Shown piece after piece: positions 1 through 42,861 of a DNA stretch of 42,861 nucleotides. Every line of letters begins with the position of its first letter. The stretch's first letter is position 1. The stretch is taken from NCBI GenBank assembly GCA_017414715.1, contig JAFQKV010000114.1, positions 1-42,861 on the forward strand. Reading direction: 5' to 3'. Made by a program: the position numbers and the translations under genes. Source of the stretch: Clostridia bacterium (GTDB taxonomy: Bacteria; Bacillota; Clostridia; Oscillospirales; QAMX01). The notes under the pieces were generated by a model that was given only the letters and a program-made list of their open reading frames with translations, searched no databases and had not been told where the DNA came from.

Positions 1-277
1 CGTGACTGAGGACGGCACCGCATCCTCCGTCTTCCGCGATGTCGATTTTGAGGTTGCCGGTAAAACCGGCTCTGCACAGGTGCCCACAGGCTCTGACAAT
101 GCCGTTTGTGCCGCCTTTGCTCCCGTCAGGACCCCCGAAATCGCCGTTGTCGTTATTGTTGAGCACGGTAACTCCGGCAACTCCATCGCCCCCATCGCCC
201 GCACGGTTTTCGAAGCATATTTCAATGCAAAATCGGATACCGGCCATCTTTCCGGCGCCATGTCGCCGAATAACTGA
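1..277 (+). CDS. Penicillin-binding protein transpeptidase, C-terminal end (partial)
   Basis: Only the last 91 codons are inside the window; the gene enters from the left edge. The visible part contains the third transpeptidase active-site motif as KTGSAQ (about residues 21-26 of the fragment), followed by the usual hydrophobic strand (AAFAP, IAVVVIVEHG) and a short tail. This is the carboxy end of the penicillin-binding transpeptidase domain, which cross-links peptidoglycan outside the membrane. The KTGSAQ form with VEHG and a short end fits class B enzymes of the PBP2/MrdA type better than carboxypeptidases, but the class cannot be fixed from this fragment. A strong hairpin follows the stop codon, so transcription probably ends here. 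Confidence 0.85.
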   Translation, partial: VTEDGTASSVFRDVDFEVAGKTGSAQVPTGSDNAVCAAFAPVRTPEIAVVVIVEHGNSGNSIAPIARTVFEAYFNAKSDTGHLSGAMSPNN

Positions 278-282
278 TGCAT

Positions 283-316
283 CTGCCCTGCACAAGTGTG
301 TGCAGGGCAGAATTTT
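283..316 (+). terminator. Intrinsic terminator after the PBP gene
   Basis: A perfect 12-bp stem (283-294 with 299-310) has a 4-nt loop and is followed by a short T-rich stretch (AATTTTC). It begins 6 nt after the PBP stop codon. Confidence 0.75.
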
Positions 317-328
317 CAGGCACAGGTG

Positions 329-357
329 TTGACTTTTAATACATCATCTGCTAAAAT
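329..357 (+). promoter_or_regulatory. Promoter of tRNA-Lys
   Basis: TTGACT (329-334) and TAAAAT (352-357) are separated by 17 bp and lie 19 nt upstream of the mature tRNA 5' end. This fits a sigma-A type housekeeping promoter. Confidence 0.75.
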
Positions 358-376
358 ATATAGGCTTGTTAAGCAT

Positions 377-452
377 GATCCATTAGCTCAGTCGGTAGAG
401 CACCTGCCTTTTAAGCAGGGTGTCCGGAGTTCGAGTCTCCGATGGATCACCA
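377..452 (+). tRNA. tRNA-Lys (anticodon TTT)
   Basis: A 76-nt cloverleaf. The acceptor stem GATCCAT (377-383) pairs with ATGGATC (442-448). The D arm GCTCAGTCGGTAGAGC is present, the anticodon stem CCTGC/GCAGG encloses the loop CTTTTAA with anticodon TTT, and the T arm carries GTTCGAGTC. The discriminator is A and the CCA end is encoded (450-452). It decodes AAA and AAG as lysine. Confidence 0.97.
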
Positions 453-486
453 AAAGGACATCGCAAAAAATGCGGTGTCCTTTTTT
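453..486 (+). terminator. Intrinsic terminator of tRNA-Lys
   Basis: AAAGGACATCGCA and TGCGGTGTCCTTT form a long stem around an A-rich loop, ending in six Ts (481-486). It directly follows the encoded CCA. Confidence 0.85.
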
Positions 487-517
487 AATGAAAAGCATAA
501 AAATCGAGGTAACGGTC

Positions 518-1543
518 ATGTGCACAAGGTTTCGGAACGTCGCAGCAAATGTATTGGGGGTAGCGATCTGCTTTGCGATTGCGGCCCTTTCCGTGTTGCT
601 GGAAAAACTGATCCCCGGTGAGATCCTCGGTGCATCCATCATTGCACTGTTTATGGGTACGATCATCAACAGCTTTTTTCATCCGAAATGGATACAGCCT
701 GCGCTGAAGTTCACCTCGAAAAAGGTTTTAAAAGCCGCGATCATATTGCTTGGCGCGTCATTAAGCATCAAAACCATTCTGTCCGTCGGTAAGATGACCT
801 TCTTTGTGATCATTTTCACCTTTACCATGTGTTTTGGCGGCGGCTATTTTATCCGCAGACTGTTTAAGCTGAACTGGAAGCTGGGCAACCTCATCTCCGC
901 CGGTACCGGAATCTGCGGCGGCTCCGCTGTCGCAGCCATCGCCCCGGTCATCGATGCCGATGATAAGGACATCGCCTTTGCCATGTCCTCTACCTTCCTC
1001 TTTGACATGATCATGGTCGCGATCTACCCCCTCGTGGGAAAAGCCCTCGGCATGTCCGATATCGCCTATGGCATCTGGGCCGGAACGTCTGTCAACGATA
1101 CCGCAAGCGTTGTCGCCTCCGGCTATGCCTTTTCGGAAATCGCCGGCGATTTCGCCACAATGGTCAAGCTTACCCGTACCATCGCCATTATCCCCACCGT
1201 CCTCGTTTTTGCCTATATCGGCACCCGCATCAGACAAAAGGAAATGAAAGCCGCAAACAACGGCAAAAAGGTACAGCTCGTTAAGATCGTTCCCTGGTTC
1301 ATCGGCGGCTTCCTTCTTCTTGCGATCGTAAACAGCTTCGGTCTCATTCCCGCCGATGTCTCCGGTGTTATAAAGACTGCCAGTAAGTTCCTGATGGTCA
1401 GCGCCCTTGCCGCCATTGGGCTCAACACCAGCATCACCGATTTTCGCAAGGCCGGTCTGCGGCCGATGTTCTACGGAGTTACCATCGATACACTGGTAAC
1501 GCTCACCGCCCTTGCAGTCATCTTCTGCATGGGGCTCATGTGA
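518..1543 (+). CDS. YeiH-family (UPF0324) putative sulfate exporter-type membrane protein
   Basis: A 341-residue polytopic membrane protein of the conserved hypothetical 698 family (PF03601, YeiH/UPF0324). Visible family hallmarks are the GTGICGGSAVAAIAPV stretch, the internal AGTSVNDTASVVASGY segment and about ten hydrophobic helices over the whole length, which is normal for the family. Members are annotated as putative sulfate or organic anion exporters, but no substrate is firmly established. I chose the ATG at 518 because GAGGT (506-510) lies 7 nt upstream; an in-frame ATG at 488 would add ten polar residues. The reading frame also stays open back through the tRNA, which is not coding. 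A hairpin follows the stop. Confidence 0.85.
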   Translation: MCTRFRNVAANVLGVAICFAIAALSVLLEKLIPGEILGASIIALFMGTIINSFFHPKWIQPALKFTSKKVLKAAIILLGASLSIKTILSVGKMTFFVIIFTFTMCFGGGYFIRRLFKLNWKLGNLISAGTGICGGSAVAAIAPVIDADDKDIAFAMSSTFLFDMIMVAIYPLVGKALGMSDIAYGIWAGTSVNDTASVVASGYAFSEIAGDFATMVKLTRTIAIIPTVLVFAYIGTRIRQKEMKAANNGKKVQLVKIVPWFIGGFLLLAIVNSFGLIPADVSGVIKTASKFLMVSALAAIGLNTSITDFRKAGLRPMFYGVTIDTLVTLTALAVIFCMGLM

Positions 1544-1580
1544 TAATTTGCATCAGCCGTATTCCTGAAAATCACAAGTA

Positions 1581-1606
1581 AGCCGTCTCCGGCATCGGAG
1601 ACGGCT
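1581..1606 (+). terminator. Hairpin after the YeiH-family gene
   Basis: A perfect 11-bp GC-rich stem (1581-1591 with 1596-1606) with a GCAT loop. The T run after it is weak (GTTATACTG), so termination is likely but not certain. Confidence 0.5.
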
Positions 1607-1627
1607 GTTATACTGTATCACCATCAG

Positions 1628-1656
1628 TTGCAAACTTTACATTTTCATGGTATAAT
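1628..1656 (+). promoter_or_regulatory. Promoter of the phosphatase-MATE-PHP run
   Basis: TTGCAA (1628-1633), 17 bp, TATAAT (1651-1656). The next start codon is at 1683, giving a leader of roughly 20 nt. Confidence 0.8.
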
Positions 1657-1682
1657 ACGTCGGTTAAAGTGAGGCTGTTTTT

Positions 1683-2129
1683 ATGATCAAAATCCTGTTT
1701 GTCTGCCATGGAAATATCTGCAGAAGCCCCATGGCAGAGTTTATTATGAAAGACCTCGTGAACACGGCAGGCCGTTCCGCTGAGTTTTCCATCGCCTCTG
1801 CAGCAACAAGCACAGAGGAACTGGGAAACCCCGTCTATCCCGCCGCCCATCAGGAGCTGGCGCGGCACGGAATCGGCTGTGAGGGAAAGCGCGCCCGTCA
1901 GATGACCTGCGCGGATTACGAAAACTATGATCTGCTCGTGGGTATGGATCGCGCCAACCGCACGAATATGCTGCGCATCTGCGGCGGCGATCCCGCCGGC
2001 AAGATCACACTTCTTCTGGATCACACCGATCGCCCCGGAGAAGTCAGCGACCCCTGGTACTCCGGCGATTTTTCCACCGCCTGGTCCGACATACTTCGCG
2101 GTTGCAAGGCACTTCTGACTGAACTATAA
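1683..2129 (+). CDS. Low-molecular-weight protein-tyrosine phosphatase
   Basis: A 148-residue cytoplasmic phosphatase of the LMWPc fold. The active-site P-loop C-X5-R is CHGNICRS, with nucleophile Cys8 and phosphate-binding Arg14. The general-acid loop is DPWY (Asp123). Length is typical. The family removes phosphate from tyrosine residues, often on bacterial tyrosine kinases of capsule systems or on arginine in Bacilli (YwlE); which applies here cannot be told. No tyrosine kinase or capsule gene is in the window. It is first in a run with a MATE exporter and a PHP phosphoesterase and has its own consensus promoter. Confidence 0.93.
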   Translation: MIKILFVCHGNICRSPMAEFIMKDLVNTAGRSAEFSIASAATSTEELGNPVYPAAHQELARHGIGCEGKRARQMTCADYENYDLLVGMDRANRTNMLRICGGDPAGKITLLLDHTDRPGEVSDPWYSGDFSTAWSDILRGCKALLTEL

Positions 2130-2152
2130 CGCAAGACGGAGGTACGTGCATC

Positions 2153-3601
2153 ATGCACATCAGAAACGGAATACGTTGGCTTTTTGAAGGCCGCTTCTGG
2201 TCGGCTGCACTGCGGCTCGCGGTGCCCATCGCGCTGCAGAATCTGCTTGTCTGCTCCTTCTCACTGGTTGACACCATTATGGTCGGTCAGTTGGGTGACA
2301 TCGCGCTCTCCGCCGTCGGTATGGCGGGACAGTGGAGCTGGCTGATGAACATGGTGCTCTTCGGCGTTGCCTCCGGTGCATCCGTCTATTTTGCACAGTA
2401 TTGGGGCAATCGCGATGAGCACGGCATCCGCCGCATTCTCGGTCTTGTGCTCCTCTCCGGCATTGTTTTTTCGCTTATGTTTGCGCTGATCGCATACCTT
2501 GCACCCGTTTCGGTCATACGTATTTTCAACCGTACCGATGCCGTTGTTGAGGCAGGCAGCGCCTATCTCCGTATTGCAGCCTTTTCCTACGTTGCAATTG
2601 CGCTGAACACCATCCTCTGTACGGCTCTCCGTTCCACCGAGCGCGTTCGCCTTCCGCTGCTTGTATCCGGCCTTTCAACCGTACTCAATGCGGTGCTCAA
2701 CTACGGGCTGATCTTCGGCAAACTCGGTCTTCCCGAAATGGGTGTTGCAGGAGCGGCACTTGCCACCTGCATCTCCTCGTGGACCGCGCCAATACTGCTG
2801 GTGGTCATCTGTGTACTCAAACGCTGCTCCCTCTTTTCCGTTCCCCGCGAACTCATTTCCTTCGGTTTCCGCGATATCATCGAGTTCTATAAAAAGGCTG
2901 TGCCCGTAATTCTCAACGAATCACTCTGGGGCCTCGGTACGGTTCTCTTCAATATCATCTACTCAAATCTCGGTTATGAACATTACGCCGCCGTCACCAT
3001 CCTGCGTACATTTGAAAACATAGCCTTTACCTTCTTTATCGGCCTCTGCAACGCCTCCTGTGTCATGGTCGGTAAGGCCGTCGGCAGCGGCGAGATCGAA
3101 AAGGGCGTTTCCGATGCCAGGCGCTTTGCCGTCATCGTTCCTATGCTCAGCGTGCTCGTCGGTGCTGCGATCATCCTCGCACGCAGCTCGCTCATTCAGA
3201 TATTTAACCTGGGCGGTACCATCACGGAGACCACCGTCAGCAGCGCAAATTGGATCATGCTGATCTATGGATGCGAGCTTGCCTTCCGCAATATTCCCTA
3301 TATCATCATCGTCGGTATATTCCGTCCCGGCGGAGATACAGCCGTCGGCATGAAATACGACATGCTGACCCTCTGGGGCTTCTCCCTGCCGGCCACCTTC
3401 ATTGCAGCCTTTCTTCTGAAGCTCCCCTTCCCCGTCTGCTTTGCCGTAAGCTACATTTTCGAGGATTATATCAAGGTAATTCTATGTATCCGGCACATGA
3501 AGTCCATGAAATGGCTCAAGCCCGTTACAGCAGAGGGACATGCCGGCCTTGCAAAATGGATAGAAACACAGAAAGCGAGAGTAACCGATCATGCAATTTA
3601 A
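2153..3601 (+). CDS. MATE-family multidrug/organic cation efflux transporter
   Basis: A 482-residue integral membrane protein with two homologous MatE halves of about six helices each. The first helix region (RLAVPIALQNLL...VDTIMVGQLG) is characteristic of the family. MATE proteins expel drugs or metabolites with sodium or proton gradients. The start at 2153 is preceded by AGACGGAGGT at 11 nt. The gene lies 23 nt after the phosphatase and its last 11 nt overlap the following PHP gene, so the three are probably co-transcribed. The substrate is not predictable. Confidence 0.93.
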   Translation: MHIRNGIRWLFEGRFWSAALRLAVPIALQNLLVCSFSLVDTIMVGQLGDIALSAVGMAGQWSWLMNMVLFGVASGASVYFAQYWGNRDEHGIRRILGLVLLSGIVFSLMFALIAYLAPVSVIRIFNRTDAVVEAGSAYLRIAAFSYVAIALNTILCTALRSTERVRLPLLVSGLSTVLNAVLNYGLIFGKLGLPEMGVAGAALATCISSWTAPILLVVICVLKRCSLFSVPRELISFGFRDIIEFYKKAVPVILNESLWGLGTVLFNIIYSNLGYEHYAAVTILRTFENIAFTFFIGLCNASCVMVGKAVGSGEIEKGVSDARRFAVIVPMLSVLVGAAIILARSSLIQIFNLGGTITETTVSSANWIMLIYGCELAFRNIPYIIIVGIFRPGGDTAVGMKYDMLTLWGFSLPATFIAAFLLKLPFPVCFAVSYIFEDYIKVILCIRHMKSMKWLKPVTAEGHAGLAKWIETQKARVTDHAI

Positions 3602-4307
3602 AACGGAACTGCACTGCCATACCTCAGAAGTCAGCCGCTGCGGCCGTGTGACTGCGGCAGAAACGGTGGAAACCTATATCGAACACGGCTATAACGCATT
3701 GACCATCACAAATCACCTCAGCGCATCGACCTTCTCAGAAAAAAACAAGAACTTTGTTCAGACCGATGACTGGCAGAAGCGCATCGACTTCTTTATGCAT
3801 GCCGTGGATCTTGCCCATGAGGCAGCCCGCGGGCGAATCGATATTCTCTGGGGCATCGAGCTCTGCGGCGGACATGACAATAATGATTATCTCATCTACG
3901 GTATGACGGAGGAACAGCTTCGCGCCATGCCTGATATTCTGGATATCTCCATCAAGGAATTCGGTCCCCGCATACGCGAGGAGCTTGGGCTGCTGCTTTT
4001 CCAGGCACACCCCTTTCGCAACGGCGTACGCATCGTCGTTCCCGATCGTCTGGACGGTGTCGAAGTCTACAACGGACACATAGGCCATGATTCACGAAAC
4101 GGATTTGCCCTCCAATGGGCAGAACGCTACGGACTTCGCCGCATCTCCGGTACCGATTTTCATCAGCCGATTCATATCCCCACAGGCGGGATCCTGACAG
4201 ACACGCCCATACGAACAAACGACGATCTCACCGCGATCCTCCGCTCCGGTGCATATACGGTACTGCACGAGGGGCGTGAGCCTGCAGACGTTGTTGCCGA
4301 AATTTAG
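3591..4307 (+). CDS. PHP-domain metal-dependent phosphoesterase
   Basis: A 238-residue cytoplasmic PHP (polymerase and histidinol phosphatase) domain protein. Metal-ligand motifs in order are ELHCHTS (His8, His10), TNHLSAS, WGIELCGG, FQAHPFR and SGTDFHQ near the end, so the full ligand set of the trinuclear site appears present. PHP proteins hydrolyse phosphomonoesters such as histidinol phosphate, nucleotides or phosphotyrosine. The N-terminus overlaps the MATE gene by 11 nt, implying translational coupling. The location next to a tyrosine phosphatase is suggestive but proves no shared substrate. Confidence 0.85.
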   Translation: MQFKTELHCHTSEVSRCGRVTAAETVETYIEHGYNALTITNHLSASTFSEKNKNFVQTDDWQKRIDFFMHAVDLAHEAARGRIDILWGIELCGGHDNNDYLIYGMTEEQLRAMPDILDISIKEFGPRIREELGLLLFQAHPFRNGVRIVVPDRLDGVEVYNGHIGHDSRNGFALQWAERYGLRRISGTDFHQPIHIPTGGILTDTPIRTNDDLTAILRSGAYTVLHEGREPADVVAEI

Positions 4308-4310
4308 GTA

Positions 4311-4339
4311 TTGACAAATTACCCAAGCAGTACTATACT
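4311..4339 (+). promoter_or_regulatory. Promoter of the T-box leader
   Basis: Perfect -35 TTGACA (4311-4316), 17-bp spacer, -10 TATACT (4334-4339). It starts four bases after the PHP stop codon and would begin transcription near 4346. Confidence 0.88.
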
Positions 4340-4345
4340 ATGTTA

Positions 4346-4630
4346 AAGCGTTTGAGTGAGAAGAAGTAGCCCCGTTTAAAGATTCTACAGAGAGCTGCCG
4401 GTTGGTGAGAGGCGCAGAAATCCGCGGTGTGTGAATACATCTCATGAGCTGTCCGCCGAAAGGAACCTTTTCCCTGTAGACCGGATCGGGTGCGCCCGTT
4501 AGCGCGCAGAGGGTATGTTCGTACTCTCCGAGGCGTTTGCCGCAAGACAGACGTAGAATCAAAGGTGGTACCGCGTCATAGTTCATGTCGCCCTTTGAGC
4601 CAATAAAATGGCTCAAAGGGTTTTGTTTTT
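4346..4630 (+). promoter_or_regulatory. T-box riboswitch leader, UAC (Tyr) specifier
   Basis: All hallmark elements are visible. AGTA of the stem I specifier region is at 4365-4368, the distal GGTTGGTGAGA loop is near 4400-4410, and the specifier segment GAATACATCTCATGAGCTG starts at 4434 with UAC at 4436-4438. The conserved T-box AAAGGTGGTACCGCG is at 4561-4575. The antiterminator can form from 4559-4565 with 4592-4598, leaving bulge TGGT, which pairs with a tRNA ending ACCA. Helix A2 forms from 4573-4579 with 4585-4591 with one mismatch. The specifier frame is my reading by analogy with known leaders. Uncharged tRNA-Tyr should stabilise the antiterminator and switch on the downstream symporter. 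Confidence 0.9.
4591..4630 (+). terminator. Conditional terminator of the T-box
   Basis: A perfect 12-bp stem (4591-4602 with 4609-4620), loop ATAAAA, then TTTTGTTTTT. Its 5' arm overlaps the 3' arm of the antiterminator (4592-4598), so the two structures exclude each other. Confidence 0.9.
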
Positions 4631-4669
4631 ACCCGGAGCCAAATCTTTTGAAAGGCTGGTAAACTTCCC

Positions 4670-6208
4670 ATGGCACTCAAAATCATCATGCTCGTCGTTT
4701 TCTTCGGCTCTATGATCGCTATCGGTCTGTACTGCAGAAAAAATGCAACCGACGTTCAGGGCTTTGTGCTCGGCGGCAGATCCGTCGGTCCCTGGCTTAC
4801 GGCGTTTGCTTACGGAACCTCCTATTTTTCCGCGGTTGTATTCATCGGCTATGCCGGTCAGTTTGGCTGGAAATACGGTATTGCCGCAACATGGATCGGT
4901 CTAGGCAACGCATTTATCGGCTCTATGCTCGCATGGGTCGTGCTGGGGCGCCGTACCCGCATTATGTCGCAGCACCTGCAAAGCGCTACGATGCCGGAAT
5001 TCTTCGGAAAGCGCTTTGATTCCAATCCTCTGAAGGTCCTATCCTCTGCAATAATCTTTGTCTTTCTGATTCCTTATACGGCCAGTCTCTATAACGGACT
5101 TTCCCGTCTGTTCTCCATGGCCTTCAATATCGATTACTCCGTATGCATCCTTCTCATGGCAGTGCTCACAGCCATTTATGTCATCGCAGGCGGATATATG
5201 GCAACAGCGATCAACGATTTTATCCAGGGCATCATCATGCTGATCGGAATCGTTGCCGTGGTTCTCGCGGTTCTGAAAACAAACGGAGGCTTCAGCGAAG
5301 CATTGAAGGGCCTGTCTCAGGTAACGGACGCTGCGTATCCCGACATGCAGGGTGCGTTTGCATCCTTCTTCGGTCCCGATCCCGTCAATCTGCTCGGCGT
5401 TGTTATTCTGACCTCGCTCGGCACGTGGGGACTTCCCCAGATGGTACAGAAATTCTACGCAATCAAGGATGAATCCGCCATCAAAAAGGGAACCATTATC
5501 TCCACCCTTTTTGCCCTCATCATCGCGGGCGGCAGCTACTTTCTGGGTGGCTTTGCACGCCTGTATTCCGACAAGGTCGATATCGCGGCAAACGGTTATG
5601 ATACTGTGATTCCCACCATGCTTTCCGAGCTCAGCCCCATACTGATTGCCATCGTTGTCGTGCTTGTGCTTTCTGCATCCATGTCAACGCTTTCGTCTCT
5701 GGTCATCGCATCATCTTCCACGCTGACTCTTGATTTTTTGAAGACCGCATTCTTTAAAAGGATGTCCGAAAAACAGCAGCTGCTTATTATGCGCATATTG
5801 ATCGCAGTATTTATCGCCATCTCCGCCATAATCGCCATTTTCCAGTACAAGAGTTCCGTCACCTTCATTGCACAGCTGATGGGCATTTCCTGGGGTGCTC
5901 TGGCCGGCGCTTTTCTGGCTCCCTTCCTGTACAGTCTGTATGCCAAATGGGTCACCAAAGCCAGCGTATACGTCTGCAGCCTCTTCAGCGTAGTCCTGAT
6001 GCTTGCAAACATGCTCGTCCCCCAAGCTTTTCCTGCGTTGCTCCGAAGCCCTCTGAATGCCGGATCATTCGCCATGCTGGCCGGTCTCGTCATCGTACCT
6101 GTTGTCAGCCTTTTCACAAAGAAACAGAGCTCGGAACGCATTGGTGAAATCTTCTCCTGCTATGATGCAACGGTCGAAGTTTCCGTAAAGAGAGCACTGT
6201 CAAAGTAA
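4670..6208 (+). CDS. Sodium:solute symporter (SSS/PutP family), T-box controlled
   Basis: A 512-residue polytopic protein of the solute:sodium symporter family (PF00474). The first helix, the LGGRSVGPWLTAFAYGTSYF stretch and around 13 hydrophobic helices fit the family core. SSS proteins import amino acids, sugars, vitamins or anions with sodium. The leader carries a T-box with a UAC specifier, so the natural inference is import of tyrosine or a precursor; sequence alone does not show the substrate. The SD-like GAAAGG is 14 nt from the ATG, which is long, so translation may be modest. A bidirectional hairpin follows the stop and separates it from the convergent MFS gene. Confidence 0.9.
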   Translation: MALKIIMLVVFFGSMIAIGLYCRKNATDVQGFVLGGRSVGPWLTAFAYGTSYFSAVVFIGYAGQFGWKYGIAATWIGLGNAFIGSMLAWVVLGRRTRIMSQHLQSATMPEFFGKRFDSNPLKVLSSAIIFVFLIPYTASLYNGLSRLFSMAFNIDYSVCILLMAVLTAIYVIAGGYMATAINDFIQGIIMLIGIVAVVLAVLKTNGGFSEALKGLSQVTDAAYPDMQGAFASFFGPDPVNLLGVVILTSLGTWGLPQMVQKFYAIKDESAIKKGTIISTLFALIIAGGSYFLGGFARLYSDKVDIAANGYDTVIPTMLSELSPILIAIVVVLVLSASMSTLSSLVIASSSTLTLDFLKTAFFKRMSEKQQLLIMRILIAVFIAISAIIAIFQYKSSVTFIAQLMGISWGALAGAFLAPFLYSLYAKWVTKASVYVCSLFSVVLMLANMLVPQAFPALLRSPLNAGSFAMLAGLVIVPVVSLFTKKQSSERIGEIFSCYDATVEVSVKRALSK

Positions 6209-6213
6209 ATGTA

Positions 6214-6244
6214 GAAGCGGTGTGTCGCAAAGACACACCGCTTT
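6214..6244. terminator. Bidirectional terminator between symporter and MFS gene
   Basis: A perfect 12-bp stem (6215-6226 with 6232-6243) with a 5-nt loop lies between two convergent stop codons (6208 and 6247). T runs are short on both sides. Confidence 0.65.
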
Positions 6245-6246
6245 CA

Positions 6247-7461
6247 CTATTTCTCTTTATGCTGTCGTAACAGTACGGCAAGCACGACCATAACGGTTGG
6301 GAAAATGACCACGGACAGAAGTCCTGCGTGAAGACCTGCAGCCTCACCCGTAAAGGATAGGAATTTCCCCGATACACCGGCAGATACAGCTCCGACAAGG
6401 GCAGGCCCTAATGAGCAGCCGGTATCACCGCACAGGGCCAAAATCGCAAAGATCGCCGTGTTTCCCGCAGGGCATCGCTCCGCAGCAAGGCTGAGTGTTC
6501 CGGGCCACATAATGCCAACTGACAGACCGCACACGGCACAACCAAGCAGCGAGACGATGGGCCACGGTGCAAACACACATACCAGATAGCTCACAACGCA
6601 CAATACGGCACTGCCGAGAATATAACGGCGAAGATCGATATGCTCACAGAACTTCCCGTAAAAGACACGGGAAACTCCCATCAAAAGTGCAAACATACTG
6701 GGGCCGAGCAAATCGCCGACGGTCTTGGAAACCTTCAGCCCAAGCTCCGCAAAGAGGGATGCCCACTGCGACATGGAGAGTTCCGAGGCTCCGGAACAAA
6801 GCATAAGCACCATCATCGTCCAAAATATTTTCATTCCAAAAAGCTTGCCCACAGGCGCACGCTCATGGGACTCGGACAAATGGCGGATAGGAACCCGCAT
6901 GAAGAAAAATGCATTGGCAAAAGGAAGCAGCGACCAAAGCGCAGGGATTAAAAACCAGTATTTTTCCCCCATCGTAACGAGAAGCAACGTGGAGATCAGT
7001 ACCGTCGCAAGCTGTCCCCAGCAATAAAAGGAATGCAGGATGCTCATGGCACCGGACTTATGTTCACTCGGCAGCGCTTCAACAATGGGACTGACAAGAA
7101 CCTCGATCAATCCTCCGCCGATGGCATAGAACACCGTGGCAAGCAAGACTCCGGTAAAGGGGGTCGCAAAGATATACGGAAACAGACCAAGTCCAAACAG
7201 ACCAGCAAAAGCAAAAAAATGTGCCGCAACCGTACAGGGGCGGTAGCCGAGACGGTCGGTAAAGGCGGCACCGAAAGCATCCACACAGATCTGTACAACA
7301 AAATTGAAGCTCATCAGGAACGCGACCTGTCCGAGAGAGAGCGCAAACTCCCGCATCATAATGATGTACAGGATCGGTGCAATATTATTTACCGCAGCCT
7401 GAACAATGTAAGCCGCATAGCTGCAGTTCAAAGTAGCGCGAAAGCCAAAGCGGGATGACAT
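6247..7461 (-). CDS. MFS transporter
   Basis: A 404-residue protein with about 12 hydrophobic helices and the loop motif DRLGYRP between helices 2 and 3, typical of the major facilitator superfamily. The segment GGGLIEVLVSPIVEALPSE resembles FucP-type and related sugar permeases, but the substrate is not determined. The start is ATG at 7461, preceded at 9 nt by GAGG; a TTG two codons upstream is possible but less likely. It has its own promoter (7502-7530) immediately downstream of the terminator of the NYN gene, so it is a single-gene unit. Confidence 0.87.
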   Translation of the reverse strand: MSSRFGFRATLNCSYAAYIVQAAVNNIAPILYIIMMREFALSLGQVAFLMSFNFVVQICVDAFGAAFTDRLGYRPCTVAAHFFAFAGLFGLGLFPYIFATPFTGVLLATVFYAIGGGLIEVLVSPIVEALPSEHKSGAMSILHSFYCWGQLATVLISTLLLVTMGEKYWFLIPALWSLLPFANAFFFMRVPIRHLSESHERAPVGKLFGMKIFWTMMVLMLCSGASELSMSQWASLFAELGLKVSKTVGDLLGPSMFALLMGVSRVFYGKFCEHIDLRRYILGSAVLCVVSYLVCVFAPWPIVSLLGCAVCGLSVGIMWPGTLSLAAERCPAGNTAIFAILALCGDTGCSLGPALVGAVSAGVSGKFLSFTGEAAGLHAGLLSVVIFPTVMVVLAVLLRQHKEK

Positions 7462-7501
7462 AGACAATTACCTCATGAAATAAGCTATCAGGACAGGCAA
7501 C

Positions 7502-7530
7502 AGTATAGCATGAATTTTGCACAGTTGCAA
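7502..7530 (-). promoter_or_regulatory. Promoter of the MFS transporter
   Basis: On the minus strand TTGCAA (7530-7525), 17 bp, TATACT (7507-7502). The start codon is 40 nt downstream. Confidence 0.8.
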
Positions 7531-7532
7531 GG

Positions 7533-7555
7533 AAAAAGCGCCTTTCGGCGCTTTT
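7533..7555 (-). terminator. Terminator of the NYN gene
   Basis: Stem 7534-7542 with 7547-7555 (core AGCGCC/GGCGCT), 4-nt loop, with a T5 run on the minus strand. It starts 4 nt after the NYN stop codon. Confidence 0.8.
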
Positions 7556-7558
7556 ATG

Positions 7559-8335
7559 TCAGCCTTTCAGCTTGATATATACATTTTTACCGTTGGGGTT
7601 TTTTGTATTCTGCTCACTTGTGATCATGCGGATCTCAAACATATCGAGCATGCGAAGGAACTGGATGAGCTTCTTACAGCCGTAGTTGCGCACGTCAAAA
7701 TCGGGATAGCGCTTTGCCAGAACGTCACCGACCTCGCTGGCCATGAGCCAGCCCTCATCGTCGGAATTCTTATCTACAAAATCAATGATCATCTCGCGGA
7801 TGGTCTCCAGATCGGTCTGTGAGTTCTCCTGGGATTCCACCGGCTTCTGTTTTTCTTTCGGCTTGGCCGGTTTTGCGGTGCGGCTTGCCCGGACGGTCTG
7901 GGCATAGATCTTGTCAAGGTATTTGAACTGATTGCAGGCAGCGATAAAGGGGCGCGGTGTCTTCTCCTCACCCATGCCGATAACGTCCATGCCCGCCTCA
8001 CGCAGACGCGCCGCAAGACGGGTAAAGTCGCTGTCGGAGGTAACGATGCAGAAGCCGTCCACCTTGCCGGAATACAGAATATCCATTGCATCGATGATCA
8101 TGGCGGAATCAGATGAGTTCTTACCGGTGGTATAGTTGTACTGCTGCATGGGAGTCACGGAATTCTCAAGCAGAATCTCCTTCCAGCCGCCGGTATGGTT
8201 CTTGGTCCAGTCACCGTAGATGCGCTTATAGGTGGCAACACCCGCGTTGGATATCTCGTCCAGAATAATCTTGATATATTTCGATGCGATATTTTCCGCA
8301 TCGATAAGAATGGCGTATTTTTTGTCGTTTTGCAT
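7559..8335 (-). CDS. NYN-domain (PIN-like) RNase with C-terminal OST-HTH/LOTUS domain
   Basis: A 258-residue cytoplasmic protein. Residues about 5-145 form a NYN/DUF88 domain: LIDAENIAS near the start, NSSDSAMIIDAMDIL in the middle and IVTSDSDFTRLAARLREAG carry the conserved acidic metal-binding residues of PIN-like nucleases. A charged Pro/Lys linker leads to a C-terminal winged-helix domain (about 180-255: WLMASEVGDVLAKRYPDFD ... KLIQFLRMLD) matching the OST-HTH/LOTUS family, which binds RNA. The start is ATG at 8335 with AAAGGA 10 nt upstream; upstream in-frame codons lack an SD. An RNA-processing or RNA-degrading role is likely; the target is unknown. Confidence 0.85.
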   Translation of the reverse strand: MQNDKKYAILIDAENIASKYIKIILDEISNAGVATYKRIYGDWTKNHTGGWKEILLENSVTPMQQYNYTTGKNSSDSAMIIDAMDILYSGKVDGFCIVTSDSDFTRLAARLREAGMDVIGMGEEKTPRPFIAACNQFKYLDKIYAQTVRASRTAKPAKPKEKQKPVESQENSQTDLETIREMIIDFVDKNSDDEGWLMASEVGDVLAKRYPDFDVRNYGCKKLIQFLRMLDMFEIRMITSEQNTKNPNGKNVYIKLKG

Positions 8336-8403
8336 GACAGGCAAGTCCTTTCCGGGATGGATCAGCGCAGTTTTGCCGCACAAATTTCATCCGATCTTTA
8401 AAT

Positions 8404-8431
8404 ATTATATCACATTTTCAGAAAATGGCAA
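8404..8431 (-). promoter_or_regulatory. Promoter of the NYN gene
   Basis: Minus strand TTGCCA (8431-8426), 16 bp, TATAAT (8409-8404). The leader to the ATG at 8335 is about 60 nt. Confidence 0.7.
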
Positions 8432-8505
8432 GATAAAGCATCATCAAATGACATGCATTCGTCGAATTCCGGCGGATTCCGGACTATTTTTTCAGTAAAA
8501 AAGCC

Positions 8506-8534
8506 TTTACAAACGGAAAACTTTAGGGTATAAT
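8506..8534 (+). promoter_or_regulatory. Promoter of tRNA-Arg
   Basis: TTTACA (8506-8511), 17 bp, TATAAT (8529-8534), 12 nt before the mature tRNA. Confidence 0.78.
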
Positions 8535-8546
8535 ATCTCGCTGTAA

Positions 8547-8622
8547 GCGCCCGTAGCTCAACGGATAGAGTACATGTTTCCGGGGCATGGTGTTGGGGGT
8601 TCGAGTCCCTTCGGGCGCGCCA
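8547..8622 (+). tRNA. tRNA-Arg (anticodon CCG)
   Basis: A 76-nt cloverleaf. Acceptor GCGCCCG (8547-8553) pairs with CGGGCGC (8612-8618), the D arm is GCTCAACGGATAGAGT, anticodon stem CATGT/GCATG encloses loop TTCCGGG with anticodon CCG, the T arm carries GTTCGAGTC, discriminator is G and CCA is encoded (8620-8622). It reads CGG codons. Confidence 0.96.
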
Positions 8623-8657
8623 AAAAGACAGTCACCCATCTTGGGTGACTGTTTTTT
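8623..8657 (+). terminator. Terminator of tRNA-Arg
   Basis: A perfect 11-bp stem (8628-8638 with 8642-8652) with a 3-nt loop and a T6 run. It lies directly behind the CCA end. Confidence 0.88.
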
Positions 8658-8862
8658 GTGCGTCCGGATGTTTGATGAGAACCCTGGGAATTGCGAAAGC
8701 AATTCGCGCAATAAGAAAGCGGCAGCTTTCGTTTGCAAGAGTCCCGACGGTGCGCGCCAAAATATAAGCCACCCTTTCGGGGTCGCTTATGTTTTTGTGA
8801 GCCCGGTTGCTTGGCTTGAACCCTCCGAATTGCACAAGCAATTCGGGCGATAGAATAGCAAA
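8651..8862 (+). repeat. Degenerate tandem repeat tract derived from a tRNA 3' end and terminator
   Basis: Two units, 8651-8720 and 8791-8859, each begin at a terminator T run and share about 72% identity over 60 aligned bases. Both contain the hairpin GAATTGC-loop-GCAATTC (8688-8705 and 8827-8844). Between them sits a second copy of the tRNA 3' end (8739-8762: GAGTCCC..CGG..GCGCGCCAAAA), followed by a second terminator-like hairpin (ATAAGC 8764-8769 with GCTTAT 8785-8790) and GTTTTTG. No tRNA 5' half is present in the copy. The tract fills most of the gap between tRNA-Arg and the DMT gene. Apparent ORFs here on either strand are shadows of the tRNA and repeats. Confidence 0.75.
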
Positions 8863-8880
8863 TGTTTTGACCAACTGTAA

Positions 8881-8909
8881 TTGATTTCACCCGTTAACTC
8901 TGCTATAAT
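8881..8909 (+). promoter_or_regulatory. Promoter of the DMT transporter run
   Basis: TTGATT (8881-8886), 17 bp, TATAAT (8904-8909), about 30 nt before the initiation region. Confidence 0.75.
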
Positions 8910-8945
8910 GTACTGAGTAATTCATCCGTTAGGAAGTGAGCATGT

Positions 8946-9821
8946 TTGAAGTCGGCTCTGCTGATCGTACTCATCGTTTTTCTCTACAGCTTTCAGACGC
9001 TGTTCTGTGCCAAATACTCCGATAATTACAGCGGAAAAAGTGAGAACACCTCCGCGGTTTTCTGTGTGCTCGAAGGTCTCTTCCTGTGTCTGTTTACCTT
9101 GGCGTGGATCGGTTTTAAATTCGAGCTCTCCCCTACAACAGCTCTCTTTGGCATGCTCAACGGTTTCTTGCTTTTCGGATACAATACTTCCCTTATCAAG
9201 GCCAACGCCCGAGGCTCCTACGCCTTTATGAATGTGGTGATGCTCTTTGGCATAATCCTTATCCCGCTGCTGTATTCAACCCTGATCTGCGGTGACCGGC
9301 TGCAGTGGTACCAGCTTGCCGCCATCGCCCTCATGCTCATATCTTTTGTTCTGATGAATCTGCACGAGATCCGCCTCAAGGGCGCACCGGTCAGTTATTA
9401 CGTTTACTGCTTTATTCTATTTCTCTGCAACGGTCTTTACGGAACCATGCTCGCTATCCAGTCGGATTATAATGAGGCAGAGAAAAGCGAAATGCTCATT
9501 CTTACCTTCGGGATCATGAGCATCATCGCATTCATTCAGCTCGCTGCAAAGGAAAAGAAAAACACCTTCAAAACCTTTTGTGTCGGTAAAAAAGCCGTTC
9601 TTCCTCTCCTGCTCAGCCTCATATCCGCATCCGTTGCACCCAACGTGCTGATCATCATTCTGCCCATGGTCAACACGGCAGTCCTCTTTACCGTACAAAG
9701 CGGCGGCGTTCTTCTTTTATCTGTCGCATATTCGTATCTTTTCTTTAAGGAAAAGTTGACACCTTCCGGATTTATCGGCTTCTTTCTTGCACTTTTCAGT
9801 ATCACGATCCTGAGTCTTTAA
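8946..9821 (+). CDS. DMT-superfamily (EamA-like) transporter
   Basis: A 291-residue protein with about ten hydrophobic helices in two halves, matching the drug/metabolite transporter superfamily. The end of the second half (VNTAVLFTVQSGGVLLLSVAYS ... FKEKLTPSGFIGFFLALFSI in two stretches) is typical of EamA repeats. The only start that keeps the first helix is a TTG at 8946, with AGGAAG 9 nt upstream. An ATG at 8942 lies in a different frame and opens a 27-codon overlapping ORF. The substrate is unknown. It is followed 44 nt later by a phosphodiesterase gene and then a ZIP gene, probably one transcript. Confidence 0.82.
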   Translation: MKSALLIVLIVFLYSFQTLFCAKYSDNYSGKSENTSAVFCVLEGLFLCLFTLAWIGFKFELSPTTALFGMLNGFLLFGYNTSLIKANARGSYAFMNVVMLFGIILIPLLYSTLICGDRLQWYQLAAIALMLISFVLMNLHEIRLKGAPVSYYVYCFILFLCNGLYGTMLAIQSDYNEAEKSEMLILTFGIMSIIAFIQLAAKEKKNTFKTFCVGKKAVLPLLLSLISASVAPNVLIIILPMVNTAVLFTVQSGGVLLLSVAYSYLFFKEKLTPSGFIGFFLALFSITILSL

Positions 9822-9865
9822 GCGGATCGCAACCGCAAAACTATATACATACGAGGTAGCAAAAC

Positions 9866-10642
9866 ATGAATAAAACCATTCTCATCTCTATTGACGGCAT
9901 GCGCCCCGATGCATTTTTGAAATGCGGCAATCCTTTCGCAGAAAAGCTGATGCAGATCTCCTCCTACACGCTGGATGCAAAAACAGTTTTCCCCTCTGTT
10001 ACGCTTCCCTGTCATATGTCCATGTTCCACAGCGTTCCTCCGGAGCGCCACGGCATTACCACCAATTATTACACTCCTATGGTTCGTCCTCTGCCCAGCC
10101 TGTTTGACCAGGTAGCGGCTATGAAGGGCATCAGCTCCATGTATTTCGGCTGGCTTCCCCTGCGTGATGTTGCCAGTCCGAGATCCCTTCACTTCGCTTC
10201 CTACACCCACTGCTTTGCCAGTGAGCATGTCGACGATAATCTGACCGATATGGCCCTGGAAAACCTTCGCAAGGTACATCCCGATTTTCTCTTCCTTTAC
10301 ATGGTCGACACAGATAAGGACGGTCACTGCTCCGGTTGGATGACGGAGAAGTATCTTGATACCGTAAACCGCGCCATTGACAATGTGCGCCGCGTATATG
10401 AGGCTGCAGGTGATGAATACACCATCGTTGTAACCGCAGACCACGGCGGTCACGACCGCGCTCACGGCACAGAAATGCCCGAGGATATGACCATTCCCAT
10501 GTTCTTCATCGGAAACCGTTTCGCTCCCGGTGCACAGCTCTCTGACGTAACCATGCTCGACATCGCCCCCACCATTGCCGATGTGATGGGTATCTTCCCT
10601 GCCGATGAATGGGAAGGCAAGTCCCTTGCCGGCAAGGAGTAA
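9866..10642 (+). CDS. Type I phosphodiesterase/nucleotide pyrophosphatase-like enzyme
   Basis: A 258-residue member of the alkaline phosphatase superfamily (PF01663). The N-terminus LISIDGMRPD provides the first metal Asp (Asp10), PSVTLPCHMSMFHSVPPERHG carries the Thr nucleophile (about Thr46), VDTDKDGHCSG and TADHGGHDRAHG supply the remaining Asp/His ligands. These enzymes hydrolyse phosphodiester or pyrophosphate bonds in nucleotides or lipids with two zinc ions. At 258 residues it is a compact, core-only member with no signal peptide, so it acts in the cytoplasm. It sits directly upstream of a ZIP metal transporter, which could supply zinc; that link is inference. Confidence 0.88.
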   Translation: MNKTILISIDGMRPDAFLKCGNPFAEKLMQISSYTLDAKTVFPSVTLPCHMSMFHSVPPERHGITTNYYTPMVRPLPSLFDQVAAMKGISSMYFGWLPLRDVASPRSLHFASYTHCFASEHVDDNLTDMALENLRKVHPDFLFLYMVDTDKDGHCSGWMTEKYLDTVNRAIDNVRRVYEAAGDEYTIVVTADHGGHDRAHGTEMPEDMTIPMFFIGNRFAPGAQLSDVTMLDIAPTIADVMGIFPADEWEGKSLAGKE

Positions 10643-10645
10643 GAG

Positions 10646-11404
10646 ATGCAGCTTGCGTTCTTAACTGCCCTGGGTGTTGGCGGTGCATCAGTCATCGGAG
10701 CCTTGCTGGGTTTTGTTTTCAAGCGTGTCACCCACAAATTCAGTGATATCGTTCTCTCCTTCGCAGCCGGGGTCATGCTTGCGGCCGCAGTCATCGGACT
10801 CATTCTTCCGTCGTTGGAATATGGCGGCAAAGCACCGCTTCTCACAACAATTGCAGGAATCTTCTGCGGTGCGCTGACTGTCAACGTTCTTGATAAAGCC
10901 GTCCCCCATCTTCACCGGCTGACCGGCGCAGATCAGGAAAGGCATCCCGCTAAGGCAGAACAGCTTTCCCGTGTGCTGCTTTTCGTAATTGCCATCGCGA
11001 TCCATAATCTGCCCGAAGGCATTGCGGCCGGTGTTGGATTCGGCACAGGAAATACCGCCGAGGCCTTTACCATCGCCGGCGGCATCGCGCTGCAGAACAT
11101 ACCCGAGGGTATGGTCATTATCGGACCGATGCTTGCTGCCGGAATAAAACCGGGCCGAACCTTTATCATCGCTGTGATCACCGGTGTTGTTGAGGTTATC
11201 GGCACAATGCTTGGTTATTTCGCCGTCACGGTGTCCGCCGCAGTTCTCCCCTTTGCCCTTGCTTATGCCGGAGGAACGATGCTCTACGTCATCAGCGACG
11301 AGATGATCCCCGAGACTCACGCCCACGGAAGTGAGCGGGGTGCGACCTATTCTCTGCTTGTCGGATTTTGTCTGATGCTTGTCTTTGACATTCTTCTCGG
11401 TTGA
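10646..11404 (+). CDS. ZIP-family divalent metal transporter
   Basis: A 252-residue membrane protein with about eight helices. The paired metal-site motifs HNLPEGIAAGVGFG and QNIPEGMVI mark helices 4 and 5 of the ZIP family (ZupT/GufA type), which move Zn2+ and other divalent ions into the cytoplasm. A late motif DEMIPETHAHG is also usual for the GufA branch. The SD AAGGAG lies inside the end of the preceding phosphodiesterase gene, with only 3 nt between stop and start, so translation is coupled. A strong bidirectional terminator follows. Confidence 0.92.
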   Translation: MQLAFLTALGVGGASVIGALLGFVFKRVTHKFSDIVLSFAAGVMLAAAVIGLILPSLEYGGKAPLLTTIAGIFCGALTVNVLDKAVPHLHRLTGADQERHPAKAEQLSRVLLFVIAIAIHNLPEGIAAGVGFGTGNTAEAFTIAGGIALQNIPEGMVIIGPMLAAGIKPGRTFIIAVITGVVEVIGTMLGYFAVTVSAAVLPFALAYAGGTMLYVISDEMIPETHAHGSERGATYSLLVGFCLMLVFDILLG

Positions 11405-11413
11405 AATTGTCAT

Positions 11414-11450
11414 AAAAAAAGGGACTTTCCGTATCGGAAAGTCCCTTTTT
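11414..11450. terminator. Bidirectional terminator between ZIP gene and Gfo/Idh operon
   Basis: Stem GGGACTTTCCG (11421-11431) with CGGAAAGTCCC (11435-11445), flanked by A7 and T5, so it works in both directions for the convergent genes. Confidence 0.92.
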
Positions 11451-11463
11451 GTTGCAGTCTTGC

Positions 11464-12567
11464 TTACTTGATAAAGGAAACGTGGCCGCGAATGGGGGGC
11501 AGCATCTCGGGAATGACAAGCTCGCCGCCGTTCTCATAGGACTTGATGGCCGCAAAGGTATACTCAAGGGTTGCAAGCGCATCACGGCCGGAGGCGCGGA
11601 TGGCCTCGGGATGCACGCCGTTGGTGATATCCTCAAGGAAGGCGTTGATGCGGTTACCGAAGGTGGAACCGAAGTCGGAAACGCCGTAATCCTTAGTGGT
11701 GGGAGCGGGAGTTGCCATGCCGGCATTCTCCGAGGGCTTCCAGACGTACAGCTTCTCCACGCAGTTCTCAATGGCAAAGGTGGATTTCGTGCCGCAGTGC
11801 TCATAGCTCCACCAGCCGCCGTAGCCGAACATAGCATCGCCGCGCTGGGTGATGAGGTGACCGTAGCCGCCGTTGGCAAAGCGGACGTGGATGGAGTTCA
11901 GGGAAAGCATCGGATCCTCTGCAGAGCGGCGGAAGCCGGGACGGTCAATAAAGGCCTGAACACCGGTGATATCGCCGCAGAAATAGCGCATAACGGAGAA
12001 GGGATGTGCACAGAAGGCCTTGAGGTGCGCGTAGGGAGAATTCCAGCGGGAATCCTTGGCAGGCGCGCCGCCGTAGTTTGCCTCGCCGCCGTTAAAGCCG
12101 ACCTTATGCACACAGTACAGAAGCTCACCGACCTCGCCGGCATCCTGCATAGCCTTGGCATCTGCAGCGGGCCCGGTGAAATAATGATTCAGATCGCAGG
12201 CAAGATAGAGATGGTTGTTGAGGGCATAATTGACCATCTCACGGGCATCGCGGACATCGGCGCAGATGGGTTTTTCCACAAGAACCTTCTTTTTGAAATC
12301 CAGTGCGATCATCGCGGGCTCATAATGGAAGGAGCCGTTTTCCAGACCAGAGGTGGTGACGGAGACAACGTCGATCTCCGGCATCTCGCGGAGCATCTCC
12401 GTTTCATCATAGAAAGCGCGGCAGCCGAATTCCTCCGCCGCGGCATCTGCCTTCGCCTTGTCAATGTCGCAGATCGCGACGAGTTCGGACAGAGGGTTGT
12501 CTCTGTAGCAGCGGGCATGGTTTTTACCGATTCCGCCGATACCAACGATTGCAGCCTTTAAAGCCAT
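11464..12567 (-). CDS. Gfo/Idh/MocA-family NAD(P)-dependent oxidoreductase (copy 1)
   Basis: A 367-residue enzyme with an N-terminal Rossmann fold (VGIGGIGKNHARCY, residues 8-21) and the family signature VLVEKPI with the catalytic Lys at about residue 95. The C-terminal alpha/beta domain provides the sugar pocket; DLNHYF follows the EKP region. Such enzymes oxidise or reduce hydroxyls of sugars, inositols or their derivatives. It is last in a four-gene operon (15797 to 11464), 15 nt after its paralogue, and has AAAGGAGG before ATG. Both copies share HLKA...H...RYF, so they arose by duplication. The substrate is not identifiable from sequence. Confidence 0.9.
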   Translation of the reverse strand: MALKAAIVGIGGIGKNHARCYRDNPLSELVAICDIDKAKADAAAEEFGCRAFYDETEMLREMPEIDVVSVTTSGLENGSFHYEPAMIALDFKKKVLVEKPICADVRDAREMVNYALNNHLYLACDLNHYFTGPAADAKAMQDAGEVGELLYCVHKVGFNGGEANYGGAPAKDSRWNSPYAHLKAFCAHPFSVMRYFCGDITGVQAFIDRPGFRRSAEDPMLSLNSIHVRFANGGYGHLITQRGDAMFGYGGWWSYEHCGTKSTFAIENCVEKLYVWKPSENAGMATPAPTTKDYGVSDFGSTFGNRINAFLEDITNGVHPEAIRASGRDALATLEYTFAAIKSYENGGELVIPEMLPPIRGHVSFIK

Positions 12568-12582
12568 AATAAATTTCCTCCT

Positions 12583-13596
12583 TTATTTGTTCGGAAACAT
12601 TTCATCAAGATGTACCACCGCGCCCGTATCGAGGCTGCGGATGGCGGCGTGGATAACCTTCTGCGCCTCCAGGCCCTGGAGACCGCTGCCGTCGATATCC
12701 TCGGGCCGGTCTCCGCGGTCGACCTGACGGACAAAGCAGCGGATGCGCTCACGGAATGTATCGTCAAATCCGGCATATCCGCCGAAGACGGGGTTTGTGT
12801 AGACCTGCTTGATGGGATCGCCTGCGGGATAGAGGGTGGCCTCGCGCCACATATCCTCAAAGACCAGCCGACCCTTGGTGCCTGCCACCTCGCAGCGCTC
12901 CATGGGATGCCCGCGGGTGATATCATAGCTGGAGGTCAGATGACCGACGGCACCGCATTTGAACTTCATGTTAATGGATGCGGTGGACCATATGGTCCGT
13001 CCGGGAGCCTTCATGGCGAAGCAGTGCACGCTCTCCACGGGACCCATAAAGTAGCGGATGATCTCCATACTATGGGGGTTGAGTGCTTTCAGGTGGTAGT
13101 ATGGAGACTCAAAATCCTGCGGTTTGCCGATCCACAGCGCCATATTGCAAAAAAGCAGATCTCCGATGCGGCCCTCCTCCTGCCACTTTTTGGCAGCACG
13201 GGCAGCGGGTGTAAAGCGGTGGTTGAAATCAATGGCAAAGCAGCGGTTGAGCCTCTTTGCGGTGTCGACCATGATCTGACCGTTTTCGATGAGGTTACTG
13301 ATCGGCTTCTCACAAAGGACGTGACACCCCGCCTCCAGAGCCTGTACGGTGGGCAGATAGTGGTCGGAAGAATATTCATATCCACCGGTACACACGGAAA
13401 CAAGGTCAGGTTTCAGCTCCTTGAGCATGGTTGGCGCATCCAGCCAGTAAGGTACGCTAAGACGTCGCGAAGCCGCCTCAGCACGGTCTTTGCGCAGGTC
13501 ACAGAGACCTACAAGTTCGACAAGCTCATCCTCCGCATAAATCGTGGCATGGAGATTGCCGATATGGCCAAGACCGATAACACATACGCGCAGCAT
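12583..13596 (-). CDS. Gfo/Idh/MocA-family oxidoreductase (copy 2)
   Basis: A 337-residue paralogue of the downstream gene. Rossmann motif VIGLGHIGNLHATIY (residues 6-20), VLCEKPISN with the conserved Lys, then FNHRFTPAAR and HLKALNPHSMEIIRYF in the catalytic domain. It lies 15 nt downstream of the sulfatase-like gene with GGGAGG before its ATG. Two adjacent members of this family often act in series, for example oxidation to a 3-keto or similar intermediate followed by reduction. Whether they do here is inference. Confidence 0.9.
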   Translation of the reverse strand: MLRVCVIGLGHIGNLHATIYAEDELVELVGLCDLRKDRAEAASRRLSVPYWLDAPTMLKELKPDLVSVCTGGYEYSSDHYLPTVQALEAGCHVLCEKPISNLIENGQIMVDTAKRLNRCFAIDFNHRFTPAARAAKKWQEEGRIGDLLFCNMALWIGKPQDFESPYYHLKALNPHSMEIIRYFMGPVESVHCFAMKAPGRTIWSTASINMKFKCGAVGHLTSSYDITRGHPMERCEVAGTKGRLVFEDMWREATLYPAGDPIKQVYTNPVFGGYAGFDDTFRERIRCFVRQVDRGDRPEDIDGSGLQGLEAQKVIHAAIRSLDTGAVVHLDEMFPNK

Positions 13597-13611
13597 GGTT
13601 TTGCGCCTCCC

Positions 13612-14979
13612 TTATTTCTTCTGCAGCTTAACGGCATCTTCAATGCCGCCGATGTACTTGCTGTCATAGTCTTCCTGGGAGCTGACAAAGGGACGGTTAT
13701 TCATCAGGAAGTTGGTCTTGATGGGGGCAGGACGACCGGTCTCGGCCTCACGCTTTGCCACATGATTCTCCAGACGGGTGCGAAGCATTTCAACGACCTC
13801 GGGATTTTCCTCGGCAACGTTATTCAGCTCCAGCGGATCCTTGTAAAGATTATAGAGCTCCACCATAGGCTTGAAGTGGAAGTCGGGCTCAAGGGAAACG
13901 ATGAGCTTCCATTCGGGGGTGCGCCAGCCATGCTTGCGCATCCAGGTGCACTCAGTGATGTAGATCTCCTCCTCAGCCTCCAGCTTCTCGCCGCGGATGA
14001 GAGGCATCAGGCTGCGTCCATCAAACTTGATGCCGGGATCAATGCCCATAAGCTCCATAAGTGTGGGAACTAGGTCCTTATGCTGGCAGTAATCGTCAAT
14101 GCGGATACCCTCCGGCAGATGGCCCTTCCAGCACATGATGAAGGGAACGATGAGGGTGGGATCGTACATGCCGTGATGATCAAAATAGCAGTCGTGGTCG
14201 TACAGGGTCTCACCGTGGTCGGCGTTGAAGATGATAATAGTATCCTCCTCCAGACCGAGGGCGCGTATCTTCTCCAAAACGACCTTGATGCAGGCATCCA
14301 TGTAGGCGATGGCCGCATCGTATTGGCCGATGACGTAGTCGGGATTGGTGCAGCCCTTGGGCACCCAGCTGCCGATATAGTCGCCGAAGGGCTTGAAATC
14401 GTAGACCTTCTGCATACGGTCATCGCTCGGATCAAAGGCATCGCCCTGGAAGAACATATCCTGGAAGGGAGCGGGAGCAAGATAGGGGGAATGGGGATCC
14501 ATATGGCGCAGGAAAAGGAAGAAGGGCTGATCCTGTGCGGCGAGGCGATCGAGCTCGGGCAGGATGACCTCGTTCATATTCTCCGACTTGTGGGCACGTC
14601 CGTCTTCATGATCGGGGCCCCAGCCCTGGAAGTTGAGATATTTGTCATAGCCGACACCGGCGGCATTGCCCTCAAAGCCGACACAGGTGGAGGTATAGCC
14701 CTCACGGCGGAGGATCTCCGCAAGCACGGGGGTATCAACAGGGATCTCCTTCTGATTGAGAGCGACAACGCCGTCACCGAAGCAGTCCATACCGGTCAGC
14801 ATGGAGGCATAGCCGGGGGTGGTGGGAATATGCGCGGAAATGAGGTTGTTGAAGGTAACGCCGCCTCTGGCATAATCGGTGATATGCGGGGTAGTCATAT
14901 GCTTGTAGCCATAGTGGCTCATATGATCGCGGCGGAGGCTCTCCATACCGAAGAGAATGATATTGGGTTTCTTTGCCAT
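13612..14979 (-). CDS. Sulfatase-like hydrolase with Thr at the formylglycine position
   Basis: A 455-residue protein of the sulfatase family (PF00884, alkaline phosphatase superfamily). Recognisable parts are PNIILFGMESLRRDHMSHYGY at the N-terminus, TTPGYASMLTG at the nucleophile region, FLFLRHMDPHSPY, FNADHGETLYDH and DHHGMYDPTLIVPF. In classical sulfatases the nucleophile motif is C/S-X-P-X-R, modified to formylglycine; here the aligned residues are T-T-P-G-Y, so there is no modifiable Cys/Ser and no Arg. The first Asp-Asp metal pair reads Glu-Ser. A Thr-nucleophile phospho- or sulfoester hydrolase is more likely than a formylglycine sulfatase. There is no signal peptide. It is second in the operon. 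Confidence 0.85.
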   Translation of the reverse strand: MAKKPNIILFGMESLRRDHMSHYGYKHMTTPHITDYARGGVTFNNLISAHIPTTPGYASMLTGMDCFGDGVVALNQKEIPVDTPVLAEILRREGYTSTCVGFEGNAAGVGYDKYLNFQGWGPDHEDGRAHKSENMNEVILPELDRLAAQDQPFFLFLRHMDPHSPYLAPAPFQDMFFQGDAFDPSDDRMQKVYDFKPFGDYIGSWVPKGCTNPDYVIGQYDAAIAYMDACIKVVLEKIRALGLEEDTIIIFNADHGETLYDHDCYFDHHGMYDPTLIVPFIMCWKGHLPEGIRIDDYCQHKDLVPTLMELMGIDPGIKFDGRSLMPLIRGEKLEAEEEIYITECTWMRKHGWRTPEWKLIVSLEPDFHFKPMVELYNLYKDPLELNNVAEENPEVVEMLRTRLENHVAKREAETGRPAPIKTNFLMNNRPFVSSQEDYDSKYIGGIEDAVKLQKK

Positions 14980-14999
14980 AACCGTTTCTCCTTACTGTC

Positions 15000-15797
15000 T
15001 TATCGTGCGCCGAGGATCTTCAGAATCGCATTCATATAACCGTAGCTTTCGCTGGCAATGGCCTGTGCCTGCTGCAGGGTCTGGTCTCCGCCGATGACCT
15101 CAAGGCAGACGGGGCCGTCATATCCGGCACTGACAAGAGCCTGGAAATAACCGTAGAGGTTGATCTCACCGCGTCCGCAGGCCTGCAGCCGGGGCTCACC
15201 GGGAGACGGGCCGGGGCCATAGCAGTCGCGGATGTGCACATGGCGCATATACTTCACAACGGATGCGAGTGCATCCTCCGGCTTCTCGCCGGCGCGGTGA
15301 ATGTGGCTGGGGTCCATATCAACACCAAAGCCGGTGCTGGTAATAGCCTCAGCCGCGGCAATGGTCGTCGGGGTGCTGAAAATGGATGCACCGACGTGGG
15401 CCTTGCAGCAGAGGGAAACGCCGTAGGTCGCCGCCATCTCTGCGCGAGCCTGCAGGGTTGCAATGGCTTTCTCAAGATCCTCGGGAATGTTGGATTTGCC
15501 GCCGGGGCCGACGTTGACAACGGGAACACCGAGGAACTGCGCCGCCTCAAAGGCCTTGCGCAGGCGGTCCTCGTCAAGACTTGCGACCTCCATGGAAAGA
15601 AGCTCCAGACCAAGCTCCTCCGCAGCAGCTTTGATGGGTGGAGCCGAATTGCGCCAGTCATCCAGAACGAGATGCTCACACATGCCCTGAATGGCGGAGA
15701 GCTCAACACCGTCAAAACCCGCAAGTTTCGCTGCCTGCATAGCCTCAACGACGGAGAAAGGCTTAAACAAAACCGTATTTACGCCAAGTTTAATCAT
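15000..15797 (-). CDS. Sugar phosphate isomerase/epimerase (xylose isomerase-like TIM barrel)
   Basis: A 265-residue AP endonuclease 2-type TIM barrel (PF01261). Visible strand ends include LGVNTVLF, GFDGVELSA, the PVVNVGPGG segment, VDMDPSHIHRAGE, MRHVHIRDC and GPVCLEVIGG, which provide the metal-binding Glu/Asp/His set. Relatives include inosose dehydratase (IolE), 3-keto sugar epimerases and hydroxypyruvate isomerases; the exact reaction is not clear. It is the first gene of the four-gene operon, with GGAGGT before its ATG and a promoter about 110 nt upstream. Its position with two Gfo/Idh genes recalls inositol-like or 3-keto-sugar catabolism. Confidence 0.88.
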   Translation of the reverse strand: MIKLGVNTVLFKPFSVVEAMQAAKLAGFDGVELSAIQGMCEHLVLDDWRNSAPPIKAAAEELGLELLSMEVASLDEDRLRKAFEAAQFLGVPVVNVGPGGKSNIPEDLEKAIATLQARAEMAATYGVSLCCKAHVGASIFSTPTTIAAAEAITSTGFGVDMDPSHIHRAGEKPEDALASVVKYMRHVHIRDCYGPGPSPGEPRLQACGRGEINLYGYFQALVSAGYDGPVCLEVIGGDQTLQQAQAIASESYGYMNAILKILGAR

Positions 15798-15840
15798 CCG
15801 ATAATACCTCCACTCGGATTTTGGATTGCATTACGGAGAA

Positions 15841-15878
15841 GCTTTGCAAAGCGGCAATTTGTATAAACTATCTGCCGC
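15841..15878. promoter_or_regulatory. Palindrome and inverted repeat in the leader of the isomerase operon
   Basis: A perfect 12-bp palindrome GCTTTGCAAAGC (15841-15852) is directly followed by GCGGCA (15851-15856), which is inverted as TGCCGC (15873-15878). Both lie between the minus-strand promoter and the start codon, a usual place for a repressor operator. No regulator gene is nearby, so the binding protein is unknown. Confidence 0.4.
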
Positions 15879-15907
15879 AGCGCTAATACACCTCTCCGTT
15901 TTAGTGC

Positions 15908-15935
15908 ATTATAACATGTACAGAGAAAAATGCAA
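15908..15935 (-). promoter_or_regulatory. Promoter of the isomerase/sulfatase/Gfo operon
   Basis: Minus strand TTGCAT (15935-15930), 16 bp, TATAAT (15913-15908). It implies a leader of about 105 nt before the ATG at 15797. Confidence 0.7.
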
Positions 15936-15942
15936 CCCCAAA

Positions 15943-15973
15943 ACAAAAAAAAACGGAGTGATTTTCACTCCGT
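15943..15973 (-). terminator. Terminator of the SleB-like gene
   Basis: ACGGAGTG (15953-15960) pairs with CACTCCGT (15966-15973); on the minus strand the stem is followed by a T8 run. It begins 25 nt after the SleB-like stop codon. Confidence 0.82.
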
Positions 15974-15998
15974 CTCTCCAAATGCCGTTTTTCTTCCG

Positions 15999-16679
15999 TC
16001 AGCGACAGAAATTATGCTGTCCGATGGCAAGATAAACCGGTTTTGAAAGCATGTATTGATTGGTGGACGTTTTCGGGTTATAATAATACAGGCATCCCCC
16101 CGTTGGATCCGCGCCGTTGTAGGCTTCCCGTGCCGCGCGGATGGCCGATGACGTTGCCGCGCTGTAAAACTGGCCGTCGGCTACCGCATCAAAGGCCCCC
16201 TTTTGATAGATCACGCCCGCAACTGTATTGGGAAAGGACGCACTGCGCACACGGTTCATCACAACGGCACCGATGGCCACCTGGCCGAGATAGGGTTCTC
16301 CCCGGCCCTCAGCAGATATGATCCGCGCAAGCATCTCAAGCTCTGCTTCCCGGTTCTGCCCGGAAGACGAAACCGATCCGCTGATCCCCAGCGCCGCAAG
16401 CGTCTCCGCCCCCACAACTCCATCTACGGCAAGTCCGTTTTTCTGTTGAAAATACCGCACTGCGGAGGCCGTCTTCGGGCCGTAGACACCATCCACCGCC
16501 CCGTCATAATAGCCCCAGTTCTTCAGCTTGGTCTGGATCTTTCGGACGGTCTCTCCGGTAGAGCCCTGCCGGTAGGCCGCAGCATCCGCCTGCACGGCAA
16601 AGGCATCCGTGACCGCGACGACACACATAATGACGGTCATGAGGATAACAACAATAGCTACAATTCTCTTTCTCTGCAT
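15999..16679 (-). CDS. SleB/CwlJ-type spore cortex-lytic or cell-wall hydrolase
   Basis: A 226-residue secreted protein. Residues 1-34 form a signal peptide or signal anchor (basic start, long hydrophobic core, Ala-rich end). Residues about 38-98 are a PG_binding_1 domain (LKNWGYYDGAVDGVYGPKTA). Residues about 117-225 are the Hydrolase_2 domain with the catalytic Glu in ISAEGRGEPY (Glu124) and the MNRVRS segment. SleB proteins are lytic transglycosylases acting on muramic-lactam cortex during germination, though the family also has vegetative members. The start is ATG at 16679 with GGGAG 11 nt upstream. Its start codon is only 40 bp from that of the divergent small protein. Confidence 0.88.
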   Translation of the reverse strand: MQRKRIVAIVVILMTVIMCVVAVTDAFAVQADAAAYRQGSTGETVRKIQTKLKNWGYYDGAVDGVYGPKTASAVRYFQQKNGLAVDGVVGAETLAALGISGSVSSSGQNREAELEMLARIISAEGRGEPYLGQVAIGAVVMNRVRSASFPNTVAGVIYQKGAFDAVADGQFYSAATSSAIRAAREAYNGADPTGGCLYYYNPKTSTNQYMLSKPVYLAIGQHNFCR

Positions 16680-16719
16680 ATACAAAACGACTCCCTGTCA
16701 CTTTACGGAGGTACAATCC

Positions 16720-17043
16720 ATGTTTCTGTTCCGAAAAAAGAAAAATACGAACGCAGCCGATCCCCGGCTCATCGCCCGCCTGAACGGAAAATCTCTCCGC
16801 TATGTCACCCGTCGTGATGAGGGCGATTACAGGGAGACCGTTATCGGTAAGGGCGGCAGCCTAAACATTCGCAATGATGAAATCATCATCGTCTGCGAGG
16901 CCGGCGAGGTGCTGAAAAAGCCGGTGTCGGAGGTCGTCATGGGCGAGCTCCTCTCCAACGACGGCGCGACCTTCGAGTTTGACGGACCCGAAGGCCGCAT
17001 CACCATCGTTGCCTACTACACCTATTACCGTAAGGTGGATTAA
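16720..17043 (+). CDS. Small hypothetical protein (107 aa)
   Basis: I do not recognise a family. The 107-residue product starts MFLFRKKKNTN, with a basic N-terminus, and continues as a mixed, mostly beta-rich soluble sequence (SLRYVTRRDEG, RITIVAYYTYYRK). There is no signal peptide or membrane helix. The start is the ATG at 16720 with CGGAGG (16706-16711) 8 nt upstream; the longer open frame upstream is antisense to the SleB-like gene and unlikely to be translated. Its stop codon overlaps the stop codon of the convergent DUF378 gene. GC-rich third positions and the strong SD support a real gene. Confidence 0.75.
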   Translation: MFLFRKKKNTNAADPRLIARLNGKSLRYVTRRDEGDYRETVIGKGGSLNIRNDEIIIVCEAGEVLKKPVSEVVMGELLSNDGATFEFDGPEGRITIVAYYTYYRKVD

Positions 17044-17249
17044 TCCCTGTCAGCGCACCCGCAGTTGCGAAACAGAAGTGAGATGCACCACAGCCCTGCC
17101 AGTGCTACAAGGGTAAAGACGATGCGGCTGCCCAGGGCAGACTGTCCGCCGAAGATCCATCCAACAATATCAAAGCTGAACAGACCGATGGTGCCCCAGT
17201 TGAGTGCACCGACAATAACCAGCGCAAGCGCGATTTTATCAAGCATCAT
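17040..17249 (-). CDS. DUF378-family small membrane protein (YuzA-like)
   Basis: A 69-residue protein with two hydrophobic helices separated by the family signature ALNWGTIGLFSFDIV near the N-terminus, matching DUF378 (PF04070). Function is unknown; members are short inner-membrane proteins. The C-terminus ends in NCGCADRD with paired cysteines. The start is ATG at 17249 with AAAGGAG 10 nt upstream; a second ATG follows directly. The stop shares the TTAA at 17040-17043 with the convergent gene, so no terminator separates the two. Confidence 0.85.
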   Translation of the reverse strand: MMLDKIALALVIVGALNWGTIGLFSFDIVGWIFGGQSALGSRIVFTLVALAGLWCISLLFRNCGCADRD

Positions 17250-17322
17250 TTTTTTATTACTCCTTTTTTGATAATGCCTTATGCACTGCGTATTGTATCC
17301 AGTTGTTTTTGCAATATACATT

Positions 17323-17364
17323 AAAAAACGAAAGGCTTCCTAGTGCACTGGAAGCCTTTCGTTT

Positions 17365-17367
<3 letters not shown>
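17323..17367. terminator. Terminator after the FAD oxidoreductase
   Basis: A 17-bp perfect stem (17324-17340 with 17350-17366) with A-rich and T-rich ends works as a bidirectional terminator. It overlaps the FAD gene stop codon at 17365. Confidence 0.88.
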
Positions 17368-18792
<1,425 letters not shown>

Positions 18793-18805
18793 TTATTCGT
18801 GTCTT

Positions 18806-18837
18806 TCTGTGCCTGCACAAGCACAGACAATATCTGT
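18806..18837 (+). promoter_or_regulatory. Two alternative hairpins in the transketolase leader
   Basis: TCTGTGC (18806-18812) can pair with GCACAGA (18821-18827). The same ACAGA (18823-18827) can instead pair with TCTGT (18833-18837). The stems exclude each other. Both are short and the function is unproven. Confidence 0.3.
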
Positions 18838-18877
18838 ACTATTTTTAGCAGAATATATTGTAACGGAGGAATTTGCC

Positions 18878-19699
18878 ATGCTTTCCAACGCCGAATCCGC
18901 CATGCTCGCGGAAAAAGCAAAAGAAATCCGCAAGCTTTCCCTGCGGATGTTCAAGGAGATCGGTAAGGGTCACGTCGGCGGTGCCATGTCCATCGCCGAT
19001 CTGCTGTCCGTTCTCTACTTCAAGGAGCTCAACATCAATCCCGCGGATCCCAAGTGGGCCGACCGCGACCGCGTCGTGCTCTCCAAGGGCCATGCCGGTC
19101 CCGCCCTCTACGCCGCTCTCGCTCTGCGCGGCTACTTCCCCGAGGAAATGTGCTTGACCCTCAACCAGCCCGGCACCATGCTCCCCTCCCACTGCGATAT
19201 GAAGCGCACCCCCGGCATCGATATGACTGCCGGTTCCCTTGCCCAGGGCTTCTCCGCCTCCATCGGCCTTGCCCTTGCCGGTAAGCTCGATGCAAAGGAT
19301 TACTACATCTATTCCATCATCGGTGATGGTGAGAGCCAGGAAGGCCAGATCTGGGAGGCCGCCATGCTCGCCGGCAACCGCAAGCTTTCCAACCTCATCG
19401 CCTTCTGCGACAACAACAAGATGCAAATCGACGGCACCACCAACGACGTCAACTCCATCGAGCCCATCGCCGACAAGTGGGCGGCCTTCAAGTGGAACGT
19501 CATCAACTGCGACGGTCACGACGTCAACGCCATCTCCGAGGCCATTGCCGCTGCCAAGGCCTGTAAGGACAAACCCTCTATGATCATTCTTGACACCGTC
19601 AAGGGCAAGGGTCTCCCCTTCGCCGAGGGTCTCGTTTCTTCCCACAGCATGAACGTCGGTGCCGACGAGCTCGAGGCCGGCCTTGCTGCACTCAACTAA
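18878..19699 (+). CDS. Transketolase, N-terminal (TPP-binding) subunit
   Basis: A 273-residue protein matching the N-terminal half of transketolase. GKGHVGGAMSIADLL near the start and the thiamine-diphosphate motif GDGESQEGQIWEAA ... CDNN are intact. Together with the next gene it makes a split transketolase, as found in many Firmicutes and archaea. It transfers two-carbon ketol units in the non-oxidative pentose phosphate pathway. The start has AACGGAGGA upstream. Codon use is strongly biased to C-ending codons, suggesting high expression. A split enzyme of this type may also use unusual sugars. Confidence 0.93.
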   Translation: MLSNAESAMLAEKAKEIRKLSLRMFKEIGKGHVGGAMSIADLLSVLYFKELNINPADPKWADRDRVVLSKGHAGPALYAALALRGYFPEEMCLTLNQPGTMLPSHCDMKRTPGIDMTAGSLAQGFSASIGLALAGKLDAKDYYIYSIIGDGESQEGQIWEAAMLAGNRKLSNLIAFCDNNKMQIDGTTNDVNSIEPIADKWAAFKWNVINCDGHDVNAISEAIAAAKACKDKPSMIILDTVKGKGLPFAEGLVSSHSMNVGADELEAGLAALN

Positions 19700-19712
19700 G
19701 GAGGAGATTATC

Positions 19713-20669
19713 ATGGAATTCCAGAAAGATGCGCGCGAACTGCGCAAGGTATACTGCGAGTCTCTCATCGAGGCCGCGAAGAAGGATGACCGCATCTGCA
19801 TCGTCGAGGCAGACCTGATGGGTGCCAACGGCACCAAGGGCTTTGCCGCCGCCTTCCCCGAGCGTACCTTCGACGTCGGTATTGCCGAGTCCAACATGAT
19901 CTGCGTTGCCGCCGGTCTCGCTGCTTCCGGCAAGCTGCCCTTTGCCAACTCCTTCACGCCCTTTGCCACCCGCCGTTGCTTTGATCAGGTGGCTATCTCT
20001 GTCTGCTACACCGGTCTCAATGTCCGCATCTGCGGCACCGACCCCGGAATCTCCGCCCAGCTCAACGGCGGTACCCATATGAGCCTTGAGGATATGGCCA
20101 TCATGCGTACCCTGCCCGGTCTCACCATCTACGAGCCCGTCGACGAGACCCAGCTGGTCGCAGCCTTCCCCCAGATCCTTGCTCACGAGGGTCCCATGTA
20201 CATCCGTCTGTTCCGCTCCAACTGCGAGAACGTTTTCGGCAATGTCGAGAATTACGAGTTCAAGCTCGGCAAGGCTGACGTGCTTAAGGACGGTGCCGAT
20301 GTTGCCATCTTCTGCTCCGGTCTGATGGTCACCCGTTCCCTGCAGGCCGCCGAGGCTCTTGCCGCCAAGGGCATCTCCGCTGCCGTTATCAATGTTCACA
20401 CCCTCAAGCCCCTGGATGAGGAGTGCGTGCTGAAGTATGCCGAGAAGTGCGGTGCCGTTGTTACCGCCGAGAACCACTCCGTGGTCGGCGCTCTCGGCTC
20501 TGCCGTGGCTGAGGTTCTCGCAGAGAAGTGCCCCGCCGTCCTGCGCCGCATCGGTGTCAAGGATATCTTCGGCGAGGTCGGCAAGCTCGGCTACCTGGAG
20601 AAGCGCTTCGGCATGACCAGCGACGATATCGCCGCTGCCGCCGAGGATGCCATCGCCGCAAAGAAATAA
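19713..20669 (+). CDS. Transketolase, C-terminal (pyrimidine-binding) subunit
   Basis: A 318-residue partner carrying the transketolase pyrimidine-binding domain (DVGIAESNMICVAAGLAASG, with the conserved Glu that activates the cofactor) and the C-terminal domain (VINVHTLKPLDEE, VVTAENHSVVGALGSAVAEV). AAGGAGGAG at 19698-19706 overlaps the end of the first subunit's coding sequence, 13 nt separate stop and start, and codon bias matches, so the two are produced together. It forms the catalytic heteromer with the N-terminal subunit. Confidence 0.93.
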   Translation: MEFQKDARELRKVYCESLIEAAKKDDRICIVEADLMGANGTKGFAAAFPERTFDVGIAESNMICVAAGLAASGKLPFANSFTPFATRRCFDQVAISVCYTGLNVRICGTDPGISAQLNGGTHMSLEDMAIMRTLPGLTIYEPVDETQLVAAFPQILAHEGPMYIRLFRSNCENVFGNVENYEFKLGKADVLKDGADVAIFCSGLMVTRSLQAAEALAAKGISAAVINVHTLKPLDEECVLKYAEKCGAVVTAENHSVVGALGSAVAEVLAEKCPAVLRRIGVKDIFGEVGKLGYLEKRFGMTSDDIAAAAEDAIAAKK

Positions 20670-20696
20670 ATCCATTTACAGGAGGATCCCGCAGCC

Positions 20697-21371
20697 ATGG
20701 CATTCTGTAAGAACTGCGGTGCGGAGATCGCTGCCGACAAGGTCGTCTGCGATGCCTGCGCCGAGAAATTCACAGCACCGAAAGTCGTTATGTCCGAAGC
20801 CTGTGACCCCTGCACCTGCCAGGAGGATCCCGCAAAGAAGGTCGTCGGTATTTTCACCTATATCGGCCTTTTCATCCTCTTTGCCATACCCTTTATCGGA
20901 TTGATTTCCGCCGTCATCTTCTCCTTTGCCCCGAAGGCAAAGAGCCTGAAGAATTTCGGACGTGCCGTCCTCATCTGGAAGGTCGTGACACTGCTTATTT
21001 CCATCCTTGTGCTGACGGTCATCTTTTCCATTGCCGCTCCGATGTTCAAGGAAGTGGTCGGTTTTGATCTGTCTGTTCTGCAGGGGGTTAATATCGGCGA
21101 CATGTCCACAGCGATTGAGCTCTCGGGATATATCGAGGACGAAAATTACGGTGCTGCCATCCAGATGGTCAAGGACGGAAGGCTTGACGATATGGTCGAC
21201 CGCGCAAAGAACGGCGAGTTTGACGATATGATCCGGGAGTTTGCGGGTTCCGAAGCACAGGAAGTGCTCGACGCGCTTCACAGCGGCGAGCTGGATGCCG
21301 AAATCGACAGGATCAAGCGCGGAGAATACGATGACGTGATCAACGGTTTTGCCTTTAATCCGGCTGCCTGA
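20697..21371 (+). CDS. Zinc-ribbon membrane protein with C-terminal 12-residue repeats
   Basis: A 224-residue protein of unknown function. Residues 4-21 form a zinc ribbon (CKNCG ... CDAC), followed by a second Cys cluster CDPCTC (36-41). Two hydrophobic segments (about 49-77 and 88-112) anchor it in the membrane. From residue 147 to 218 the tail breaks into six consecutive blocks of exactly 12 residues, best seen as KDGRLDDMVDRA, KNGEFDDMIREF, HSGELDAEIDRI and KRGEYDDVINGF. This pattern x-x-G-x-h-D-x-h-h-x-x-h suggests a repeated helical unit. It starts 27 nt after the transketolase gene and probably shares its transcript; a terminator follows. Confidence 0.72.
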   Translation: MAFCKNCGAEIAADKVVCDACAEKFTAPKVVMSEACDPCTCQEDPAKKVVGIFTYIGLFILFAIPFIGLISAVIFSFAPKAKSLKNFGRAVLIWKVVTLLISILVLTVIFSIAAPMFKEVVGFDLSVLQGVNIGDMSTAIELSGYIEDENYGAAIQMVKDGRLDDMVDRAKNGEFDDMIREFAGSEAQEVLDALHSGELDAEIDRIKRGEYDDVINGFAFNPAA

Positions 21372-21385
21372 TTCATACAGTACAC

Positions 21386-21423
21386 AAAAAATCCCTTTGG
21401 AGATCACTCCAAAGGGATTTTTT
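21386..21423. terminator. Bidirectional terminator between zinc-ribbon gene and DUF4838 gene
   Basis: A 17-bp perfect stem (21386-21402 with 21407-21423) with ATCA loop, A-rich at the left and T-rich at the right, between convergent genes. Confidence 0.92.
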
Positions 21424-21433
21424 ACGTCATTTA

Positions 21434-23152
21434 TCAGATCTGATCCGGGCTGTAGCCGGCTCCGGGCAGGGCTTCGGAAAGCTCATAGAGGCCGGTGAAG
21501 TTCAGGACCATTTCCTTTGCATCCACAAGCTCGTTGCGCTCACTGATGCGGTCAACGCCAAGCTCTGCGAGATCGTCGAAGTACGCATCCACCATCTCGG
21601 GACGGCGGGGATCTGCAGGATCCATGTACATCAGCTCCACAAAGCGCACAGAAAGACGCATCCTGCGCACCCGGGCGAGGATCTCCTCACTGCAGGCAAG
21701 CTTTTCCGCCCGATCAAAGAGTTCATCCGCCGTGCGGAGCACGTCGTTATCAATATAGAACACCGGAAGATTGACAAAGCATGCCGGTGGCTTTCCTGCC
21801 ATACGGATGCGCTCACGCAAAAGATCAAGATACTGCATAAGGGGCGGCGCTGCTGTCTCGAAGTACGCCGTCATAAATTCGGGGATGAGATTGGAGATCT
21901 CCTTTTCCGGATTCCAGAGAAGCTTTGCATACAGCCAGCACTTGAGCTCGTTGAAGTCCGTTCCGCGGGTATCGTAGGTGGACTGGATGAAGATACCTCG
22001 CACCTTATGCTTCATGAGACCACGGATGTGAGACTCGATGTAATCGTAATTCGGGAACGGCAGGGTGTAGTGGCGGAAGTTGGTCACGTAATCCCAGATG
22101 AAGAGACGCTTGCCGACCTTATACCACTCATCCAGCAGATCGCCGTTAAAGCAGGGACGGAGGATAACGTTATCCCGCACCTTGACGTGCTTGGGGGGCT
22201 TCGTCGTGTACGAATAGGCGATGGTATCGACGGATGCATAGGGGAACTCATCACGGATGGCATCCGCAACGGCGTTGACAAAGTGCAGGATGGAGCCGGC
22301 CTGGGTCCCCTCCTGTTCATCCAGCGCCTTACAGGAGGGACACTGGCAGTAGAGAATATCCTCGGGTTTGGTGGCATCCATCTGCGAGATAGATACAATA
22401 TTTGCCCCGGGATTGTCACGCAGCCACTGTTTGGTCTTGCCGATAACGATGTCCAGCACGTCGGGATTGGTCAGACAGAGCTGTGCACGGCGTCCCGTCA
22501 CGCGGCAGCCTTTATCCTCGCGCCAGGCAAAGTATTCGGGATGCTCGTCATAGTATTCCTCAGGCGAGACGAAGGAATGGAAGGTGTGGCAGAACTGTTT
22601 ACCCGCCCACTGAACACCGCCGCCAAAAAGGGGCGTTGCCATGGCACGGTTAAGGCGGTTGCGGACATACCAGATGGGATCGCCAAATCCCTGATGGACA
22701 CAAAGCGTCTCGCGGTATTCAAGGGCCGGGCGGATAACACACGACCTCTCCTCCACTTCCACGCGGGATCTGCAGGGAATGTGCGTGAAATCGGGGGTAT
22801 ACCAGCGGATACCGAGATCCTCCTCCAGGAACTCATAGACACCGTAAAGCGTACCCCGACAGCGATTGCCGACAATGACGATACGATCCGCATGTATGGA
22901 AAGTGCAAAATCCTCAAGTCCGAACTCCGCATCTCCAATGTCCGCGGCAAGTGTCGCGTGCCGCCCATGTCCGATGCAGATCTCATAAGGGGTGCAGGGC
23001 GATGTATCGGCTTTTGTTCGGAGGGTGATGCCGGTCATTTCCCGGAAATGCGAGATCAGTTCTTCCGCAGCAAAGCGTTCCGTTTCGGAAAGCTCCGTGC
23101 CGAGAACGAGCGTCCAGAGGGTTTTACCTCCGTCAGCGAGCCGTATCTTCAT
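21434..23152 (-). CDS. DUF4838-family glycan-related protein
   Basis: A 572-residue protein. Residues 1-120 resemble the N-terminal alpha/beta domain found before GH67, GH84 and GH20 barrels, ending with YGVYEFLEEDLGIRWYTPD (103-121). The central part (about 160-440) matches DUF4838 (PF16126), with HSFVSPEEYYDEHPEYFA (192-209), VSISQMDA and the Cys cluster YCQCPSCKALDEQEG (268-282). DUF4838 proteins accompany polysaccharide degradation but have no firm activity. There is no signal peptide. The start overlaps the GH92 gene by 20 nt with a weak SD, so translation is probably coupled to it. The two may act on the same glycan. Confidence 0.85.
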   Translation of the reverse strand: MKIRLADGGKTLWTLVLGTELSETERFAAEELISHFREMTGITLRTKADTSPCTPYEICIGHGRHATLAADIGDAEFGLEDFALSIHADRIVIVGNRCRGTLYGVYEFLEEDLGIRWYTPDFTHIPCRSRVEVEERSCVIRPALEYRETLCVHQGFGDPIWYVRNRLNRAMATPLFGGGVQWAGKQFCHTFHSFVSPEEYYDEHPEYFAWREDKGCRVTGRRAQLCLTNPDVLDIVIGKTKQWLRDNPGANIVSISQMDATKPEDILYCQCPSCKALDEQEGTQAGSILHFVNAVADAIRDEFPYASVDTIAYSYTTKPPKHVKVRDNVILRPCFNGDLLDEWYKVGKRLFIWDYVTNFRHYTLPFPNYDYIESHIRGLMKHKVRGIFIQSTYDTRGTDFNELKCWLYAKLLWNPEKEISNLIPEFMTAYFETAAPPLMQYLDLLRERIRMAGKPPACFVNLPVFYIDNDVLRTADELFDRAEKLACSEEILARVRRMRLSVRFVELMYMDPADPRRPEMVDAYFDDLAELGVDRISERNELVDAKEMVLNFTGLYELSEALPGAGYSPDQI

Positions 23153-26100
23153 CTTTCATGTCCTCGCCCTGCAGAATTTTCAGACCGCCGTCAAAGCGGG
23201 CAAGGCCCTTATCATGGATGCAGCTGCGGCTGAAGAGACCGACATACTGCACATCATCTGCCGATGCGATGGTACCGCTGGATTTCACCGACCAGTGAAT
23301 ACCGTCACGGGAATAGAGGCCGCGGAAATGCTTTCCTCTCTTTTCGATCTTGAGGAAGCAGGGGAATACAGGCGCACCCATGGCCCAGTGCGTACCGGTT
23401 TCATCGCATCCGATGCCGCCGCCGAGATAGGAGTAGAAGCCGCGCATGCACATGGCACCCATATACATACCGCCGGCGTATCCGTCGGTCAGGGGATCCT
23501 CGATGCGGTTGCGGACAACGATACCGCAGGGAGCGTAGGGCGAGGTATGGTCCTTATGGCCGATGCAGGTGACGGCATCGAAATCGCCCTCAACCGGCAG
23601 CTTCCGGTAGATCATGCCGTAATGCTCCTTGCCCTGATCTCCGGCAGCAGCGATATACAGGCTGTCCGCACCCTCGTAGAAGTCGGAATCGATGTTTTTG
23701 AAGGTGATATAATCATCCCCCGGCACACCGCATACCTCGAGACGGATCTCCTTTGCATCGCCAACCGTTACCGTATGGGGCTTTCCCGGCACGAGGGTAA
23801 TGACGAATTCCAATCTCCTCTTCTCCTGCGGCGCAAGCGTGACCCGCTCCGAAGATATTTCATTGCCGTCAAGGAACAGTTTTGCGCACACCTCATGCGA
23901 TGTGCCTCTGTCGTTGTAGGCACAGGCAGAAACGGTAAAACGGCCGTCGGAATCAGGTGCCGCAACATAACGGTCAGCACGGACGTCGGAGAAGACCGTC
24001 CTGTCCGAAGGCTCGTACACGCCGAGGTCTGCCTCCGAGTCGGAATGTGGCAGGTGCTCCTGCCGTGTTCCGTAATCGCCGGGGCGGTCCGTCATGGTGA
24101 TGACGAGCTCACCGCCCGCACGGATGGTATCCTGCGTCAAATAGGTGTAGGGATAGTCTTCACCGTTCAGGGTCACGGAGCTTATGTAGATATTCTTCTC
24201 GCTTCGGTTCTCGCAACGGAGGGAGAAAGTGCTTCCGTCGGGGTTTTTCAGGCTCCAGCCGTCCACCCACGGGGAGAAGAGCACAAACTCACGTCTGCCG
24301 GGGCACATGGGATAAATGCCCAGCTCCGCAAAGATGTTGAAGGAGGACAGCGCACCGGCATCGTCCTCGCCGTAGATGCCGTCCTTCTCGTCGGTAAAGA
24401 GCGGATGCACATATCTCTGCAGTACCTCTGCCGTACGGGAGGGTTTCCCGGCGTAGATATACATAAAGGGCAGGTGGAGGCTGGTCTCGTTCTCAAAATT
24501 CTGGCGATCCAGTTCAAAGACCCGGTCGAGCTGATTGACAAAGGCCTCCCGGGAGCCGAAGAGATTGATAAGTCCCTGGGGATCATGGGGAACGAAGAAG
24601 GTGGCCTCCCAGGGTGAGGACTCGGTATAGCCGTGCTTGAAGCAGGCCATGGGGTCAAACTCCTCCACAAAGCTTCCGTCCTCACGGCGGCGGCGCAGCA
24701 GATTGTGCTTGGGGTCAAAAAGCTTACGGTAGTTCTGCGCCCGGCGCATGAAGAATTCGTAATCCTCCTGCTTACCCAGCGCCAGCGCAAGCTGGGCGGT
24801 ACACCAGTCGGCGTAGATATATTCCACCGTCTCGGTGACACAGAAATCCTCTTCAACGGAGGTATTGGCCGGCACATATCCAAGCTCATCATACTTCGGA
24901 TGGATTCCGTTGGCGTTTGAGGTATCCGTCGCTGCGCGGTATATGGCGCGGTAGGCCGTCTCCGCATCAAAGTCGCGGCAGTCCTTTACATAGGCATCGG
25001 CAATCACAGAGGTATAATTGTGGCCGACCATGGCGTTTTTCACGCCGCGTGCGGGAGCGGGACAGGTGGGCAGCCAGCCACAGTCCTTATAATACTCGAC
25101 AAGGGACTGGCAGATATCCGAGCTGCGGTCCGGCTCCAGCAGCACCTGCAGAGGGTTCGTGGTGCGGAAGGTGTCCCAGATGGCCCACATATCCGCATAG
25201 AAGCCGTGGCCATTGAAGCGCACCTTATCATGTCCGTCGCTTGCGATGCAGAAGCGTCCGTCCTCGGTATATTCCGTGGGCTGATTGAGGGCGCGGTACA
25301 GCGCAGAATAGAAGATGCGCAGACGGCGCTCATCCCGATCAGTCACCGTCAGGCGGGAGAGCACGTCTTCCCACGCATTGCGGCAGCGTTCCACACAGTC
25401 CTCAAAGGAGATATGTGCGACTTCTGAACCCAGACTGAGGGCAGCCTGCTCACAGCTGATGAAGGAAATGCCGACACGTACCTCAATGCACTCGCCGGAC
25501 TTGGTTCTGAAGTTCGCCATCGCAATGGCACGGCGGGTGGTGGCGCGGGTTCCCTCCACCTTCTTCACCTTACCGCGAACATCCACCGCAGAATAGGGGT
25601 TTAAGCCAAGACGCAGATTGGGCGAGGGCAGAATCTCCTCATCCGCAGGATCCTCATCATAGAAGTCCACGGAATCGAAGGGTCGGGAGAATTCCGCATA
25701 GAAATAACAGGGGGCGCTGAGATTGGAGATGGCGCTGGGGGGATAGAGACCCCAGCCGCGGATATGACGATCATCCACAAGCTCGATAAAGCCCTCACAG
25801 GTACGGTTATACAATCCGGAGGTATGTCCGATATCAATGATAACACGGGCAGAATCGCTTTCCGGGAAGGTATAGCGATGAATTCCGCAACGCTCTGTTG
25901 CCGTAAGCTCCGCCTTGATATCATAGTCAAGCAGATCGACGGAATAATAGCCCACTTTCGCCTCTTCCCTGTCATGGGAAAAAGCGGATGCATACTTATA
26001 TTCGCAGGTCTCCACGGGACCGCATGCAGGCAGAATGCCGATATAGCCACGTCCGCCGCGTCCGCCGACTCCCTCCAGATGGTTATGGGAGAAGGCGTGG

Positions 26101-26252
26101 ATCTTCGTATCACGCCAATCGTATCCGGCATTGGGCAGACTCTCCGTATCCGGCGAGAGCTTGCACATGCCATGGGGCATCTGCGGTCCGACGATAGCCT
26201 TTCCCGAGCCGGTCGTGCCGATAAAGGGATCCACATAATCCGTAAGTCTCAT
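23133..26252 (-). CDS. GH92 family alpha-mannosidase-like glycoside hydrolase
   Basis: A 1039-residue protein; residues about 4-725 match GH92. Motifs in order: YVDPFIGTTGSG (6-17), HNHLEGVGG (56-64), GHGFYADMWAIWDTFRT (348-364), YTESSPWEATFFVPHD (542-557), NETSLHLPFMY (589-599), and GEDDAGALSS (628-637), which corresponds to GNDDxGQMS of typical members. GH92 enzymes are calcium-dependent exo-alpha-mannosidases. Residues about 755-840 look like a CARDB-type beta domain and about 848-1027 like a concanavalin-like jelly roll, an extension beyond the usual 750-residue length. No signal peptide is visible, so it likely acts in the cytoplasm. ATG 26252 has GGAGGT 9 nt upstream; a longer TTG-type start adds an unlikely Phe-rich leader. 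Confidence 0.93.
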   Translation of the reverse strand: MRLTDYVDPFIGTTGSGKAIVGPQMPHGMCKLSPDTESLPNAGYDWRDTKIHAFSHNHLEGVGGRGGRGYIGILPACGPVETCEYKYASAFSHDREEAKVGYYSVDLLDYDIKAELTATERCGIHRYTFPESDSARVIIDIGHTSGLYNRTCEGFIELVDDRHIRGWGLYPPSAISNLSAPCYFYAEFSRPFDSVDFYDEDPADEEILPSPNLRLGLNPYSAVDVRGKVKKVEGTRATTRRAIAMANFRTKSGECIEVRVGISFISCEQAALSLGSEVAHISFEDCVERCRNAWEDVLSRLTVTDRDERRLRIFYSALYRALNQPTEYTEDGRFCIASDGHDKVRFNGHGFYADMWAIWDTFRTTNPLQVLLEPDRSSDICQSLVEYYKDCGWLPTCPAPARGVKNAMVGHNYTSVIADAYVKDCRDFDAETAYRAIYRAATDTSNANGIHPKYDELGYVPANTSVEEDFCVTETVEYIYADWCTAQLALALGKQEDYEFFMRRAQNYRKLFDPKHNLLRRRREDGSFVEEFDPMACFKHGYTESSPWEATFFVPHDPQGLINLFGSREAFVNQLDRVFELDRQNFENETSLHLPFMYIYAGKPSRTAEVLQRYVHPLFTDEKDGIYGEDDAGALSSFNIFAELGIYPMCPGRREFVLFSPWVDGWSLKNPDGSTFSLRCENRSEKNIYISSVTLNGEDYPYTYLTQDTIRAGGELVITMTDRPGDYGTRQEHLPHSDSEADLGVYEPSDRTVFSDVRADRYVAAPDSDGRFTVSACAYNDRGTSHEVCAKLFLDGNEISSERVTLAPQEKRRLEFVITLVPGKPHTVTVGDAKEIRLEVCGVPGDDYITFKNIDSDFYEGADSLYIAAAGDQGKEHYGMIYRKLPVEGDFDAVTCIGHKDHTSPYAPCGIVVRNRIEDPLTDGYAGGMYMGAMCMRGFYSYLGGGIGCDETGTHWAMGAPVFPCFLKIEKRGKHFRGLYSRDGIHWSVKSSGTIASADDVQYVGLFSRSCIHDKGLARFDGGLKILQGEDMKDEDTAR

Positions 26253-26293
26253 GTGTATGTAACCTCCTTCGTATGTATCAAAAAAAAAATAAA

Positions 26294-27826
26294 TCACATC
26301 ATTGGCGAGAAGAGAGAAAGGAAGACCTGCAGCAGGCGCTTATACCAGGGCTGTGCCGCAAGACGTTCCGCTGTGATCTCCCGACACATTTTCAGGGTTT
26401 CCGTAAAGTCGGACCTGACATCCGAAATAACGTCACCGCCGTAAAGAAGCGTGCCGCACTCAAAATGGAGATAAAAGCTGCGGAAATCCATATTGACGGT
26501 ACCCACCACCGCGTATTTATCGTCCACGACAAAGCTCTTGGCGTGCAGGAACCCCGGACTGTATTCAAAGATGCGCACACCGGCCTCGATCAAAGGCGAA
26601 TAATTTGCCCGTGTAACGGAAAATACAAACCGCTTATCCGGAATACCCGGTGTGATAATACGGACATCCACGCCGCTTTTTGCGCTGTTGACAAGCATTG
26701 TTCGCATCTCATTATCCAGCACAAGATAGGGGGTCATGATATACAGATATCGTCTGGCCCGGGCAACGAGGTTCATATACGCCGTCTCACCCACATGCTC
26801 CCGGTCGAGGGGCGAATCAGCGTAGGGCTGCACAAAGCTGTCCGTCACCGTATGAATGACCGATGGACGAAAATCCTCAAAGGGCTCGATCTTTCCCGAA
26901 AGATAGCTCCACATGGTCAGGAACATGACCGTCAGGCTCCAGACACCGTCACCGGAGAGAGCGATGCCGATATCCTTCCAGTGTCCAAAGCGGCGCTTGC
27001 AGTTGATATATTCATCCGCAATATTAACGCCGCCGGTAAAGCCGATATTTCCGTCCACCACACAGATCTTGCGGTGGTCACGGTTGTTGAGACCCGAATT
27101 GAGCACAGGCATAACTGGATTGAATACACAGCACTTGATGCCGTATCGGGCAAGCTCACGCTGATAATTGGACGGCAGGGTGATCAGACAACCAAAATCG
27201 TCATAAATCAGGCGAACATCAACACCTGCCTCTGCCTTTTCCTTCAGAATCTCAAGAACCGTATTCCACATCTCCCCTTCGGCAACGATAAAATACTCAA
27301 GAAAGATAAACGAACGGGCTTTTCGCAGAGCGGAGGTAAGTGCGGCGAAATATTCCTCACCTGAGGGAAAGTATCTCGTCTCCGTATTGCGGAACAGGGG
27401 ATATCCCGCATAGTTTTCAAGATATCGGGACATGGCTGCCCCATCGGTGTCATTAGATTCGAGGTACGGAAGCACCGCATTTTTACGGAAATAATTGCGG
27501 ACGGAACGGGCGGTTAGATCCTCCATCTTCTTACTAGCAGCCCGACCGAGCTTGCGGTTCCCGAAGATCGCGTAACACAGAAGACCGAAAACAGGTAAAA
27601 GAAGTATGACGACGATCCAGGCGAGCTTATAGGCCGGGTTACTCTTATCACGCAGGATATAGAAGACTGCGACCAGTGCAAGTAAATGGGAAAAACCGGA
27701 ATACCATAAGTATCGGTCTGAAAAACGCAGAACGACCAATACCAGCGCAAGGATCTGCACAATGAGCAGCAGTGCTATGATGAGTGATCGGGACAGCACA
27801 GGCTTCAGATGTTCTTTCAACGACAA
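26294..27826 (-). CDS. Cardiolipin synthase (phospholipase D superfamily)
   Basis: A 510-residue membrane enzyme. Two N-terminal helices (PLDc_N region, residues 10-90) precede two HKD motifs: HRKICVVDGNIGFTGG and HAKSFVVDDKYAVVGTVNMD, each H-x-K-x4-D followed by a Gly/Asn site. The family joins two phosphatidylglycerols into cardiolipin plus glycerol. Length is typical for Firmicute Cls proteins (480-510). The start is a TTG: 27826, or a second TTG at 27820; AAGGTGG lies 4 nt from the first and 10 nt from the second. A consensus promoter sits just upstream. The next gene (GH92) follows 41 nt after the stop without a terminator. Confidence 0.93.
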   Translation of the reverse strand: MSLKEHLKPVLSRSLIIALLLIVQILALVLVVLRFSDRYLWYSGFSHLLALVAVFYILRDKSNPAYKLAWIVVILLLPVFGLLCYAIFGNRKLGRAASKKMEDLTARSVRNYFRKNAVLPYLESNDTDGAAMSRYLENYAGYPLFRNTETRYFPSGEEYFAALTSALRKARSFIFLEYFIVAEGEMWNTVLEILKEKAEAGVDVRLIYDDFGCLITLPSNYQRELARYGIKCCVFNPVMPVLNSGLNNRDHRKICVVDGNIGFTGGVNIADEYINCKRRFGHWKDIGIALSGDGVWSLTVMFLTMWSYLSGKIEPFEDFRPSVIHTVTDSFVQPYADSPLDREHVGETAYMNLVARARRYLYIMTPYLVLDNEMRTMLVNSAKSGVDVRIITPGIPDKRFVFSVTRANYSPLIEAGVRIFEYSPGFLHAKSFVVDDKYAVVGTVNMDFRSFYLHFECGTLLYGGDVISDVRSDFTETLKMCREITAERLAAQPWYKRLLQVFLSLFSPMM

Positions 27827-27844
27827 TTCACCACCTTAACCCAT

Positions 27845-27873
27845 ATTATAACAAATTGCGCCGCCTCATTCAA
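27845..27873 (-). promoter_or_regulatory. Promoter of the cardiolipin synthase gene
   Basis: Minus strand TTGAAT (27873-27868), 17 bp, TATAAT (27850-27845). The predicted transcription start is only about 12-15 nt before the TTG start codon. Confidence 0.8.
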
Positions 27874-27888
27874 TCACCTGCAGGACAA

Positions 27889-29082
27889 TTATTCCTCCCG
27901 CAGTGTTTCAGCCGGAATGAGACGGGAAGCCTTCAAGGCCGGTAAAGTCCCGAAGATCAGTCCGAGGATAACTACAAAACCAACCACCGCGAGAATCAGT
28001 CCCGCATTCGGCATAAAGGAGATCCCGAGAATGTGTGCCACCGGCCATGACAGCAGAAGACCCACACCGGCACCGATCAGTCCGCCAAAGAGAGTTATGA
28101 GCATCGCCTCTGCAAGAAAACCGGCACAGATCTGCGCAGGACTTGCCCCCACGGCCAGGCAAAGACCAATCTCGCGCCGCCGTTCGCTTACGGAGGATAG
28201 CATGGCATTCATGACCCCGATACCGGATACCACCAGAGAGATGGATGCTGCGGCAAGCAAAAGCAGGCGCAAAAGCTGCATAACGACACCTACATCCCCC
28301 ATATAGCCGTCAAGATCCTGCACCGTATATCCAACAGAATCGTCATATTTGGCATTCAATACACGGCAGATATGCTCAGTAACAAAGGCAGAGTCCTCCT
28401 CCGACGTACGGACTGCAAGCTGAGCTACCTTCTTCTCCCCCGTCAGACGCGTAAGCGCCTTACCCGGAATATAAACAAAAAGTGGCGATGCACCGCCGGT
28501 CAGTCCCGCAAGGACCGACATTCCTCCCTCGGTCACCGCAGCAACCTCAAACTCTTCCGACGTGCTTCCGCACCCCACCGTGAGATAACACCCAACGGCG
28601 TTCTCGCGTCCGAAGAAACGATATGCCGTATCGCGGTCAATAACACAACGGGCCCTTCCCTCCTGCACATCCGCAGGAGAAAGTAAGCTTCCATAAAGCA
28701 GCGAAAAATCAATAAAATCCTCCATTCCGTGCCCGACACCCCAGATGACGGCATCATCACTGTGCCGATCGGATCTCGCGACCCCGTAACGGGTGGTAAA
28801 GGCAATGGCATGCTCAACGCCGTGAACAGCCGTAAGGATATATTCCGCATCCTCCGCATATAAAGGAGAAGCCTGTCCGATTCCGTTATTGGGAACAATG
28901 AGAAAGCCGGAAAATCCAAAGCCTTCCAGCATTTCTGTCACAGCCTGCTCTCCGCCGGAACCAACGCAGTACAGCAGCAGCAATGCCGCTATGCCTACTG
29001 CCACCGAGAGAATGCAAAGCATAACACGGCTTCGTCCCCGCACAACATTTTTCACAGAAAGCCGAAAAATCGCACCGTTCAT
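27889..29082 (-). CDS. MacB/FtsX-type ABC transporter permease
   Basis: A 397-residue membrane protein. One N-terminal helix (about 20-42), a large extracellular MacB-type domain (about 45-260) and three C-terminal helices (about 265-390) give the FtsX/MacB topology. SVSERRREIGLCLAVGASPAQICAGFLAEA is the conserved cytoplasmic loop, here split across RRREIGLCLAVGA and following helix. Such permeases work with an adaptor and an ATPase to export peptides or lipids mechanically. It overlaps the adaptor gene by 4 nt (ATGA). No ATPase gene is found on either side within the window, which is unusual for a YknXYZ-like operon. Confidence 0.88.
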   Translation of the reverse strand: MNGAIFRLSVKNVVRGRSRVMLCILSVAVGIAALLLLYCVGSGGEQAVTEMLEGFGFSGFLIVPNNGIGQASPLYAEDAEYILTAVHGVEHAIAFTTRYGVARSDRHSDDAVIWGVGHGMEDFIDFSLLYGSLLSPADVQEGRARCVIDRDTAYRFFGRENAVGCYLTVGCGSTSEEFEVAAVTEGGMSVLAGLTGGASPLFVYIPGKALTRLTGEKKVAQLAVRTSEEDSAFVTEHICRVLNAKYDDSVGYTVQDLDGYMGDVGVVMQLLRLLLLAAASISLVVSGIGVMNAMLSSVSERRREIGLCLAVGASPAQICAGFLAEAMLITLFGGLIGAGVGLLLSWPVAHILGISFMPNAGLILAVVGFVVILGLIFGTLPALKASRLIPAETLREE

Positions 29083-30101
29083 TGATCACTCTCCACCACT
29101 GCATTGATGCGCTGTCCAACTTCCCAGCCGGCATCCGCGTCCATCAGATAATAGAATCGTTTTCCGTCCATGGCACGGATATGGACAGAGTCTCCTGCAT
29201 CGGCAACATACTCCACATACGTCTTCTCCACCGTGTCGCCAAGGGTCGTATAGAGAAACCAGCCCTTCTGATCACGTCCAAGTGCTTCAAAGGAAACCGT
29301 TTGGGCATCTTCTTCCACTTCACAAACGATACGGGCCGTACAGCTCATGCCGGGCAGCGCAGAAGTTTCTCCATTTAGCAGGATCTTTACCTCACCGACA
29401 GGATCACTGCCTGTGATGGAGGAAAGCATGCCGTTGATCCTTTTCGGAAGCTCCGTCACGACACCGGTAAACTTTTCATCCGCTCCCCGCACCGTAATCC
29501 GTGCGGTCTGGCCGATCTGGATTCGATACAGTTCGTCCTCCGGAACTTCCGCAAGAATATATTTATCCCCGTCACCGCTTACCTCCGCACAGGACAAAAA
29601 CGGCAGTACCACCTCGCCCTCCGCAACGTTGAGTTCCGTTACCGTTCCGTCCGCAGGAGCATAGACGCAAAAACTATCACCGTCGGCAAACACCTCCTGC
29701 ACCTGCGCAGGATCGGCGACAACGAGTCGGCTGTCACGGTATGCACCGGAAAGTATATCTGCCAGCAGATCCGGATCTGTCAGAAGTCGCCGCAGATAAT
29801 CCGCCGAGGAGGTGATATCTTCACCGGAGGGATAGGCACAGGTAAAGAGAATATCACCGGCAGAGACACGATCTCCTTCGGTGACCGCCACGGATGTCAC
29901 AAGGGCCGCCGTCGGCACAGAAACCGACGTTGTACTTCCGGCATACACCCGTCCCGTGCAGGACAGCGTGCTCTCGATTCGCTCAATATTGACAGCCGCC
30001 ACCAATGCCGTCGTACGGGCTTCATCACGCGTACAGAGCACGGCACCCGCCGCACACAGAACGGTGATGAGCAGCGTGACCGTCAGGATACACCTTCTCA
30101 T
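29079..30101 (-). CDS. Membrane-fusion (MacA/YknX-like) adaptor protein
   Basis: A 340-residue protein with an N-terminal signal anchor (residues about 4-26) and an extracellular adaptor region. The lipoyl-like halves are visible: SVPTAALVTSVAVTEGDRVSAG (about 60-82) and YAPADGTVTELNVAEGEVV (about 140-160), followed by a beta-barrel domain (ILAEVPEDELYRIQIGQTA). It resembles HlyD/MacA and B. subtilis YknX and should link to the permease. The start is ATG at 30101 with AGGAGG 6 nt upstream; the ATG at 30119 lacks this. It overlaps the permease gene by 4 nt. Its usual partner ATPase is missing here. Confidence 0.87.
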   Translation of the reverse strand: MRRCILTVTLLITVLCAAGAVLCTRDEARTTALVAAVNIERIESTLSCTGRVYAGSTTSVSVPTAALVTSVAVTEGDRVSAGDILFTCAYPSGEDITSSADYLRRLLTDPDLLADILSGAYRDSRLVVADPAQVQEVFADGDSFCVYAPADGTVTELNVAEGEVVLPFLSCAEVSGDGDKYILAEVPEDELYRIQIGQTARITVRGADEKFTGVVTELPKRINGMLSSITGSDPVGEVKILLNGETSALPGMSCTARIVCEVEEDAQTVSFEALGRDQKGWFLYTTLGDTVEKTYVEYVADAGDSVHIRAMDGKRFYYLMDADAGWEVGQRINAVVESDQ

Positions 30102-30171
30102 ATCTTTCCTCCTGTACATAACAATCGCCCATAGTTTGCGATGTTTTTAAGGAAAAATGAGAGGAAAAAAT

Positions 30172-30196
30172 ATACCGGCAGAAAATCTGCCGGTAT
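30172..30196. terminator. Terminator after the unknown membrane protein gene
   Basis: A perfect 11-bp stem (30172-30182 with 30186-30196), loop AAA. On the minus strand it is followed by ATTTTTTCC. It lies 17 nt downstream of the 30214 stop. Confidence 0.82.
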
Positions 30197-30213
30197 GAAA
30201 AAAATATGAATTG

Positions 30214-31041
30214 TTATTTTTCCGTCTCCGTATTGTCCACATGCTCACGCAGCAGACAGAGCAGTACATATACGGCAAAAATTGCTCCGCCAAAATACAT
30301 AAACCCGGGCACAAGAAGGGCTACCTTATCAAAGAAGACGGCCTTTGCAGAGATTTCGCTGATGCCAAGCACAAGCTTTGACACACCGCACAGGGTACAC
30401 AAAAAGAGGCAGACCGCTGTCGCAAAATAGGTGCGGCGCAGAATCTTTCGGTTATAGAGCATTCCCGCCTGGAAGAAAAACATAAGCACCATGAAGACCA
30501 GTGCAGAGATCTCAAAAATATAGGCGGACATCACGGGATTCTGCGTCTCGGCACGGAAACTGAGAATGAGCTGATAACAGGCCCAGAAGGTGGGAATCAG
30601 GGCAACAAAGGAAAGATCCTGCGGAAAAATCGCCTTTGCAAGCAGGAAGGAAAGCAGTATCATGCCTGCGCAGGCAAAAAAGAGAAGAAAACCTGAAATC
30701 AACGTCGGCGCGGAGAAACTGCCGATGCAGCCAAGAATCATAAAAAGCGCCGTTGCCGCAAAAAGACACATGGAGATAAAGTACACAAGGGAGATCGCAC
30801 GGCTGGGATGCGTAAATGCGCGGGGGGAGTTTCTGCGCTCGGACGTATGCAGTCCAAAAGACAGTACCGCCGCCGCCGCAACAAACACCAACGTACAGAC
30901 GATCAGGATCAAACGATTGACATCGCCCGCGATGGCAAGTCCGGATGCATCATAGCCTTCCCGCACCTCAAAGATGCGAACAATCCCCATTGCCGCGCCA
31001 AGCACCGCAGAGATGACAGCCATTATTCGATAAATGAACAT
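30214..31041 (-). CDS. Hypothetical polytopic membrane protein
   Basis: A 275-residue protein I cannot assign to a family. Hydrophobicity gives about seven or eight transmembrane helices (starting at about 5-25, 42-62, 82-110, 115-135), with a charged loop HTSERRNSPRAF between the early helices and an acidic C-terminal tail (NTETEK) that is probably cytosolic. No catalytic motif is visible. The SD before its ATG (AGGAC) is weak. It lies between radA and the adaptor gene, with its own terminator, so it may be independent or the last gene of the radA transcript (40 nt gap). Confidence 0.7.
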   Translation of the reverse strand: MFIYRIMAVISAVLGAAMGIVRIFEVREGYDASGLAIAGDVNRLILIVCTLVFVAAAAVLSFGLHTSERRNSPRAFTHPSRAISLVYFISMCLFAATALFMILGCIGSFSAPTLISGFLLFFACAGMILLSFLLAKAIFPQDLSFVALIPTFWACYQLILSFRAETQNPVMSAYIFEISALVFMVLMFFFQAGMLYNRKILRRTYFATAVCLFLCTLCGVSKLVLGISEISAKAVFFDKVALLVPGFMYFGGAIFAVYVLLCLLREHVDNTETEK

Positions 31042-31081
31042 AGTTTATTACGTCCTGTATGTGAGATATAACATGATTATA

Positions 31082-32443
31082 TCACTTTCCGATGCAATAT
31101 TCAATGCACTCGGTGATATTCTTCAGTTTGATCAGTTCAATCCCATCGGGAATATGCAGATGCGAGGTCTGCTGATCCGGCATCACGCAGCGGCGGAAGC
31201 CCAGTCGCGCGATCTCAGAGATGCGCTGGGACAGCGAGGAGACGGCACGCAGTTCACCGGTCAGACCCAGCTCCCCGAATACGGCAATATCCCCCGGGAT
31301 TGCTCTGTCGCGGAAGGACGATGCAACCGCAAGGGCAACAGCGAGGTCGGAGGCAGGCTCATCGATTCGGAAACCGCCGACAACATTGACATAGGCATCG
31401 CAGGCACCTACAGGAAGTCCCGCGCGCTTTTCAAGCACGGCAAGCAGCAGATACAGTCGGGAGTAATCGAGCCCTGCGGCAGTCCGACGTGCGTTTCCAA
31501 AGGCTGTGGGAGCCACCAGCGCCTGAACCTCGGACAAAATCGGCCGTGATCCCTCGGCAATGCAGGTCACACAGGTGCCCGGCACCTGTGCCGGACGGCC
31601 GGAAAGCAGGGAAGCTGACGGATTCTCCACCTCGGAAAGGCCGGAGGAAAGCATTTCAAATACGCCCACCTCATCGGTGGAGCCGAATCGGTTTTTTGCA
31701 GAGCGGAGAATGCGGTAAGCTACGAATTTCTCACCCTCAAGAGACAGCACACAGTCAACCATATGCTCAAGGATCTTGGGACCGGCGATGGTCCCCTCTT
31801 TGTTAACATGACCGACGATGAAAACCGTTCGTCCTTCGCCCTTTGCGATCTGCATGAGCTGCATGGTACACTCCCGGATCTGCGTGACGCTGCCGGGAGC
31901 AGAATTGATTTCGGGGCAATACACCGTCTGTACGGAGTCCACGATGATGAAGTCCGGCTCTTCCTTTGCGATGACCGCACGGATGCGGTCTATGGATGTC
32001 TCGGCACAGAGCTTCAGTCGTTCGCCCTTCACGCCCAGGCGATCCGCACGCAGGCGGATCTGCCGAACAGACTCCTCACCGGATATATAAAGGATGCGAT
32101 TTACGCCCTGCATACGGTCGCAGATCTGCAGAAGGAGTGTGGACTTTCCAATGCCCGGCTCACCGCCCACAAGCACAACGGATCCGCAGACTGCACCGCC
32201 GCCAAGAACACGGTCCAGCTCGGAAAAGCCGGTACGGATGCGCGCTTCATCCGCTGTGCTGATCTCCTGCAGGGAAACCGCCTTCGCAGGTTCCGCGGGC
32301 GCGGAACTGCTTCTGCGGGCGGATTCTGCGGGAACAGAGATCTCCTCCATCGTATTCCACGCACCGCATCCGGGGCATTTTCCGTACCATTTGGCAGAGG
32401 AATAGCCGCAATCGCCGCAAACAAACTGGGTTTTAGACTTCAA
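31082..32443 (-). CDS. radA: DNA repair protein RadA
   Basis: A 453-residue RecA-like ATPase. The N-terminal C4 zinc finger (CGDCGYSSAKWYGKCPGCG) is followed by Walker A GEPGIGKST (about residues 94-102), the Walker B region (FIIVDSVQTV), the RadA signature KNRFGSTDEVGVFEM and a C-terminal Lon-protease-like domain (VNVVGGFRIDEPASDLAVALA split over helix and strand). RadA drives branch migration in homologous recombination. I prefer the TTG start at 32443 because AGGAG lies 8 nt upstream; a GTG at 32452 directly abuts the SD. It is last in the ytfJ-dacF-cwlD run. Confidence 0.96.
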   Translation of the reverse strand: MKSKTQFVCGDCGYSSAKWYGKCPGCGAWNTMEEISVPAESARRSSSAPAEPAKAVSLQEISTADEARIRTGFSELDRVLGGGAVCGSVVLVGGEPGIGKSTLLLQICDRMQGVNRILYISGEESVRQIRLRADRLGVKGERLKLCAETSIDRIRAVIAKEEPDFIIVDSVQTVYCPEINSAPGSVTQIRECTMQLMQIAKGEGRTVFIVGHVNKEGTIAGPKILEHMVDCVLSLEGEKFVAYRILRSAKNRFGSTDEVGVFEMLSSGLSEVENPSASLLSGRPAQVPGTCVTCIAEGSRPILSEVQALVAPTAFGNARRTAAGLDYSRLYLLLAVLEKRAGLPVGACDAYVNVVGGFRIDEPASDLAVALAVASSFRDRAIPGDIAVFGELGLTGELRAVSSLSQRISEIARLGFRRCVMPDQQTSHLHIPDGIELIKLKNITECIEYCIGK

Positions 32444-32457
32444 TTTGATCACTCCTG

Positions 32458-33150
32458 TTATTTATCGCATACTGTCGTTAAGTATCCGTGCAGTACAGCC
32501 ACCGCGACCCACTCACGGTAGGCCGGATCCTGCAGTCTTGATAGATCCGAAGGATCCGTAATGTACCCGCACTCCACGATGACCGCCGGACAGCTCGTGT
32601 TTCTGAAAAGATACAGGCCGGACGGTATCTGTGAGGAGGCGCGGGTCGGAATATCCTGACGCTGCTTCAACGCCCTTTCGATTCCAAGGGACAACGCTTC
32701 CGACATCTCCTCTGACCGCGCAAACACCTGTGCTCCGCGAACAAAGCCGTCATACGCATTCTGGTGTATGGACACAAGCACGGCACCTGGCACAGCGTTC
32801 ACCGCCGACACACGGTTTTTCATGTCAGAATTCTTCTTCTCCCGTATGGTGTCGCACTCACCGTCCCAAAGTCCGCTCTCTCCCGTCCGTGTCCGGACAG
32901 CAGGGACACAGAACATATTGGCAAGTCCGTAGAGCCGGTTCGCAATATCCAGATTGATGCCGCTTTCCGCCGTTCCGTCCGATGCCACGGCACCGCCGTC
33001 CGGCTCCCCGTGTCCGGCATCAATGACAAGCACGGGCGAAGGATCCGCAGCGGTCATCACCGCTTCCGGCAGCAGTGCGATGAGTGAGCCTGCCAAAAGA
33101 ACACCGGCAAGAAAAAGGGTCATCCCCCATTGCTTCATAAACCCGTTCAT
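32458..33150 (-). CDS. cwlD: N-acetylmuramoyl-L-alanine amidase CwlD
   Basis: A 230-residue Amidase_3 enzyme. One N-terminal signal/anchor helix (residues 10-30) precedes the zinc site: IDAGHGEPDGGA (His47), the Glu in AESGINLDIA (Glu62), VSIHQNAY and VIVECGYI with catalytic Glu. The DACF-CwlD pair makes muramic delta-lactam in the spore cortex, which fits this gene order. The start at 33150 has GGTGG 6 nt upstream and forms an ATGA overlap with the carboxypeptidase gene. Length and motif spacing match CwlD rather than vegetative amidases. Confidence 0.9.
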   Translation of the reverse strand: MNGFMKQWGMTLFLAGVLLAGSLIALLPEAVMTAADPSPVLVIDAGHGEPDGGAVASDGTAESGINLDIANRLYGLANMFCVPAVRTRTGESGLWDGECDTIREKKNSDMKNRVSAVNAVPGAVLVSIHQNAYDGFVRGAQVFARSEEMSEALSLGIERALKQRQDIPTRASSQIPSGLYLFRNTSCPAVIVECGYITDPSDLSRLQDPAYREWVAVAVLHGYLTTVCDK

Positions 33151-34256
33151 TGAAGCCACCCAAATATATAGCTGCAAATACGGGACCAAACCGTCTCTGC
33201 CTTAACGGGCAGGGATGCATCTTCCGCAGCGTAGAGCGAAACTGCGGAAGACACACATCCTCCGGCAATGATTTTCGCCGTGCCGATCTGTGTCCCCCGG
33301 CAGATACCGGGATATACAAACCTCGGCAGCTCATAGCTGACCTCCAGCTTATCCTTTAAATAGACCGGAACGGAAATACGTATCCCACCGACAGAAGTAC
33401 ATAAAAGCTCTCCGCCGCCCGCCACAGGAAGCTTGCGGGAAATGTCCGTATAAGAGAAAAACACGGTGGTCTGCAGATTTTCCGCGTAGGCATACATTTC
33501 CCCGTGGTCATCCCAATCATCCGGATCGTCAAGGGTCACTGCGACATAACGGCGGCCGCAAATAACTGCGGTGGACACGAGACAGCGTCCGGCAGCCTTG
33601 GTATATCCCGTTTTCCCACCGTCGCAGGCAGGGATCCGCTCCAAAAGCTTGTTGTGATTGGTCATAAACCTGGAACCGGAGGAATAGGTCTGCGTGCAAA
33701 GCAGCTCCATCAAACGCGCATTCTGCGAGGCGGCACACATCAGGCGTGCGAGATCGGCCGCGGAAGACAGATGCCCTTCTGCCGGCATACCGTGAGGATT
33801 TTCAAAATGGGTTTCCGTCATCCCGAGTTCTGCGGCCTTTTCATTCATCCGCCGAACAAAGTCAGCCTCGGTTTCGCACAGGCCTTCGGCCAGTACAACA
33901 GCGGCATCATTTGCGCTCTCAAGGAGCAGACCGTAGAGCAGTGTTTCGCCATCCACACGCTCACCCGCCTGCAGATAGAGCGAGGATCCGCCGACAGAGA
34001 CCGCGGCATGGGATACCTCAAACATATCGTCCGCTTTGATCCCGCACTCAAGGGCCACCAAAGCCGTCATCAGCTTTGTCGTGCTTGCCGGAGGTGCCGG
34101 TGCATCCGCGTCCTTTTCATACAGGATATCGCCGCTCGATGCATCCAGCAGGATGGCTTTATCCGCCGAAAGCTGGAGCGCAGAACACGGACACGCAAAA
34201 AGCAACAGCAGGATTGTCAGCAAAAATACGCCGCGCAGGTAATTCAAAAGAAACAC
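33147..34256 (-). CDS. D-alanyl-D-alanine carboxypeptidase (DacF-like, S11)
   Basis: A 369-residue secreted penicillin-binding protein of family S11. A signal peptide (residues 8-26) is followed by the catalytic triplets: STTK (Ser58-Lys61), SAN (114-116) and KTG (215-217), then a C-terminal beta domain and a short hydrophobic end. It trims the terminal D-Ala of peptidoglycan side chains; the gene order with cwlD and ytfJ suggests the DacF role in cortex formation. The annotated start is a GTG with poor SD spacing; the TTG at 34247 is an alternative with GGCGGTG upstream. It overlaps cwlD by 4 nt. Confidence 0.9.
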   Translation of the reverse strand: MFLLNYLRGVFLLTILLLLFACPCSALQLSADKAILLDASSGDILYEKDADAPAPPASTTKLMTALVALECGIKADDMFEVSHAAVSVGGSSLYLQAGERVDGETLLYGLLLESANDAAVVLAEGLCETEADFVRRMNEKAAELGMTETHFENPHGMPAEGHLSSAADLARLMCAASQNARLMELLCTQTYSSGSRFMTNHNKLLERIPACDGGKTGYTKAAGRCLVSTAVICGRRYVAVTLDDPDDWDDHGEMYAYAENLQTTVFFSYTDISRKLPVAGGGELLCTSVGGIRISVPVYLKDKLEVSYELPRFVYPGICRGTQIGTAKIIAGGCVSSAVSLYAAEDASLPVKAETVWSRICSYIFGWLQ

Positions 34257-34305
34257 CGCCCAAAATCAAAGTCTGTGCTTTAATTATACAGGCGGTGTAG
34301 GTCTA

Positions 34306-34701
34306 TTATTCTTCCTGCGGCTTGTTCTTCTTCAAATCCCGGATTAGCCCGACGATGCGCTCTGCCGCAACGGGCACGGCATCCACGGCCTGGACATAGG
34401 GATTTGCCTCTCCGCTGCCGGAGACAGGCATCATGCGGATGCTGCCCTTTTCATAAACGATGAAGCTCACCGGCTTGACGGAGATCCCGGCACCGCTGCC
34501 GCCGCCAAAATGAACCCGGGAGGGTTCTTTTCCGAAATCGGATCCGCCGCCGGCAAGACCGATGGATACCTGTGAGACGGGAACAACGGTCACATCCTCG
34601 GAAAAGGTAATGGGCGTACCGATAATGGTATCGGCATCCACGAGTTCACGAACCTTTTCAAGGGTCGAACGAAGCATATCGCTGATGGGGTTCTGGTTCA
34701 T
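34306..34701 (-). CDS. ytfJ: GerW/YtfJ-family sporulation protein
   Basis: A 131-residue soluble protein matching the YtfJ/GerW family (PF09579). Typical elements are the N-terminal helix LRSTLEKVRELVDADTIIG, the strand VVPVSQVSIGLAGGGSDFG, the Gly-rich FGGGSGAGISVKPVSFIV and the charged C-terminal tail. The family is conserved in spore formers; in Bacillus it is needed for normal germination. The ATG has GGAGGT upstream and overlaps the DUF2953 gene by 4 nt. Confidence 0.92.
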   Translation of the reverse strand: MNQNPISDMLRSTLEKVRELVDADTIIGTPITFSEDVTVVPVSQVSIGLAGGGSDFGKEPSRVHFGGGSGAGISVKPVSFIVYEKGSIRMMPVSGSGEANPYVQAVDAVPVAAERIVGLIRDLKKNKPQEE

Positions 34702-35285
34702 TTCGTTTTACCTCCGGAAAGCTGGATTTTACGTTTCAGGTAGGATGCAAGTATCGGCAGCGCAGCGATCAGAATCTTGAGCACACAGGTACGAACATCT
34801 GCAAAAAGAAGAAGTTCTGTTTTTTTGCCTTCAAAATCCGGTTCAATATCAATGCGCGGACGACGAATGGCAAAAATGCGGTCAAGATGCTGCCATATCA
34901 TGCCAAAGGCTGCACAGGCAGCGCCAAACAACTCGGCACATTTCGCGGGATTCTCCGCCGAGATGCGAAGATGCAGGCGAAATTTCGGCACATCTATGGC
35001 ACCGAATACCCTGGGAATGCGCGGAAGCGCAACACGCAGTATTTCACGGATCTCACCGGCCGTGCTTTTCCTGTCCGGCATACCGGACGGCTCATTCTCT
35101 TTCTTTTTTTTCACCTTTGCAGGTTTATGTGGCTTTTTTTTCGGATAAAGCATATACCGTATACCGAGAATGAGGACCGATACGGTAAATCTATCATCCA
35201 CCAGGCGAAAGGCGATTCGTACAGGCAGAATCAGCACCGCCGCCAGGAGAAAAAGCACAGCAAAGAGGATGTAAAGAAAGATCAT
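34698..35285 (-). CDS. DUF2953-family membrane protein (YtfI-like)
   Basis: A 195-residue protein with one N-terminal helix (residues 3-23), a lysine-rich cytoplasmic stretch (KKKPHKPAKVKKKKEN) and a C-terminal region ending in another hydrophobic segment. The position just upstream of ytfJ and the sequence match DUF2953 (PF11167), found with ytfJ in spore-forming Firmicutes; function unknown. Overlaps scpB by 4 nt and ytfJ by 4 nt, so the group is translationally coupled. Confidence 0.82.
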   Translation of the reverse strand: MIFLYILFAVLFLLAAVLILPVRIAFRLVDDRFTVSVLILGIRYMLYPKKKPHKPAKVKKKKENEPSGMPDRKSTAGEIREILRVALPRIPRVFGAIDVPKFRLHLRISAENPAKCAELFGAACAAFGMIWQHLDRIFAIRRPRIDIEPDFEGKKTELLLFADVRTCVLKILIAALPILASYLKRKIQLSGGKTK

Positions 35286-35872
35286 TCTTCCGTCGGTACG
35301 GGATCTTCGGCATCAGATCCTTCAACTGCCTCGTCGATGATCAGCTGCTGACCCTCATCATTAAAGCCGGATATCTCCGGAAGCTCACGCAGAGAGGAAA
35401 GGCCGAAGCAGCGCAGAAAATCGTCTGTAGTCCGATACAGAATGGGGCGACCGGGCACATCAAGACGTCCGGCCTCGTAGATAAGTCCCTTTTCCGCCAG
35501 CATACCGATGGTATACGAGGAGTCAACGCCGCGCACCTGCTCCACGTACTGGCGTGTGACCGGCTGCTTGTAGGCAATGATGGCGAGGACCTCCAAAGCC
35601 GTAGCAGAAAGGCTCGGCTTTTTGCGTATCTCCAGCGCAAGGCGCACATAGTCTGCATATTTGCGCTCGGATATCATCTGCAGGCTGTTTTCCAGACGGA
35701 TCACGCGGATACCGCCGGCGCGCTCCGCATACAGATCACAGAGATCCGATGACAGAGCTTCCACGCTTGCAAGGTCCATGTCCAGCACACGGCAGATACG
35801 GTCCAGCGGAACGGGATCACCGGATGCAAACAGTATGCTCTCAATGATGGAGAGGACTTCTCTGGTGGTCAT
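35282..35872 (-). CDS. scpB: Segregation and condensation protein ScpB
   Basis: A 196-residue winged-helix kleisin partner. Typical regions are SIIESILFASGDPVPL at the N-terminus, LSATALEVLAIIAYKQPVTR and VRGVDSSYTIGMLAEKGLI, then GRPILYRTTDDFL and the C-terminal tail. It binds ScpA and SMC to organise the chromosome during replication and sporulation. AAAGGAG is 9 nt before the ATG. It follows scpA with 6 nt between the genes. Confidence 0.95.
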   Translation of the reverse strand: MTTREVLSIIESILFASGDPVPLDRICRVLDMDLASVEALSSDLCDLYAERAGGIRVIRLENSLQMISERKYADYVRLALEIRKKPSLSATALEVLAIIAYKQPVTRQYVEQVRGVDSSYTIGMLAEKGLIYEAGRLDVPGRPILYRTTDDFLRCFGLSSLRELPEISGFNDEGQQLIIDEAVEGSDAEDPVPTEE

Positions 35873-35878
35873 GCTTGA

Positions 35879-36616
35879 TCACTCCTTTGCATCAGCCGTT
35901 GTGGGGACATCCGTATTCACGGAGAGGGTGAGGTCATCCTCCGTCTCCTCCAGCACAATGTGCTGATCCTTACAGAGCTGTAGCACAGCAAGGAAGGTCG
36001 CGATCAGCTCACTTCTTGACCGGGCAGCTTTGTAAAGGGAACGGAGCGAAAGATTCCTTTGGGAACGGAAGAGGGTAAGGATTCCGCCGATCTTCTCATC
36101 AATGGAGACAACGTCGCGGCTCATGATGGTGGTCATACGGAATTCCGGCTCCTCTTTTATCTCCTCTTTCCGCTGCATCAGCATACGCACCGCACCGGAC
36201 AGAAGATCCGGTGAAAGACCATACTTTGCAACGGGGATCGGTGCGAGCGTTTCCTGTTCGCGGACAAAGGAGCCGGCAAAACTCTCCGCCCGCTCCTGAA
36301 AATAGGGGCGGGTGGCTTTGAAGAGCTGATATTCGATAAGACTTTCCACCAGCTGCTTACGGGGATCCTCTTCAATATCCTCATATTTCGGGAGGATCAT
36401 CGAAGATTTGATCAGAAGCAGCTGTGCCGCCATGACAGAGAACTCGCTTGCAAGTTCAATATTAAAGTCCTCGGCGGCCTTCATATAGGCAAGATACTGC
36501 TCCAGAATCTCCGCCACGGGAATATCATAGATATCCACCTTATTTTTGGAGATGAGGTGCAGCAGCAGATCGAGAGGTCCTTCAAAGACTTCAAGACGGA
36601 AGGTTGGGTTTTCCAT
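35879..36616 (-). CDS. scpA: Segregation and condensation protein ScpA
   Basis: A 245-residue kleisin. N-terminal FEGPLDLLLHLISKNKVDIYDIPV is the conserved SMC-binding helix region (residues 9-32), split into FEGPLDLLLHLI and KNKVDIYDIPV. The C-terminal winged helix (SRSELIATFLAVLQLCKDQ) contacts the SMC head. It forms the SMC-ScpA-ScpB condensin. It lies 11 nt after nrdR and directly before scpB. Confidence 0.96.
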   Translation of the reverse strand: MENPTFRLEVFEGPLDLLLHLISKNKVDIYDIPVAEILEQYLAYMKAAEDFNIELASEFSVMAAQLLLIKSSMILPKYEDIEEDPRKQLVESLIEYQLFKATRPYFQERAESFAGSFVREQETLAPIPVAKYGLSPDLLSGAVRMLMQRKEEIKEEPEFRMTTIMSRDVVSIDEKIGGILTLFRSQRNLSLRSLYKAARSRSELIATFLAVLQLCKDQHIVLEETEDDLTLSVNTDVPTTADAKE

Positions 36617-36627
36617 GAACTTCCGGC

Positions 36628-37092
36628 TTACCGATTCTGCATTTCGTTTTCAAGGTTCTCAAGCTCTCTGCGGAATGAACCGATATCCTTGAAGCTTCTG
36701 TAGACCGAAGCAAATCGCACGTAGGCGACCTCATCCAGCGTCTTCAGACCGTCCATGACAAGCTCGCCGATCTGACCGGAGGCAACCTCCCGGTCCAGAG
36801 AGTTGCGGATGACCTGCTCGACATCATCAATGAGCTTCTCCAGCTGATTGATGGACACGGGGCGCTTTTCGCAGGAGCGAAGAAGTCCGCGCATCAGCTT
36901 GTTGCGATCGTAGGTTTCTCTCTTGCCATCCTTTTTGATGACGATGATGGGCAGCGTCTCCACCACCTCGTAGGTGGTGAAGCGCTTGCCGCACTGCTCA
37001 CATTCCCGGCGACGGCGGATATTATCCGCATCATCGTTAGGTCTGGAGTCGATCACTTTGCTTTTAGGACTGGCGCAAAAGGGACATTTCAT
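36628..37092 (-). CDS. nrdR: Transcriptional repressor NrdR
   Basis: A 154-residue repressor of ribonucleotide reductase genes. The N-terminal zinc ribbon CPFC ... [17 protein letters not shown] (residues 3-41) and the ATP-cone ([16 protein letters not shown] onward) are complete and typical in length. It senses dATP/ATP and blocks nrd promoters; no nrd gene is in the window. It lies 30 nt after secF and 11 nt before scpA, suggesting one long transcript. Confidence 0.97.
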
Positions 37093-37122
37093 GTCAGTAT
37101 GCTCCTAAAACAGGGAGGATTT

Positions 37123-38028
37123 TCAGCGTTTGGGGAACCACTTGCGGAAGGTGCTCCACAGCGGAGCGGCGACGAACACAGAGGAATACGCACCGCAAAG
37201 AACACCGATAAGCAGTGGGATCATGAAGTTCTTGATGCTGGGAACACCCATCACCAGAAGCAGAACGATCATAACGAGGGTGGTGAAGGTGGTGTTGATG
37301 GAGCGGCCCATGGAAGCCCAAACGCTCTTATCGACCACATTCTCAAAGGACTCCTTGCGGACAAGGCGGCTCTCCTCTCGCACACGGTCAAAAATAACGA
37401 TGGTTGCGTTGATGGAGTAACCGACGATGGTCAGCGCCGCAGCGATGAAGTTGATGTTCATCGGGAAGCGGAAAATGACGTAGAAGGAGAGGATGACGAG
37501 AACGTCGTGCAGAAGGCAGGCGATCGCAGAAAGACCGGAACGGAAATCAAAGCGGATAGTGATGTAGATCAGAATTCCGATGGCGGCGACGATGGAGGCG
37601 GTGACCGCCACACGCTGCAGATCCTTACCGATGGTGGGTGAAACATTATCAACGGAGAGAAGATCGTCTTCCTGCTTGAGACCGAATTTCTCCTCCAGGG
37701 CAAGATAAACCTCGTTTGCCTGGTCATCGGTCAGCTCGGAGGTCTTGATGATGACCTCGTCCTTCACGGAACCGCTGCCGGTGGACTGAACGGAAGCGGG
37801 CTTGATGCCGACAGTCTCATTGACGAGATCGGAAATCTCGTTGCATACGGACTGGGTAGCCTCGGTGTGAATAGCCACCTGAATGGTGGTACCGCCGGTG
37901 AAGTCAATGTCAAAATTGAAGAAGGGAGCACCGAAAAGGGCACCGATAAAGCCGACAAGACCGGGCAGGATGAGCAGCAGGGACAGGAACTTGGTCCACT
38001 TAAAGCATTTTGTTACAGAAAACTTCAT
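37123..38028 (-). CDS. secF: Protein translocase subunit SecF
   Basis: A 301-residue membrane protein with six helices. The family signature FDIDFTGGTTIQV follows the first helix (about residues 38-50), then an extracellular domain and the five-helix bundle (IRFDFRSGLSAIACLLHDVLV split, GYSINATIVIFDRVREE, SINTTFTTL). With SecD it completes protein export driven by the ion gradient. It starts 2 nt after the secD stop and is clearly a separate gene, not a fusion. Confidence 0.96.
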   Translation of the reverse strand: MKFSVTKCFKWTKFLSLLLILPGLVGFIGALFGAPFFNFDIDFTGGTTIQVAIHTEATQSVCNEISDLVNETVGIKPASVQSTGSGSVKDEVIIKTSELTDDQANEVYLALEEKFGLKQEDDLLSVDNVSPTIGKDLQRVAVTASIVAAIGILIYITIRFDFRSGLSAIACLLHDVLVILSFYVIFRFPMNINFIAAALTIVGYSINATIVIFDRVREESRLVRKESFENVVDKSVWASMGRSINTTFTTLVMIVLLLVMGVPSIKNFMIPLLIGVLCGAYSSVFVAAPLWSTFRKWFPKR

Positions 38029-38030
38029 GG

Positions 38031-39314
38031 TCAGTTCTCCTCCACTTTCTTAACCTTGGCATACAGGGCAGGCTTTTTCAGGCCAAAGCCGTAGAAGATA
38101 TAGACCAGAGCTCTCGTCATTACGATGGCGGTGAACATGGAGATCACGATACCGAGACCGAGAGTCAGCGCAAAGCCCTGAATGGTACCGCTGCCCAGGT
38201 AGTAAAGCACCAAGGCGGCGATGATGGTGGTGATGTTGGAGTCCACAATGGCGCTGGTTGCGCGGTGGAAACCGGCGTTGATGGCAGAGCGGACGGTCTT
38301 GCCGGAGGCAAGCTCCTCCTTAATACGCTCGAAGATAATGACATTTGCGTCGACCGCCATACCGATGGAAAGCAGGATACCTGCAATACCGGCAAGAGAG
38401 AGGTTGACATGCAGAACGCTCATCAGAACGGCAAAGAAAGCCATGTAGAAGAGCAGGGAGATGCAGGCGGAGAAGCCGGGCAGACGGTAGTAGACGATCA
38501 TGAAAGCCATGATGATCAGAAGGCCGATGAGGCCGGCAAAGATGCTGGTCTCCAGGGCGCGGTCACCAAGGGTAGCACCCACGGCACGCAGCTCAACGCG
38601 CTCCAGAGAGAAGGGCAGCTGACCCGCAGCAATCAGATTTGCAAGGGTCTTTGCACTCTCGGCATCAAAGCTGCCGGAGATGACAGCGGACTCGCTCTCG
38701 ATCTTCTCATTGACGGCGGGGGAAGAGATCTTCTCACCGTCGAGAACAACGTTCAGAATATTCTCATCGAGCTTGGAGATGGCGGAGGTAACCTCACCGA
38801 ACTTCTTGGCATCATTAAGCTCAAGAACAACATGATGCACGCTCACACCGGTGCCGCTGACGGGACCGTAGTTTGCATAGGCATCCTTGATATCGGAACC
38901 GGTCAGATAGACATTGCCGTCATTGTCCTCAAAGGTGAGCTGAGCGGTGGCACCGAGAAGCTTGATAAGCTCGTCCGGATCGGAAACGGAAGGAACGTCA
39001 GCACGCAGGCGGTTCTCGCCAACCTGATAAACCTCGGCCTCGGTGTAGCCTGCGGTGGTCAGGCGGGTACGCATGATGGCAACGGCGATCTCCATATCAC
39101 CCGCAAGATTCGCGGTGTCATACTTATCGTCGTACATTGCCTCAAATGTGACGGAAGAGCCGCCAACCAGATCAAGGCCGCGGCGAATGCCATCTTCCGT
39201 GTCAGTCACGCTGGCAATCTTGAAGCTGCCGATCTCAAGACCGCAGATCGCAAGATACCCAAGCAGTGCAATGACGAGGATGATGGCAACGAAACCGGTA
39301 ATTCTTTTTGCCAT
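38031..39314 (-). CDS. secD: Protein translocase subunit SecD
   Basis: A 427-residue membrane protein. After helix 1 comes GLDLVGGSSVTFEA (about 47-60), a large extracellular domain with repeated beta elements, then the helical bundle with LPGFSACISLLFYM, SIGMAVDANVIIFERIKEE and LYYLGSGTIQGFALTLGLGI. It works with SecF behind SecYEG. The length is shorter than E. coli SecD (615) but usual for Firmicutes. GAGGAGG is upstream of its ATG; the promoter (39372-39401) lies 60-90 nt upstream. Confidence 0.96.
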   Translation of the reverse strand: MAKRITGFVAIILVIALLGYLAICGLEIGSFKIASVTDTEDGIRRGLDLVGGSSVTFEAMYDDKYDTANLAGDMEIAVAIMRTRLTTAGYTEAEVYQVGENRLRADVPSVSDPDELIKLLGATAQLTFEDNDGNVYLTGSDIKDAYANYGPVSGTGVSVHHVVLELNDAKKFGEVTSAISKLDENILNVVLDGEKISSPAVNEKIESESAVISGSFDAESAKTLANLIAAGQLPFSLERVELRAVGATLGDRALETSIFAGLIGLLIIMAFMIVYYRLPGFSACISLLFYMAFFAVLMSVLHVNLSLAGIAGILLSIGMAVDANVIIFERIKEELASGKTVRSAINAGFHRATSAIVDSNITTIIAALVLYYLGSGTIQGFALTLGLGIVISMFTAIVMTRALVYIFYGFGLKKPALYAKVKKVEEN

Positions 39315-39371
39315 GGGAAAGAGTCCTCCTCTGTTTTAACCCAATTTTTGGGCTTTCGTTGCATATGGGAT

Positions 39372-39401
39372 ATTATATAACAAATCATTGCCTTTCGTCA
39401 A
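39372..39401 (-). promoter_or_regulatory. Promoter of secD and the following block
   Basis: Minus strand TTGACG (39401-39396), 18 bp, TATAAT (39377-39372). No internal terminator is obvious down to radA, so this may drive a long operon. Confidence 0.65.
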
Positions 39402-39463
39402 GGCATTATACAAGATATTGTGGTCAGTCACTGCAATTTATACACGGAATCCAGTTAACAAGA

Positions 39464-39495
39464 AAAACCGGAGAGCAAAAATACTCTCCGGTTTT
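39464..39495 (-). terminator. Terminator of the aminotransferase gene
   Basis: A perfect 12-bp stem (39464-39475 with 39484-39495), loop of 8 nt, with a short T run on the minus strand, immediately after the stop codon at 39500. Confidence 0.8.
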
Positions 39496-39499
39496 CGAT

Positions 39500-40786
39500 T
39501 CAGTCAACTGTGATTCCGAGAAGCTTCTCGCAGGCGGCAAGCTTTGTGCAGAGCACGAGAAGATCCGTCGCGCACTTCAGCTCGGAAAGTGTCGGGAAGG
39601 TGGGAGCGATACGGAGATTGCGGTCCCGGGGATCCTTCTTGCAGGGGAAGGATGCACCGGCCGGGGTCATCTCGACACCGATGTCGGCAAGCAGCTTCCA
39701 GACACGGGATGCGCAGCCGTCCATCACGTCAAGGGAGATGAAATAACCGCCGCGGGGTCTCGTATAGGTACCGATACCGGCAGGGGCGATCTCCTCATCA
39801 AGTGCGTTGAGCACAACCTCAAACTTCGGGCGAAGAAGCTCCGCATGCTTGCGCATATGGTCTGCCACCGCCTTCATATCCGGCAGATAGCGCAAGTGCC
39901 GCAGCTGGTTAAGCTTATCGGGACCGATGGTCTGGAGGCCCATGATCTTTTTATGGTAGGCGATATTCGCCACAGAGGCCGCCATGGCGGCAACACCGGC
40001 ACCGGGAAAGGTGATTTTGGAGGTCGAGGTGTATGTAAAGACCATATCTCCTCTTCCCTGCGCATCAGCCTCGGCCAGGAGATTTAAAAGCACATCCCCC
40101 TCATCATACAGGTCGTGCACGGCGTAGGCGTTGTCCCATACGATAATGAAATCCTTTGCCGCAGGGCAAAGGGCGGCAAAGCGGCGAACAACAGCATCGG
40201 AGAAGGTGATGCCGGTGGGGTTGGAATACTTCGGAACACAGAAGATACCCTTGACCGCAGGATCTCGTACAAGCTCCTCGACGGCATCCATATCGGGACC
40301 GTCCGTTTTCATTTCGACGGGGATAAGCTCCATGCCGAGAGCCTCGGCAATGGCAAAATGACGGTCATAGCCGGGGCACGGGCAGAGAAATTTCAGTTTT
40401 CCCTGACCCATCCAGGGCTCGGTATCCGCATGGAGACCGAAGACCATGGCACGCATGAGCGTGTCAAAAATCATATTGAGGGCGGAATTGCCGCCGACAA
40501 GCACCTGATCAGCGGGGGCTCCGAGCATTTCGCCAAAAAAGGCGCGTCCATCCTCTATGCCTTCCAGCTTACCGTAATTGCGGAGATCCATTCCGTCGGC
40601 GCGGCAGTCGGCACCGGAGGTTACTGCGCAAAACAGCGCATCGGAAAGATCAAGCTGATCGGCAGCGGGCTTTCCGCGGGCCATATTCAGCGACAGTCCG
40701 AGACCTGCCGCCTCCTCGTATTTTTTGCGAAGATCGGCGTAGAGCTCGGTCAGCTCAGCCCGGGACATCTGGTCAAAGCGTGGCAT
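39500..40786 (-). CDS. PLP-dependent aspartate aminotransferase (subgroup 1c / Asp_aminotransf)
   Basis: A 428-residue fold-type I aminotransferase. LSLNMARGKPAADQLDLS near the start (31-48) contains the substrate-side Arg/Gly region; VGGNSALNM (97-105) binds the PLP phosphate, DNAYAVHDL (218-226) supplies the Asp for N1, and SKITFPGAG (256-264) has the PLP Lys257. GGYFISLDV and RIAPTFP follow near the C-terminus. This matches the PF12897 group of aspartate aminotransferases. The ATG at 40786 has GGAGG 5 nt upstream; a TTG four codons earlier is less likely. Confidence 0.9.
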   Translation of the reverse strand: MPRFDQMSRAELTELYADLRKKYEEAAGLGLSLNMARGKPAADQLDLSDALFCAVTSGADCRADGMDLRNYGKLEGIEDGRAFFGEMLGAPADQVLVGGNSALNMIFDTLMRAMVFGLHADTEPWMGQGKLKFLCPCPGYDRHFAIAEALGMELIPVEMKTDGPDMDAVEELVRDPAVKGIFCVPKYSNPTGITFSDAVVRRFAALCPAAKDFIIVWDNAYAVHDLYDEGDVLLNLLAEADAQGRGDMVFTYTSTSKITFPGAGVAAMAASVANIAYHKKIMGLQTIGPDKLNQLRHLRYLPDMKAVADHMRKHAELLRPKFEVVLNALDEEIAPAGIGTYTRPRGGYFISLDVMDGCASRVWKLLADIGVEMTPAGASFPCKKDPRDRNLRIAPTFPTLSELKCATDLLVLCTKLAACEKLLGITVD

Positions 40787-40795
40787 GGGTTCCTC

Positions 40796-40822
40796 CAAAA
40801 AAATGCAAAAGGTATACTTTGC
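40796..40822 (-). terminator. Weak hairpin with T run between ECF S component and aminotransferase
   Basis: On the minus strand TGCAAA and TTTGCA enclose a short AT-rich loop and are followed by seven Ts. The stem is only 6 bp, so this may be a weak terminator. Confidence 0.35.
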
Positions 40823-40836
40823 AGAGTAAATTTAGT

Positions 40837-41433
40837 TTATGCGCGGTGCAGTGCCTTCAGGATTCCCTTGGAAACGGCACCGCCAACAATCAGGGTTACT
40901 ACGGCCTCGATCACTCCGTTGAGGCCGACAAAAGCGGCGGCAAAGGCAAGCACCGTTTTACCTGCCTGCATGCCGGAGATATAGTCGGAACGGCCAAAAA
41001 GAAGCATAAGGCCGCCGACAAAGAAAACGGTGTTGAGTGCGGCACAGGAGAATGACGCCAGGGCATGGGGCAGGATGCGCAGCTTTTTGATATGGGACAA
41101 AGCACGGAAAACAAACGCGGGCAAAAGGCCGCAGAGTACGCGGGGCACGATGCACAGCACAAAGGTCGACACGGGGCTGATGTTCATCAGCGCAGCGCCG
41201 AAGGTACTCGTGGCCGTAGCTGCCTGAAAAAAGCTGGTCAGGCCGAAAACCAGGCCGAGAAATGCGCCCTCCACCGGGCCAAGCACGATGGCACCAACCG
41301 CTACGGGAATGCACAGGAACGTGATCTCCACAGCGGGGGTCTTTAAGTACCCGATGGGCGTAAAGGCAAAGATCAGGACGATTGCTGTAAGTATAGCCAG
41401 TTGTACCATCTTCAGCGTTTTGCGGTTTTTCAT
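40837..41433 (-). CDS. ECF transporter S component, probably pantothenate (PanT-like)
   Basis: A 198-residue membrane protein with about six helices and the ECF S-component profile: N-terminal MVQLAILTAIVLIFAFTPIGYL, VEITFLCIPVAVGAIVLGP and GAFLGLVFGLTSFFQA. S components bind one vitamin or metal and work with a shared EcfA/A'/T module, which is not in this window. It lies directly downstream of coaX (72 nt), the pantothenate kinase, which makes pantothenate the most likely substrate; that is inference from context. GGAGG precedes the ATG. Confidence 0.85.
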   Translation of the reverse strand: MKNRKTLKMVQLAILTAIVLIFAFTPIGYLKTPAVEITFLCIPVAVGAIVLGPVEGAFLGLVFGLTSFFQAATATSTFGAALMNISPVSTFVLCIVPRVLCGLLPAFVFRALSHIKKLRILPHALASFSCAALNTVFFVGGLMLLFGRSDYISGMQAGKTVLAFAAAFVGLNGVIEAVVTLIVGGAVSKGILKALHRA

Positions 41434-41505
41434 TGTTTTTTTCCTCCCTGCTGCCGTTCGGGAAATATCCGATACGGTGCAAATTAGAATTTATTTCACA
41501 GGCGT

Positions 41506-42294
41506 TTACGCCTTGTGATCGGGATCCTTGGCATTGCGGCAATAGAGCATATACAGACCCTCCAGCAGAAGGTTTTCATCGTATATGATATCCTGCCGGC
41601 AATGGGGATAAACGGACGGTGCGTGTCCGCCGGTGGCGATGACACTGCACTTCTCTCCAAGCTGCTCCTCAATACGGGCAGTAATGCCGTCGATCATGGC
41701 GGCATGGCCGTAGATAATACCGGAGCGAATGCAGGAGGACGTGCCGGTGCCGATGACATTTTCCGGGGCCTCCAGCGCCACGTGAGGCAGCTGTGCGGTT
41801 TTTTCGGAAAGAGCTTCGGCACTGATACGCACACCGGGGGCAAATACCGCGCCGCAGAGCACCTTATTTTTATCGAGAATGATGAGCTTTGTGACCGTAC
41901 CCATATCAATCACGATGGCAGGAGCGGGATATTTCTCCGCCGCAGCGGCGCTGGCAACAATGATATCGGAGCCGACCTCGCTGGCGTTGTCCGTCCGGAT
42001 GCGAAGTCCGGTACGGATGCCCGGACCAACGTTCAGTGCTTCACAGCCGACGACACGCTGCACGGCGCGGCGCAGCGCGCCGGTGATCTGGGGGACGACC
42101 GAGGAAATGATCGCACCACTGACATCCTCCGTTGCAATGTTATACAAACGAAGAATATCGTCCAGCTCAACGGCATACTGATCGCTGGTCCATGCGCGGT
42201 TGGTGGCGATGCGGGAGACCATTCTCAGATGATCCCGCGATTCATAAACAGCAATGACGATATTCGTATTTCCAACATCGATTACGAGGACCAT
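41506..42294 (-). CDS. coaX: Type III pantothenate kinase CoaX
   Basis: A 262-residue ASKHA-fold kinase catalysing the first step of CoA synthesis, pantothenate to 4-phosphopantothenate. Motifs are LVIDVGNTNIVI (residues 3-14), the TSDQYAVELDDIL stretch, GIRTGLRIRTDNASEVGSD, IDMGTVTK (normally DxGTATT; here TVTK) and IATGGHAPS near the end. CoaX needs a monovalent cation and resists CoA feedback. The start is ATG at 42294 with AAAGGAG 11 nt upstream; ATG 42318 lacks an SD. It lies between asnS and the ECF S component. Confidence 0.95.
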   Translation of the reverse strand: MVLVIDVGNTNIVIAVYESRDHLRMVSRIATNRAWTSDQYAVELDDILRLYNIATEDVSGAIISSVVPQITGALRRAVQRVVGCEALNVGPGIRTGLRIRTDNASEVGSDIIVASAAAAEKYPAPAIVIDMGTVTKLIILDKNKVLCGAVFAPGVRISAEALSEKTAQLPHVALEAPENVIGTGTSSCIRSGIIYGHAAMIDGITARIEEQLGEKCSVIATGGHAPSVYPHCRQDIIYDENLLLEGLYMLYCRNAKDPDHKA

Positions 42295-42336
42295 TCCGGT
42301 AACATCTCCTTTGCTCATTTTTTCAGGCAGAAGTCT

Positions 42337-42861
<525 letters not shown>

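Follow-up and report, generated by a model that had tools for sequence, protein, structure and literature searches.

T-box leader RNAs respond to the uncharged form of their cognate tRNA by switching their genes on, and the AGAGAG and apical motifs of Stem I contact the tRNA elbow. Known tyrosine-specific leaders of this class (RF00230), among them those of Bacillus subtilis tyrS and of NhaC-type transporters (PMC2494555), share Stem I, a UAC specifier, a UGGU bulge and a switch between antiterminator and terminator. In the passages of a 2008 survey considered here (PMC2494555), the table of T-box-controlled transporters holds the ABC, APC, DAACS, LIVCS, MFS, NHAC and NSS families; SSS is not in the table, and four T-boxes are described as lying at a distance upstream of "a sodium symporter", with no family given. 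The second system relevant here is the assimilation of aryl acids. Rumen anaerobes convert phenylacetate to phenylalanine (Allison, 1965, as cited in PMC7356843), and in Bacteroides an IOR-linked AMP-forming ligase has been assayed as an arylacetate-CoA ligase, with a biosynthetic role suggested, in a 2026 study that also describes IOR as able to run oxidatively (PMC13285125). The route in methanogens and rumen anaerobes combines an AMP-forming ligase or PaaK with IorAB, and reductive carboxylation has been proposed for it.

The locus that we describe lies in a 42,861-nucleotide contig from a Clostridia bacterium (JAFQKV010000114.1 of assembly GCA_017414715.1), here called the window. It differs from the known Tyr T-boxes in its target, an SSS symporter linked to putative aryl-acid assimilation, and the Clostridia version of that route differs from the methanogen and rumen one in its linkage to a dedicated symporter and in its control by Tyr or Phe T-boxes.

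The leader RNA in the window is a canonical member of the well-known T-box class (Table 1). The original prediction, made from the letters of the window, had named a promoter, Stem I motifs, a UAC specifier, a TGGT bulge, the T-box and a competing terminator, and all of these were borne out by cmscan, by the promoter consensus match and by folding. The Rfam covariance model RF00230, proposed at that time as a check, matched over its full length (model positions 1–219 of 219, 90.8 bits, E = 1.1e-20). Since the gathering score of this family is 93, the window T-box falls 2.2 bits short and a default Rfam scan misses it, while an E-value threshold recovers it; our genome-wide RF00230 scan recovered the same site. 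Stem I contains AGUAG (4365-4369) and CAGAGAG (4388-4394) in addition to its apical motif. The specifier loop reads GAA-UAC-A (4433-4439), and the Rfam alignment puts UAC in the specifier columns, preceded by a single deleted base. In orthologs whose leaders carry the extra base, the loop reads GAA-U-UAC, and the specifier frame is therefore unambiguous; AUA and ACA were rejected as alternative frames, since UAC is retained in ortholog leaders whose spacer differs. The antiterminator pairs CAAAGG (4560-4565) with CCUUUG (4592-4597) around a 7-nt bulge, and the same CCUUUG is also part of the competing terminator hairpin (4591-4620), which is followed by TTTTGTTTTT. With regard to the predicted pairing of the bulge with the discriminator base of the host tRNA-Tyr, the long-variable-arm tRNAs recovered from the draft assembly of the window's genome were all Ser or Leu, with no tRNA-Tyr among them.

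Table 1. Features of the T-box-controlled symporter locus, in window coordinates.
Feature	Position	Strand	Basis
Promoter, sigma-70-type TTGACA-17-TATACT (-35 TTGACA, 4311-4316; 17-nt spacer; -10 TATACT, 4334-4339)	4311..4339	+	11/12 consensus match
Tyr-specific T-box leader RNA (RF00230)	4342..4598	+	Full-length cmscan match
Stem I AGAGAG and apical GGUUGGUGAGAGG motifs	4388..4414	+	Sequence and Rfam alignment
Specifier codon UAC (Tyr)	4436..4438	+	Rfam alignment column; ortholog leaders
T-box sequence AATCAAAGGTGGTACCGCG, with acceptor-end bulge UGGU at 4566-4569	4557..4575	+	
Antiterminator helix CAAAGG/CCUUUG with UGGUACC bulge	4560..4597	+	Canonical fold, -10.0 kcal/mol
Intrinsic terminator, then T tract	4591..4630	+	-23.4 kcal/mol
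Sodium:solute symporter of the SSS/SSF family (512 aa); proposed to import aryl acids as tyrosine precursors	4670..6208	+	Pfam; ortholog operon context

We gathered relatives of the symporter from public genomes and from the window genome's own family, order and class. Judged by reference loci, that genome would fall within Clostridia, probably Oscillospirales; proteins of the same order group share 97-98% identity with that of a named Flavonifractor. A T-box lay directly upstream of the symporter at 46 of the 185 homologous loci, and UAC was the specifier in every readable leader before an ortholog, that is, in 45/45 leaders with Stem I present, with two spacings before the codon. The orthologous leaders tested scored 87-116 bits against RF00230. 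The predicted tyrosine specificity was thereby confirmed, with far more support than a single site could give. The T-box is not a chance match, as indicated by its RF00230 E-value, by a fold z-score of -2.6 and by the same leader standing before orthologs in many genera. On the protein tree, T-box presence required at least 17 changes, compared with 40 when labels were shuffled; it has therefore been gained or lost many times, with its specificity unchanged throughout. Lachnospiraceae-type orthologs mostly lacked a T-box. A UAC T-box was also observed before a far more distant SSS protein (L101, G020:C116; 42-44% identity), and from this locus Tyr control may reach beyond the symporter's subfamily.

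That the controlled gene encodes a sodium:solute symporter, as had been predicted, was upheld by the match of its product to Pfam PF00474 (SSF; 194.7 bits against a cut-off of 22.8, E = 3.1e-57). The gene stands alone in the window, and orthologs in the Clostridia examined were mostly 60-75% identical to it. PutP (proline) and PanF (pantothenate) have in common with it the SSF fold family, the S339/T340 motif and other core residues, whereas the window symporter lies far under their equivalog cut-offs and has different regulation and neighbours. It scored under every NCBIfam equivalog cut-off, the best match being PutP (TIGR02121, 199 against 515.5 bits); the score for PanF was 154 bits against a cut-off of 328 bits. 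A search of solved structures returned only distant SGLT/SiaT relatives, with no clue to the substrate, and among the conserved residues we saw no obvious carboxylate-binding arginine within a membrane helix. Near the symporter, at 7559-8383 on the minus strand, the window also encodes a protein with an NYN nuclease domain and an OST-HTH/LOTUS domain.

The neighbours of the orthologs were more informative. IorA is the catalytic subunit of indolepyruvate (arylpyruvate):ferredoxin oxidoreductase, and comparing an IorA search with the symporter loci put the IorA and SSS genes close together in over 20 genomes. Three loci (L209, L211 and L214) carry, collinearly and mostly with short gaps, a Tyr T-box, SSS, ligase, IorA, IorB, PaaK and ACT; four more (L208, L210, L212 and L213) carry a Tyr T-box, SSS, ligase, IorA and IorB, again mostly with short gaps, and further loci have the order ligase, SSS, IorA, IorB, PaaK. 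Within flanks of up to 3 kb at 80 named loci, a ligase, IorAB or PaaK neighbour was present at 34, compared with 1/80 for the control genes TyrA and AroF. The ligase lay directly beside the T-box-controlled SSS gene in 15 of 42 T-box genomes, and 11/42, including the nearly complete G261 and G349, were without a close ligase ortholog. Our IorA search of the T-box genomes found no convincing IorA in G048 or G443. The ligase belongs to the AMP-forming acyl-CoA ligases; among its nearest relatives of solved structure are fatty-acyl, feruloyl- and 4-coumaroyl-CoA ligases, which point to no particular substrate. By the same kind of comparison, PaaK is clearly a relative of the phenylacetate-CoA ligases. 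Control of these operons extended to phenylalanine: ligase-first operons at L029, L039 and L053 carry a Phe (UUC) T-box, and at L216 a Phe T-box lies between the symporter and IorA, while the ligase-first L070 has a Tyr T-box (UAC). Upstream of one ligase-SSS pair that has no T-box (L025), we observed a TwoAYGGAY RNA, an orphan motif (RF01731, 82 bits), at 972-1134 on the plus strand, just ahead of the pair.

The window's own genome (G000) contains nine RF00230 matches, two of them with a UAC specifier. The second UAC T-box (G000:C107:25731-25954, minus strand; L126/L255) precedes an AMP-forming acyl-CoA ligase that is the ortholog of the ligase adjoining the symporter in other genomes, so that symporter and ligase, which elsewhere form one operon, are separated here with a Tyr T-box on each. 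Such a split-off ligase with its own UAC T-box was present in five genomes (G000, G011, G002, G003 and G078). The region G000:C12:351-5384, in which the genome-wide RF00230 scan detected no T-box, encodes IorA, IorB, PaaK and an ACT protein. There, IorA scored 728 bits (cut-off 651) and IorB 273.5 bits (cut-off 230); PaaK, at 537 bits, is under its cut-off of 646, but its alignment to phenylacetate-CoA ligases of solved structure reaches E = 1e-132. Tyrosine auxotrophy was rejected as an explanation, as G000 encodes TyrA together with the DAHP synthase AroF at C118 and TyrA occurs in the majority of T-box genomes. Another source of tyrosine thus exists in these organisms, and the proposed route would be a supplement.

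Several other T-boxes came to light in this survey. In G000, a T-box at C74:11744-12004 (plus strand, L127), with AUC (Ile) as its aligned specifier, precedes the gene for a fusion of an XRE-cupin protein with an acyl-CoA ligase, and at C38 a similar XRE-cupin and ligase pair lies downstream of a 2-oxoacid:ferredoxin oxidoreductase. These two loci suggest a parallel salvage of branched-chain acids such as 2-methylbutyrate to isoleucine. At L213 (G277:C190), an Ile-type (AUC) T-box at about 433-657 on the minus strand is divergent from the Tyr T-box and points toward an IorA-like 2-oxoacid:ferredoxin oxidoreductase subunit. A further T-box in G000 (C50:2879-3077, plus strand, L129; 59.7 bits) has the specifier ACC (Thr) and an unexpected target, a gene whose sequence, inspected by eye, is ComM/Mg-chelatase-like.

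We consider it likely that the symporter gene provides the import step in a salvage of aryl acids to tyrosine or phenylalanine that is induced by starvation and operates beside the shikimate/TyrA route. Uncharged tRNA-Tyr would bind through the UAC specifier and the UGGU bulge and stabilise the antiterminator, allowing transcription into the symporter gene; with charged tRNA-Tyr, the terminator would stay formed. The symporter would bring in an aromatic carboxylic acid with sodium, most likely an arylacetate (4-hydroxyphenylacetate or phenylacetate) destined for Tyr/Phe synthesis. The acid would then be converted to its CoA thioester by the Tyr T-box-controlled ligase at C107, by PaaK or by both, reductively carboxylated to the arylpyruvate by IorAB, and transaminated to tyrosine (or phenylalanine). 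We infer both the flux toward tyrosine and the response of the leader to tRNA-Tyr in vivo. The arylacetate-CoA ligase study (PMC13285125) concerned other organisms, and its carry-over to the symporter operon is our own extension by analogy.

The original prediction had the transporter importing tyrosine or a precursor of it. The second half of this claim is now favoured, in the form of an aromatic-acid precursor, and tyrosine itself is disfavoured, in view of the ligase/IorAB/PaaK/ACT context, the Tyr T-box on the ligase itself and the Phe T-boxes elsewhere. A symporter for L-tyrosine, or for aromatic amino acids generally, whose neighbouring enzymes were a second and independent means of raising tyrosine under the same control, would agree with the invariant UAC of the readable directly upstream leaders, with the Tyr T-boxes known on amino-acid transporters of the NhaC and NSS families (PMC2494555) and with the rank of PutP, an amino-acid symporter, as best NCBIfam match, far under cut-off as it is. 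We nevertheless think such a symporter unlikely, as it leaves unexplained both why the genes for CoA ligase, IorAB and PaaK are so closely linked to the symporter and why the transporter occurs in Phe T-box operons. A transporter under Tyr or Phe control, within an operon that would lead from aryl acid to arylpyruvate, fits arylacetates better than tyrosine alone, and what is imported is probably a precursor rather than tyrosine itself.

The same enzymes could in principle serve a fermentation in which tyrosine or phenylalanine enters through the symporter, IorAB oxidises the arylpyruvate and the ligases yield ATP or free arylacetate. IOR is oxidative in peptide-fermenting archaea and has been implicated in the conversion of phenylalanine to phenylacetate by Bacteroides thetaiotaomicron (PMC13285125; PMC5817080). 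We regard this as very improbable here, because T-boxes activate their genes under scarcity of the amino acid, the reverse of what a catabolic operon would need, and because AMP-forming ligases favour synthesis of the CoA ester, as argued in PMC13285125. With a switch that is on in starvation and ligases that are AMP-forming and consume ATP, the operon is most simply assimilatory. Least credible of all is that the symporter carries some other organic acid, with Tyr control reflecting a broader stress response or a chance T-box capture. T-boxes do spread by duplication and sporadic capture (PMC2494555), and the scatter of T-box presence over the tree would be in keeping with this, but chance capture is not expected to yield T-boxes that recur with one and the same specifier and are tied to one aromatic pathway. 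Returning to the assimilatory reading, on balance we favour its wider form, a widespread Tyr/Phe T-box regulon of Clostridia in which an SSS aryl-acid importer, a CoA ligase, IorAB and PaaK, switched on by amino-acid shortage, would enable gut and rumen anaerobes to turn arylacetates from neighbouring organisms into tyrosine and phenylalanine.

The switch at this locus is a known one, and its target pathway and importer are apparently undescribed in openly searchable papers: a search of the open literature, with two central T-box surveys outside its scope, found no paper joining a T-box to an SSS transporter, to IOR or to aryl-acid uptake. Our findings provide a testable substrate class for a large group of unassigned SSS transporters. 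They also nominate genes, together with a signal for their regulation, for aryl-acid assimilation, which is known physiologically in rumen anaerobes. If the regulon reading is true, it would define an arylacetate subfamily of SSS transporters tied to biosynthesis and offer candidates for the genes behind a pathway that was observed in rumen bacteria during the 1960s. It also predicts a form of cross-feeding, in which other gut bacteria, when short of tyrosine or phenylalanine, would import the host-relevant arylacetates produced by amino-acid fermenters. More generally, T-box specifiers can expose pathways, beyond the substrates of single proteins.
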